A program made the translations under genes and the position numbers. DNA of 43,194 nucleotides. It comes from Bacteriovoracia bacterium. GTDB lineage: Bacteria; Bdellovibrionota; Bacteriovoracia; Bacteriovoracales; Bacteriovoracaceae. Position 1 is the first letter of the stretch, and each line of letters opens with the position of its first letter. Below are positions 1-43,194 of this stretch, piece after piece. The notes under the pieces were generated by a model that saw only the letters and a program-made list of their open reading frames with translations, made no database searches and was not told where the DNA came from. Location: positions 1 through 43,194 of the forward strand of contig JAUIBX010000006.1 of the NCBI GenBank assembly GCA_030427595.1. The letters run 5' to 3'.

Positions 1-713
1 ACAGAGCCCTTACTGATGAGTCTCTTAAGCTGAGAGCGCTTCTTTAACTCACCAGAAAGGATCTTCTTTTCGATCTCTTTTTTAAAGACACCTTTTTCTA
101 GGGCACCATATTCAAGAAGAACATACTTTTCGATGTCATAGGTCTTGGCCGCGTCTTTAATCTTCTTGGTAAGCTTAGCAATAAGAAGCGAGCGGTGAAC
201 CTCTGATTTTGAAATCCCAAGAGCTGCGGTGATTTTTCTTTCACTCTCCTTCGTTGCTTTTTGATAATTGAGAATTCCGTCAGCTTTATCAATATAATGA
301 AGCTCCTCACGGGAAGAGTTTTCAGAAAACTGAATCGCCATCAATTCTTGAGGAGTCTTTCCTTCAAGGATAAAACAAGGACAGCTTTCAATCTCATCCA
401 AAGTGCTCATGGCACGGTAACGGCGCTCACCACAGATCAGGGTGTATTTGCCTTTACCATCATGATGAAGAACAAGTGGCTGAATAAGACCATTCACTCT
501 AATATTCTCTGCAAGCTCTTTAATCGAGCCGTCATTGAATTTTGTTCGTACCTGTTCCTTTACAATAATGTCTTTGAGACGAATCTCTTCGAGGCGTGCT
601 CCCTCAAGAAGCTTTTGATCCGCGAACTGGAGGAGATCGCGAGAAAGATTCTTGCTCATATCGAGGGTTTTTCTTTGCTTCTTAGAAACTCTTGCCGAGA
701 ACTTCTTGGCCAT
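1..713 (-). CDS. parB: ParB/Spo0J-family partition protein (partial, C-terminus off window)
   Basis: The reading frame is open on the minus strand from the ATG at 713 to the window edge, so about 237 residues are visible and the end is missing. ParB proteins bind parS sites, spread as a CTP-dependent clamp and work with ParA to segregate replicons. After a basic N-terminus the sequence has the ParB core: a stretch ending in QVRTKF, then GLIQPLVLH, the CGERRYRA box typical of the CTP-binding domain, and later a helix-turn-helix (KITAALGISKSEVHRSL). It lies 60 bp downstream of parA in the same orientation, so the two form a parAB operon. I saw no canonical parS palindrome in the window. Whether this is the main chromosomal pair or belongs to another replicon cannot be told here. 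Confidence 0.93.
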   Translation of the reverse strand, partial: MAKKFSARVSKKQRKTLDMSKNLSRDLLQFADQKLLEGARLEEIRLKDIIVKEQVRTKFNDGSIKELAENIRVNGLIQPLVLHHDGKGKYTLICGERRYRAMSTLDEIESCPCFILEGKTPQELMAIQFSENSSREELHYIDKADGILNYQKATKESERKITAALGISKSEVHRSLLIAKLTKKIKDAAKTYDIEKYVLLEYGALEKGVFKKEIEKKILSGELKKRSQLKRLISKGS

Positions 714-740
714 TTAATACCTTCCTTGGATAAGAAACTT

Positions 741-756
741 AGTTAAGCACTTAACT
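741..756. promoter_or_regulatory. Palindrome between parA and parB
   Basis: AGTTAAG-CA-CTTAACT is a perfect 7-bp inverted repeat in the short gap between the parA stop and the parB start. Another copy of AGTTAAG overlaps the parA stop near 776. It could be an operator or an RNA stem that tunes parB. Function is inferred only from symmetry and position. Confidence 0.35.
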
Positions 757-773
757 GAAAACTTTTGAAACTG

Positions 774-1550
774 TTAGTTAAGTTCCAAAGCCTCCCACAG
801 AGCTTGGTAATCCTTATAACCTTCTGTCTTCTTGTTCATCATGAACACAGGCTTCTTCGTAGAGATAGACTCTTGCATCTGAACGAGGTTGCGTACAGGA
901 GGTGTAATCTGAAAAGACTGAGCAAGCTCTCCTAGTCTTTGTTGTTCGATTTTACGACGCTTATTGACCATTGAAGGAATAATCGCAAACTCAAGATTTG
1001 GGTTTTCGGTCTCACGGATAATTTCAAAGGTATCCATAAGTTCTTCAAGACCATCAATAGAGTAATCTTGAGCTTGAGTAGGAATAAGAATGCGGTCACT
1101 ACCGACAAGGGCCATGATCAACTCATCACCGAGCATAGGTGGCGTATCAATCACGACATAGTCAAAAAGGTCCTCACACTCTTTCAAGCGCATCTTAAGG
1201 AGTCTTTCTTTACGTCCAGCATTTCTACGGATCTCTTGCTCACTAAGAATAAGAAGCTTAGAAAGATTAGCCAAGTGACGAGAGCTTGGGATGATACTGA
1301 TGTTGTGGTGAAACTCTTCCTCTCCTTCTGAGGGAACAACGACTTCATCAATAGCGACATCGCCAATGAGCCATTCAGGAATAAGAGTTCTGTGAATTTG
1401 CACACCAAAGGTGGAACTTAAATTCGCTTGTGAATCGAGGTCGACAACAAGAACCTTGTGACCCTTATTCGCAAGGTGACATACCAACTGGTAGGCGTTC
1501 ATTGTCTTTCCAACGCCACCTTTATTGTTTGCAACGGTGATGACTTCCAT
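774..1550 (-). CDS. parA: ParA/Soj-family partition ATPase
   Basis: A 258-residue ParA-type ATPase that, with ParB, moves replicated origins or plasmids. The N-terminus carries the deviant Walker A box KGGVGKT (residues 10-16) with the signature first lysine. It is followed by VVDLDSQAN (Walker A') and VVIDTPPMLGD (Walker B region). There is no N-terminal helix-turn-helix, so it is the Soj/MinD-like short form. The ATG at 1550 follows a GAGG ribosome binding site. It is the first gene of the parA-parB operon and is divergent from the rhodanese gene, with a 219-bp intergenic region that should hold both promoters. That region contains GTTAC and GTAAC elements but no symmetry I trust as an operator. 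Confidence 0.95.
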   Translation of the reverse strand: MEVITVANNKGGVGKTMNAYQLVCHLANKGHKVLVVDLDSQANLSSTFGVQIHRTLIPEWLIGDVAIDEVVVPSEGEEEFHHNISIIPSSRHLANLSKLLILSEQEIRRNAGRKERLLKMRLKECEDLFDYVVIDTPPMLGDELIMALVGSDRILIPTQAQDYSIDGLEELMDTFEIIRETENPNLEFAIIPSMVNKRRKIEQQRLGELAQSFQITPPVRNLVQMQESISTKKPVFMMNKKTEGYKDYQALWEALELN

Positions 1551-1769
1551 GTAAATCCTCCATCCGCCCCTTCAGTTACCCATCTCATTGTGTAACGGAG
1601 CGCCATCCATAGACCAGACTGCGTTAAGCCTATAAAAATTGTAAAAAAGCTCGAAACGCTTCGTCAAAATTTAAAAACATTAGAGCGCTGTGCGTTACCG
1701 GGCTAGAGAAATTCCTATCTTTTGAAAGTTTTGTTAGTTTAGGCCAATTTCAAAATCAAAGGAGAGACT

Positions 1770-2090
1770 ATGATTGGCAGTATGACTGTACAAGAACTTA
1801 AAGAGAAGCTCGATAAGGGCGAAGAGCTCCTGCTTATCGATTGTCGCGAGCAAAATGAGTGGGATGAGTCCCACATTGAGGCAGCTGAATTTATGCCTCT
1901 TTCAAACTTCGATGAGGAAATGAAAAAGCTCGAAGAAACCAACAAAGAGAAAGTGATTGTATGCCAATGTAGAAGTGGAAGGCGTAGCTTGACTGCTGCG
2001 ATGAAACTTCAAGATGAAGGTTTTGAAACTCTCTTCAACCTTGAAGGTGGCATTCTCGCCTGGTTAGAAGCAGGCTACCCAACCAAGTAG
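1770..2090 (+). CDS. Rhodanese-domain protein (sulfurtransferase)
   Basis: A 106-residue single-domain rhodanese. It has the N-terminal LLIDCREQNEW box (CH2A-like) and a catalytic loop CQCRSGRRS, in which the second cysteine is the expected persulfide carrier (C-x-x-G-x-R). The C-terminal GGILAW motif is also typical. The start at 1770 follows AAAGGAGAG; a second in-frame ATG at 1782 is less well spaced. nadA follows after only 9 bp and a cysteine desulfurase comes next, so a role in moving sulfur for Fe-S assembly of NadA is a reasonable inference. Single-domain rhodaneses also act in detoxification and signalling, so the substrate is not fixed by sequence. Confidence 0.92.
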   Translation: MIGSMTVQELKEKLDKGEELLLIDCREQNEWDESHIEAAEFMPLSNFDEEMKKLEETNKEKVIVCQCRSGRRSLTAAMKLQDEGFETLFNLEGGILAWLEAGYPTK

Positions 2091-2099
2091 TAAAAAGAA

Positions 2100-3212
2100 A
2101 TGATCGATCTCTTTAACCAACAAAATCTTGAAGATCACCTTCCCCCCATTTCAGAGGAAGAGCTTTCTGACGAGGAGGTTCTCAAGCAGGCCTACGCCCT
2201 CCAAGAAGAACTTAAAGACAAAATGCTTGTCCTTGGCCACCACTACCAACAAGATGATGTGATTGGCTTTGCTGATGTTCGCGGGGACTCCTTAAAGCTT
2301 GCTCAAGACGCGGCTAAAATTGATAAACCCTACATTGTCTTTTGTGGGGTTCACTTCATGGCGGAAACCGCAGACATCCTCACACCAGCAGACAAGCAAG
2401 TGATCCTACCCGATCTTCGTGCAGGCTGTTCCATGGCAGATATGGCCAACAGAGCAGAAATTGATAAAGCATGGGCCTACATTAATGGTAGCCTCTCCGG
2501 TGAAAAGGTCGTTCCTGTTACCTATATAAATTGTGCAGCAACCTTGAAATCTTTTGTCGGTGAAAATGGGGGCTCCATTTGTACATCGAGCAATGCCGAG
2601 AAAATCATTGAATGGGCCCTTGAAAAGGGAGACAAACTCCTCTTTTTTCCTGATCAGCATCTCGGACGAAACACTTGTTACAAAATGGGGATCGGTCTCG
2701 ATGAGATGATCACCTACGACCCCAATAAGTTCAACGGAGGGGTGACTCCTGAGCAGATTCAAAAGGCCAAAGTTATTCTCTGGTATGGGTACTGTTCTGT
2801 TCATCAGGGCTTTACTTCTCAGCAAGTTACAAGCCTCAAAAAACAAGACCCTGAAATAAACGTTATTGTTCATCCCGAATGTAGTTTTGATGTGGTTCAA
2901 GCAGCTGACGAAGCCGGTTCAACCTCCTACATCATTAATCGCGTCAAAGAGCTTCCTGCAGGCAGTCGAATTGCCATTGGTACCGAAATCAATCTGGTTA
3001 ATCGCCTGGCCCAAGAATTTCCCGAAAAAAAGATCACATCTCTATCTCCTTACCAATGCTTATGCACGACGATGTACCGTGTAAGGCCGCGTTGGCTACT
3101 TGCCAGTTTTAGAGCAATTAAGGAAGATAAGCCTATCAATGTCATTAAAGTAGATGAACTGACGGCGAAGGGTTCACGCACGGCCCTAGAGACTATGCTC
3201 TCACTATCATAA
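2100..3212 (+). CDS. nadA: Quinolinate synthase NadA
   Basis: A 370-residue quinolinate synthase, which condenses iminoaspartate with dihydroxyacetone phosphate to make quinolinate for de novo NAD synthesis, using a [4Fe-4S] cluster. Family marks visible: VLGHHYQ near residue 45, RAGCSMADM with Cys110, GYCSVHQGF with Cys232, and PYQCLCTTMYRV with Cys320/Cys322. These place three cluster cysteines as expected. The length fits the long form of NadA. It lies between a rhodanese gene (9 bp upstream) and a NifS-like gene (24 bp downstream), so cluster supply and NAD synthesis appear co-transcribed. nadB and nadC are not in the window. Confidence 0.97.
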   Translation: MIDLFNQQNLEDHLPPISEEELSDEEVLKQAYALQEELKDKMLVLGHHYQQDDVIGFADVRGDSLKLAQDAAKIDKPYIVFCGVHFMAETADILTPADKQVILPDLRAGCSMADMANRAEIDKAWAYINGSLSGEKVVPVTYINCAATLKSFVGENGGSICTSSNAEKIIEWALEKGDKLLFFPDQHLGRNTCYKMGIGLDEMITYDPNKFNGGVTPEQIQKAKVILWYGYCSVHQGFTSQQVTSLKKQDPEINVIVHPECSFDVVQAADEAGSTSYIINRVKELPAGSRIAIGTEINLVNRLAQEFPEKKITSLSPYQCLCTTMYRVRPRWLLASFRAIKEDKPINVIKVDELTAKGSRTALETMLSLS

Positions 3213-3236
3213 GCCTGAAGTTTTAGAGGGACGAAA

Positions 3237-4397
3237 ATGATCTACGCTGATTACAATGGCAGCGCCCCGCTCTGTCGTGAAGTTATCGATTATCTCAAAG
3301 AAAGATTGGAAACTGGACCTTACAGTAACCCCAATGCCATTCATCAACTTGGTCAAAAGACTCTGCTTGGAATGGAAAATGCTCGTGCCCTCATCGCTAA
3401 AAAGTTAGGGGCCATCCCCAAACAAATTACTTTCAACTCCGGCTCTACGGAAGGTATCTCCCACGTATTTTTTAGCCTACTTCATCATCAAAGAGAAAAG
3501 TCAGGTAGAGACGTCCTTTTAATCTCTGGCATAGAGCACTCTGCCGTGATCAATTGCGCTCGCTTCTATGAAGAAGACCAAGGGTATGAGGTTCATATTA
3601 TTGGCACCCGCCCCAATGGTCAGTGTGATCTGGAATCACTTAAGGAACTCCTCCAGAAATTTGAAGGTCGTGTGCGCTTAGTTGGAGTCATGGCCGCCAA
3701 TAATGAAACTGGTGTCGTTCAACCTTATAAAGAGATTGGTGAACTTACTCAAAAGTCTGGCGCCTATTTTGTCTGCGATACCACCCAGTATATTGGCAAA
3801 ACCCCTTTTAGCTTTAAAGATTCTAATATTGATTTTGCCTTTGCCTCCGGCCACAAAGTTGGGGCGATGACTGGTGCAGGATTTGTTCTTTCTAAGGACC
3901 CTACTCTCTTAAAAACTTTTGTCATTGGCGGTGGCCAAGAAAAAGGCCTTCGCGGTGGAACTCAAAACTATATTGGTTTTGAAACCATTGCTGTTGCCAT
4001 GGATGTTTTTGAAAAGAAACATGAAAAAATTCTTAAACTTCAGGAAAAGCGAGAAGAGTTTGAAAGAAAGCTCAAAGAAAAGTACCCCGTTGTCATTATG
4101 GGAGATGGTGCCCCTCGCTTAGGTGGAACAACATTTATTTCTTATCCAGGTATTCATGGCCAGGCGGTCCAAATTGAGCTTGAATCCCAAGGGATTTACG
4201 TCACAACTTCTAGTGCCTGTTCTGACAATGAGCCAACAACCTCAAAGGTTCTCAAGGCCATGGGCGTTTCGGATGATGTTGGTCGTGGTGCTGTAAGGAT
4301 TTCCGTGGGGCCTTGCTCTCCAGAAGACTCTTACGACAAATTGTTCATTGCTCTTGAGAAAGCCTATAGTAAACTAGGGAGACTAAGTAGTTACTAA
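3237..4397 (+). CDS. NifS/IscS-type cysteine desulfurase
   Basis: A 386-residue class V PLP aminotransferase of the cysteine desulfurase group. It takes sulfur from L-cysteine to form an enzyme persulfide. Visible features: N-terminal YADYNGSAP, the NSGSTEG loop, Asp181 (CDTTQ), the PLP lysine Lys207 in SGHKVGA, RGGTQN, and the catalytic cysteine Cys328 in the loop SSACSDNE. It is close to the NifS/IscS type rather than SufS. Position directly after nadA recalls the nifS genes linked to nadA in other bacteria, where the desulfurase serves the NadA cluster; that is known for the Bacillus locus and inferred here. A general role in Fe-S or tRNA thiolation cannot be excluded. Confidence 0.93.
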   Translation: MIYADYNGSAPLCREVIDYLKERLETGPYSNPNAIHQLGQKTLLGMENARALIAKKLGAIPKQITFNSGSTEGISHVFFSLLHHQREKSGRDVLLISGIEHSAVINCARFYEEDQGYEVHIIGTRPNGQCDLESLKELLQKFEGRVRLVGVMAANNETGVVQPYKEIGELTQKSGAYFVCDTTQYIGKTPFSFKDSNIDFAFASGHKVGAMTGAGFVLSKDPTLLKTFVIGGGQEKGLRGGTQNYIGFETIAVAMDVFEKKHEKILKLQEKREEFERKLKEKYPVVIMGDGAPRLGGTTFISYPGIHGQAVQIELESQGIYVTTSSACSDNEPTTSKVLKAMGVSDDVGRGAVRISVGPCSPEDSYDKLFIALEKAYSKLGRLSSY

Positions 4398-4412
4398 TTT
4401 ACTAAGGCATTC

Positions 4413-5564
4413 ATGAAATTTTCTCTCCTTATACTGGCAACGCTAGTCTTCGTATCATCTTGTGATGACGCGCAAAAGATAACCCAACTTTACTCTTATC
4501 CAGAGTGGCGCCAAGATCTCTTTATCGGCCAAATGCCAGAGAATAGCTTTTATCTTTTTAATCTAGGAAGTCCATCAAAAGGTCTTCTCCCTACAAAGAT
4601 CCTTAAGGGAGAGAGTCAACCCAAGGCCCTCCCTCACGAAATGCCAGTAGCGGGACAAAAGGTAATCAACCAATACCTTCAAATAATAAGAGAACGTTTT
4701 AAAGACAGTGCTCTTGTCATTAGTCACAGTGACGTCGAGCTTAGTAATCATGACAAAAGCAAAGTCACACTGACCTTAAATGGACTTAAAACTTACAACC
4801 TTAATGGCGTCCTCCTTACTAAAGGTGACTTACCAAGTAAGTCCCCCCAAGAAGCTGGACTACACCATGGACCTGCATGGTTTAACACCAATATTTTAGA
4901 AATTAAAACTGGTGAGCCCACAACACTTTATGAGAGCCAGCCCTTCAAATACTTTGAAAAGCAGAGCACTTACCTATTGGGTATCTCCAGTTACAAAAAG
5001 CTCTCTCCAAAAGAAAGAAACGAAATAACAGGATTTTACTTTCAGGACCCCGTGACAACTGTTTTACGCTACAAGGGCACCTTTGCTAAATCCCCAGATT
5101 CAATCGTCGCCCTCTACTACGATGGAGCTTTAGAATGCACTTCTCAGCTTCCTCAAAAACTCACACCTTTTGAAAAAATGCCAAAGTTCCAAGAGGTTTG
5201 CAAAGAAGGTAGTGAGCTTGAAAATATTTTAAAGAGGCTTCCTCCCGATTCTATTGATTTAGTAGTGACAAATAACGAGTCTCTAACAGGAGCTCTTTTT
5301 AATCGCACTCCTATTATAGGTGCAGGTGGTAGCCCCACCTATTTAAGTAGCGCGCGTATCACAAGAAGCTCTGGTAAAGTTAACCTCAAAGAGTCTCTTC
5401 TCCTTCCCCCTATTAAATTATGTCACAAGATGTTTGCAGGTACTCAGGATTGTACTTTTACCTCTGGAGATGGCGATGTTGATGAAGAACGCTTTGACCT
5501 CATGGAAATAAGTGGTTTTGGTCTTATTCCTGCGCGTTTTCTTGGCCGCGAGATAAAACTTTAG
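4413..5564 (+). CDS. Lipoprotein resembling a catalytically dead 5'-nucleotidase-type metallophosphoesterase
   Basis: A 383-residue protein with a lipoprotein signal: hydrophobic start and lipobox FVSSC with Cys17. The body reads like the order of segments in UshA-type metallophosphoesterases. LNGLKTYNLNGVLLTKGDL sits where these enzymes have the GNHD loop. FNTNILEIKTGEP stands where they have the strand ending in N. GFYFQDPVTTVLR matches the dP-x-x-x-v region. DLVVTNNESLTG followed by RTPIIGAGG sits where GHtH and the following strand would be. The metal-binding Asp, Asn and His residues are all absent from these places. I infer a degenerate, probably non-catalytic relative; the resemblance is by eye and needs a profile search. 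The gene follows nifS by 15 bp and may share its transcript. Confidence 0.6.
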   Translation: MKFSLLILATLVFVSSCDDAQKITQLYSYPEWRQDLFIGQMPENSFYLFNLGSPSKGLLPTKILKGESQPKALPHEMPVAGQKVINQYLQIIRERFKDSALVISHSDVELSNHDKSKVTLTLNGLKTYNLNGVLLTKGDLPSKSPQEAGLHHGPAWFNTNILEIKTGEPTTLYESQPFKYFEKQSTYLLGISSYKKLSPKERNEITGFYFQDPVTTVLRYKGTFAKSPDSIVALYYDGALECTSQLPQKLTPFEKMPKFQEVCKEGSELENILKRLPPDSIDLVVTNNESLTGALFNRTPIIGAGGSPTYLSSARITRSSGKVNLKESLLLPPIKLCHKMFAGTQDCTFTSGDGDVDEERFDLMEISGFGLIPARFLGREIKL

Positions 5565-6337
5565 CGACAAGTTAAGTCACCGTTACTCTGGCACTCTAGC
5601 TCTCGACCAAAAGAGCAATAGACATATTTTTTCATGCCTTCACAATCGACTCTTTGACGATATGTTGTCATGCGAACACAAGCATTTTGACCTCGCTGAC
5701 CACATTTCTCAGCACCACACAAACCAGAAACCTCACCAGGACAATTCAGGCTAAGAAAAGCCGTCCACTGACCTTGGGGGCAACTCTGACAATTACTCTT
5801 TTCCTGTGAGCATCCAATATGGCATATATCTCCTTCGACTAGAGACCTGTTTTTTTCTTCTCGATGGCGAATAGGCCTTACCCCAGGCCAATAAGATTTT
5901 TCTGCAGTTGGAAAGGGAATGAAGAGGGTTAAGACCCTTTCTTTATTGTCGCCATAATTTAGCCTAAGCTTGAAACTAAAGCGCTTGTCCCAGTCGATAT
6001 CAAAGGCTTCAAGCCTTTTAATCCCTTCATATAAAACTTCTCTTTTCTCTTTCTCGGCAAGAGGACATGAGTTTTTCCCTTTTATAAAAAAGAGAACTCC
6101 TGATTGTGGTTTATTCGGTAGTGGAACCTTATAGATAAGACACTTTATGCCGCCTTTTCCCCTGCTTTTAAGAAGGGTTTGATAGCTTCCGACAGGTGAA
6201 CTGAACTTTTTAGACTTTCCTTTTAAAATACTCGGGTGAATGTCTTCAGCTTGTTCAACGAGAACAATATTTTCTGCAGCTAACGAACTCAAGTAGAAAA
6301 GAAGACTCAAAAATATTAAGAAGCTTTTAAAGAACAT
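5561..6337 (-). CDS. Secreted cysteine-rich protein of unknown function
   Basis: A 258-residue protein with an N-terminal signal peptide (MFFKSFLIFLSLLFYLSSLAA, cleavage likely after AA). The last 90 residues are cysteine-rich, with about fifteen cysteines, including CHIGCS and CQSCPQGQW, suggesting a disulfide-bonded periplasmic or surface domain. I recognise no family. It overlaps the end of the upstream gene by 11 bp (6327-6337), so the pair is translationally coupled. It ends in a 4-bp convergent overlap with the plus-strand lipoprotein gene. Confidence 0.8.
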   Translation of the reverse strand: MFFKSFLIFLSLLFYLSSLAAENIVLVEQAEDIHPSILKGKSKKFSSPVGSYQTLLKSRGKGGIKCLIYKVPLPNKPQSGVLFFIKGKNSCPLAEKEKREVLYEGIKRLEAFDIDWDKRFSFKLRLNYGDNKERVLTLFIPFPTAEKSYWPGVRPIRHREEKNRSLVEGDICHIGCSQEKSNCQSCPQGQWTAFLSLNCPGEVSGLCGAEKCGQRGQNACVRMTTYRQRVDCEGMKKYVYCSFGRELECQSNGDLTCR

Positions 6338-7592
6338 TGGACCTCAAAATCTTTTTCATGCATCGAAAACCAACATCATAATGATCCACGCTATTTTCAA
6401 AAAAAGGAGTCGTAAAAAAATTAAAATCTATTCTCCTATGACCGCGGCCAGACCAAAAAACGCGAACACCTGCTTCATGTACGCGAGAGCTCATTGCGTG
6501 ATAGTAGCTACTCGGATGAAGGTTTTTGCGAGGGAATTCTAAGTTAACAACATACTCAGCAGGTCCCCCCAAAAGTTCACTCACTCCTAACCAACCCATA
6601 CCATAGAGAAGATGATCATTGTCATCGCTATTGTGACACTCACTCGCCTTAATTTTTAAACAGGCCTCCTTTTTTTCATAGGGGGCGCCTTTTGCTGCCA
6701 GATGAGCTGGACTCTCTTGTAAACGCAAACCAAAGGGGTGTGGTGGAGTGTTGAAACTCGGTGGGAACGTTAATATATCTGAGAAGGATTTTCTTCCGTG
6801 ATGAAAAGTAATTGCTGCTTTCACTCGTGAGCTTAAGACTTCCTGCCTACGGTCACTACAGAAAGCTTTCATTTCTTCAGGTAAGAGGTCTACGCTCGGA
6901 CTAAAAAGGTCTTTACCTTTCTTTGCTCCATACTTTTCTTTAAGCCCCTCAAGTCTCTTTAAGTCTTCTTTCTTTGCAAGCCAAAGCTTAACATCCAAAT
7001 TTCTTACGAGATGTTTATCAATAAAGTAGCGAATACCACTTGTGTGCCACAGACGCTCTTCCTTCTTGGCCTTATTGTCCGCCCAATAAACTCCTTGGGG
7101 TAATTCAACCTGACGACAAAAACTTGTAAGCTCAAAGCTTTTCTTATCTTCACCAACTTTTATATCAACCTCTAGATTGCTAGCCCCCCTTCTTTTTGAT
7201 TCACCAGCTTTAAATAAAACCTCATAGTTGAAAAATTCAGTCTTGTGCTTAACCGAACTCTTTCTTCCCTCAAAGAAACACCTAAAGAGATAGGGGTGAC
7301 AGGCCTTTAGAGATTTGGGGATTAAAGAATTATCTAGCCCCTGAGTCAAAGAAAGTTCGGAACAAGCCTCAGAGAAATATTCGTCCTGCAAAGAAAAATC
7401 ACCCGACCATACCCGACTAACCCGATCAAGAACCAGTTCCCATACGACACTGGGAACTTTTTCTTGTGAATTCCGGTTGCTCGTCTTGTAATAGAAGACG
7501 GCAAAATAGCTACTCAGCCCACCAAGAGCGAGCAATATAAAGCCTACAATGATTTTTTTCTTACCAGAAAAATCAAACATCTCCATCAGCAT
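6327..7592 (-). CDS. Membrane-anchored protein with a formylglycine-generating-enzyme-like C-terminus
   Basis: A 421-residue protein with a short cytoplasmic start, one membrane segment (about residues 14-34, IIVGFILLALGGLSSYFAVF) and a large outside domain. The C-terminal part resembles the FGE-sulfatase/SUMF1 fold. MGWLGVSELLGGPAEYV stands where that family has its DMxGNVxEWV segment, and the protein nearly ends with YDVGFRCMK, like the usual IGFRCVR. The match is partial, and I do not see the copper-binding cysteine pair of true FGE, so a structural or binding role is more likely than catalysis. The start could also be the ATG at 7586 or 7580. It forms a two-gene operon with the overlapping cysteine-rich protein downstream. 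Confidence 0.7.
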   Translation of the reverse strand: MLMEMFDFSGKKKIIVGFILLALGGLSSYFAVFYYKTSNRNSQEKVPSVVWELVLDRVSRVWSGDFSLQDEYFSEACSELSLTQGLDNSLIPKSLKACHPYLFRCFFEGRKSSVKHKTEFFNYEVLFKAGESKRRGASNLEVDIKVGEDKKSFELTSFCRQVELPQGVYWADNKAKKEERLWHTSGIRYFIDKHLVRNLDVKLWLAKKEDLKRLEGLKEKYGAKKGKDLFSPSVDLLPEEMKAFCSDRRQEVLSSRVKAAITFHHGRKSFSDILTFPPSFNTPPHPFGLRLQESPAHLAAKGAPYEKKEACLKIKASECHNSDDNDHLLYGMGWLGVSELLGGPAEYVVNLEFPRKNLHPSSYYHAMSSRVHEAGVRVFWSGRGHRRIDFNFFTTPFFENSVDHYDVGFRCMKKILRSNVL

Positions 7593-7737
7593 ACTGTATT
7601 GCTCTTCCTCTCACCACTCCCAACTATTGAAATTCACGGGAAATTGACAGCACCAAGTCATAGAGTTCAACTTTCCTAGTCGTGCGAAAAGTCCAAGAAC
7701 ACGATAAAATATTCAAATACTTAGCCAAGGAAAGGCC

Positions 7738-9930
7738 ATGTTGGATTGGATTGAAAAAGCAAGCGAAGAAGAAAAAGAGATGTTAGAGGTTCTATCTTTT
7801 CAGGACTACCTCGACGAATTTGAAAAGCATAAGGGTCGAGAGCTCAGAACAAGTTATAGCTACATTCTCGATATGCTTAATTACCATGGAAAAAATGAAG
7901 ATGGCTCCTACAGAGTCTTTGATATCGACCACAATGAAAGTCCAGCAGTCTATGGTCAAAAGAAGGTGCAAAAGGCACTCGTTCAGAATATTTTAAACTT
8001 CAAAGAAGAGGGCTTTAATAACAAATTTATTCTCCTTGTTGGTCCCAATGGTTCTTCAAAATCAAGCCTTGTTAGGAAAATCATGAAAGGCCTTGAGCTC
8101 TATAGTGCCTCCGACGAGGGAGCCCTTTATAGCTTTAGCTGGATCTTCCCTATCGATAACTTTATCAAAGGCAGCCTTGGTCTTAGTAGCGATAGAGCAA
8201 CGGGTGACCTCAACAGCTTTGCCTATCTTGAAGACAAAGATATTTCTGCCATTCTCAACTCAGAGCTAAAAGATCACCCCCTTCTTCTTATTCCTCGCGA
8301 ACACAGAAGAAAGGTTATTGATGACCTCCTTCAAGATGAGCCCGATCGCCTCGAGTCCATCAAAAAGACTTACCTCTATAACGGTGACCTCTCCAAAAGA
8401 AATAAAATGATCTATGACGCTCTTTTGAAAAATTATAAGGGCCGTCACCGTGATGTTCTTAAACATATTCGTGTTGAGCGTTTTAAAATCAGTAAGAGGT
8501 ATTCCTCTGGCGCTGTCACTATTGAACCTCAACTGCATGTTGATGCTCAGATGCAGCAAATCACTATGGACAGAAGACTTGGCAGCCTTCCCCCAAGCCT
8601 CCAGTCCCTTAACCTCTTCTCCCTCAAAGGTGAAGTGGTTCTTGCCAATAGAGGCGTCCTAGAATACTCAGACCTTCTTAAGAGACCCCTTGATAGCTAC
8701 AAATACCTCCTTATGACGATGGAGACTAAGAATATCAATCTTCAAGGTATTTTAACCGAGCTTGATATCTTCTTTATTGGAACCAGTAATGAAATTCATC
8801 TGGCCGCCTTTAAGCAGCACCCTGACTTTAACTCTTTTAAAGGGCGGTTCAACTTCATCCGTGTGCCCTACCTCCTCGATTATAAGCAAGAGGAAAAGAT
8901 TTATCATACTCAGTGTGAAGGCCTAAAGGAGATGAGTTACTTTGAGCCCTATGCTCTCAGAGCTGTTTGCCTCTTCGCCATCATGACGAGGCTTCGCTGC
9001 CCTCAGGTTAAGAACTATGAGGACAAGAAGCTGGCCAATATTGCCACCAACCTGAACCCTCTAGAGAAAACTCTTCTTCTCGCAGGTGATGGCGCTCCTG
9101 ATAGACTTGATTATGAATCAACTCAAATTTTAGAAAGTGGTCTCAAGGATATTGAATCAGAGTTTGAATTTGAAAACCTTTATGAAGGTAAGTTTGGTAT
9201 TTCACCAAGAGATATCAAGGCCCTTCTCTATCGACTTGCTTCTACAAGAGGAAATATTTCATTTATTGATGCTATTGAAAAACTCCAAAAGCTTATCACA
9301 AAGAAAAATGATTATGATTTCCTCAATATGACACCACAAGCGGATTATCATCACCCTGCTCGCTTTATCACTCTTATTAAGGAATATTGCTTTAATATTT
9401 TTGACCGCGAGCTTAGAGATAGCCTCGGAATGGTTGATGACCGATCTTATGAAGATTACATCCGTCGTTATATTGAAAATGTTATTGCTCATCTTAAGGG
9501 TGAGAAAGTAAAGAATCTCATTACTGGCAAGTATGAAGAAGTTGATATGTACATCATTGAGGAGTTTGAAAAGAGCATTAACCTCAAGGAAGATGCTAGT
9601 AAATTTCGTTCACAACTTCTCTCTCGCCTAGGTGCCTACAGCCTAGACAACCCTGGCACTAAGCTAGAGTATGTAAAAGTCTTTCCCAATTTGGCGGAAA
9701 AGCTTCAAGAGAGCTTTAGAGATGAACAAAAGAAAGTCATTCAAATTATCTCTAGGAATATTGTTTTCTATGAAGCAGAGATTACCGATAGTGAAAGCAA
9801 AGGAACCCCTCTCTCGAAAGAAAATAGAGAACTCATTGACAATGTCGTTAATGAACTTCATACCAAGTATGGGCATTCTAAAGAAGGTGCCCTTACTGTA
9901 ATGAAGGCCTTAATTAAGGACCGCTACTAA
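7738..9930 (+). CDS. prkA: PrkA-family serine protein kinase / AAA+ protein
   Basis: A 730-residue PrkA protein. The N-terminus (FQDYLDEFEKHKG) is typical, the AAA+ Walker A is GPNGSSKSS at residues 102-110, and the C-terminal PrkA domain follows. PrkA proteins were described as serine kinases, and the Bacillus protein is also reported to act as an AAA+ protease; the biochemical role here is open. It is longer than the usual 630-680 residues. The ATG is preceded by AAGGAAAGG. Many bacteria keep prkA beside yeaH/yhbH and spoVR/ycgB genes; neither partner is present here, and an RluA-type gene follows after 14 bp instead. Confidence 0.95.
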   Translation: MLDWIEKASEEEKEMLEVLSFQDYLDEFEKHKGRELRTSYSYILDMLNYHGKNEDGSYRVFDIDHNESPAVYGQKKVQKALVQNILNFKEEGFNNKFILLVGPNGSSKSSLVRKIMKGLELYSASDEGALYSFSWIFPIDNFIKGSLGLSSDRATGDLNSFAYLEDKDISAILNSELKDHPLLLIPREHRRKVIDDLLQDEPDRLESIKKTYLYNGDLSKRNKMIYDALLKNYKGRHRDVLKHIRVERFKISKRYSSGAVTIEPQLHVDAQMQQITMDRRLGSLPPSLQSLNLFSLKGEVVLANRGVLEYSDLLKRPLDSYKYLLMTMETKNINLQGILTELDIFFIGTSNEIHLAAFKQHPDFNSFKGRFNFIRVPYLLDYKQEEKIYHTQCEGLKEMSYFEPYALRAVCLFAIMTRLRCPQVKNYEDKKLANIATNLNPLEKTLLLAGDGAPDRLDYESTQILESGLKDIESEFEFENLYEGKFGISPRDIKALLYRLASTRGNISFIDAIEKLQKLITKKNDYDFLNMTPQADYHHPARFITLIKEYCFNIFDRELRDSLGMVDDRSYEDYIRRYIENVIAHLKGEKVKNLITGKYEEVDMYIIEEFEKSINLKEDASKFRSQLLSRLGAYSLDNPGTKLEYVKVFPNLAEKLQESFRDEQKKVIQIISRNIVFYEAEITDSESKGTPLSKENRELIDNVVNELHTKYGHSKEGALTVMKALIKDRY

Positions 9931-9944
9931 AGTTCCTCTAAGAC

Positions 9945-11024
9945 ATGAACATTCTCTATAAGAAATTTCTACCAGACCACTTTGAGGCCTGTTACGAGGT
10001 TCATGAGCCTCAGGATGGTATGCGCCTAGATCAATTTCTTCAGCGTCATTTCGTTTCTTTTTCTAGAGAACAGGTCAAAGAAAAAATCAAAAATGGGGAT
10101 GTTCAAATCAAGGGGCGTCCAGGAAAAATGAAGCCCAACAGCAAGGTCTACAACAAAGACCAAGTAACCGTCTTCACCTATAAAACTATTCATGAAGATG
10201 AGTGGTGGAATGGAGAAAAACTAGAGCTAGAACTGAATCCCCCCATCATCTATGAGGATGAAGGACTCTACGTACTTTCCAAACCCCCTTTTATGAGCAC
10301 GCACCCCACAGGGAAGCACCTTTTCTATTGTGCCACTGTTTACTGTGAATCACTCAATGGATCTGGCACTCACTCTGTTCACCGCTTAGATCGTGAGACG
10401 AGTGGAGTTCTATTAGTGGCAAAGAATCCTCAAGCCGCTAATAAATATACCCAATATTTTGAACATGAAAGAGTGAGAAAGTGTTACTTTTTTATCGGTG
10501 TTAAAAATAATCAATTTAAAGGTAAGCTTGAATTTACTGCCCATGAACGACTCGATACAGGAGGGGAAGGCCTTCTTAGAGTTCTCATCGGCTATCACCC
10601 AGCCGATAGCAATATTGGTAAACGTGCCGAGACTCACTTTAAAATTCTCTATGAGCAAGATCAATATGTTTTAGGTCTAGCTTTCCCTAAAACAGGACGA
10701 CAACATCAAATCCGTGTACACGCTCTTGCACATGGTTTTCCCCTTTTGGGTGATAAAATTTATTATGGCTCCTATCCCATGTTTCAGCGTTTTAAAGATC
10801 GTTATGCTAGTCAAGAAGATCACGACTATATGCAAATTCCTCGTCATGCACTTCATGCCACGGCCATCAATATCCCATGGGAAGAAGATCGACGTACTTT
10901 CTTTTGTGAACCTCCACAGGATATGAGCAACTGGATCAAAGAGAACCTCTCCTTAAATTACGATAATTTTTTTGATAATGTGAAAGATGAGCTTGAGAAT
11001 TATTTTAAAGAGCTCTCTAAGTAG
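9945..11024 (+). CDS. RluA-family RNA pseudouridine synthase
   Basis: A 359-residue pseudouridine synthase. It has an N-terminal S4 RNA-binding domain (about residues 25-75, RLDQFLQRHF to GDVQIKG) and a catalytic domain with the RluA signature HRLDRETSG at residues 146-154, where Asp149 is the nucleophile. Later segments such as KTGRQHQIRVH fit the family. It would convert uridines in rRNA or tRNA; which site cannot be told because RluA, RluC, RluD and TruC are hard to separate by eye. It lies 14 bp after prkA, so it is probably co-transcribed. Its last 25 bp overlap the convergent HAD gene. Confidence 0.94.
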   Translation: MNILYKKFLPDHFEACYEVHEPQDGMRLDQFLQRHFVSFSREQVKEKIKNGDVQIKGRPGKMKPNSKVYNKDQVTVFTYKTIHEDEWWNGEKLELELNPPIIYEDEGLYVLSKPPFMSTHPTGKHLFYCATVYCESLNGSGTHSVHRLDRETSGVLLVAKNPQAANKYTQYFEHERVRKCYFFIGVKNNQFKGKLEFTAHERLDTGGEGLLRVLIGYHPADSNIGKRAETHFKILYEQDQYVLGLAFPKTGRQHQIRVHALAHGFPLLGDKIYYGSYPMFQRFKDRYASQEDHDYMQIPRHALHATAINIPWEEDRRTFFCEPPQDMSNWIKENLSLNYDNFFDNVKDELENYFKELSK

Positions 11025-11734
11025 GATAAGACCCCTAAAGGTCCGGCACTTTCACTTCCCTCTAAAATAACTTTTGGAAGATGCTTGAATCTGCTTTTTA
11101 CCTTTTCAATATTAGACACACCTACAGTGTGAGGATGGTCCTTAAAAACCGATTCATCATTTAGAGAATCCCCAAAGAAAACAGTCTCTTCCATTTTGGC
11201 AATAGGGTATTCCTTTAAGAAAAGCTCTAAGGCCTTCATTTTAGAAACCTCACCGCACCAATAGTTCATATGAACATTTGAAGTAGAATAGTGGACCCCT
11301 TCTGCATCAAAGAAAGCACACACCTCTTTTTGCATTTGAGGATTGCTTTTGAGGTCCTCTAATTCAATGGCCCTATCGGCTTCCCTCCCAAAGCTATCGA
11401 CAGAGAGAACAATCTCGGGAAACTTCTTTAAAAGGCGTTCGCTTACGTCTCTTAGCTTTTCAAGATCACCTGCAGGAACAAAACTCTTGTCACTGAGAAC
11501 TCGTCGACCATTTCTCTTTGTCACAAAAGAGAGGGTGCCACCACCTTCCGAAATGACATAATCAAGATCATGAATATGAGTCAGTAGGAAATGGGCCCAT
11601 GATTTAGACCGACCCGTGCAAATAATAAGGGGTACACTGTGCCCCTTAAGTAATTCCAAAATTTTAAAAAAGTCGACGGTCAGTTCATCATTTAAAGTCA
11701 GCGTACCGTCAAAGTCAGAGAAGACCGCCTTCAC
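11000..11734 (-). CDS. HAD-superfamily (Cof/IIB type) phosphatase
   Basis: A 244-residue HAD hydrolase. Motif I is FSDFDGTLT with nucleophile Asp7 and acid/base Asp9, motif II is IICTGRS, and motif IV is FFGDSLNDESVF. The C2-type cap and GDSLND box place it in the Cof/IIB group of sugar-phosphate or similar phosphatases. The start is GTG: the minus strand reads TAAGTG, so the start directly abuts the stop of the upstream outer-membrane-like gene and translation is probably coupled. The substrate is unknown. The 3' end overlaps the rluA-type gene by 25 bp in convergent orientation. Confidence 0.9.
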   Translation of the reverse strand: MKAVFSDFDGTLTLNDELTVDFFKILELLKGHSVPLIICTGRSKSWAHFLLTHIHDLDYVISEGGGTLSFVTKRNGRRVLSDKSFVPAGDLEKLRDVSERLLKKFPEIVLSVDSFGREADRAIELEDLKSNPQMQKEVCAFFDAEGVHYSTSNVHMNYWCGEVSKMKALELFLKEYPIAKMEETVFFGDSLNDESVFKDHPHTVGVSNIEKVKSRFKHLPKVILEGSESAGPLGVLSYLESSLK

Positions 11735-12352
11735 TTAATAGAGTGGGTAGGAAATACCAACAAAGAAAGCAGTAAAACTATCTTTAATATCAATTGTTGT
11801 TTCAACTGTTCCCATGAGGTTTCTATAACCTTCAAAGGGAAGATTACCAGTAATACCGAGGTTGGCATTCATCTGAGTTTCATAAGTTTTGTTATCACCG
11901 TTGAGATTCACGCCAAAAGGAAGGGAGAAGAAAGGATAAGCTTCATTACCCCAAAAGCTAAAACCTTTTGAAACAGTGGGAGCGATGGTGAAGATATTTC
12001 TTCTGACATCAAACTCCTTAGCGTTAGTAAAAGTCACTTTTGTTGAAAACCTTGGCTGTTCCATATAGTCAGGAAAGAGTTCGTAATCAGCCCCAACGAA
12101 GAAGCGGCTATCTCTTTCACCTCCAGCAATACCCATCCCAGCATCTAGAATCATTTTCTCATTTAACTTTTGAGTAAAACGACCTTGCAGACCAATTCCT
12201 CCACCATTAGAAGCAATACCGGTAAATTCAGTAGAGACGATACGCTTTTCAGGCATGAGAGGGTATGTCACATAACCCGTTCCATAGGCCAAGGCCTGGG
12301 TTGGTGCGAAAAGTGTAATCAAAAGAAAGACAAGGGTGAATGTTCTGTTCAT
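11735..12352 (-). CDS. Putative outer-membrane beta-barrel protein
   Basis: A 205-residue protein from the ATG at 12352, which has AAAGGA ten bases upstream. A longer frame back to 12379 would put nine residues before the signal peptide and is less likely. The signal peptide is MNRTFTLVFLLITLFAPTQALA. The mature part has alternating polar and hydrophobic strands, many Gly and aromatic residues and a C-terminal aromatic residue (GISYPLY), which fit a small outer-membrane barrel. I do not recognise a named family. It is the first gene of an operon with the HAD phosphatase. Confidence 0.75.
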   Translation of the reverse strand: MNRTFTLVFLLITLFAPTQALAYGTGYVTYPLMPEKRIVSTEFTGIASNGGGIGLQGRFTQKLNEKMILDAGMGIAGGERDSRFFVGADYELFPDYMEQPRFSTKVTFTNAKEFDVRRNIFTIAPTVSKGFSFWGNEAYPFFSLPFGVNLNGDNKTYETQMNANLGITGNLPFEGYRNLMGTVETTIDIKDSFTAFFVGISYPLY

Positions 12353-12510
12353 ATGGACCAATCCTTTGGTGTTACCCATTTTACTTCAAACCAATAAGTA
12401 TTAGTATTTTAATGATATTAACGCCGTAGGGTCAAAAAATTTCGCTCAAAACAAATGCGTCGCACAACACCATCTTTAACCACAGAAACTTAAATAATTT
12501 CAACCGCCTA

Positions 12511-12539
12511 TTGACACATAGACCCTAAAGTCGCTAAAT
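12511..12539 (+). promoter_or_regulatory. Sigma70-type promoter for tRNA-His
   Basis: A perfect -35 box TTGACA (12511-12516) and a -10-like box CTAAAT (12534-12539) are separated by 17 bp. The predicted start lies about 15 bases before the tRNA. No other gene is nearby on this strand. Confidence 0.7.
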
Positions 12540-12561
12540 TACCACCCACTCAAGACCTTAT

Positions 12562-12638
12562 GGTGGCTGTAGTTCAGTTGGTAGAGCGCCAGATTGTGAT
12601 TCTGGTTGTCGCGGGTTCGAGTCCCGTCAGCCACCCCA
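12562..12638 (+). tRNA. tRNA-His (GTG), with encoded CCA
   Basis: The gene folds into a full cloverleaf. The acceptor stem is GTGGCTG/CAGCCAC (12563-12569 with 12628-12634), the T-loop is GGTTCGAGTCC-like, and the anticodon loop GATTGTGATTC carries GTG for histidine. G at 12562 can pair with the discriminator C at 12635, the extra G-1:C73 pair that identifies tRNA-His. CCA is encoded at 12636-12638. The 3' end forms the left attachment site of the genomic island, so the element uses this gene as its target while leaving the tRNA intact. Confidence 0.97.
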
Positions 12639-12644
12639 TTTTTC
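12627..12644 (+). repeat. attL: direct repeat in the tRNA-His 3' end
   Basis: TCAGCCACCCCATTTTTC occurs here and again, exactly, at 20827-20844 just beyond the integrase gene. The six bases before each copy also agree at four positions. An 18-bp repeat of a tRNA 3' end at the far side of an integrase gene is the classic sign of site-specific integration. Confidence 0.93.
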
Positions 12645-12647
12645 TCC

Positions 12648-12674
12648 AAGCCTTTTTACTAAAGGCTTTTTTTA
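12648..12674 (+). terminator. Rho-independent terminator after tRNA-His
   Basis: AAGCCTTT, a five-base loop and AAAGGCTT are followed by a run of T. It stands 10 bp after the tRNA. Because it lies on the island side of attL, the present tRNA terminator was probably brought by the element. Confidence 0.8.
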
Positions 12675-12816
12675 TATCTAAATTTTTAATTTTATTCACA
12701 ATCGACTATTCAGCACTTAACTAGCTTATCTCTCTTTCCATTACAGAAAATTACAACCCGTTACACATCGAACTGCCAAATTGTGACCTTACTGCTGCCA
12801 AAACTCTGTAGGGATA

Positions 12817-12837
12817 ATATTCTCCCCTAGAGAATAT
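12817..12837. other. Perfect hairpin near the left island end
   Basis: ATATTCTC-CCCTA-GAGAATAT is an 8-bp perfect inverted repeat with a five-base loop. It lies in the 258-bp gene-free stretch between the tRNA and the cold-shock-like gene, downstream of that gene on the minus strand. It lacks a T-run, so it may be a protein-binding site or mRNA 3' stem. I see no other structure in this stretch apart from the tRNA terminator. Confidence 0.4.
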
Positions 12838-12896
12838 ATAAAAATATTCTTTAATAGAAAGTAGTTTCGGGTAGGAACCTGTTTTTACGAATTGTA

Positions 12897-13136
12897 TTAA
12901 AGAGACGGTTGAGAAGCAGAAGAACGCTTAGATTTATGAGCAAGAGACTTTGCGAACAAACCTCTTTCAGTTTCAACAACCTCCAGATGAACCCTTTGGT
13001 TCTCAGAAAGCTCCTGAAAGCTAGTATTGTTATAAGAAGTATCCTCAGAGAAAAAAACCTCTCCCTGCTTAGAAACTTTTACAAAACCATAGCCCAAATC
13101 TCTATTTATTTTTGTAATAATTCCAGATACTTCCAT
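12897..13136 (-). CDS. Small cold-shock-domain-like protein
   Basis: A 79-residue protein starting at the ATG at 13136, which has CAGGAG seven bases upstream. The open frame continues back to 13205 but lacks a site there. The sequence reads GIITKINRDLGYGFVKVSKQGEVFF, which matches the start of an OB-fold cold-shock domain (G-x-I-x-x-x-x-x-x-x-GYGFI, then VFF). It ends with a charged tail KSKRSSASQPSL. The usual second RNA-binding motif (FVHFS) is changed to VFFSE. It probably binds single-stranded nucleic acid. It is the last of three minus-strand genes, 103 bp after the restriction-modification gene, so it may be co-transcribed. Its role in the island is unknown. Confidence 0.68.
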   Translation of the reverse strand: MEVSGIITKINRDLGYGFVKVSKQGEVFFSEDTSYNNTSFQELSENQRVHLEVVETERGLFAKSLAHKSKRSSASQPSL

Positions 13137-13239
13137 CAATTCTCCTGTGGGTTGATAATCTCTTATTATTCGCGAAGTGTCTATTTCATTCCCCGTATAA
13201 CACACCGCAAATTCTAATTTGAATTAGCATTTTAAGCAG

Positions 13240-15897
13240 TTATGAACCCTCTTCCTCATACCTTTCTTTGTTTAATTTAAAAATTTCAGGATTATATGTC
13301 TTATCTTTAACAAACTTCCAACCATAACTCTTAACTACTTCCTGATTAAGTTTTTCATGAAGTTTAAATAGCTTGCTAGAAGGCTCATTAAAAAAGTCAT
13401 TATAAAATGCGGTTATAGAACAATCTCTAGATATGCATTCTGTCTTTCTAAACTCCTCTAACTCTGTCATCACTTTTACAATTTGTTCGCGACTCTTTTT
13501 ATTAACTTGCAATGGGAAAGGAAATGTCTCAAAACATGTTGTATTCGTGTATCTAGTTCTATCTTCCAAAGTTGAGCGTTGAGCTAAAACCCAATCCAAG
13601 TGGACCTTGCTATTTAAAACTCCCAAAATAAAATAATCGTCACTCGCAACAACCATATTTGCTTCACAAGGAAGAACGCTAATATCGATAGCTTGAAAGC
13701 AAGTATATTTAGCTATCTTGGGTAAACAAAAATAACATTTTTTTCCATCCAAAGCAGACCTCATCCCCGGCCTTCTCTCTCCGAACTTCCACCAATTTTC
13801 TCGCCTTGCTTTACGGTTATTCCCGTCACGAATTGGTTTCACCGTTTCTTTAACATGATTAAAAGGTTCTTTATAAGTACTAGCCTCTTCAAGGCTCATA
13901 TTATTAAAATCAATGACCCAGTCTTTTTCTTTTCCTGGATTTACTAATGTTTGACCATCAAGCATAACTTTTAAAACTTCTCTATTTTTAGGGTTAGTTT
14001 TAATCCATGACTTAGCTTCATCCTTAGTTACTACAAACCCTTTCCCTGCTAGTTGACACCCCTCAAATGAAAAACCCTTATTTTCTTTCAATCTATGTGC
14101 ATCTGTATAAGAAACTTCATCCTTTAGACTACTATTAATCGTAGATGCTTTATTAAAGTCTAAAAGCTTTTTCTCTGGAATAAGCTTTTTTTCTTTTACC
14201 CAATTTACAATACTCACATGGACATTCGCGTCTCCACTCCATTCTTGTGTTGAAACAGCATTAGTTATGACTCCTCCTTTAGAAATGACGTAGTCTAAAC
14301 TAGCTTTTCTTGAAACCCCTTGTGCGACCGAGTTTGTACCAACTAACCCAACTCGCTTTGCCTTCGAATCTTGAGCTAGTTTAAACCAAAATACACAGAA
14401 GTCAGGCTGGCCCTTAGCGTATGGAAACTTTTTGTAAACACTCTCTGCGTACTCATCACCCCGCTCCTCCCTTAAGTATTTACCGCCAAGAAAAGGAGGA
14501 TTGCCGACAATTGCATCTGCCTCTGGCCAATCAATAAAAAGTGCATCTTTATCTGTGAAATTATCATCTAAATCTTCGAAAGGAAGTACTTGGTCAGAAA
14601 GTTTATATTCATCTGCTGCAATTTTACGACCTATGCATAAGGCTATTTTTGCAAGCTCTATTCCAAAATTATTTGTATCTATTCCGTAAAAGTTTTTAGG
14701 TGAAATCATGCTCATACGAATTTGATTTTCATCAAAATTAGCTCCAAATTTCGACAACGCTTCAACTTCTAACCTTACAAGTTCTCTATAGGCTAAATAC
14801 AGGAAGTTCCCACTACCACAAGCAGGGTCTAGAACTTTAAAGTTTTGAATTTCTTCTAGTATCTCGCCAATTTTCTTTTTGCTTCTAGCCTTAGCAATTT
14901 TGTCCCTGAAAGGTTTGGAAATTGTTGGCTCTATAATTTTTTGAATATCAATTTCGTGAGTGTAATGCATTCCCTGTTCATGACGAGTATCTGGGTCTGT
15001 ACTTGCCTCAAAAATTGAACCAAAAATTGATGGTCTAACTTTTGACCAATCATGTTTGGAAGCTTCATACAAAAGGTCAAGTTCAGAGAAACTCAACTCA
15101 ATAGGGTCAACATCATTGAAAAGACCACCATTGAAATATGGAATCTTTTTGTAATTCTTTGGCTTACTTGATGCTGGCTTTGTAGCCATCGCTGTGAATA
15201 AATCATAAAGTTCAGATTGAGAGACAGGGTCTTTTACTGATTTTTGAAGAATTTTGTAGAGAGTATACTTTGGTATTAAATCTACATCTTCAGCAAATAG
15301 AGCAACAACCAATTGAAGAACAAAACGCTGAGCCCTTTGTGCCTTAACCTTTCTATCTAGCAAAGAAAGGTACATCGAACCTAAAATCTTAGCTGCACTT
15401 TCAGTTACTTCTACATTGTTATTATTAAAGACTGGATTTTCTTGTTTAGGAAAAAGAAAAGCTAAGCCACCCCAATCATTAGGCAGGTCTTGAATACTTA
15501 AAATATGAACTGGGTCATTAACTTGAATCTCAAAATCATAAATCCAAAACTCATCGAAGTTACATAAGACCATATACTTTGGCCGATTAGGTACTAGATT
15601 CCACCAATATTCTTGAGCTTGAGGATAGTGTTTAGCTAAATTCTCACCTCGTTTTTTAAGTTCAATTATAACTCTTGGCTTCCAGACCAAGTCAGCAAAA
15701 CCAGTTCTACCAGAAGTTTTTTTAACTCTTTCCTCACATTCTGCTCCTACCTGCTTTATCCCTTCGTTCCCAAAAGCTTTAATTAGGTACTCTAAGAAAA
15801 TTTGGCCTTCACTCTTCTCATCACCCTTAATATGTTTGTTAAACCACTCTAAGAATGTTCCAAACCGTTCTTTACGTTCCTGTGATTCAGATGTCAT
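13240..15897 (-). CDS. Type IIG (MmeI-like) restriction endonuclease-methyltransferase
   Basis: An 885-residue single-chain enzyme. The N-terminus has a PD-(D/E)xK nuclease core, Asp69 then Glu79-Leu-Lys81 in ADLVWKPRVIIELKK. A helical linker follows. The gamma-class adenine methyltransferase has SAM motif I DPACGSG (357-363) and catalytic motif IV NPPF (466-469). The C-terminal half (about 600-850) would be the target-recognition domain. This is the MmeI/Eco57I-like arrangement, in which one protein methylates adenine and cuts at a distance. The start overlaps the stop of the XRE controller as ATGA, so translation is coupled. All core motifs are intact, so it is probably active. The recognition sequence cannot be read from the protein. 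A BREX PglX is less likely, as no other BREX genes are present. Confidence 0.9.
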   Translation of the reverse strand: MTSESQERKERFGTFLEWFNKHIKGDEKSEGQIFLEYLIKAFGNEGIKQVGAECEERVKKTSGRTGFADLVWKPRVIIELKKRGENLAKHYPQAQEYWWNLVPNRPKYMVLCNFDEFWIYDFEIQVNDPVHILSIQDLPNDWGGLAFLFPKQENPVFNNNNVEVTESAAKILGSMYLSLLDRKVKAQRAQRFVLQLVVALFAEDVDLIPKYTLYKILQKSVKDPVSQSELYDLFTAMATKPASSKPKNYKKIPYFNGGLFNDVDPIELSFSELDLLYEASKHDWSKVRPSIFGSIFEASTDPDTRHEQGMHYTHEIDIQKIIEPTISKPFRDKIAKARSKKKIGEILEEIQNFKVLDPACGSGNFLYLAYRELVRLEVEALSKFGANFDENQIRMSMISPKNFYGIDTNNFGIELAKIALCIGRKIAADEYKLSDQVLPFEDLDDNFTDKDALFIDWPEADAIVGNPPFLGGKYLREERGDEYAESVYKKFPYAKGQPDFCVFWFKLAQDSKAKRVGLVGTNSVAQGVSRKASLDYVISKGGVITNAVSTQEWSGDANVHVSIVNWVKEKKLIPEKKLLDFNKASTINSSLKDEVSYTDAHRLKENKGFSFEGCQLAGKGFVVTKDEAKSWIKTNPKNREVLKVMLDGQTLVNPGKEKDWVIDFNNMSLEEASTYKEPFNHVKETVKPIRDGNNRKARRENWWKFGERRPGMRSALDGKKCYFCLPKIAKYTCFQAIDISVLPCEANMVVASDDYFILGVLNSKVHLDWVLAQRSTLEDRTRYTNTTCFETFPFPLQVNKKSREQIVKVMTELEEFRKTECISRDCSITAFYNDFFNEPSSKLFKLHEKLNQEVVKSYGWKFVKDKTYNPEIFKLNKERYEEEGS

Positions 15898-16103
15898 ACT
15901 TTCTTCCTTGAAGAGCTTTCGAAGATTTCCAAAAGTTTTTTTACCGGTCCCGAAATTTTACGCTCTCCACTTTCCCAGTGAGCGACTGCTCCAGGGGATA
16001 CACCAAACTCAGATGCCATTTGTCTCTGTGACCAATTCATTTTTCGTCTTAAATTTCTGATTCTGTCAGCTTCGCTAACCAGAGAGAAAAAATCTTTACC
16101 CAT
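15894..16103 (-). CDS. XRE-family helix-turn-helix regulator, likely restriction-modification controller
   Basis: A 69-residue protein made almost wholly of one Cro/CI helix-turn-helix: RNLRRKMNWSQRQMASEFGVSPGAVAHWESGERKISGP. Size and position match controller (C) proteins that time expression of restriction enzymes. Its stop overlaps the start of the type IIG gene in ATGA. A perfect palindrome lies just upstream (16112-16126), an obvious candidate operator. No clear ribosome binding site precedes the ATG, as is known for several C-protein genes. It could instead be a general repressor of the left operon. Confidence 0.85.
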   Translation of the reverse strand: MGKDFFSLVSEADRIRNLRRKMNWSQRQMASEFGVSPGAVAHWESGERKISGPVKKLLEIFESSSRKKV

Positions 16104-16111
16104 ACATATTA

Positions 16112-16126
16112 GCTTACTTAGTAAGC
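16112..16126. promoter_or_regulatory. Palindromic operator upstream of the XRE gene
   Basis: GCTTACT-T-AGTAAGC is a perfect 7-bp inverted repeat nine bases before the XRE start. On the minus strand a TATTAT box directly precedes it, so a bound protein would sit between the -10 box and the start codon. It is best read as an autoregulatory site for the XRE protein; this is inference. Confidence 0.6.
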
Positions 16127-16230
16127 ATAATATGGCCAGTAAATCGCTGTTTTTATTCTGTTAAAAACGAGTAGTAGACAAGAATGCTATAGTTATGAAA
16201 GTTAACCGAAAAAAGTACTAACTGAATCGG

Positions 16231-17085
16231 CTAGAAGTTTTTATAAATGAAGGCATTAGCATTTTTAAGACTTTTTTTATTTTCTGGATTTACCCATCGA
16301 TAACTAATTTGTTTTTGGCCGCCTATCAATCCTTGAACCTTCCTAAAAACAGATTTATCTGGATTAATGACTATTACATTTTTAATTGAGCTACAGTTTC
16401 TAATAAAACTATAAAATATTGCTAAAAGTTCATTATCATAAGAATTTAATCCTAATCCCCATACTACTAAATTTCCATAAATATTTTTAAGTATCTTATC
16501 TATAAAATTTAATCTCGAGATTAATGCTGTATTCCCCATATTAATTGCTGTAGTCAATATTGCTTTCTCTTTTGGAGGCAATGTGTTTAAGACCTTTTGA
16601 TACTGAGGCAGAATCCTTCCTGATTTGTCATAAGCAAAAGAAAAATCACTAGTTGTTGATGTCGGTAAATATAAAGAATGACCTACAGAACCATGGATAT
16701 GCTCTATAGGTTTATTCAACTCAATACTTAGAGTGTTTTCCCAATTGGTTGTTATAATATCTACAGAGGTATCCTTTAAATGCTTAATTAATAAGTTTTT
16801 ACGAAGGGTTACTTCCCCACTACTCACAGCTGATACGAACTCACTGCTTATACTTCTCATCAAAGCATCATAATTGTTAATTGTAGTAATAAAGTTTTTA
16901 TTTAATGGAAGTTTACTTTGAAGAAAATCACTAAATAATACATTGAACTGAAAATTAAGAATTGGAAGGACTGAGTCTGCAGGTAAATCAGAATAGCTGC
17001 TATTTAAACTGTGTAATGCTCTTTTGAGTGGCTTCCAACCATTTTTGACCGCTCCATTCCCAACTAAAGCAAGTGTTTCTTTCAT
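16231..17085 (-). CDS. SIR2-like NAD-binding fold protein, putative defence effector
   Basis: A 284-residue protein from the ATG at 17085; a TTG four codons earlier is possible. Its layout follows the SIR2 superfamily: an N-terminal glycine loop LVGNGAVKNG (residues 7-16, in place of GAGxS), DIITTNWENTLS (109-120, in place of TxNxD), EHIHGSVG (128-135) with the expected catalytic-type His131, and LVVWGLGLNSYDNELL (196-211), the late NAD-site segment. SIR2-like proteins of this divergent kind occur in antiphage systems such as Thoeris, DSR and short-Argonaute systems, where they destroy NAD. The first glycine loop and the Asp-to-Glu change are unusual, so activity is unproven. No TIR, Argonaute or HerA partner lies next to it. 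It is strongly AT-rich compared with the core genes. Confidence 0.72.
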   Translation of the reverse strand: MKETLALVGNGAVKNGWKPLKRALHSLNSSYSDLPADSVLPILNFQFNVLFSDFLQSKLPLNKNFITTINNYDALMRSISSEFVSAVSSGEVTLRKNLLIKHLKDTSVDIITTNWENTLSIELNKPIEHIHGSVGHSLYLPTSTTSDFSFAYDKSGRILPQYQKVLNTLPPKEKAILTTAINMGNTALISRLNFIDKILKNIYGNLVVWGLGLNSYDNELLAIFYSFIRNCSSIKNVIVINPDKSVFRKVQGLIGGQKQISYRWVNPENKKSLKNANAFIYKNF

Positions 17086-17209
17086 ATGAATACCCAATCT
17101 AGAACGATTAGAAATACGATTTCTTTAATCATTCAAAAAGTCTAAGCCCTAGAGTTAAACTATTGTAATTATAATACAGCCTAATTAAAAGAAGGTAAGA
17201 AATGCTAAG

Positions 17210-17226
17210 CTATTCAATCTGAATAG
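17210..17226. promoter_or_regulatory. Short perfect palindrome between the SIR2-like gene and the small basic gene
   Basis: CTATTCA-ATC-TGAATAG has 7-bp perfect arms with a three-base centre. It lies in the 298-bp divergent intergenic region. Its shape suggests an operator for a dimeric regulator such as an XRE or winged-helix protein of the island. Confidence 0.4.
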
Positions 17227-17300
17227 TGAGGTTTGACCAAAATGTTTACTCTTTCCTTATCAATTCAAGGCCGAATTCCTATTTTTAACTTTTCCTAGAG

Positions 17301-17348
17301 AAGTACTAGCTTCCGGGGTTTCCGGGGTGGCCAGTAGGTCTAGTACTT
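17301..17348 (+). other. Long hairpin with GC-rich repeated loop (possible structured RNA or protein site)
   Basis: AAGTACTAG (17301-17309) and CTAGTACTT (17340-17348) form a perfect 9-bp stem. The 30-base interior holds TTTCCGGGG-type repeats (TTCCGGGG twice in tandem) and a GGCC, which is strikingly GC-rich inside an AT-rich island. It lies 36 bp before the start of the small basic gene, so it would be in its leader if transcription begins upstream. There is no T-run, so it is not a simple terminator. It may be a leader RNA, a regulator site or a DNA processing site. Confidence 0.45.
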
Positions 17349-17383
17349 TAAAGATTAACCTTTAAGGAAAGAGGAGATACTAA

Positions 17384-17578
17384 ATGGACAATTTAAAACT
17401 CAATGATGAATTAAAAAAACATTCTTATGCTTCACTTAGGTCTTACAGAATCGATGACCCCTATAAACAAGCTATCAAGGACATGAAAACTGTAAATAAC
17501 AGGCGAGCCCAGAAGTTCGTTCAAAGGGATAAGAAGTTAGGTCGACAAAAGAGACTATTACCCTCTAAAAAAGTTTAA
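17384..17578 (+). CDS. Small basic protein of unknown function
   Basis: A 64-residue protein with a strong ribosome binding site (AGAGGAGATACTAA before ATG at 17384). It is rich in Lys and Arg, especially in the second half (NNRRAQKFVQRDKKLGRQKR), so nucleic-acid binding is possible. No family is recognised. It follows the GC-rich hairpin at 17301-17348 and precedes the serine recombinase by 108 bp. A weak stem (TGGCC/GGCCA near 17587-17603) followed by T-rich sequence may end its transcript. Confidence 0.65.
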   Translation: MDNLKLNDELKKHSYASLRSYRIDDPYKQAIKDMKTVNNRRAQKFVQRDKKLGRQKRLLPSKKV

Positions 17579-17686
17579 GTTCTAAGTGGCCGTATTTTGG
17601 GCCAATTTGATTTTTCTGTAACTCAAGGCCTTCTTTCAGTTTCAGAATGATTGTAAAATGAATAATGAGACGACCAGGAGGCTTAA

Positions 17687-18286
17687 ATGGAGACTGTAGC
17701 TTTATACACAAGAACATCTACACTAAATCAAAATAGTGGCTTAGAGAGCCAAATAAGAGCCTTGGAGACCTACTGTAAGGACAACGGTATTTCAAATTAT
17801 AAAATCTATAAAGACAATGGCATTAGTGGAACTAAAACGGATAGACCCGCCTTAAATCAATTAAAAGAAGATTGTAAAAATGGAAATGTCAGTTCAGTAA
17901 TTGTTTATAGTTTTAGCAGGATGGGAAGGTCTACCAGGCATCTAATCGAGACTCTCCAGTTTTTTGAAGAAAGAGAAATTGATTTCATTAGCCTAACAGA
18001 GAAACTAGATACGACTTCAGCGATGGGTAAATGCCTATTTAGTATAATATCATCAATTTCTCAGATGGAGAGGGACCTTATATCGGAAAGGGTTAAAAAT
18101 GGACTTCATAATGCAAAAGCTAAAGGTAAAAAGCTCGGCCCACCTGAAAAGACGAATAAAAAAATAATTAAGAAATTATTAACGGAGTCCAAAATGAGCT
18201 ATTCAAAAATCGCTAATCTTGCAAATTGCTCAAAGGCCACCGTCTGCAGAGTTGCTAAAAGCCTCAATCTAGCAAATGTTGCATAA
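17687..18286 (+). CDS. Serine recombinase (resolvase/invertase family)
   Basis: A 199-residue small serine recombinase. The catalytic serine is Ser11 in YTRTSTLNQ. The active-site arginine segment is YSFSRMGRSTRHLIE, and the E-helix region SQMERDLISERVKNGL is present. A C-terminal helix-turn-helix (SYSKIANLANCSKATVCRVAKSL) gives the length usual for resolvases and DNA invertases. It cuts and rejoins DNA at short inverted or direct sites. Because the island already has its own tyrosine integrase, this enzyme may resolve multimers or invert a segment. I found no obvious pair of crossover sites nearby. The start has AGGAGG eight bases upstream. Confidence 0.95.
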   Translation: METVALYTRTSTLNQNSGLESQIRALETYCKDNGISNYKIYKDNGISGTKTDRPALNQLKEDCKNGNVSSVIVYSFSRMGRSTRHLIETLQFFEEREIDFISLTEKLDTTSAMGKCLFSIISSISQMERDLISERVKNGLHNAKAKGKKLGPPEKTNKKIIKKLLTESKMSYSKIANLANCSKATVCRVAKSLNLANVA

Positions 18287-18608
18287 ATCTATTGGTCGTT
18301 TCAGACCACAATTGCATTGAGCCGTTTCATAATCACTTATATAAGAACCTAGAACGCACCGTAATTACAAAGGCTTAAGCCAGTCAAGAAAGATAATATA
18401 TATAAAAATGAATAAGAATGGTGAGCTTAACATTCTCATTCTTTTCAATCTTTTTTCTATTATTAGTTCTCTTCTTCTTTTTCAGATATCCGGCTGAGGC
18501 TAAGCCAAAAAAAGTTACGATATTATATCTTTGAAGCAACCTCGTGCACGCGGCTCTTCCAAATTTTACAAACTTATAACTCCCATTTTATTGGGAAAAG
18601 GAAGAAAA
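18287..18608. other. Gene-poor 322-bp stretch with several stems
   Basis: It holds TGGTC-GTTTCA-GACCA (18293-18308), the 10-bp palindrome GGCTTAAGCC (18372-18381), and an AAGAATG.../...CATTCTT hairpin starting near 18414 that is followed by T-rich sequence and overlaps a 29-codon hydrophobic ORF. A further short stem, CCCATTTTATTGGG, lies just before the next gene. A small RNA or attenuated leader is possible. Confidence 0.35.
18408..18497 (+). CDS. Possible 29-residue hydrophobic peptide
   Basis: ATG at 18408 opens a 29-codon frame encoding a polar start (MNKNGEL) and one hydrophobic stretch (NILILFNLFSIISSLLLF), like a type I toxin or small membrane peptide. The upstream ribosome binding site is weak, and the reading frame overlaps an imperfect hairpin. 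It could be chance in AT-rich DNA. Confidence 0.25.
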   Translation: MNKNGELNILILFNLFSIISSLLLFQISG

Positions 18609-19337
18609 ATGTCTAAGAAACAAAATACAGACTTTTATAATAAGGCTTCTTTTGGATTTTACATTTGTTTGCAACCAAAAGAAGTAAAAAAGAAGTTAAG
18701 CAGAGACACGCTATTTATTGCATCAGAGATTGGTAATTATTTAGCTTACAAATGCAAAAGTAATCAAAACACTTATAAAGGCACTATTAGTGAATTTTGT
18801 GAAGTCGTTTCAACAGAGCTGGTAGTAAAAGCAGTTAACGAGCTTACAAAGGCTGGTTTTATTGTAAAAAGCATTGATGACAAACTGTCTCTAGCAGAGG
18901 GCTTTTTAAAATTCAAAAAAGAAATGGAGTTTCTGATTGAAGAGAAAAAACTTTCAAAAGGTTGCAACAAGAAAGAAAAAGACAAATTTGAACTTTACTT
19001 CAAAAGCAAGAATGAGCTTAGAGACTGGGGAAGAAAAATAGAGTTTCTTGATTACATGGTAAATGAAGAGTGTGAAAAGAATTATCAAAACTTCCATAGC
19101 GGATTCTACAAAGTTCTTCTTAGGGAAATGATAACGCCTTCCCAAGAATCTAACTCATTTCGCAAGCAAATGCTTTCAGCAAGGTATTCTGACCTTAAAG
19201 ACGATATTTTAAGAGTTTACTTCCCCGACATGGAGGGAAATCTCAAATATCAAAACAAAGAATACATGAAGGCAAAAGAACACATGGACTTTTTTACAAA
19301 CAAATTAATGAACGGAGACAGATATGAAAATCAATAA
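18609..19337 (+). CDS. Winged-helix-like island protein of unknown function
   Basis: A 242-residue protein from the ATG at 18609 (AAAGGAAG site seven bases upstream). An upstream in-frame TTG at 18531 would add 26 residues without a good site. Residues about 55-90 (GTISEFCEVVSTELVVKAVNELTKAGFIVKS) read like a winged helix-turn-helix of the kind found in replication initiators and MarR-like regulators. The rest is lysine-rich and helical and is not recognised. It overlaps the excisionase gene by 14 bp, so excisionase and integrase are expressed with it. A replication or excision-control role is a guess from position. Confidence 0.7.
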   Translation: MSKKQNTDFYNKASFGFYICLQPKEVKKKLSRDTLFIASEIGNYLAYKCKSNQNTYKGTISEFCEVVSTELVVKAVNELTKAGFIVKSIDDKLSLAEGFLKFKKEMEFLIEEKKLSKGCNKKEKDKFELYFKSKNELRDWGRKIEFLDYMVNEECEKNYQNFHSGFYKVLLREMITPSQESNSFRKQMLSARYSDLKDDILRVYFPDMEGNLKYQNKEYMKAKEHMDFFTNKLMNGDRYENQ

Positions 19338-19605
19338 TAATTCACTTAATATTGCCAAAATCATAAGCGATGAGATACGACAACACTTAGACCTGCTAGC
19401 AGGCAAGTTCTTTAAAAATCGAATAGAATGGTTAACCACTACTGAAGCTGCTGAGTACCTAAGAATTAGCGAAAACAACCTCAGAGTGAAAGTTTCCAGA
19501 GGCGAAATTGAAGTACATGGAAGACTTGGAAGCCGTTGGAGATTCAGACGAGATAAGCTTGAAGAGTTGTTGAATAGTCCTGACAAAGGAGTATTCAATG
19601 ATTAA
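19324..19605 (+). CDS. Excisionase-family DNA-binding protein
   Basis: A 93-residue protein with a MerR-like/excisionase helix-turn-helix in its C-terminal half: WLTTTEAAEYLRISENNLRVKVSRGEIEVHGRLGSRWRFRRDKLEELL. This pattern is the helix-turn-helix-17 (AlpA/excisionase) family. Such proteins bend DNA at att sites to favour excision. The gene overlaps the previous gene by 14 bp and the integrase gene by 8 bp, a tight xis-int arrangement. The N-terminal 35 residues are an additional helical part. Confidence 0.88.
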   Translation: MKINNNSLNIAKIISDEIRQHLDLLAGKFFKNRIEWLTTTEAAEYLRISENNLRVKVSRGEIEVHGRLGSRWRFRRDKLEELLNSPDKGVFND

Positions 19606-20761
19606 GAAATACATTTACAAGAAAAAGAGCTACTATTTAATTCAACTTAGCTATACAGACTCTAAGGGCAAAAGACATCAGCCTAAGTTTCGCTTTGATA
19701 AATCAGGACAAAGAATTTCATCTGAAAGAACAGCCAGGTTGCTTGAGTTCGACTTACTTAATGAGTACATCGATAAAACTGAAGGCAAACTTAACAACCT
19801 AACTTTCACCGAATGGCATACGCAATTCCTCGATGACATTAAACTCACCTACAAACATGGTACGGTCATGCAATATGATGGTGATTTAAAAAAGTGGTTA
19901 CCTCTTGGCTTTGGAGATAAAAAGCTTAAAGACTTTACAAAGGGAGATATTCATAAACTTATTTTTGAAGTTCTCCCCAAGAACGGAGCGACTCCAAATC
20001 TCCAAAAAAAGACAAGGCGAACTCTTGCCAGGATTTTTGAAGCTGCCCTAGAAGAAGGATTAATAAACCGCAATCCCTGCAAAGGAATCAAAGTGAAAGT
20101 CCCTCCACCGGAGAAATTGGTTTTAAATCACAATGAAGTGATAAAGCTGTTATCTCAGGCGAGACAAGTTAATCACCACTTTTACTACCATTGGTGCCTA
20201 GTTCTCTTCACAGGCTTGAGAAATGGAGAACTTTACGGCTTGAGATGGAGAGACATCGATTTAGTCTCAGGAATTATCACCGTTAAGAATCAGTGGACTA
20301 ATAAAGATGGCTATCACTCTACGAAGTCAAACAGGAATAGAATTGTTCCTATATCTGAGGACCTACAAACAGTTTTACTAGAACTTAAAAACTTAGGTCC
20401 ATTTGCAGAAAACCTAACTGGCTTGAATGGGAGTAAGCAATTTTTTGATGACCTAGTCTTACCCAGGATGAGTGAGTGGAAGCATGGAGAGCAGGCTAAA
20501 ATAACCAAAAGGTTTTGCAAAGCCATTGGTATCACAGAAGTTAAATTTCACGACCTAAGAGCAACCTTCATTACCAACGTATTGACACAGGGAGTCTCCC
20601 TGCCTCAGGTTATGTCGATAGTGGGTCACTCCAGAACTAGCACCACAGATGAATATCTAAGACTAGCAGGAGTAAACGTAAAAGGTGCTACAGAGAAGGT
20701 TAGCTACTCCATCCCCGATATAACTACTGAGAATGTCTTCTCGATTGGTTTTAAAAAATAG
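19598..20761 (+). CDS. int: Tyrosine recombinase integrase of the island
   Basis: A 387-residue phage-type integrase. It has an N-terminal arm-binding-like region, a SAM-like core-binding domain (about residues 70-150) and a catalytic domain with Arg208 (FTGLRNGE), His318-x-x-Arg321 (FHDLRATF), His344 (VGHSRTSTTDEY) and nucleophile Tyr353. All catalytic residues are present. It lies 65 bp from attR and points toward it, and the 18-bp repeats at tRNA-His are its evident product. The start has AAAGGAG ten bases upstream. Confidence 0.97.
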   Translation: MIKKYIYKKKSYYLIQLSYTDSKGKRHQPKFRFDKSGQRISSERTARLLEFDLLNEYIDKTEGKLNNLTFTEWHTQFLDDIKLTYKHGTVMQYDGDLKKWLPLGFGDKKLKDFTKGDIHKLIFEVLPKNGATPNLQKKTRRTLARIFEAALEEGLINRNPCKGIKVKVPPPEKLVLNHNEVIKLLSQARQVNHHFYYHWCLVLFTGLRNGELYGLRWRDIDLVSGIITVKNQWTNKDGYHSTKSNRNRIVPISEDLQTVLLELKNLGPFAENLTGLNGSKQFFDDLVLPRMSEWKHGEQAKITKRFCKAIGITEVKFHDLRATFITNVLTQGVSLPQVMSIVGHSRTSTTDEYLRLAGVNVKGATEKVSYSIPDITTENVFSIGFKK

Positions 20762-20806
20762 TTAGTGACTTCTAGCTGCCAGCATCATACAGTGCTCAGC
20801 AATCAT

Positions 20807-20843
20807 GGGTGGTTATGGTAGCCCCATCAGCCACCCCATTTTT
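20807..20843 (+). terminator. Stem-loop at attR, likely integrase terminator
   Basis: GGGTGG (20807-20812) pairs with CCACCC (20831-20836), with an inner ATGG/CCAT pairing, and is followed by CATTTTT. The right arm is made of the attachment-site repeat itself, so attR would double as the transcription terminator of the integrase. Confidence 0.6.
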
Positions 20844-20844
20844 C
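20827..20844 (+). repeat. attR: second copy of the tRNA-His 3' end
   Basis: Exact 18-bp copy of 12627-12644 (TCAGCCACCCCATTTTTC), 65 bp after the integrase stop. It marks the right boundary of the island. Confidence 0.93.
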
Positions 20845-20857
20845 CACTCAAATTTGA

Positions 20858-20911
20858 GATTCCACTGATTCCGATTCCACTTCCTTTTTTAGGATTCCAC
20901 TTCCTTTTTTA
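20858..20911. repeat. Short tandem repeat at the transposase 3' end
   Basis: GATTCCACTTCCTTTTTTA occurs twice (20873-20891 and 20893-20911), preceded by a shorter GATTCCACT (20858-20866) and a GATTCC (20867-20872). The period is 20 bp for the two full units. They lie between attR and the transposase gene and may be transposase-binding repeats at the IS end. Confidence 0.75.
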
Positions 20912-22156
20912 TGTAACCCTGTGCACTCGTGAGCTTAAAATCAGGCGGGGCCGCCCAGGCATTGAGAACTCGCAAGCGATAGTTTGAGAAGTTCCTAAAT
21001 CCGTAACTTCTCCTGAAAGCTCCACGTCTTCACTTCCAGTTATAGACTTTGCCACGTTGTTCAATCCCTCAGTTCTAGCATTTGTGAGCCTCGTTTTGAA
21101 GTAGTTAAGTATTTCGGTTTGCCAGTTAAGAAGCGTTTTTCTTAGCCGTTGAAGCTCCGGCAAATGAGAGTGAGCGAGCCAATCAACGAGGTTTCTAAAA
21201 GAGCGTTTTGCCTTGGTGTAACCACGACAGTGATAGAGTCTGTGCATCGCCTCTTTCGCAAAGTAAACCTGCTTTAGATCGGGATAATCTTCGAGCCATT
21301 TCCAGATCGCTTTTCGCTCAAAAACTTTTAATTTTATTCCATTTTTTAGGAGAAGTTTTCTAAGAGGATGACGTCTTTTATCGCCAGTAATTCCTTTTCT
21401 CATTCGGTTGATTGTAGGGTGTAAAAGTCTAATCACATGGAAGTGATCTGCCGTAATTTGAGCGTTTGGAAAGAAGTTTTTAACGAAGCTTCGATAGGTT
21501 CCTGAGAGGTCCATGGTAACGTTTCTGACGTTGTGGCGACCTGGAATATGAGAGAGCATGGAGATCATTTCAGCTTTGTTTCTAGTGGGGAGAAGCTCTC
21601 TCACTTTTGAGTGTTTATGATCAACAATCATGGTGACGAAGTTTCTATGACCGCGCTCCTTGTTCCTATTGAAGCCGTGTTCGTCGATTCCAATGGTTCG
21701 AGGCCACTCACTCCACTGACGTTCTCGCTGCTTTTCTTCAAGGCGAGTGTAGTAACTTTTGAAAATAGTTTTTGTCCCACAACGGGTATATTTTCGAACC
21801 TTTTTAAGGTCAGCAAAGTTTTCACATGCCCAGTAGATGTTTCTCTTCATGCGCTCTGTGAGGCGCTGATATTTCTTAATTCCGGAGAGCTCTTCGTTAA
21901 AGGTTTTATGACATTTTCGACAGCGATAGCGCCTGATTTTGACCTTTAAAATATAAATCCGACCACGAATGACAGAGTCCTTCAAAGTCCTCACAGGACG
22001 CTGATGAACCCGAGGAAACTCATCTCCACAATAAGGACACGGAGCGCATTCAATATCAGACTCACAAAAAACATACTGAAAGCGTTTTTCACTCCTAGTG
22101 TGAGTAAGTTTTAGGTGCGGAAGAGTTAAAAGATTCGTAACATTTTTTTCAGGCAT
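20909..22156 (-). pseudogene. ISL3-family transposase, frameshifted near the 3' end
   Basis: A 415-codon frame of an ISL3 transposase. It has an N-terminal zinc ribbon (CPYCGDEFP and YRCRKCHKTF) and a DDE domain with IGIDEHGFNR, VTMDLSGTYR and TNARTEGLNN. After ARTEGLNNVAKSITG the frame-zero sequence stops resembling the family. In the +2 frame the minus strand from about 21030 reads RRGAFRRSYGFRNFSNYRLR, the normal ISL3 end, and runs to a stop at 20889-20891. A one-base loss around 21026-21037 would explain this. It is probably inactive unless frameshifting restores it. No clear terminal inverted repeats or target duplication were found, so the IS ends are not defined. It lies 65 bp outside attR. 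Confidence 0.88.
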
Positions 22157-22219
22157 GAGTTTCTCCTAAGCATAGAATTTATTGTGGTAAATCTATTTTA
22201 CGCTAGGAGTCTCATGCCT
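22151..22219. repeat. Imperfect inverted repeat between divergent transposase and DUF6249-like genes
   Basis: AGGCATGAG...CTCCTAAGC (22151-22171) faces GCTAGGAG..CTCATGCCT (22202-22219). Each arm holds a Shine-Dalgarno sequence and the ATGCCT start of its gene, so the two divergent genes begin with nearly the same leader. It could be part of the IS end or a result of the insertion. Confidence 0.55.
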
Positions 22220-22786
22220 TTCTTTGAATCAATGTGTTACATGCCTTTGAGTCTAGAACCCTTTTTAGTAGGTATGAGTCTGGTATTTTCCGTTTCGGCG
22301 CTAGCTACAGATATGGAAAAGAAGTTGCAAATGGCTGAAGAGAAAATCGAAAAGGCGCTCGAAAAAGAAGATGGAAAAGTTAAGTCTGAAATAAAGGTCG
22401 AGATAGATAGTGATGGCGGTGCCCCTGTTGAAATCATTGTACCGGTGGCCTTCTTTATGACCTTTCCAGCGTGTATGTTTCTCTTTTTTCTTTTTAAATA
22501 CCGCTCAACGAGAGAGAAGCAAATCACTCTCCGTGCCATGGTAGAAAATGGTGCCCAAATTCCTCCCGAGATGTTTATGGATGGAAAGCGCCCCCTGAAT
22601 CCAATAGATCGAGACCGTAAAAATGGAATTACCTACACTCTTGGCTCTATTGGTCTTATCGCTTTTCTTCTTATTCTTAAAGCAGGCCAACCTGGGCCAT
22701 GGGCAATCGGCTTGATCCCTCTGTTAACAGGTGTTGGCTATCTTATTAACTGGAAAATCGCTGAAGCTAAAAATACGAATAAATAA
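22214..22786 (+). CDS. DUF6249-like membrane protein
   Basis: A 190-residue protein, start chosen at 22214 because TAGGAG lies five bases upstream; a later ATG at 22241 would also keep the hydrophobic leader. After a signal-like segment ending SVSALA come a charged coiled-coil-like stretch (EKKLQMAEEKIEKALEKEDGKVKSEIK) and three membrane segments (VEIIVPVAFFMTFPACMFLFFLF, TYTLGSIGLIAFLLIL and AIGLIPLLTGVGYLI). The motif REKQITLRAMVENGAQIPPEMF fits DUF6249-type proteins, which are often next to ECF sigma genes, as here. It may take part in sigma-factor control. The adjacent IS may have altered its 5' end. Confidence 0.72.
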   Translation: MPFFESMCYMPLSLEPFLVGMSLVFSVSALATDMEKKLQMAEEKIEKALEKEDGKVKSEIKVEIDSDGGAPVEIIVPVAFFMTFPACMFLFFLFKYRSTREKQITLRAMVENGAQIPPEMFMDGKRPLNPIDRDRKNGITYTLGSIGLIAFLLILKAGQPGPWAIGLIPLLTGVGYLINWKIAEAKNTNK

Positions 22787-22797
22787 AAGATTAGATA

Positions 22798-23319
22798 ATG
22801 ATAGTAAATGATTCAGAGTTAATCTCTCGGGTCTTAGCTTATGACGATCACTATGCTTACTCACAGCTGGTGAAGAAATATCAGTCTCCAGTAAGGTTTT
22901 TTCTAAGGAGACTGATCAACGACAAAGTTGAAATCGCAGATGAACTAGCTCAAGAAACATTCATTCTTGCCTACAAAAAAATTGATACCTTTCAAGGCAA
23001 GTCACAGTTTAGTTCATGGTTATTTGCTATCGCTAAAAACCAATTCCTCCAATACATAAGAAAGAATAAACGAGAATTCAGCTGGGAAGAGACTAATGAA
23101 AAGAGTACGAACCCAGAATCTGATACGAAAATAGATCTAGAAGAAGCAATAAAAATGTTACGACCAATTGAAATAGCTGTTATTACTTTGAGTTTTTCCC
23201 AAGACCTCTCTCATGGAGATATCGCTGAAGTGCTTGAAATCCCTTTAGGTAGTGTAAAAACCCACCTTCTAAGGGGAAAGGATAAACTTAAAAGTATTCT
23301 TTCGGGGTATAATCAATAG
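22798..23319 (+). CDS. ECF-type RNA polymerase sigma factor
   Basis: A 173-residue sigma factor with only regions 2 and 4. Region 2 includes ELAQETFILAYKKIDTFQGKSQFSSWLFAIAKN; region 4 includes LSHGDIAEVLEIPLGSVKTHLLRGKDKLK with a helix-turn-helix. It redirects RNA polymerase to a small stress regulon. The gene follows the DUF6249-like gene by 11 bp and precedes a small membrane protein by 8 bp, forming a three-gene operon in which the last product is the likely anti-sigma partner. Confidence 0.94.
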   Translation: MIVNDSELISRVLAYDDHYAYSQLVKKYQSPVRFFLRRLINDKVEIADELAQETFILAYKKIDTFQGKSQFSSWLFAIAKNQFLQYIRKNKREFSWEETNEKSTNPESDTKIDLEEAIKMLRPIEIAVITLSFSQDLSHGDIAEVLEIPLGSVKTHLLRGKDKLKSILSGYNQ

Positions 23320-23327
23320 AGGTTATT

Positions 23328-23636
23328 ATGAACGATGATCAACTCAATACACTCTTATCTGACCAACAATCTCTTGAAGACAATGGGTTCACCGTCAATG
23401 TCATGAACTCTCTTCCCAAAAGGCCAAACCATAAACTTCGAGCCTTTATTCTTCTAACTTCAACGACCCTTGGTTCAATCTGTGCACTTTACTTTATGGG
23501 TGGAGCTAGCAAAACCTTCTTAAGGGAAGTCTTTAATGGTTTAGTAAATTACCAGGGTAGTGGCCTTGCTATGATTTGCGGAGTTGTGCTTTTCTACGCC
23601 ACAATCTTTGTTTCTACGAGTGAGGAAATTAGTTAG
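23328..23636 (+). CDS. Small membrane protein, possible anti-sigma factor
   Basis: A 102-residue protein with a soluble N-terminal part (about 42 residues) and two membrane segments (FILLTSTTLGSICALYFMGG and GSGLAMICGVVLFYATIFV). It directly follows the ECF sigma gene. I see no HxxxCxxC zinc motif of ZAS anti-sigma factors. The role is inferred from position and topology. A strong bidirectional terminator follows. Confidence 0.7.
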   Translation: MNDDQLNTLLSDQQSLEDNGFTVNVMNSLPKRPNHKLRAFILLTSTTLGSICALYFMGGASKTFLREVFNGLVNYQGSGLAMICGVVLFYATIFVSTSEEIS

Positions 23637-23661
23637 GTGCGACTCTTCATAATAAAGATCA

Positions 23662-23690
23662 AAAAAAGGCACGAAATTCGTGCCTTTTTT
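23662..23690. terminator. Bidirectional Rho-independent terminator
   Basis: AAAGGCACGAA/TTCGTGCCTTT has an 11-bp stem flanked by A and T runs, so it can stop the sigma operon from the left and the convergent TPR gene from the right. Confidence 0.92.
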
Positions 23691-23708
23691 ATTAAAAGTT
23701 AAATTCTT

Positions 23709-24464
23709 TTAAATTTCAGAAAGTAGCTTTTTCGCCGTCTCTTTGTGCTTTACATCTGGTGGGTCGAAAATTGGCATAGACCCAATTTTTTCGAGAACCT
23801 TCTTAGCTTCAGCCTTTTCATCTTGATCGATCAAGCTCTTAGCGTAGTCGAGATTAAAAGGGATTGAATTAGGGGCCATTGAAACGGCTTCTTTTAAAAG
23901 CTTACGCCCCTTACTTTTAGAGGCCCATCCAAGACCCAAGGGGATTCGCATAACCTTTGGCTTTGCACCAAGCTTAAGGTGAACACGACCCAAAATGTAA
24001 CTTGCAAGTGCTTTATTGTAGGAGCCTGCAGGAGCCAACTCTAAAACCTTCTTTGCATCTTTTCTCACATCAAGAACTAAGGCACGTGACTCTAGGATAC
24101 CTTTATAAAGACCAAGCTTTCCTTTTGCAGCCGCTCTTCTCAGGTAACCTTCCGCTTCATTGGGGTTGGCCGCCACAGCATCTGAAGCAATCTTTTCAGC
24201 TTGCTCATAAAGTTTCACTTTTTCATCCTCAGAGCTCACTCCATCAGCTCTCAAAGCCGTCACACGAGATTTTCTTGCCAAGAGCTCAACGCTCTTTGCA
24301 TTCTTTGATAGACCTGACTCGATACTCTTCATAGCATCATCAAGTTTATTTTGTGCAATAAGGCTATCAATGGCCTTGGCGGCTTCCGATTGGGCGTGAG
24401 TTAAACTTGAAAAAGATAGTACAAAAAAACTGACCAAGGTGATCAGAAAAAATCGTCGTTGCAT
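23709..24464 (-). CDS. Secreted TPR-type protein
   Basis: A 251-residue protein with signal peptide MQRRFFLITLVSFFVLSFSSLTHA. The rest is helical with tetratricopeptide-like repeats: LIAQNKLDDAMKSIESGLSKN, YEQAEKIASDAVAANPNEAE, YILGRVHLKLG and ALVLDVRKDAKKVLELAP. It is likely periplasmic and mediates protein contacts. No enzyme motif is seen. It is divergent from the next gene with only 48 bp between the starts, so both promoters share that gap. Confidence 0.8.
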   Translation of the reverse strand: MQRRFFLITLVSFFVLSFSSLTHAQSEAAKAIDSLIAQNKLDDAMKSIESGLSKNAKSVELLARKSRVTALRADGVSSEDEKVKLYEQAEKIASDAVAANPNEAEGYLRRAAAKGKLGLYKGILESRALVLDVRKDAKKVLELAPAGSYNKALASYILGRVHLKLGAKPKVMRIPLGLGWASKSKGRKLLKEAVSMAPNSIPFNLDYAKSLIDQDEKAEAKKVLEKIGSMPIFDPPDVKHKETAKKLLSEI

Positions 24465-24512
24465 AGTATTTCTCCCTTGCTATCCCAGAAGAATAGCACT
24501 TAAATTGAATTT

Positions 24513-25409
24513 ATGAAGTATTTAAATATTATATCAAAACGTGGTTTTTTACGAAGCCTGAGTATTCTTGGCTTCTTCCTCTTATCCCAAAATATTTGGG
24601 CACAAGCGACCAATCGCTTTACCTTAAATGCCCAACAACTTGGAAAGTCCAATGGTGTCTCTACCAATGATGTTCGAGTTCAGGGAAACCATCGTGTTCT
24701 CCTTGATGAAGACGGTGAAAACCTTCTTACTCTTGGACTTGGAGTAAGTCAGACTGTTCTCGAAGATGACACTCAAACAGGACCTGATCGCTACCGAGAA
24801 TTAAGAACTCTCGTTCCGACCTTTAGTTTAATGAAAATCCTCAATGAAGAGTATTCTTTAGTCGTAACTCTTAGACCTGGATTTTATGGCTCATTTGATG
24901 AAATGGGTGACGACTTCAGAATCGAAGGCGGTGTTGTTGTTACTAAGTTTATGTCTGAAAATCTTACGATGGGCTTTGGTCTAGGTCGCGGCACTAACTT
25001 TGGACGCGACCTTGTTGTGCCGCTCTTTCAATTTGTTTGGTTTGCTGATGAAAAGGTCGTTGTCCGCGGTCTTCTCCCTATTCGCGCCTCTGCATGGTAT
25101 ATCCCAAATCAAGATTGGGAGCTGGGTGTGATTTACCGTCTCCAAGGTAGCCTTTACAATATTGAAGGTGACACCAATATTGCAGGTGCTAGACAAGTTG
25201 GATTTGCAGCGGCCCATGTTGGTGCGGGTGCGCGCTATAAACTTTTTGGAACAAACTTTCTTTCAGTTGAGGCGGGCGTAACTGCTCTTCGCCGCTATCT
25301 CTGGACCAATGAAACAGGTACCTCGGTTAAAATCACTGATGATCCATGGCGTGACCGTGATCTGGATCGTGTTCCCTACATTAATGTTGGTTGGGTTCAA
25401 AAGTTTTAA
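24513..25409 (+). CDS. Putative outer-membrane protein
   Basis: A 298-residue protein with a signal sequence ending NIWAQA. The mature part has many predicted beta strands with Gly and aromatic residues (LLTLGLGVSQTV, YSLVVTLRPGFYGSF, LTMGFGLGRG, WELGVIYRLQGSLYN) and ends in Phe (VGWVQKF), the usual outer-membrane barrel end. It resembles uncharacterised barrels of predatory and other Gram-negative bacteria; the function is not known. No Shine-Dalgarno stronger than a weak GAA-type stretch is seen at the start. Confidence 0.75.
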   Translation: MKYLNIISKRGFLRSLSILGFFLLSQNIWAQATNRFTLNAQQLGKSNGVSTNDVRVQGNHRVLLDEDGENLLTLGLGVSQTVLEDDTQTGPDRYRELRTLVPTFSLMKILNEEYSLVVTLRPGFYGSFDEMGDDFRIEGGVVVTKFMSENLTMGFGLGRGTNFGRDLVVPLFQFVWFADEKVVVRGLLPIRASAWYIPNQDWELGVIYRLQGSLYNIEGDTNIAGARQVGFAAAHVGAGARYKLFGTNFLSVEAGVTALRRYLWTNETGTSVKITDDPWRDRDLDRVPYINVGWVQKF

Positions 25410-25473
25410 ATACTAACAACCAAAGACTAAATAAGAATTCTATTTCTTCGCCTGTAAGGATTCCTCCTTGCGT

Positions 25474-25507
25474 TCGTTTCCTTTTCCCCTGAAAATAAAA
25501 GGAACGA
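25474..25507 (+). other. Hairpin in the leader of the next gene
   Basis: TCGTTTCCTTTT pairs with AAAAGGAACGA around an eleven-base loop, with one bulged base. It ends nine bases before the AGGAG of the gene at 25523. It may stabilise or regulate that mRNA; no T-run follows. Confidence 0.4.
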
Positions 25508-25522
25508 GAAAAGGAGTTCTTA

Positions 25523-26323
25523 ATGAAGAAGTTGACTATTTTACTACTTGCCCTTGGCCTCAATTCCCTTATGGCCGCGGGACCAAGCCTTGATAATATT
25601 ACCGCTGATGATTTTGATAAAATCTCTGAGGAGTTTTCTGCAAACTTTGTCCACAGACCTGTATCCCCTGCGAGTCCCTTGGGCACAGTTTTTGGGTTTG
25701 AAGTTGGTCTCATTGCCGGGTTAACAGATGCTCCAGAAATCGCCAATATTTCACGAAGAGAAAATCCAACTGAAGCCGATCCTTTCGATCAAATTGCTCA
25801 TGCTGGTCTCTATGCTTCTGTCTCAGTTCCATTTGGTCTGACAGGTGAACTTATCCTACTTCCAGAAACAGAACTTGGTGATGTGAGTATTTCTCATACT
25901 TCCATGGGACTAAAATGGACCTTTGGTAACTTACTTGGAATTCCTGTTATTGATATGGCAGTAAGAGGTCACTTTAGCTCAAGTGAATTGTCCTACTCAG
26001 ATACTATCGATTCAGTAGCGACGAGTATTAGTCTTGATAACACCACTTATGGAGTTAATCTTCTTGTGAGTGGTAACCTTCTTTTAGTTGAACCTTTTGC
26101 AGGTGTAGGGATCGTTACCCGTGACACAGAACTTTCAGCTTCTGGTTCAGCTCAAATCTTTGATACCACTTATACGACTGCTCAAAGTCAGTCTATCGAC
26201 GGTACATCAGCACAAGTTTTTGCTGGAGTTCAAGCGAATCTTTTGATCGCAAAAGTCGCCGCTCAGTACGAAAATGTTTTTGGTACAAGTGTGACTAGTG
26301 TAAAGCTAACTTTCGGCTTCTAG
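25523..26323 (+). CDS. Putative outer-membrane protein (DUF6588-like)
   Basis: A 266-residue protein with signal peptide MKKLTILLLALGLNSLMAAG and an AAAAGGAG ribosome binding site. After a short linker (NITADDFDKISEEFSANF) the sequence is rich in beta strands (GTVFGFEVGLIAGL, HAGLYASVSVPFGLTGELILLP) and ends VKLTFGF. This matches barrels of the DUF6588 type by general pattern only. The function is unknown. Its stop shares 4 bp with the convergent gene at 26320. Confidence 0.72.
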   Translation: MKKLTILLLALGLNSLMAAGPSLDNITADDFDKISEEFSANFVHRPVSPASPLGTVFGFEVGLIAGLTDAPEIANISRRENPTEADPFDQIAHAGLYASVSVPFGLTGELILLPETELGDVSISHTSMGLKWTFGNLLGIPVIDMAVRGHFSSSELSYSDTIDSVATSISLDNTTYGVNLLVSGNLLLVEPFAGVGIVTRDTELSASGSAQIFDTTYTTAQSQSIDGTSAQVFAGVQANLLIAKVAAQYENVFGTSVTSVKLTFGF

Positions 26324-26631
26324 AGTTCATCCCACAGAGTCGGCTCTTCTTCCTCACACTCTAGTGAAGAAAAGGAGGGCTGACCATTTTCAACAATTCC
26401 AACTCCAACACATTCATACGTTGTATCAAGATAGGGATCAGTTGGATGCTCATCATCGTATTTAAATGAAACCTCTTCACCGTCAAACTCAAGAAAGTAA
26501 ATTTCAATTGTGTTGTCATTAAGATACTTCTGAGCAGCAACTTCCCACTGAGCTAGCTGAGCACTATCAGCTGCAAAGGACAGGGAAAGGTAAAACATAG
26601 AAAGCAGGGTCACTAGGGCAATTGGCTTCAT
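26320..26631 (-). CDS. Small secreted acidic protein of unknown function
   Basis: A 103-residue protein with signal peptide MKPIALVTLLSMFYLSLSFAA. The mature part is very acidic (EFDGEEVSFKYDDEHPTDP and the C-terminal CEEEEPTLWDEL) with two cysteines (TYECVGVG, SLECEEE) that may form a disulfide. I recognise no family. It is monocistronic by layout. Confidence 0.7.
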   Translation of the reverse strand: MKPIALVTLLSMFYLSLSFAADSAQLAQWEVAAQKYLNDNTIEIYFLEFDGEEVSFKYDDEHPTDPYLDTTYECVGVGIVENGQPSFSSLECEEEEPTLWDEL

Positions 26632-26715
26632 CTTTAAGACTCCTCATATAATTACAGGAAATCTATCCCCAAAGGAGAACCTCAGTAACTCCAAAAGGTA
26701 AAAAATATAGGGGGA

Positions 26716-27711
26716 TCAGGCGGCTTTTTTGCGGCTGTGAAAAGCTATGGAGAGGGCCTCAACAACACGGTCGATATATTTAGGATTCCACATCTTACCG
26801 TTATCGAGTTCAATGACCTTGATCGCCTTCCTTGTACGTTCATGAGCAGGAAGTTGCTTATTTTCCACTAGGACATTATCAAAAACGTTCGCCATACTCA
26901 CAATCTGGGACAACTCATAAATCTCATCACCTGCTAGGCCCTTGGGATAACCATGACCATTAAATTGCTCATGATGTTGCTGGATAATTGTGAGGACTTG
27001 GGTAGGTATTCCTTGAGTTTTCCTCATCATTTTCACGCCAGTCAAGGGATGCTCTTGTATAGCATGGGAGTACATTCGATTGGCTTGGTTTTCCAATATT
27101 TTAGGATCTATTTTAAGTTTTCCATAATCATGAAAGATTGAACCCATATAAATATTTTCTAAAACAAATTGATGACCGTGACCGAGTACCATGGCGATAT
27201 AAACGGCTAGGTTGGCCACATTAATGGAATGGTCAGCAACTGTAGAATTCTTACTTAACATTAAGGCGATGGCCTGAGCAGTTATAGGGTTCTCTTTAAT
27301 CTCCTCTACAAACTCTTTAACATTACTTTGAAGGGCATCTACAATTTCATCATTGAGCTCTTCTTCAAAGTAGACGTCATATACTTTTTCTTTGAAGTCC
27401 TTTGAACGGTTGAAGAAACCGCGATTTTCCTCGCCAAACTGATCAACGAAAGTCGTCTCCTCTTCCTCATTAGATTGATTAATCCACTCTAGGAAGGTCA
27501 TGATTTCATCTGCTGGGATGTAAATATTCTTTACTCCCTTAGCGATGAAGAGCTCATACTTTTCTGATTCAATGGTGTCGCCCTTACTTTTAAATTTAAT
27601 AAATTTCTTATCCACCTTGAGGTAGATATCAGTCGGCAAAGGTCGCTCAGGGTCGACCTTAGAGAGAATCACTAGAGAAAAGCCGTCTTCCGACAAATCG
27701 TTATTACTCAT
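26716..27711 (-). CDS. HD-GYP-domain protein (putative cyclic-di-GMP phosphodiesterase)
   Basis: A 331-residue protein. The N-terminal 140 residues are a DUF3391-like or unknown regulatory domain. The C-terminal HD-GYP domain has His161 (DHSINVANL), His194-Asp195 with Lys198 (FHDYGKLKID), His221, His246-His247 (QQHHEQF) and GYP at 254-256 (NGHGYPKGL). These are the metal-binding and signature residues, so c-di-GMP hydrolysis is likely; in Bdellovibrio c-di-GMP controls predatory and free growth, which is background and not shown here. No receiver domain is fused. Confidence 0.92.
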   Translation of the reverse strand: MSNNDLSEDGFSLVILSKVDPERPLPTDIYLKVDKKFIKFKSKGDTIESEKYELFIAKGVKNIYIPADEIMTFLEWINQSNEEEETTFVDQFGEENRGFFNRSKDFKEKVYDVYFEEELNDEIVDALQSNVKEFVEEIKENPITAQAIALMLSKNSTVADHSINVANLAVYIAMVLGHGHQFVLENIYMGSIFHDYGKLKIDPKILENQANRMYSHAIQEHPLTGVKMMRKTQGIPTQVLTIIQQHHEQFNGHGYPKGLAGDEIYELSQIVSMANVFDNVLVENKQLPAHERTRKAIKVIELDNGKMWNPKYIDRVVEALSIAFHSRKKAA

Positions 27712-27772
27712 ACTCGATTATTTATCGGAGACCTAATTCCAAAGGTTTAGGGAATTCGTCGAGATTCATAGA

Positions 27773-27799
27773 AAAAGGGCCTAGATTTAGGCCCTTTTA
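27773..27799 (-). terminator. Rho-independent terminator
   Basis: AAAGGGCCTA-GATT-TAGGCCCTTT, with A-rich sequence to its left, reads on the minus strand as a strong stem followed by T. It ends the transcript of the gene at 27835-28716. Confidence 0.88.
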
Positions 27800-27834
27800 T
27801 TTACGTAACTATCTGAAATTATGTTATGGCGTCT

Positions 27835-28716
27835 TTACTCAGGCCTCACGATGAAGAAATTATCTTCGTCGTCATATCGTCTCGGGCGCCAAGTGTCCTC
27901 ATCGTCAAAGCCGACATCTTCCCCTACACGAGTTCTTCTTTCAGACTCCGAACGACCGATACTAAGAATTGCTCTCACATCAGAATCAAGATCTGGAGCG
28001 GAAATATCTCTTTCAACCTGACGGCGAATGGCTTCCACATCAATTTCAAAATCTTGAACTCTTTCACCTGCTGCGATCTCGCGCTCACAAGAGATATTGG
28101 TGTAATAACTAAATTCCATCCAATCATTGCGAGAGGGACGCTCTCTATTAAATGTATGAACAATATCTTTTGCCTTTCTAAAAAGAGCTGCAGGTCTCAT
28201 TTCAAAAACTCTTTCAGGGGCATTCTCAAGATCTCTCATCGAGCGAGCATTGATTCGCTGACTTTGAGTACTTGTGATCGCCTTCTCAAAACCTAGAGTT
28301 TCACAAACCTTATCTGCAGAAGTTTCGTATTCCTTATCTTTCTTTGTAAGCCTCACAAAACCTGTAAAAGGTACTCTTAGAAGGTTTTTAGGGTGATTTA
28401 GCATTTGATCTAAGTCGAAAGATTGAACAATCTTTCCCGCCCTTTCCCCACGAGCGACAGCTTCACTTTCTTCAATTCGTCTTTCGACTTCTTCAAGACG
28501 ATCCGCCACCGTCTTCTTATATTCTTCTGCTCTTTTAATAAGCTTAGTTGTTCCAAACTGCTCTTTACAGGTAAGAAAGTCCTCCATGGTATAACCACTG
28601 GTGTTTTCTTTCTTATTCAGTTCATAATAAACAATTTCACAAGGATGCTCGAAGCTCGCCGCTTGAACGGATGCTCCAGACACCATAACTAGGGCAGCTG
28701 CCATTAATGCTTTCAT
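27835..28716 (-). CDS. Secreted protein of unknown function
   Basis: A 293-residue protein starting at the ATG at 28716, which has AGAGGAG five bases upstream. A longer frame to 28779 adds 21 residues before the signal peptide and is unlikely. The signal peptide is MKALMAAALVMVSGASVQAA. A charged helical part follows (KRAEEYKKTVADRLEEVERRIEESEAVARGERAGK), likely a coiled coil, then a mixed domain with several cysteines and a very charged acidic/basic tail (FDDEDTWRPRRYDDEDNFF). No family is recognised. Confidence 0.75.
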   Translation of the reverse strand: MKALMAAALVMVSGASVQAASFEHPCEIVYYELNKKENTSGYTMEDFLTCKEQFGTTKLIKRAEEYKKTVADRLEEVERRIEESEAVARGERAGKIVQSFDLDQMLNHPKNLLRVPFTGFVRLTKKDKEYETSADKVCETLGFEKAITSTQSQRINARSMRDLENAPERVFEMRPAALFRKAKDIVHTFNRERPSRNDWMEFSYYTNISCEREIAAGERVQDFEIDVEAIRRQVERDISAPDLDSDVRAILSIGRSESERRTRVGEDVGFDDEDTWRPRRYDDEDNFFIVRPE

Positions 28717-28908
28717 CTCTTCTCCTCTCGATTGTGCAAATAAAATAAACACTTTTAATAGCAGCAAAGTTGGTGCCAAAAATCACACTACAAGTAGCTG
28801 AATTCTTATGCGAACTTTGCCATTTTTACGGCCTAAATTTGATAAGTGTCGAATATTTAAACAAAGAGGAAGATTGACCGCTGGACTTTTATCAGGGATT
28901 TTAAGGGA

Positions 28909-29172
28909 ATGGATTTTAGAATTATTGTGTTTGGAATGATGGCAGTTTTGGCCCTCCTCTTTATAGGGTCTAAATTCTTTATTCCCAAAGAAAAAAATAA
29001 AGGTATGACAGAGGCCCTCTTCGCTGAAAGTGTTATGGCCTTTAAAAAGACGCCATCAAAAGAGACCTATGAGAAGTGCGTTGAAGCAGCTAAAGAGCTA
29101 AGCTTTCTTAAAGGTAAAGACGAAAGTGATATTCGCAACTACCTCAAAGACCAGGGAATCACTTTTTCTTAA
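28909..29172 (+). CDS. Small membrane-anchored protein of unknown function
   Basis: An 87-residue protein with one N-terminal membrane segment (IIVFGMMAVLALLFIGSKFF) and a soluble helical tail (EALFAESVMAFKKTPSKETYEKCVEAAKELSFLKGKDESDI). The GGGA-type ribosome binding site is just before the ATG. Its last 14 bp overlap the end of the convergent gene. The family is not recognised. Confidence 0.65.
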   Translation: MDFRIIVFGMMAVLALLFIGSKFFIPKEKNKGMTEALFAESVMAFKKTPSKETYEKCVEAAKELSFLKGKDESDIRNYLKDQGITFS

Positions 29173-29569
29173 AAGAAATTTTTAGATTGATTGATTGTTT
29201 TTTTAAGTCGCCTTTCAAATTAAACCCATCTTTAATGGGCTCCAGTGAGAATTTAAATGTTAGGTCTTCCTTCTTAGAACCCTCATCTTTCTTAAGATAA
29301 CCTTCACATTCAAAAAGCCCCTCTGAAGCAATGATTCGGGCTTTCTTACAGAAGAGACCACCGTCTTTCTCAAAAAGAAAGAAGGCCTTCTTTAGATCAG
29401 GCCCCTCAAAGTAAAGCTGAGCTTCTTTGATAGAGGGAGTAGATTTACTATCCTTCAAAATATAAGTTCGGGGGTTTCCTTTGGTAAATACAGACAGACT
29501 TGCATGAGTTGAACTTAAGGCCATTGTGATTATTGTCAATTTGAATAAATATGGGATGATTCTCTTCAT
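29159..29569 (-). CDS. Small secreted protein of unknown function
   Basis: A 136-residue protein with a signal peptide (MKRIIPYLFKLTIITMALSSTHA). The mature part is a small, probably beta-rich domain with two cysteines (GLFCKKARII, GLFECEGYL) and a basic end. No family is recognised. Its ATG overlaps the ATG of the acyltransferase gene on the other strand in a shared CATG. Confidence 0.68.
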   Translation of the reverse strand: MKRIIPYLFKLTIITMALSSTHASLSVFTKGNPRTYILKDSKSTPSIKEAQLYFEGPDLKKAFFLFEKDGGLFCKKARIIASEGLFECEGYLKKDEGSKKEDLTFKFSLEPIKDGFNLKGDLKKQSINLKISFKKK

Positions 29570-30206
29570 GTCTTTAAAGCCTCTTTTTGCTTACTTTTTT
29601 ATCAAGCTACTATCTCTTAGCTATCGTTATGAATATCTTAACCCAAAAGAGGTTGAAAAAGTGCTCAAAGAACATGGCAACTATCTCTTTGCTCTTTGGC
29701 ACCAAAACCTCATTGGTGCCATTCTTAGCCAAAGCCACAAAAGTCATGCTGTTATTGTCTCTCCTTCAAACGATGGTGAACTTGTTGCGAGAACTTGCGA
29801 ACGTATGGGCCATAAAGTAGCAAGAGGTTCATCTTCAAGAGGAGGCCAAGCCGCTCTCAAGCAAATGATCCGCTTACTTAAAGAAGGAACTCCTGGTGCC
29901 ATAACTGTTGATGGCCCTCGAGGTCCAGCTCACGAAGCGAAGAAAGGAATTTTTGAGCTGGCCTACCTCACCCGTACCCCTATTATTCCCCTAACTGTTC
30001 TGCCCACATCTTATTGGACAGTTAAAAAAAGTTGGGATCATTTTAAAATTCCTAAGCCTTTTACACGTTTTAGAATTCACTTTGGCGCACCTCTCCTAAT
30101 AGACAAAGACTCAAAAAATGATCATTTCAATCAAGCGTCATTAGACCTTAAGCAGCAATTGGAACGTAGCGAAGACTATATAAATTCAATACTTGGCGAT
30201 TCCTGA
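29568..30206 (+). CDS. DUF374-family lysophospholipid/lipid A-type acyltransferase
   Basis: A 212-residue protein from the ATG at 29568; in-frame ATG at 29556 and GTG at 29526 are alternatives because no strong ribosome binding site is seen. It has the DUF374/LPLAT-like pattern: FALWHQNLIGA (the catalytic His in a WHxxLIGA segment), VSPSNDGELVARTCERMG, RGSSSRGGQAAL, VDGPRGPAHEAKKGI and IPLTVLP. These proteins transfer acyl groups to lipids, probably at the inner membrane. The start lies inside the start of the minus-strand secreted-protein gene, so the two are transcribed from overlapping divergent promoters. Confidence 0.9.
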   Translation: MSLKPLFAYFFIKLLSLSYRYEYLNPKEVEKVLKEHGNYLFALWHQNLIGAILSQSHKSHAVIVSPSNDGELVARTCERMGHKVARGSSSRGGQAALKQMIRLLKEGTPGAITVDGPRGPAHEAKKGIFELAYLTRTPIIPLTVLPTSYWTVKKSWDHFKIPKPFTRFRIHFGAPLLIDKDSKNDHFNQASLDLKQQLERSEDYINSILGDS

Positions 30207-30246
30207 CAAGCGTTAAAATGTTCTTTCCTGCCGCTTACAGTTTTCA

Positions 30247-30274
30247 TTGAAACCTTGTACTTTCTAACTAGAAT
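30247..30274 (+). promoter_or_regulatory. Sigma70-type promoter of the histone gene
   Basis: TTGAAA (30247-30252) and TAGAAT (30269-30274) are spaced by 16 bp, close to consensus. The predicted leader is about 50 bases and ends with an AAGGAG ribosome binding site, which suggests high expression. Confidence 0.65.
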
Positions 30275-30330
30275 ACTCCTACGTACAAAATGAACAATGA
30301 CGAACACTCAACTTAATAAGGAGAAATAAA

Positions 30331-30516
30331 ATGGCTAAAGAATTAGACATGCTACTCGTAGGCTCAAAAACAAAAGAAGCTCTTAAATCAACAGGTCTTA
30401 ACGTATCTGGTGAAGCTCTCGACAAGCTTAACGAAAAAGTTCATCAGCTTGTAAAAGAAGCTCAGGAAAGATGTGTAAATAACGGTAGAAAAACTGTTAA
30501 GGCCACTGATTTCTAA
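30331..30516 (+). CDS. Bacterial single-histone-fold protein (HBb type)
   Basis: A 61-residue protein with the histone-fold layout: a short first helix (KTKEALKSTG), a long middle helix (residues 25-50, SGEALDKLNEKVHQLVKEAQERC) and the L2 loop NGRKTVKATDF. The GRKTVKATD segment is close to archaeal histone GRKTIKAED. Arg53 and Asp60 occupy the places of the conserved Arg-Asp pair. It ends soon after, so the third helix is almost absent, as in the described Bdellovibrio histone Bd0055. It probably dimerises and binds DNA as an abundant chromatin protein. It is monocistronic with its own promoter and strong terminator. Confidence 0.9.
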   Translation: MAKELDMLLVGSKTKEALKSTGLNVSGEALDKLNEKVHQLVKEAQERCVNNGRKTVKATDF

Positions 30517-30536
30517 TTAAAGAAATTTATAAGCGA

Positions 30537-30567
30537 TAAAGGCCGGACCAAGTCCGGCCTTTTTTTT
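30537..30567 (+). terminator. Rho-independent terminator after the histone gene
   Basis: AAGGCCGGAC-CAA-GTCCGGCCTT followed by eight T. The stem is GC-rich and perfect, one of the strongest terminators in the window. Confidence 0.95.
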
Positions 30568-30607
30568 GTCAGCTTTTGCACCTCAAAAAAAGAATTCGGA
30601 ACCTCAT

Positions 30608-30901
30608 ATGGATCTTAAAGAAAAACTCGAAAAAGAAATTTTAGAAACCACTTGGGAGCCTCTTGCGCCCCACTTTGCTCGAGGGAGTGTTTACCTTCTC
30701 GATCAAGACCTAGAGCTCATTGAGGTGGGTCAGGCCATGGCCGAAGATAATGTCGCTCAAATTAAGACATGGTTAGATGACGGGCTTATGTGTCCTCCAA
30801 CGCCAGAAGAGGCCACTGCTTTTGCTAAAAACTCTGATTACACCTTTAAAATGCTCATTATTGAACCCTATGTCCTTATTCAAAAAAGGCTTCAAGCATG
30901 A
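30608..30901 (+). CDS. DUF2288-family protein
   Basis: A 97-residue protein from the ATG at 30608. The longer frame from 30566 would begin inside the histone terminator and is rejected. The sequence LEKEILETTWEPLAPHFARG and LELIEVGQAMAEDNVAQIKTWLDDGLM matches DUF2288, a small family of unknown role found in many proteobacteria. The stop overlaps the start of the DUF1499 gene as ATGA, so the two are coupled. Confidence 0.82.
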   Translation: MDLKEKLEKEILETTWEPLAPHFARGSVYLLDQDLELIEVGQAMAEDNVAQIKTWLDDGLMCPPTPEEATAFAKNSDYTFKMLIIEPYVLIQKRLQA

Positions 30902-31353
30902 AGAAAATAACCCACATCTTATTCTTACTATCTCTTTTGACTGGCTGTTCTTCTCCACGGCCCACTAATCTCGGATTAGTTGAAAAGGGAAATCAAAAGC
31001 TATTGAGGAAGTGTCCTGATTCTCCCAATTGCATCAATAGCCACTATTCAGACGATAAAGACCACTACCTTGAACCTCTAAAGTATGAGACATCCAAAGA
31101 AGAAGCCAAAAAACTTCTTTTGCGAATTCTTAAAAATACTTCCAACGTTCAAGTTGTTACAGAGGAAGCTAACTATATTCATGCTGAGTTCACCTCTTCT
31201 CTTTTTAAATTTGTTGATGATGTAGAGTTCAATCTTCACAAAGAGGGTCTCATTCACTTCAGAAGCGCCTCTCGCTTAGGTTATTCCGACCTAGGCGCCA
31301 ATAAAAAACGAATGAGTCAGATTAGCTTTCGCTTCTATCAAAATGATATGTAG
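30898..31353 (+). CDS. DUF1499-family lipoprotein
   Basis: A 151-residue lipoprotein with signal MKKITHILFLLSLLTGCSS (lipobox LTGC, Cys17). The DUF1499 pattern is clear: LRKCPDSPNCINSHYSDD, VQVVTEEANYIHAEFTS, LFKFVDDVEF and FRSASRLGYSDLGANKKRM. The function of the family is unknown. Translation is coupled to the DUF2288 gene through an ATGA overlap. Confidence 0.9.
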   Translation: MKKITHILFLLSLLTGCSSPRPTNLGLVEKGNQKLLRKCPDSPNCINSHYSDDKDHYLEPLKYETSKEEAKKLLLRILKNTSNVQVVTEEANYIHAEFTSSLFKFVDDVEFNLHKEGLIHFRSASRLGYSDLGANKKRMSQISFRFYQNDM

Positions 31354-31386
31354 TCGCGTACTTTCAGCTACTTAGAACCCAAAAAA

Positions 31387-31400
31387 GTGATTTAAATCAT
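31387..31400. promoter_or_regulatory. FNR-box-like palindrome upstream of fnr
   Basis: GTGATTTAAATCAT has the TGAT-N4-ATCA core of an FNR/CRP site (consensus TTGAT-N4-ATCAA). It lies 85 bp before the fnr start, consistent with autoregulation. Confidence 0.65.
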
Positions 31401-31484
31401 TAAAATTTAACTGGTTTATGTTAAATTAAAGGCTGTTTAATAATAGTTTAAGGTTTATCCTTTGACTTTTTAGGACCTTTTGCA

Positions 31485-32198
31485 ATGCTTAAAAAACAAG
31501 ACAACTCATGCAGTAACTGTGCTTCTCTTTCCAAAGGTGTTTTCTGCTCACTCGCCAAAGAAGAACTTGCAGACATCAGTAATCATAAAGTGACGAATAC
31601 TTATAAGAAGGGTCAAACTCTCTTCGTTCAAGGTAATCATCCCTTTGGTCTCTACTGCATCAGCTCTGGAAATATCAAGGTCACGAAAGTCGGAGCCGAC
31701 GGTAAAGAAAGTATTGTTCGTATTGCTACTGCCGGTGATGTCCTCGGCCATAGAAGTCTTTTTACAGATCAGTACTATTCAGCAACAGCCACTGCTCTAG
31801 AAGATACTAAGGTGTGCTTCCTTGATAAGAAATTCATAATGAAAGTCATTCAAGATAAGCCTAGCGTATCTATGAATATCATTGAAAAACTTTCCGCCGA
31901 CATGGGTGCAGCAGAAAGCAAGCTATCTTCACTTCACCAAAAGAACGTAAGAGAAAGACTCGCAGAGCTTCTTCTTCTCCTGAAAGAATCTCATGGAGAA
32001 GAAATGGAGGATGGTCGCACTAAAATTAATCTTAAGCTCACTCGAGAAGAAATGGCGACTATGATTGGTACTGCCAACGAGACGCTTATTCGTTTCATTT
32101 CTGAGTTCAAGGAAGCTGGTCTTCTTGAGCAAGAAGGGAAAACCATTTATATCAAAAACGAAGAAGATTTGATGGATTGGGCGAATTTAGCCTACTAA
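31485..32198 (+). CDS. fnr: FNR-type oxygen-sensing transcription regulator
   Basis: A 237-residue Crp/Fnr protein: N-terminal cysteines, a cNMP-like beta roll (about 30-140), a dimer helix and a C-terminal helix-turn-helix (about 185-210). Cysteines 9, 12 and 21 (C-x2-C-x8-C) plus Cys111 (KVCFLDK, at the place of the fourth FNR ligand) suggest an oxygen-labile [4Fe-4S] cluster; Cys58 is extra. In the recognition helix Glu199 and Arg203 are kept, but the FNR Ser is Ile202. It is upstream of the cbb3 oxidase genes and has an FNR-like site in its own promoter region, so it is the probable regulator of the cluster. Confidence 0.9.
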   Translation: MLKKQDNSCSNCASLSKGVFCSLAKEELADISNHKVTNTYKKGQTLFVQGNHPFGLYCISSGNIKVTKVGADGKESIVRIATAGDVLGHRSLFTDQYYSATATALEDTKVCFLDKKFIMKVIQDKPSVSMNIIEKLSADMGAAESKLSSLHQKNVRERLAELLLLLKESHGEEMEDGRTKINLKLTREEMATMIGTANETLIRFISEFKEAGLLEQEGKTIYIKNEEDLMDWANLAY

Positions 32199-32269
32199 GC
32201 TTACCATTTCCTTTTAATTTCCTGATATAGATTATATTTTTTATCGGTGGCTGACTCTATAGTGGTCTC

Positions 32270-32650
32270 ATGGCAGCGACGATCGATAAAAATAATATTG
32301 TTCATGTAAGCACAGAAGTTCTTCAAAAGCTCTCCTCAATTGCAGAAGAGCATGACTACACGACTGAAGCCGAGCTTTATTACGAAAACCATACTCCCGT
32401 GGTCGCCTACCTCATCCTTGAAGGTAAGGGAAAGCTCTTCAAGAAACGTCGTAAAGACATCTCTCTTAAGGCCGGTGATCTCATCGGATTAATTGAACTC
32501 TTTAACCATACACCTAGTGCCTATGGAGCCCATGTACAAAGTGGCACTAAGGTTCTCTTTCTTGATCGCTCAACCATTAATGAAATTATTGAAGAAGATA
32601 TCGATGAAGACCTTAAAAGAATTTTTCAAGACCTCCTCGTACACGCTTAA
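32270..32650 (+). CDS. Stand-alone cyclic-nucleotide-binding-fold protein
   Basis: A 126-residue protein made of one cNMP-binding beta roll (ELYYENHTPVVAYLILEGKGKLFKK, LKAGDLIGLIELFNHTPSAYGAHV, KVLFLDRSTINEIIEED) with no DNA-binding domain. It follows the fnr gene by 71 bp. The phosphate-binding Arg-Ala of cAMP receptors is not evident, so the ligand is unknown. It may be a small redox or metabolite sensor, or a partner of another Crp/Fnr protein. Confidence 0.78.
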   Translation: MAATIDKNNIVHVSTEVLQKLSSIAEEHDYTTEAELYYENHTPVVAYLILEGKGKLFKKRRKDISLKAGDLIGLIELFNHTPSAYGAHVQSGTKVLFLDRSTINEIIEEDIDEDLKRIFQDLLVHA

Positions 32651-32711
32651 TTTGTCACATCAAATTCCTATCAATGCCAGTTATTGACCCTAGGCAATAT
32701 CTTAGTAAAAA

Positions 32712-32725
32712 CTGATCCATGTCAT
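32712..32725. promoter_or_regulatory. FNR-like half-conserved site before the usp-cco genes
   Basis: CTGATCCATGTCAT has one perfect TGAT half and a GTCA half with one change from ATCA. It lies 57 bp before the usp start, where an activator site would be expected. Confidence 0.45.
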
Positions 32726-32782
32726 GTAATGAAGTCCATTAAATACTTAAGATGGCATTAACAAATATTAAAAGGAAAACTT

Positions 32783-33229
32783 ATGAAAAACATTGTTTTA
32801 TGCGCTTCTTTGAACGATGAAAGCTTGGAGCTTTTGAAGGAACTTAAAGATTCTTCCCTCTTTGATGATTCAACAGTTCACCTCATTCATTGTTTTGAAG
32901 TTCAACTGTATACCGCTGACTTTGCCCCTTATATTTACCCAACTGAAGACAAGTACCCTGAGATTGAAGAAGCAAGTAAAACAATTCTTCAAGGGGTAGA
33001 AACTAAACTCAAAGAAAACCCAAAGATTAAAAGTTTTGAGACAAGAGTTTTCTTTTCTCAGTCTCCTAAGCAAAAAATCAAAGAATACTTAGAAAGTATC
33101 AATGCAGACTTAGTTGTTGTGGCAACGAGAGGAAAGCATGGAATTGATGGACTCTTTAGCAGCTCATTTGCAGAGTTCCTCGTAAAGTTTTCTCCATGTG
33201 ACGTTCATATTCTAAGACCTAAGAAATAG
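32783..33229 (+). CDS. Universal stress protein (UspA family)
   Basis: A 148-residue UspA-type protein. It starts KNIVLCASLNDES, and the C-terminal ATP-binding pattern ATRGKHGIDGLFSSSFAEFLVKFSPCDVHILRP contains the G-2x-G-9x-S/T-like loop. It may bind ATP. It precedes ccoI by only 5 bp, and an FNR-like site lies upstream, so it is part of the microaerobic cluster. The role of Usp proteins beside cbb3 genes is not defined. Confidence 0.88.
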   Translation: MKNIVLCASLNDESLELLKELKDSSLFDDSTVHLIHCFEVQLYTADFAPYIYPTEDKYPEIEEASKTILQGVETKLKENPKIKSFETRVFFSQSPKQKIKEYLESINADLVVVATRGKHGIDGLFSSSFAEFLVKFSPCDVHILRPKK

Positions 33230-33234
33230 AAAAT

Positions 33235-35631
33235 ATGGCAACAGAAGAAGTTCAAACATCTCTTAAATGTGTCCACTGCCATGAGGCAGTGATTACGCCA
33301 TTTGAAGATAATGATAAGAATACCTTCTGCTGCCAAGGATGTCTTAGTGTTTACAAAATTCTTAATCAGAGCAACCTTCAAGAGTTTTATTCCATTCAAG
33401 AGCAAACAGGTGAATACACTCGTCCTCTTAATAACTTAAAGGCTAAAGACTTTGATTATCTTAACAATGAAGACTTCCTAAAAAAGTACGCTCAGATGGA
33501 AGAGCAGTGGTCCATGTCCTTTTACCTTAAAGGTGTCCATTGCTTGGCATGTTTATGGTTGATCGAAAAACTTCCCGAGCTAGCCCCCGCAGTTGAGAAC
33601 TCCCGTTTAGATATGGGCAAAAGTCTTGTCACCATAACCCTTAAGAAGGGTCAAAAATCATTTAAAGAGGCCGCCAAAGTATTAAATAACCTTGGTTACG
33701 ATCCATATCCTATCTCCAATAGTGATGAACTTATGGAGCGTCAAAGGAAGGAAGAGCGCAGCCTTCTTTTAAAGATCGGCATAGCTGGTTTTTCAATGAT
33801 GAATATTATGCTTTACACCGGAAGCGTTTATGCAGGTGCTGATGGCGCTTATATGGTTAGCTTCGGTTATCTTTCACTACTCCTTGCCCTGCCGGTGGTT
33901 TTTTATAGCGCCTTGCCCTTCTATCAATCTTCCCTTGCGGCCATAAAGAATAAGAAAGTTAATATCGACATTCCTCTTTCCTTTGCAATTCTCTTTGGGT
34001 TCTTTGTCAGTATTTACTTTGTTCTTCAGCATCGTGAGGAATTCTACTTCGATTCAATTACAACTCTTGTTTTCCTCATTCTCCTTAGTCGTTATGTACT
34101 AAAAAAGGCACAACAAACAAGCCTCAATAAAAATGATATTTTAGGAATTTTTCAAAGGGGAACGACCTTAAGGCAACTTGACGCCGAGTCAGAAAGATTT
34201 GAGGAGATTCTCCCTGAGCAACTTCACCAGGGAGATCTTATTAAAGTGCAGCCCAACGAAGTTATTCCTTGTGATGGCGTGATCAAAAAGGGAGAAACTC
34301 GCATCAACCTCAGTACTCTTACTGGTGAAAGTGAAGCCATCCTTCACAATGTTGGCAGTCAAGTCTTTATGGGGACAGTCAATGTTGGTAATTCAATACT
34401 CATTGAAACTCAAAAGTTGGCAGAACAAACACGTATGGGCCAACTTCTTAAAAAAATAGAAAAAGATAATCAAACACGCTCTAAATATTCCTATATCACA
34501 GATAAGATTAGTGAATACTTTGTCTCTACTGTCTTTTTGTTGGCAGGTCTCACTTTTTCTTATTACCTTTTAACCCAAGGTCTTTCTGTTGCGCTCGATC
34601 ATACTTTAGCCCTCGTTATTGTCACCTGTCCTTGTGCCCTAGGTCTCGCAACACCATTAACCTTTAGTCGTGTTATGGGACTTGCTCAAAGAAATGGGCT
34701 CATTTTTAAAAATGAAGAGGCGCTAGAAAGACTTTCACACATTGAAAAAGTCTTCTTTGATAAGACAGGGACCTTAACAACAGGAAACTACCAGGTAAGC
34801 CAAGCCAGTCTGTCTCCAGATGTGAATCAAGAAGATTGTATTAACCTTCTCTATTCATTAGAGAAGGACAGCTCCCATCCAGTAGCTAAGGCAATCGTAA
34901 AATGGTGTGCCCTCCAAAACCTCGAGCTTAAACTTATTCCTCTCGCTGACAGAAAAGAAATCATTGGGCGTGGAGTCCAAGCTTATCAAGAGGGCAACCT
35001 CTATGAAGTGACCACTCAAGACAATGAAGATGGCAAGCTCAATGCTATTCTCACCAAAGATGGTATCATTATCCTTAGTCTCAATCTTCAAGATCAAATA
35101 AGAGAAGATGCCCTATCAACCTTGAGAAGCTTAAGAAAAAATCAATATGAAACCTTCATGGTTTCTGGGGACAAGGCAAGTGTTGTTCAAGAAGTTTCAA
35201 AAAAGCTTGAGTTTGAAAGTGATAAGACCTGGTATGAGGTAAGTCCTGAAAACAAAGCCAAGCATGTTAAGAACCATTCCCATGTTCTCTTTATTGGTGA
35301 TGGTGCCAATGACTCCCTAGCTTTTAATTCTGCTCAGGCGAGTATTGCCACCCATGGATCAATTGAGATGAGCCTGAGAATCTCAGACATCTTTCTAAAC
35401 GAGGATCGTCTCAATTTAGTTCCTTATGGTCTAAAACTGTCTAAACTTGCCATGACAACTGTTAGAACCAACCTTGGTTTTTCCCTTTTTTATAATTTAT
35501 CAGGTGCTGCTCTAGCAATAATGGGACTTATCGGTCCCCTAGAGGCGGCGGTGCTAATGCCATTAAGTAGTCTTACGGTATTAGGAATTACACTTTTTAA
35601 TACAAGAGGAGGACAGCGTGGAAATCCTTAA
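33235..35631 (+). CDS. ccoI: CcoI-type copper-translocating P-type ATPase
   Basis: A 798-residue P1B-type ATPase needed to deliver copper to cbb3 oxidase. The N-terminus has a cysteine-rich ATPase_P_N region (CVHC at 12-15 and CCQGC at 32-36) and a heavy-metal domain with C103-L-A-C106. The membrane metal site is CPC at 465-467. The phosphorylation motif is D509-KTGT, and GDGANDS lies near residue 690. The ccoS start lies inside its 3' end. Order and motifs match the CcoI/FixI subgroup rather than CopA. Confidence 0.95.
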   Translation: MATEEVQTSLKCVHCHEAVITPFEDNDKNTFCCQGCLSVYKILNQSNLQEFYSIQEQTGEYTRPLNNLKAKDFDYLNNEDFLKKYAQMEEQWSMSFYLKGVHCLACLWLIEKLPELAPAVENSRLDMGKSLVTITLKKGQKSFKEAAKVLNNLGYDPYPISNSDELMERQRKEERSLLLKIGIAGFSMMNIMLYTGSVYAGADGAYMVSFGYLSLLLALPVVFYSALPFYQSSLAAIKNKKVNIDIPLSFAILFGFFVSIYFVLQHREEFYFDSITTLVFLILLSRYVLKKAQQTSLNKNDILGIFQRGTTLRQLDAESERFEEILPEQLHQGDLIKVQPNEVIPCDGVIKKGETRINLSTLTGESEAILHNVGSQVFMGTVNVGNSILIETQKLAEQTRMGQLLKKIEKDNQTRSKYSYITDKISEYFVSTVFLLAGLTFSYYLLTQGLSVALDHTLALVIVTCPCALGLATPLTFSRVMGLAQRNGLIFKNEEALERLSHIEKVFFDKTGTLTTGNYQVSQASLSPDVNQEDCINLLYSLEKDSSHPVAKAIVKWCALQNLELKLIPLADRKEIIGRGVQAYQEGNLYEVTTQDNEDGKLNAILTKDGIIILSLNLQDQIREDALSTLRSLRKNQYETFMVSGDKASVVQEVSKKLEFESDKTWYEVSPENKAKHVKNHSHVLFIGDGANDSLAFNSAQASIATHGSIEMSLRISDIFLNEDRLNLVPYGLKLSKLAMTTVRTNLGFSLFYNLSGAALAIMGLIGPLEAAVLMPLSSLTVLGITLFNTRGGQRGNP

Positions 35632-35809
35632 GCTCCTTATTCCCATGGCCCTTTTCTTAGGCTCTTTCTTTGTTTTCCTCTTTATTTGGGCAACAAAGAG
35701 TGGCCAATTCGATGACCTCGATACACCAAGTAAGCGAATGCTTTTAGACGATAGTGTTAAAAAAGATAACGAGAATAAGTTTTCTCATCATGAAAGGAAG
35801 GAAGTATGA
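35618..35809 (+). CDS. ccoS: CcoS, cbb3 oxidase assembly protein
   Basis: A 63-residue protein with a GTG start (35618) inside the ccoI 3' end and a GAGGAC site upstream. It has one membrane segment (LIPMALFLGSFFVFLFIWATKSGQFDDLDTP), the typical CcoS pattern of a helix followed by W-a-x-x-x-G-Q-F-D-D-L-x-x-P. CcoS is needed for cofactor insertion into cbb3 oxidase. It overlaps the ccoNO start by 4 bp. Confidence 0.92.
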   Translation: MEILKLLIPMALFLGSFFVFLFIWATKSGQFDDLDTPSKRMLLDDSVKKDNENKFSHHERKEV

Positions 35810-37971
35810 GTACTGAAACGAACGTCCAGGAACAAGGTTATGAAACCTTTTCCTACGATGACAGACTCACAAAGATGTTTGTTATCGCAACAATGCTCTG
35901 GGGGGTTATCGCCCTCTTTCTGGGAGTATGGATTGCCTTCGAGCTTGCTAGCTGGAAGTTAAACCTTAATCTCCCATGGTTTACCTTTGGTCGCCTTAGA
36001 CCACTCCATACCAACGCAGCAATTTTTGCTTTTGTTGGTAACGCCATCTTTGCAGGGGTTTACTACTCCACACAAAGACTTCTCAAAACGAGAATGGCGA
36101 GTGACATCTTAGGCAAGATTCACTTCTGGGGCTGGCAACTTATTATTGTCGGTGCTGCTGTCACCCTTCCTCTTGGAATCTCCTCTGCAAAAGAATACGC
36201 AGAGCTTGAGTGGCCACTCGATATCCTAGTTGCCCTCATTTGGGTTACCTTTGGGGTGAATTTCTTTTTAACACTTAAGCAAAGAAGAGAACGTCACATC
36301 TATGTTGCCATCTGGTTTTACATCGCAACAATTATCACAGTTGCCGTACTCTACGTTGTTAACAATCTAGCTCTACCGGTCGGCTTTATGAAGTCCTACA
36401 GCGCCTTCGCAGGAGTTCAAGATGCCCTCGTTCAGTGGTGGTATGGTCACAATGCTGTTGCCTTTTTCCTCACCACACCATTTCTCGGGCTTATGTACTA
36501 CTACGTCCCAAAAGCGATTAATCGACCCGTCTATTCTTATAGACTTTCAATTATTCACTTTTGGTCTCTTATCTTTGTCTATATTTGGGCGGGTCCACAC
36601 CACCTCCTCTACTCAACTCTTCCTGAATGGGTACAGACACTAGGCATGGCCTTCTCTGTTGCTCTTTGGGCACCATCTTGGGGTGGTATGATCAACGGTC
36701 TTCTAACTCTTCGCGGCGCTTGGGATCGTGTGAGAAAAGAGCCAATTCTAAAGTTTTTAGCAACTGGTGTTACTTTTTACGGGATGTCGACCTTTGAAGG
36801 TCCGCTTCTCTCTATTAAATCAGTCAACTCACTTGCTCACTTTACTGATTGGATCGTAGGCCACGTTCACTCTGGAACGATTGGTTGGAACTACATGATG
36901 ACCTCTGGGATGCTTTATTTCATGGTTCCTAAACTATGGAATACTAAGCTTTATAGCAACCGCCTTGCTAATATTCAGTTTTGGTCAGCAACGATTGGTC
37001 TCCTTCTCTACATCATGTCTATGTGGACTGCTGGTATTACCCAAGGTCTTATGTGGAGAGCTATCGATGAAACTGGAAAGCTTGTTTATCCAAACTTCGT
37101 AGAAACTGTTGTTAAAATTCTTCCTATGTACTGGGTACGTGCTTTTGGTGGTACTTTAGTTCTCTTTGGTTTTGTTGTTCTCGTCTACAATGTTTACAAA
37201 ACCATCAAAAATGCTCCTAAAGAGCAACAAGAAGAAACTTTTAAAGCTCTTCCCCTTAGTGCGAACCCTATCGATGCCCATGGTGGAAGCCACAGAAAAC
37301 TAGAGGGTCTTCCTCTTTACTTTTCTGTTCTTGCCTTTCTTGCGATTCTTGTTGGATCGGTGATTGAACTTATTCCTTCACTTGTTTCTAACCAGTTTAT
37401 CGTTAAGGACTCAAGGGTTAGACCCTACTCAGCACTTGAAGTGGCGGGTCGTGACGTTTACGTAAGAGAAGGTTGTTACACCTGTCACAGTCAACTCGTT
37501 CGCCCGATGGCAGCCGAGCAACTTCGCTATGGTCGTGTTAGTGAGGCCGCAGAATATGTCTACGACAGACCTTTTCAGTGGGGATCACGTCGTATTGGAC
37601 CTGACCTTCACCGTGTAGGAAAGAAGTACAGTCATATGTGGCACTACCGTCACATGCTTAACCCTCGTGATGTGACTCCAGGCTCTATTATGCCTAACTA
37701 CCCTTGGCTTTATAAGAACAAGGTCAAGTTTGGTGTTCTTCCGAAAAAGTTAAGTGTCCTAGCCGCTTTAGGAGCTCCTTACTCAGAAGAAGAGATTAAT
37801 AGAGCACCAGAGCTCGCAAAAATGCAAGCCAAAACAATTATGGACGAACTCGTAGCCGATGGCGTACCAGCCAAAATGGCCGACAAAGAAATTGTCGCAC
37901 TCATCGCCTATCTCCAAAGATTAGGCATTGATATGGCGGAGGACAAAGATGAAGTCGCAAGTACTAAGTAA
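35806..37971 (+). CDS. ccoNO: CcoN-CcoO fusion, cbb3-type cytochrome c oxidase
   Basis: A 721-residue protein joining the catalytic heme-copper subunit CcoN and the monoheme cytochrome c subunit CcoO. The CcoN part (1-480) has the haem and CuB ligands: RPLHTNA, WWYGHNAVAFFLTTP, WAGPHHLLY and FTDWIVGHVHSG. The CcoO part starts after a linker near 490 with a membrane segment and has C557-YTC-H561. Reduction of O2 to water with proton pumping under low oxygen is the expected function. The fusion occurs in several lineages, including Bdellovibrionota. It overlaps ccoS by 4 bp and ccoQ by 23 bp, so the operon is tightly packed. Confidence 0.97.
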   Translation: MSTETNVQEQGYETFSYDDRLTKMFVIATMLWGVIALFLGVWIAFELASWKLNLNLPWFTFGRLRPLHTNAAIFAFVGNAIFAGVYYSTQRLLKTRMASDILGKIHFWGWQLIIVGAAVTLPLGISSAKEYAELEWPLDILVALIWVTFGVNFFLTLKQRRERHIYVAIWFYIATIITVAVLYVVNNLALPVGFMKSYSAFAGVQDALVQWWYGHNAVAFFLTTPFLGLMYYYVPKAINRPVYSYRLSIIHFWSLIFVYIWAGPHHLLYSTLPEWVQTLGMAFSVALWAPSWGGMINGLLTLRGAWDRVRKEPILKFLATGVTFYGMSTFEGPLLSIKSVNSLAHFTDWIVGHVHSGTIGWNYMMTSGMLYFMVPKLWNTKLYSNRLANIQFWSATIGLLLYIMSMWTAGITQGLMWRAIDETGKLVYPNFVETVVKILPMYWVRAFGGTLVLFGFVVLVYNVYKTIKNAPKEQQEETFKALPLSANPIDAHGGSHRKLEGLPLYFSVLAFLAILVGSVIELIPSLVSNQFIVKDSRVRPYSALEVAGRDVYVREGCYTCHSQLVRPMAAEQLRYGRVSEAAEYVYDRPFQWGSRRIGPDLHRVGKKYSHMWHYRHMLNPRDVTPGSIMPNYPWLYKNKVKFGVLPKKLSVLAALGAPYSEEEINRAPELAKMQAKTIMDELVADGVPAKMADKEIVALIAYLQRLGIDMAEDKDEVASTK

Positions 37972-38134
37972 TTTCGCTTGGACCGATTTAACTGTCGTAG
38001 CGTTTCTAATTTTTTTGGGGCTCTTTATTTTCGCTGTCTATTGGACATTCAGAAAAGGGAGCAAAGATTTTTATGACAATGTTGGGAACCTGCCTTTCGA
38101 TGAAGGGCAGCCCCTTACAGGAGATAAAAAATGA
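37949..38134 (+). CDS. ccoQ: CcoQ-like small cbb3 subunit
   Basis: A 61-residue protein starting at the ATG at 37949 (GGAGGACAAAG upstream), overlapping the ccoNO end by 23 bp. A single membrane segment (LTVVAFLIFLGLFIFAVYWTF) and a short polar tail (KGSKDFYDNVGNLPFDEGQP) match CcoQ. It stabilises the CcoNO-CcoP complex in studied systems. It overlaps ccoP by 4 bp. Confidence 0.85.
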   Translation: MKSQVLSNFAWTDLTVVAFLIFLGLFIFAVYWTFRKGSKDFYDNVGNLPFDEGQPLTGDKK

Positions 38135-38745
38135 GTGATCAAACACGTAAATCCAAGGCAGATAACATCATCCTAGATGATAAGGAGCATAACCTCCTCT
38201 TGGACCACAACTATGATGGAATTGAGGAGTTTGATTATCCTCTTCCAGCATGGTGGGTCTGGACCTTTGTTGGTGGTATCGTCTTTGCCGTTTTCTACAT
38301 TTACTTTTACAACTTTGCAGGGGCTCCATCTCTCAGAGACGAATTTAAACAAGAAATGGCCGCCATTGAAGCCGTTCGTGAAGAGCAGCGCAAGCTCACT
38401 GGAAACTTTGACCTTGAAGACTTCAAATCATGGCAAAAGGGTGAAAACTCCATGCAAATGGCCGCTGCTGTGTACGAGGAAAACTGCCTTTCTTGTCACG
38501 AAGAAGGTGGCAAAGGTGACATTGGTCCAAACCTCACTGATGAATACTGGCTAAACCTCAAAGAGGTTTCTCCAGGGACCATTTACGCCTTTATCCGCGT
38601 TGGTAACGAGGACAATGGCATGCCCGCCTGGCAAGATATGCTTTCCAAAGAAGAGCTCTACGCGGCCGTTCAGTATGTCTTAAGCGTAAAGGGCAAAAAG
38701 CTTCCGGGAAAAGAGCCTCAGGGTGAAAAACTTTCTCAACTTTGA
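38131..38745 (+). CDS. ccoP: CcoP cytochrome c subunit with a single haem site
   Basis: A 204-residue membrane-anchored cytochrome c. Residues 41-61 form the membrane helix after a conserved acidic stretch (YDGIEEFDYPLPAWW). Only one haem motif is present, C119-LSC-H123, with Met164 (GMPAW) as the likely axial ligand. Most proteobacterial CcoP proteins have two haem motifs, so this is a short monohaem form. It accepts electrons for the oxidase. A long hairpin follows before ccoG. Confidence 0.95.
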   Translation: MSDQTRKSKADNIILDDKEHNLLLDHNYDGIEEFDYPLPAWWVWTFVGGIVFAVFYIYFYNFAGAPSLRDEFKQEMAAIEAVREEQRKLTGNFDLEDFKSWQKGENSMQMAAAVYEENCLSCHEEGGKGDIGPNLTDEYWLNLKEVSPGTIYAFIRVGNEDNGMPAWQDMLSKEELYAAVQYVLSVKGKKLPGKEPQGEKLSQL

Positions 38746-38759
38746 TGTAAAGCAAGGAT

Positions 38760-38794
38760 TCCTTAAGGCAAGTCGTATAGACTTGTCTTAAGGA
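38760..38794 (+). promoter_or_regulatory. 15-bp hairpin burying the ccoG ribosome binding site
   Basis: TCCTTAAGGCAAGTC (38760-38774), loop GTATA, GACTTGTCTTAAGGA (38780-38794). The arms pair fully, with one G-U wobble in RNA. The AAGGA at 38790-38794, nine bases before the ccoG ATG (38804), is inside the right arm, so the ccoG start is masked. No T-run follows, so it is not a terminator. It may lower ccoG translation relative to ccoP, protect the ccoNOQP mRNA 3' end, or bind a regulator. Confidence 0.8.
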
Positions 38795-38803
38795 TGGTAT
38801 ATT

Positions 38804-40216
38804 ATGGCAAAAAACCGATTTGAACTTCATGAAGAGAGGCTCTCCACGACTGATGAAAAAGGTCACAGAGTCTATATCCACCCAGAAAATGTCATAGGTA
38901 TTTGGCGCACTAGAAGAACAATTTTCTATTGGTTTCTCATCGGTCTTTATCTTGTTCTTCCTTGGATTAACTTCAATGGTAAGCAAATCATACTTTTAGA
39001 TATTCCTCATAGAGAGTTTACCTTCTTTGGTATGACCTTCTATGCTCATGACGCCCCACTCTTTCTCCTCGTCTTACTTGGTTTTGTTTTTACGATGGGA
39101 TTTATCACCAGCATCTGGGGACGAGTCTGGTGCGGCTGGGGCTGCCCACAAACGGTATTCATCGATACAATTTACCGAAAAATTGAACAATTTGTGGAAG
39201 GGAAGGCCCGTCAAAGACAAAGGCTTGATGAAGGGCCCCTCAATTTTGAAAAAGTTTGGAAGAAGCTCGTGAAGTGGCTTCTTTTTCTCATCGTCACACT
39301 TCATATTTCTCACTCCTTTCTTGGCTACTTTGTTGGAGCGAGAAAGCTCTTTTGGATTACACTTTCTCCTCCAACAGAACACATGACTCTCTTCATTGTG
39401 ATGTTGGTGATTACAGCTATATTTCTTCTCGACTTTGGCTGGTTTAGAGAGCAGTTCTGTATTATTGCTTGCCCCTATGGAAGGCTTCAATCGGTCATGA
39501 TGGATGAGCACTCACTTGTTGTCGCCTACGATGAAAAAAGAGGTGAGCCTCGTCGTGGTCAAGTCGATCGTTCGCAAGAGGGCGATTGTATCAACTGTTA
39601 TCACTGTGTAAAGGCCTGCCCCACTGGAATAGATATCCGCCGTGGTACTCAACTTGAATGTATTGCCTGCACTCAATGTATTGATGCTTGTGACGAAATC
39701 ATGTTGAAAGTTGGCAAAGAACCTGGTCTCGTTCGTTACGATACGGAAGCGGCCCTTGAAGGCAAAGAAACTAAAAGATTTAAGCCTCGAAGCTTTATAT
39801 ACCTCATTGCCATAACCGTCGTTTTTTCGCTTCTTGTATACAACATTAAAAACGCTGGTAACCTTAAAGCAACTCTTATTCGAGGTGCCAAGACTCCCTA
39901 CAAAGAAGTCACTTTAGATAATGATCAACGTGGAGTTCTTAACCTCTACAGAATTAGAATGGACTATAAGAATGAGCAGGATCTTAAGGTTTCCTTTAGG
40001 CTTAAAAACCCTGAGATGCGCCCTAAAGTAGAGCTCGTGACTCCTCAAAATCCCTTAACTCTAAAAGGGGGAAAGTCTAAATCCACAGTTATGCACTTTC
40101 GCTTTGCTCCTACTATTTTAGAAAATGGTACTAAAATCGTAACTCTCCAATTTGTTGATGCAAAAGATCGCGTTAGGTTGGAAAAGGAAGTAAAACTTGT
40201 CGGACCTCTTAATTAA
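38804..40216 (+). CDS. ccoG: CcoG, cbb3 oxidase assembly ferredoxin-like protein
   Basis: A 470-residue polyferredoxin with five to six membrane segments. It has a CGWGCPQT motif, two 4Fe-4S binding clusters (CINCYHCVKACP and CIACTQCIDACD), and a C-terminal Ig-like domain (about 350-470). CcoG reduces Cu(II) for insertion into cbb3 oxidase in studied bacteria. The start at 38804 lies nine bases after the AAGGA hidden in the hairpin. Confidence 0.96.
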   Translation: MAKNRFELHEERLSTTDEKGHRVYIHPENVIGIWRTRRTIFYWFLIGLYLVLPWINFNGKQIILLDIPHREFTFFGMTFYAHDAPLFLLVLLGFVFTMGFITSIWGRVWCGWGCPQTVFIDTIYRKIEQFVEGKARQRQRLDEGPLNFEKVWKKLVKWLLFLIVTLHISHSFLGYFVGARKLFWITLSPPTEHMTLFIVMLVITAIFLLDFGWFREQFCIIACPYGRLQSVMMDEHSLVVAYDEKRGEPRRGQVDRSQEGDCINCYHCVKACPTGIDIRRGTQLECIACTQCIDACDEIMLKVGKEPGLVRYDTEAALEGKETKRFKPRSFIYLIAITVVFSLLVYNIKNAGNLKATLIRGAKTPYKEVTLDNDQRGVLNLYRIRMDYKNEQDLKVSFRLKNPEMRPKVELVTPQNPLTLKGGKSKSTVMHFRFAPTILENGTKIVTLQFVDAKDRVRLEKEVKLVGPLN

Positions 40217-40898
40217 AATTTCTGAGGCCAGTCTTTTAGGTATTATTCCTATCGGTATTGGCGTTGGTCTTTTAGGAAGCCTTCACTGCGTGGGTATGTG
40301 CGGTGCTTTTGCAACAAGTTGTTCGAATCAAAAGTCTCATGCTATCGCCTACCATAGTGGAAAAATCGCTAGTTATGGTCTTTTAGGAGCGGTTGCAGCT
40401 CTTTTCGGTGCTTCCTTTACCTACCTTTTTGAAGACCCTTACTTTAAGGCGATTCCCGCAATTTTGATGGGGGCTCTATTTATCTGGTTAGGTTTAAAGT
40501 CTTTTTTGAATCCTCAAAAAAAGAACCTAATTGCTATGCCAGCTTTCTTAAGCCAATGGGTGGAAAAGAACCTTGGCAAAAGTTACCAAAGAAGAGCAGG
40601 CGCCGTCAGATCATTTTCAATTGGTTTCTTCTCTGCTTTTTTACCGTGCGGTCTACTCTATGGGACTCTTCTTGCTTTTGCGGCCCTTCAAAGTCCAATT
40701 CATGGTGCCGTTGGTATGATGAGCTTTAGCATGGGAACCATTCCTGGCCTTACTATTGCTCCTCAACTACTCCTTAAAATATTTAAGCCATTAAAAGAAT
40801 CTTGGCCTAAGATTTCCAACTTAGCCCTTGTTGGCCTAGGCCTTATTACAATTTCCTATCGACTGGTAATCGCGTATGGACAAGCAAACTGTCACTGA
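40197..40898 (+). CDS. DsbD/TauE-like membrane protein in the cco cluster
   Basis: A 233-residue membrane protein with about six segments. The start is TTG at 40197, inside the ccoG 3' end, after GGAAG; this is preferred because later starts would lose the first helix. The motif GVGLLGSLHCVGMCGAF and later FSAFLPCGLLYGTLL match the UreH/DsbD_2-like family found beside cbb3 genes, sometimes linked to copper or redox handling. It probably supports copper delivery or disulfide control during oxidase assembly; the direction is inferred from context. Confidence 0.85.
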   Translation: MSDLLIKISEASLLGIIPIGIGVGLLGSLHCVGMCGAFATSCSNQKSHAIAYHSGKIASYGLLGAVAALFGASFTYLFEDPYFKAIPAILMGALFIWLGLKSFLNPQKKNLIAMPAFLSQWVEKNLGKSYQRRAGAVRSFSIGFFSAFLPCGLLYGTLLAFAALQSPIHGAVGMMSFSMGTIPGLTIAPQLLLKIFKPLKESWPKISNLALVGLGLITISYRLVIAYGQANCH

Positions 40899-41028
40899 GA
40901 AACAAGACAATCAATCCAAAAAGAAAGAGAAGATTACTCTTGAGGGTTGGCTTTTTTACTTGCTACTCTTTTGCGTGATTGTAGTACTTCCTCTTTCTAG
41001 TGCGATATGGCTTCTCAGCGTCGCTTAA
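40876..41028 (+). CDS. Small one-helix membrane protein at the end of the cco operon
   Basis: A 50-residue frame overlapping the end of the previous gene by 23 bp. It has a basic soluble start (KQDNQSKKKEKITLEG) and one membrane helix (WLFYLLLFCVIVVLPLSSAIWLLSVA). It is absent from simple ORF lists because of its length. The position suggests a small oxidase or assembly subunit; I do not recognise the family. No CcoH is present in the cluster, so it may stand in that role, which is a guess. No clear separate ribosome binding site is seen. Confidence 0.55.
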   Translation: MDKQTVTEKQDNQSKKKEKITLEGWLFYLLLFCVIVVLPLSSAIWLLSVA

Positions 41029-41031
41029 TTG

Positions 41032-42207
41032 TTATTTAAGAGACTTCTTGAGTTTCTTCAATACCTCAAGTTCCTCTTCTGGAATATTAGTGCCAGAAGT
41101 TCCAGTAAAGCCAATTTCCAAGTTCTCTTTGTATTGTTGATAGCATTTTCTTGCAAAAGGGCTACTGGGATATTTCTCGATACAATTTTTCAGATAAATC
41201 TCTGCCAACGAATAGAAGTAACTATGCTCTAGATGATTATAGATCTTGCCAAGCCAGTAGAGAACTTCAGGTACAGATTGAGAAGAAGGGTAATTATTCA
41301 CAAAGCGATATAAAGCACCGGAAGCTACCAGCATGGTTACATCAGAATTTTCACTCTCATCGCCACTTAAATGTTTATTGATGAAAGTCTTTAACTCTTT
41401 TTCACTGGAAATTTTTCCTTTAAAAGGGTCTTTCTTCCATGACTTTAAGTCTGCTATCCAGCTATCGAGATCACCAACCGCTGTTTTTGGTATTCCCTTC
41501 ATTCCCTTGTAGCGCTCAATGAGACCAAGGGCCTTCTCAGGCCTGTAAAAAACTTTGGTATATGTGGTCAAAATTCTCTTTAGGGAGTTTTCAATCGTAA
41601 AATCTAAGTAATGAGCATTCTTTGAGTTATGTACTGCCCGCAGAGCCTCATTCTTTGCAATTCTCTGCTTAATTTCTCTTTCATAGTAACGAATCGCCTG
41701 AGTGTACCTTCTGGTGACAAACAAATAGTCAGCATATTCATAGTCATTAAAGAACTCGTTTCTATGTACATTATTCAAACCAGAAAATGTATTTGAAAGG
41801 CCTTGAGGTAATTGAGTATGACAGGAGATACACATTTCAGCCGTGGCCTTAAGTCTTGTTCTCGCAAAAGACTTACTTCTCATAGTGAAGTTGTCATAGG
41901 TTTGCTCCAAGTGGTCTGTCACCACCTCAAAGCTTGGAGAAAAGCCAGGAGTCTTTATCTTCTTAAGGTGCTTTGCATTTTTAAAAGCTGTCTTTAATTT
42001 CAAGAGATGGGACTTGATAAATTCCTCAGCTTTTGGGTCGTTAAACCTCATCTCATTAGCGGCATAAGGAAGAAGTGCCACGAATGAGCTTAGAATATCA
42101 TTCATGGCCTGCTTAGTTGTTTTATAGGTTTTAGTTTCAGCTTGTACTTGGAGAAAAACCGAAAATACAGTCGCTAGCAATAAAATGATCACACCTTTCT
42201 TGGCCAT
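41032..42207 (-). CDS. Periplasmic monohaem cytochrome-c-like protein with TPR-type tail
   Basis: A 391-residue protein with signal peptide MAKKGVIILLLATVFSVFLQVQA. A haem-binding motif C126-ISC-H130 sits in a helical region, and the C-terminal half is helical with TPR-like repeats (LFVTRRYTQAIRYYEREIKQ, SQSVPEVLYWLGKIYNHL, YSLAEIYLKNCIEKYPSSPFA). It may be a periplasmic electron carrier or redox sensor. It ends 3 bp from the cco operon end in convergent orientation. The family is not recognised beyond the CxxCH site. Confidence 0.82.
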   Translation of the reverse strand: MAKKGVIILLLATVFSVFLQVQAETKTYKTTKQAMNDILSSFVALLPYAANEMRFNDPKAEEFIKSHLLKLKTAFKNAKHLKKIKTPGFSPSFEVVTDHLEQTYDNFTMRSKSFARTRLKATAEMCISCHTQLPQGLSNTFSGLNNVHRNEFFNDYEYADYLFVTRRYTQAIRYYEREIKQRIAKNEALRAVHNSKNAHYLDFTIENSLKRILTTYTKVFYRPEKALGLIERYKGMKGIPKTAVGDLDSWIADLKSWKKDPFKGKISSEKELKTFINKHLSGDESENSDVTMLVASGALYRFVNNYPSSQSVPEVLYWLGKIYNHLEHSYFYSLAEIYLKNCIEKYPSSPFARKCYQQYKENLEIGFTGTSGTNIPEEELEVLKKLKKSLK

Positions 42208-42244
42208 GCAAAAATCCTTTTTAAAAATTCAGTTTATTGTAACG

Positions 42245-42276
42245 AAAAATGCTCCCCCTGAGAAACAGAGGGAGCA
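42245..42276 (-). terminator. Rho-independent terminator of the hpf-dksA operon
   Basis: GCTCCCCCTG and CAGAGGGAGC pair around AGAAA, with one mismatch or bulge. On the minus strand the stem is followed by ATTTTT. It closes the transcript just after the DksA-type gene. Confidence 0.82.
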
Positions 42277-42282
42277 CGAAAG

Positions 42283-42615
42283 TTAAGAATTAGCGCAGTT
42301 AATACATACGCAGGCGAAAGGAACTGCTTTGAGACGAGCCTCAGAAATAGACTCACCACACTCCATACAAACTCCAAAGGAGCCATTATCTATACGAGAA
42401 AGCGCTTGATTAATTTTATCGAGCTCTTCTCCTTCCATATTATCGAGAGCATCGACGACTTCGTGATTGACGATCTCTTGAGCCTGTTCACTAGAGTCAG
42501 CCTCTAGGGGTTCTTTTCTGACTTTAGAAGACTCAATCTTATCTAGTCTCTCAAGAAGCTCCTCTCTTTTCTCAAGAAGGACTCCCTTAAATTTTTCGAC
42601 TTGTAACATATCCAT
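42283..42615 (-). CDS. DksA/TraR-type zinc-finger protein
   Basis: A 110-residue protein with a long helical hairpin (residues about 5-75) and a C-terminal four-cysteine zinc finger (C83-MEC86 ... C104-INC107, GVCMECGESISEARLKAVPFACVCINC). This matches the short DksA/TraR C4 group that binds RNA polymerase through the secondary channel. The DxxDxA tip motif of DksA is only partly matched (VVDALDNME), so its effect is uncertain. It follows hpf by 12 bp, so stress-linked translation and transcription factors are in one operon. Confidence 0.9.
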   Translation of the reverse strand: MDMLQVEKFKGVLLEKREELLERLDKIESSKVRKEPLEADSSEQAQEIVNHEVVDALDNMEGEELDKINQALSRIDNGSFGVCMECGESISEARLKAVPFACVCINCANS

Positions 42616-42627
42616 AAAGCCCCCTTT

Positions 42628-42915
42628 TTAGTGACTTGGATGATGACCTTGGCTAGCAATCTGTGACTCTAGTTTGGCCAAAATCTGATCAATTGTTTTG
42701 TACATATTGTCTGAACCGGCCTTGACATGAAAATCATGACCCTTGTCTTTAACATTTACAGAAGCAAGATGTTCACCGTGCTCAACTAAGCAAGTCCAAT
42801 TCACCATCGCATTTTGAGAAAAGTGCTTGCGACCAAACTTCTCTAGCTTCTCACGGATTCTCTCATCAATACTTTCAGTATGGTCCATATGGCGAAAAGT
42901 GATCTCAATGTTCAT
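42628..42915 (-). CDS. hpf: Ribosome hibernation promoting factor, short form
   Basis: A 95-residue protein beginning at the ATG at 42915, which has a strong AAAGGAGGT site. The frame extends to 42969 but without a site. It has the HPF/YfiA fold pattern: MNIEITFRHMDHTESIDERIREKLEKFGRK and then basic strands. It lacks the C-terminal extension of long HPF. The protein dimerises or inactivates ribosomes in stationary phase. It is first of an operon with the DksA-type gene. Confidence 0.93.
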   Translation of the reverse strand: MNIEITFRHMDHTESIDERIREKLEKFGRKHFSQNAMVNWTCLVEHGEHLASVNVKDKGHDFHVKAGSDNMYKTIDQILAKLESQIASQGHHPSH

Positions 42916-43030
42916 TCTTACCTCCTTTGGTAAACGAGCTTTATTCCCTTTTATTATGGCCAAATACACGCAAAGGACTCTGACCCACGAGACAGGATTA
43001 AATGATAAATATCAGGAATTTATTAGGGCC

Positions 43031-43194
43031 TTAAAAAACCTCTGGATTAAACCAGCAACGAGGTCTCTCCCCTGGAACTTGGGCCAATTCATCCTTTTCA
43101 CGGTAACAGGCGCCAATATAGGGATCAAGCCTATCAAAGGGTTGTGTCGATGGAACCGAACACAAAGCCCCAGCAACAACAGTATCCAGTCGGC
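43031..43194 (-). CDS. C-terminal end of an unidentified gene (partial)
   Basis: On the minus strand a frame open from the window edge runs for 53 residues, ending EKDELAQVPGERPRCWFNPEVF before a stop at 43031-43033. It has balanced composition and Cys residues; another frame on the same strand is also open but looks less protein-like. The 115 bases between its stop and the hpf start would hold the hpf promoter. Confidence 0.4.
   Translation of the reverse strand, partial: RLDTVVAGALCSVPSTQPFDRLDPYIGACYREKDELAQVPGERPRCWFNPEVF

Follow-up and report, generated by a model that had tools for sequence, protein, structure and literature searches.

A predicted tailless face-to-face histone in a Bacteriovoracaceae genome, with a tailed paralogue and a phage-borne relative

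The histone locus and its transcription unit

The window analysed here is a stretch of 43,194 nucleotides from a Bacteriovoracia bacterium (assembly GCA_030427595.1, contig JAUIBX010000006.1, positions 1 to 43,194). On its forward strand lies an ATG-initiated open reading frame of 61 codons with the product MAKELDMLLVGSKTKEALKSTGLNVSGEALDKLNEKVHQLVKEAQERCVNNGRKTVKATDF, which we assign as a putative tailless α3 histone of the face-to-face (FtF) category. The gene and its surroundings comprise the following features:

29571–30206, + strand: upstream neighbour, a DUF374 acyltransferase-like gene outside the histone unit (PF04028, 8e-27; synteny)
30247–30274, + strand: promoter-like site TTGAAA-16-TAGAAT, matching the consensus at 10 of 12 positions
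30318–30323, + strand: Shine-Dalgarno sequence AAGGAG, 7 nt before the ATG; a purine-rich counterpart is retained in orthologues
30331–30516, + strand: histone gene, 61 aa, predicted tailless FtF α3 histone (open reading frame, PF00808, match to the Leptospira histone HLp, fold matches of the model to PDB entries, invariant FtF residues)
30469–30471 and 30481–30483, + strand: codons for Arg47 and Asn51, putative tetramer contacts together with residues 52–61, by equivalence with HLp
30484–30513, + strand: GRKTVKATDF, residues 52–61, with the L2 loop, the Arg53/Asp60 clamp and the C-terminal Phe61 (contacts assigned from equivalents of HLp R49, N53, R55, T61 and F63)
30538–30567, + strand: intrinsic terminator, an 11-pair stem (30538–30562) followed by a T-run
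30608–30901, + strand: downstream neighbour, a DUF2288 gene beyond the terminator (PF10052, 3e-27; synteny)

A consensus promoter scan of the window found 5 sites where 3.8 ± 1.9 were expected; because this alone is not above chance, comparative conservation was used instead. When ten upstream regions were aligned, the promoter-like site emerged as a conserved block (TAGAAT in nine of the ten), and it is kept in all six aligned same-genus genes (that of the window plus five others) and in most other relatives, while the DNA around it has diverged. At the place equivalent to the terminator, same-genus orthologues carry a GC-rich stem and T-run that differ in sequence. Given this conserved block and the terminator counterpart in sister genomes, the possession of its own promoter and terminator is well supported by comparison, and the gene, standing alone between the two, is supported as monocistronic, in keeping with the original prediction. 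The gene order (DUF374 acyltransferase-like, histone, DUF2288, DUF1499, and CRP-family genes) is preserved across most of the genus and partly in other genera of the family. A mobile or prophage origin of the gene is unsupported, the neighbours being housekeeping-type and their order conserved.

Numerous open reading frames of similar size are listed in the window, and many of the short ones are due to chance, unlike the conserved histone frame. That the latter is likewise a chance frame is so improbable as to be negligible: homology, synteny, fold and substitution pattern all speak otherwise, and the conservation data already refute it. Within the genus, dN among close tailless copies is 0.03–0.05 and dS 0.6–1.1, for a dN/dS of about 0.03–0.07. 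The window gene is a real gene, and its type is under strong purifying selection.

Predicted fold and subfamily assignment

The window protein barely exceeds the Pfam cut-off for PF00808 (22.1 bits vs. 21.4), and a phmmer search of PDB sequences recovered HLp of Leptospira perolatii at 3e-11 (45.9 bits) and HBb (Bd0055) of Bdellovibrio bacteriovorus at 2e-5 (27.9 bits). An AlphaFold2 model, built for single chains only from a 38-row alignment, had a pLDDT of 86.8 and placed α1 at residues 11–19, α2 at 27–50, and α3 at 58–60, a single turn of three residues. Foldseek ranked the HLp structures 9QT1 and 9QT0 first (9QT1: TM 0.85/0.90, rmsd 1.3), with HBb and the archaeal HTkC next. The 61-residue histone-fold protein that had been predicted, with its GRKTVKATD stretch at residues 52–60, Arg53/Asp60 pair and almost complete lack of a third helix, agrees with the Pfam and phmmer matches and with the model, which gives the histone pattern on which that prediction was staked, with HLp as the best match.

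The prediction had also likened the protein to the Bdellovibrio histone, and here the subfamily matters. Prokaryotic α3 histones include FtF tetramers, bacterial dimers, ZZ histones and others, and the bacterial dimers are without the Arg and Asn that link two dimers in FtF histones (PMC11390915). The closed homotetramer is the defining feature of the FtF category. HLp forms an FtF tetramer and wraps about 60 bp of DNA around itself, with tetramer contacts R49, S52, N53, R55, T61, and F63 (PMC12701072). The equivalents in the window protein are R47, N50, N51, R53, T59, and F61, identical except at one position (S52 to N50). In an archaeal FtF model the interface Arg is paired with the C-terminal carboxylate (PMC11390915). 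The model of the window protein also has the shortened α2 and the α3 of three to four residues that characterise the FtF fold, and the RxTxxxxD motif is present as R53, T55, and D60.

Of the 115 family genomes sampled, about 21 carry a close tailless copy (hereafter A-type, at 69% identity or more), and these orthologues match the window protein at 69–95% identity. All 22 A-type rows keep R47, N51, R53, and D60 unchanged, and T55 likewise, and every chain ends at position 61, with Phe in all rows except one with Ile; most chains of a second FtF group (B-type, below) run past this end. HBb carries Ser and Asp at the R47 and N51 positions, and position 51 is Glu or Asp in all ten ZZ or dimer-like rows, Asn being absent there and in HBb. 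In a histone tree of 60 columns, which is weakly resolved, the FtF-like rows, HLp included, were split from the HBb and ZZ rows by a branch with 100/94 support; HLp sits on a long branch, and the tree adds little beyond this split of FtF-like rows from HBb. HTkC groups with the ZZ rows (branch 3.05), a placement left uninterpreted for this partial sequence. Neither HLp nor HBb has the cysteine that stands next to the tetramer Arg (Cys48, 30472–30474) and is conserved in 21 A-type rows of 22 and 43 B-type rows of 46; it could conceivably have a redox or metal-related function at the dimer–dimer interface.

These data bear on whether the window protein instead belongs with HBb among the bacterial-dimer histones, which would make it strictly dimeric and let it bend DNA or coat it edge-on but not wrap it. 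The window genome, whose nearest named records are metagenome-assembled genomes of Bacteriovoracaceae/Halobacteriovoraceae, shares a phylum (Bdellovibrionota) with Bdellovibrio, HBb chains (8CMP, 8FVX, 9EZZ; PMC10627809, PMC11317129) occupy ranks 3 and 5–8 of the fold search, and the two proteins have in common the α3 fold, the RKT motif, the Arg/Asp clamp, an SK motif in α1, and a single short domain. The RKT motif, the clamp and the short third helix are, however, common to both the FtF and HBb types and so do not discriminate between them, whereas R47 and N51, which dimers lack, are both present and invariant. HBb, a DNA-bending dimer, has only 22 of 55 aligned residues identical and scores well below HLp by sequence, and the 100/94 branch lies between it and the window protein. 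We consider membership of the HBb-type dimer family quite unlikely and reject it. With both diagnostic residues present, HLp nearest and the tree split as described, the likeness to the Bdellovibrio histone is limited to the general α3 fold and does not extend to subfamily. By sequence and predicted structure, the window protein matches the tetrameric, DNA-wrapping HLp better than the dimeric HBb.

Other histone classes fitted less well. A nucleosomal (HMf-type) histone needs a full-length α2 and a 10-residue α3, against three residues here, and HMfB appeared only at fold rank 31. ZZ histones and phage histones with a C-terminal domain were set aside as well, the window protein being 61 aa of histone fold without a zinc finger or helical domain.

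Likeness to HLp (PDB 9QT0, 9QT1, 9QT2) extends over 58 residues at 48% identity and includes the predicted fold, the R/N/R/T/F tetramer residues, the Arg/Asp clamp, the α1 lysines, and the same terminal Phe. Most of the residues with which HLp contacts DNA have identical counterparts in the window protein (S12, K13, K15, K19, G27, and T55). Counting against the match are the changes S52 to N50, T56 to K54, and T27 to V25. HLp also comes from another phylum and is the sole histone of its genome, encoded next to smc, whereas the window genome has two further histones and its histone gene is flanked by DUF374 and DUF2288 genes. HTkC of Thermococcus kodakarensis (9F2C) has FtF architecture and a fold match of TM about 0.83–0.88; it is archaeal and about 40% identical to the window protein.

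Companion histones, expression and proposed working

Three histone genes were found in the genome, along with three HU/IHF-family matches. The second histone gene, on another contig (C29:6882-7058; L002:1447-1689), encodes a tailed FtF paralogue of 80 aa with a net charge of +13 and the N-terminal tail MAKKKATKKKATARKATRK. It is 55% identical to the window protein and shares the R/N/R residues, the Arg/Asp clamp, and ribosomal-protein-like codons; it differs in its Lys/Ala/Thr-rich tail, in ending YDILA rather than TDF, and, as B-type proteins of this genus do, in three extra L1 residues. Tails of this kind are H1-like, and their length is highly variable among relatives. The third gene (contig C7; L003:1229-1692) is a ZZ-type histone with a codon adaptation index (CAI) of 0.47. 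An in-frame TAA, at a position occupied by a sense codon in sister genomes, separates its zinc finger from its histone fold, and the gene may be a pseudogene, a split gene, or an assembly error.

Codon usage sets the window gene apart from its surroundings. Its CAI, measured as adaptation to ribosomal-protein genes, is 0.729, which lies inside the range of those genes (mean 0.686) and above all 43 other open reading frames of the window (mean 0.563, maximum 0.641); resampling with background codon usage reached this value in 38 of 20,000 draws. Ribosomal-protein-like codons suggest high expression, and the protein is probably abundant, as originally predicted; codon usage is the one basis for calling the promoter strong and the gene highly expressed. 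At 0.836 the tailed paralogue exceeds both the window gene and each ribosomal protein tested, which suggests that, of the histones in this genome, it is expressed most highly, ahead of the window gene.

Taken with the likeness to HLp, from which the tetramer, the wrapping and, in part, the abundance are extrapolated, the most probable reading is that the window gene encodes a tailless FtF α3 histone acting as a DNA-wrapping homotetramer and general nucleoid packer. Each dimer would form along the long α2 helices of its two chains, and contacts by Arg47, Asn51, Arg53, Thr59, and the C-terminal Phe61 would join two dimers face to face as a rigid, ring-shaped tetramer. Lysines of α1 (13, 15, and 19) and the L1 and L2 loops (Gly27, Lys54, Thr55) would then hold about 60 bp of wrapped DNA without sequence specificity. 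The protein would be produced in bulk from its own promoter and pack the nucleoid alongside the tailed paralogue and HU. Its net charge of only +2 weighs against this reading.

It may nevertheless be that most of the packing falls to HU and the tailed paralogue. Under such a division of labor the function of the window protein would be narrow, either in local regulation or as a minor component of the nucleoid, and the higher CAI of the paralogue and the three HU/IHF-family matches are in its favor. We regard this as unlikely given the ribosomal-protein-like codon adaptation of the window gene itself, and given that FtF histone genes rank with the most strongly expressed in Leptospira and Halobacteria (PMC11390915).

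Somewhat more plausible, if still doubtful, is that the window histone mainly mixes with its tailed paralogue, forming mixed dimers or tetramers that dilute the Lys-rich tails and tune compaction in a variant-like manner. All six same-genus genomes with a window-type gene also carry the tailed gene, 13 of the approximately 21 A-carrying family genomes have a B-type FtF gene alongside, and residues of the dimer core and DNA contacts are largely common to both. Against mixing, about eight A-carrying genomes apparently lack a B-type match, and the longer L1 of B-type proteins in this genus, with chains usually running past the position of the C-terminal carboxylate, may keep the two apart. A homotetrameric packer remains our preferred reading of the window protein. 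With two natural FtF paralogues in one cell, the contribution of the tail lends itself to testing.

Published surveys had already placed FtF histones in Bacteriovoracia; no relevant paper on histones of Bacteriovorax or Halobacteriovorax was found in the literature searched. The present data would extend the wrapping type to a lineage of Bdellovibrionota in which HU, a ZZ histone, and a tailed FtF paralogue are encoded as well. Among more distant records, A-type histones occurred in metagenome-assembled genomes labelled Gemmatimonadota (L079, L085), by horizontal transfer or through mis-binned contigs, and same-family relatives (L054, L055) encode doublet histones, single chains made of two short tandem folds.

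Viral relatives

No match was found in a search for histones in annotated phage records, and plasmid matches were all below 60% identity and, among the matches listed, all haloarchaeal. The 108,875-bp IMG/VR contig IMGVR_UViG_3300037755_000497 (pieces L145–L150) encodes a 63-aa tailless histone (L057:2980-3171) that shares 77% identity with residues 6–61 of the window protein, along with the same FtF residues and C-terminus. The contig also encodes a tape measure protein (2.5e-85), a tail sheath (9e-19), a baseplate wedge, and a head maturation protease, and is therefore assigned to a contractile-tailed phage. Its histone gene has a helicase gene on one side and, on the other, a gene encoding a large D/E-rich protein with a zinc-ribbon-like CxxC pair; this protein might, speculatively, mimic DNA or act as a chaperone for histones. 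Members of the published "phage histone" category carry a C-terminal tetramerisation domain and no RxTxxxD motif (PMC11390915); the phage copy differs on both counts, and no description of it was found in the literature searched, the coverage of which was partial.

In the tree the phage copy falls inside the A clade, beside the genus of the window (88/74, modest support), a placement which suggests capture from a host of the window lineage. The existence of the phage copy indicates that histones of this type pass between viruses and their hosts. Both this copy and the tailless/tailed pair are interesting additions to the known FtF histones. They also invite a broader, distinctly tentative picture of two-histone chromatin, in which tailless and Lys-tailed FtF proteins would build wrapping tetramers, either separate or mixed, perhaps with exchange between them in the course of the life cycle. 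In the same picture, the tailed phages of these bacteria would have acquired the tailless histone as a means of packing or masking phage DNA in the chromatin style of the host.

Seven more viral contigs (L058–L064) encode more distant histone folds with an N.RKTV core; one is a doublet, some have Lys-rich tails, and their genes often lie beside genes of DNA metabolism, for example thymidylate kinase or recombinase-like genes.
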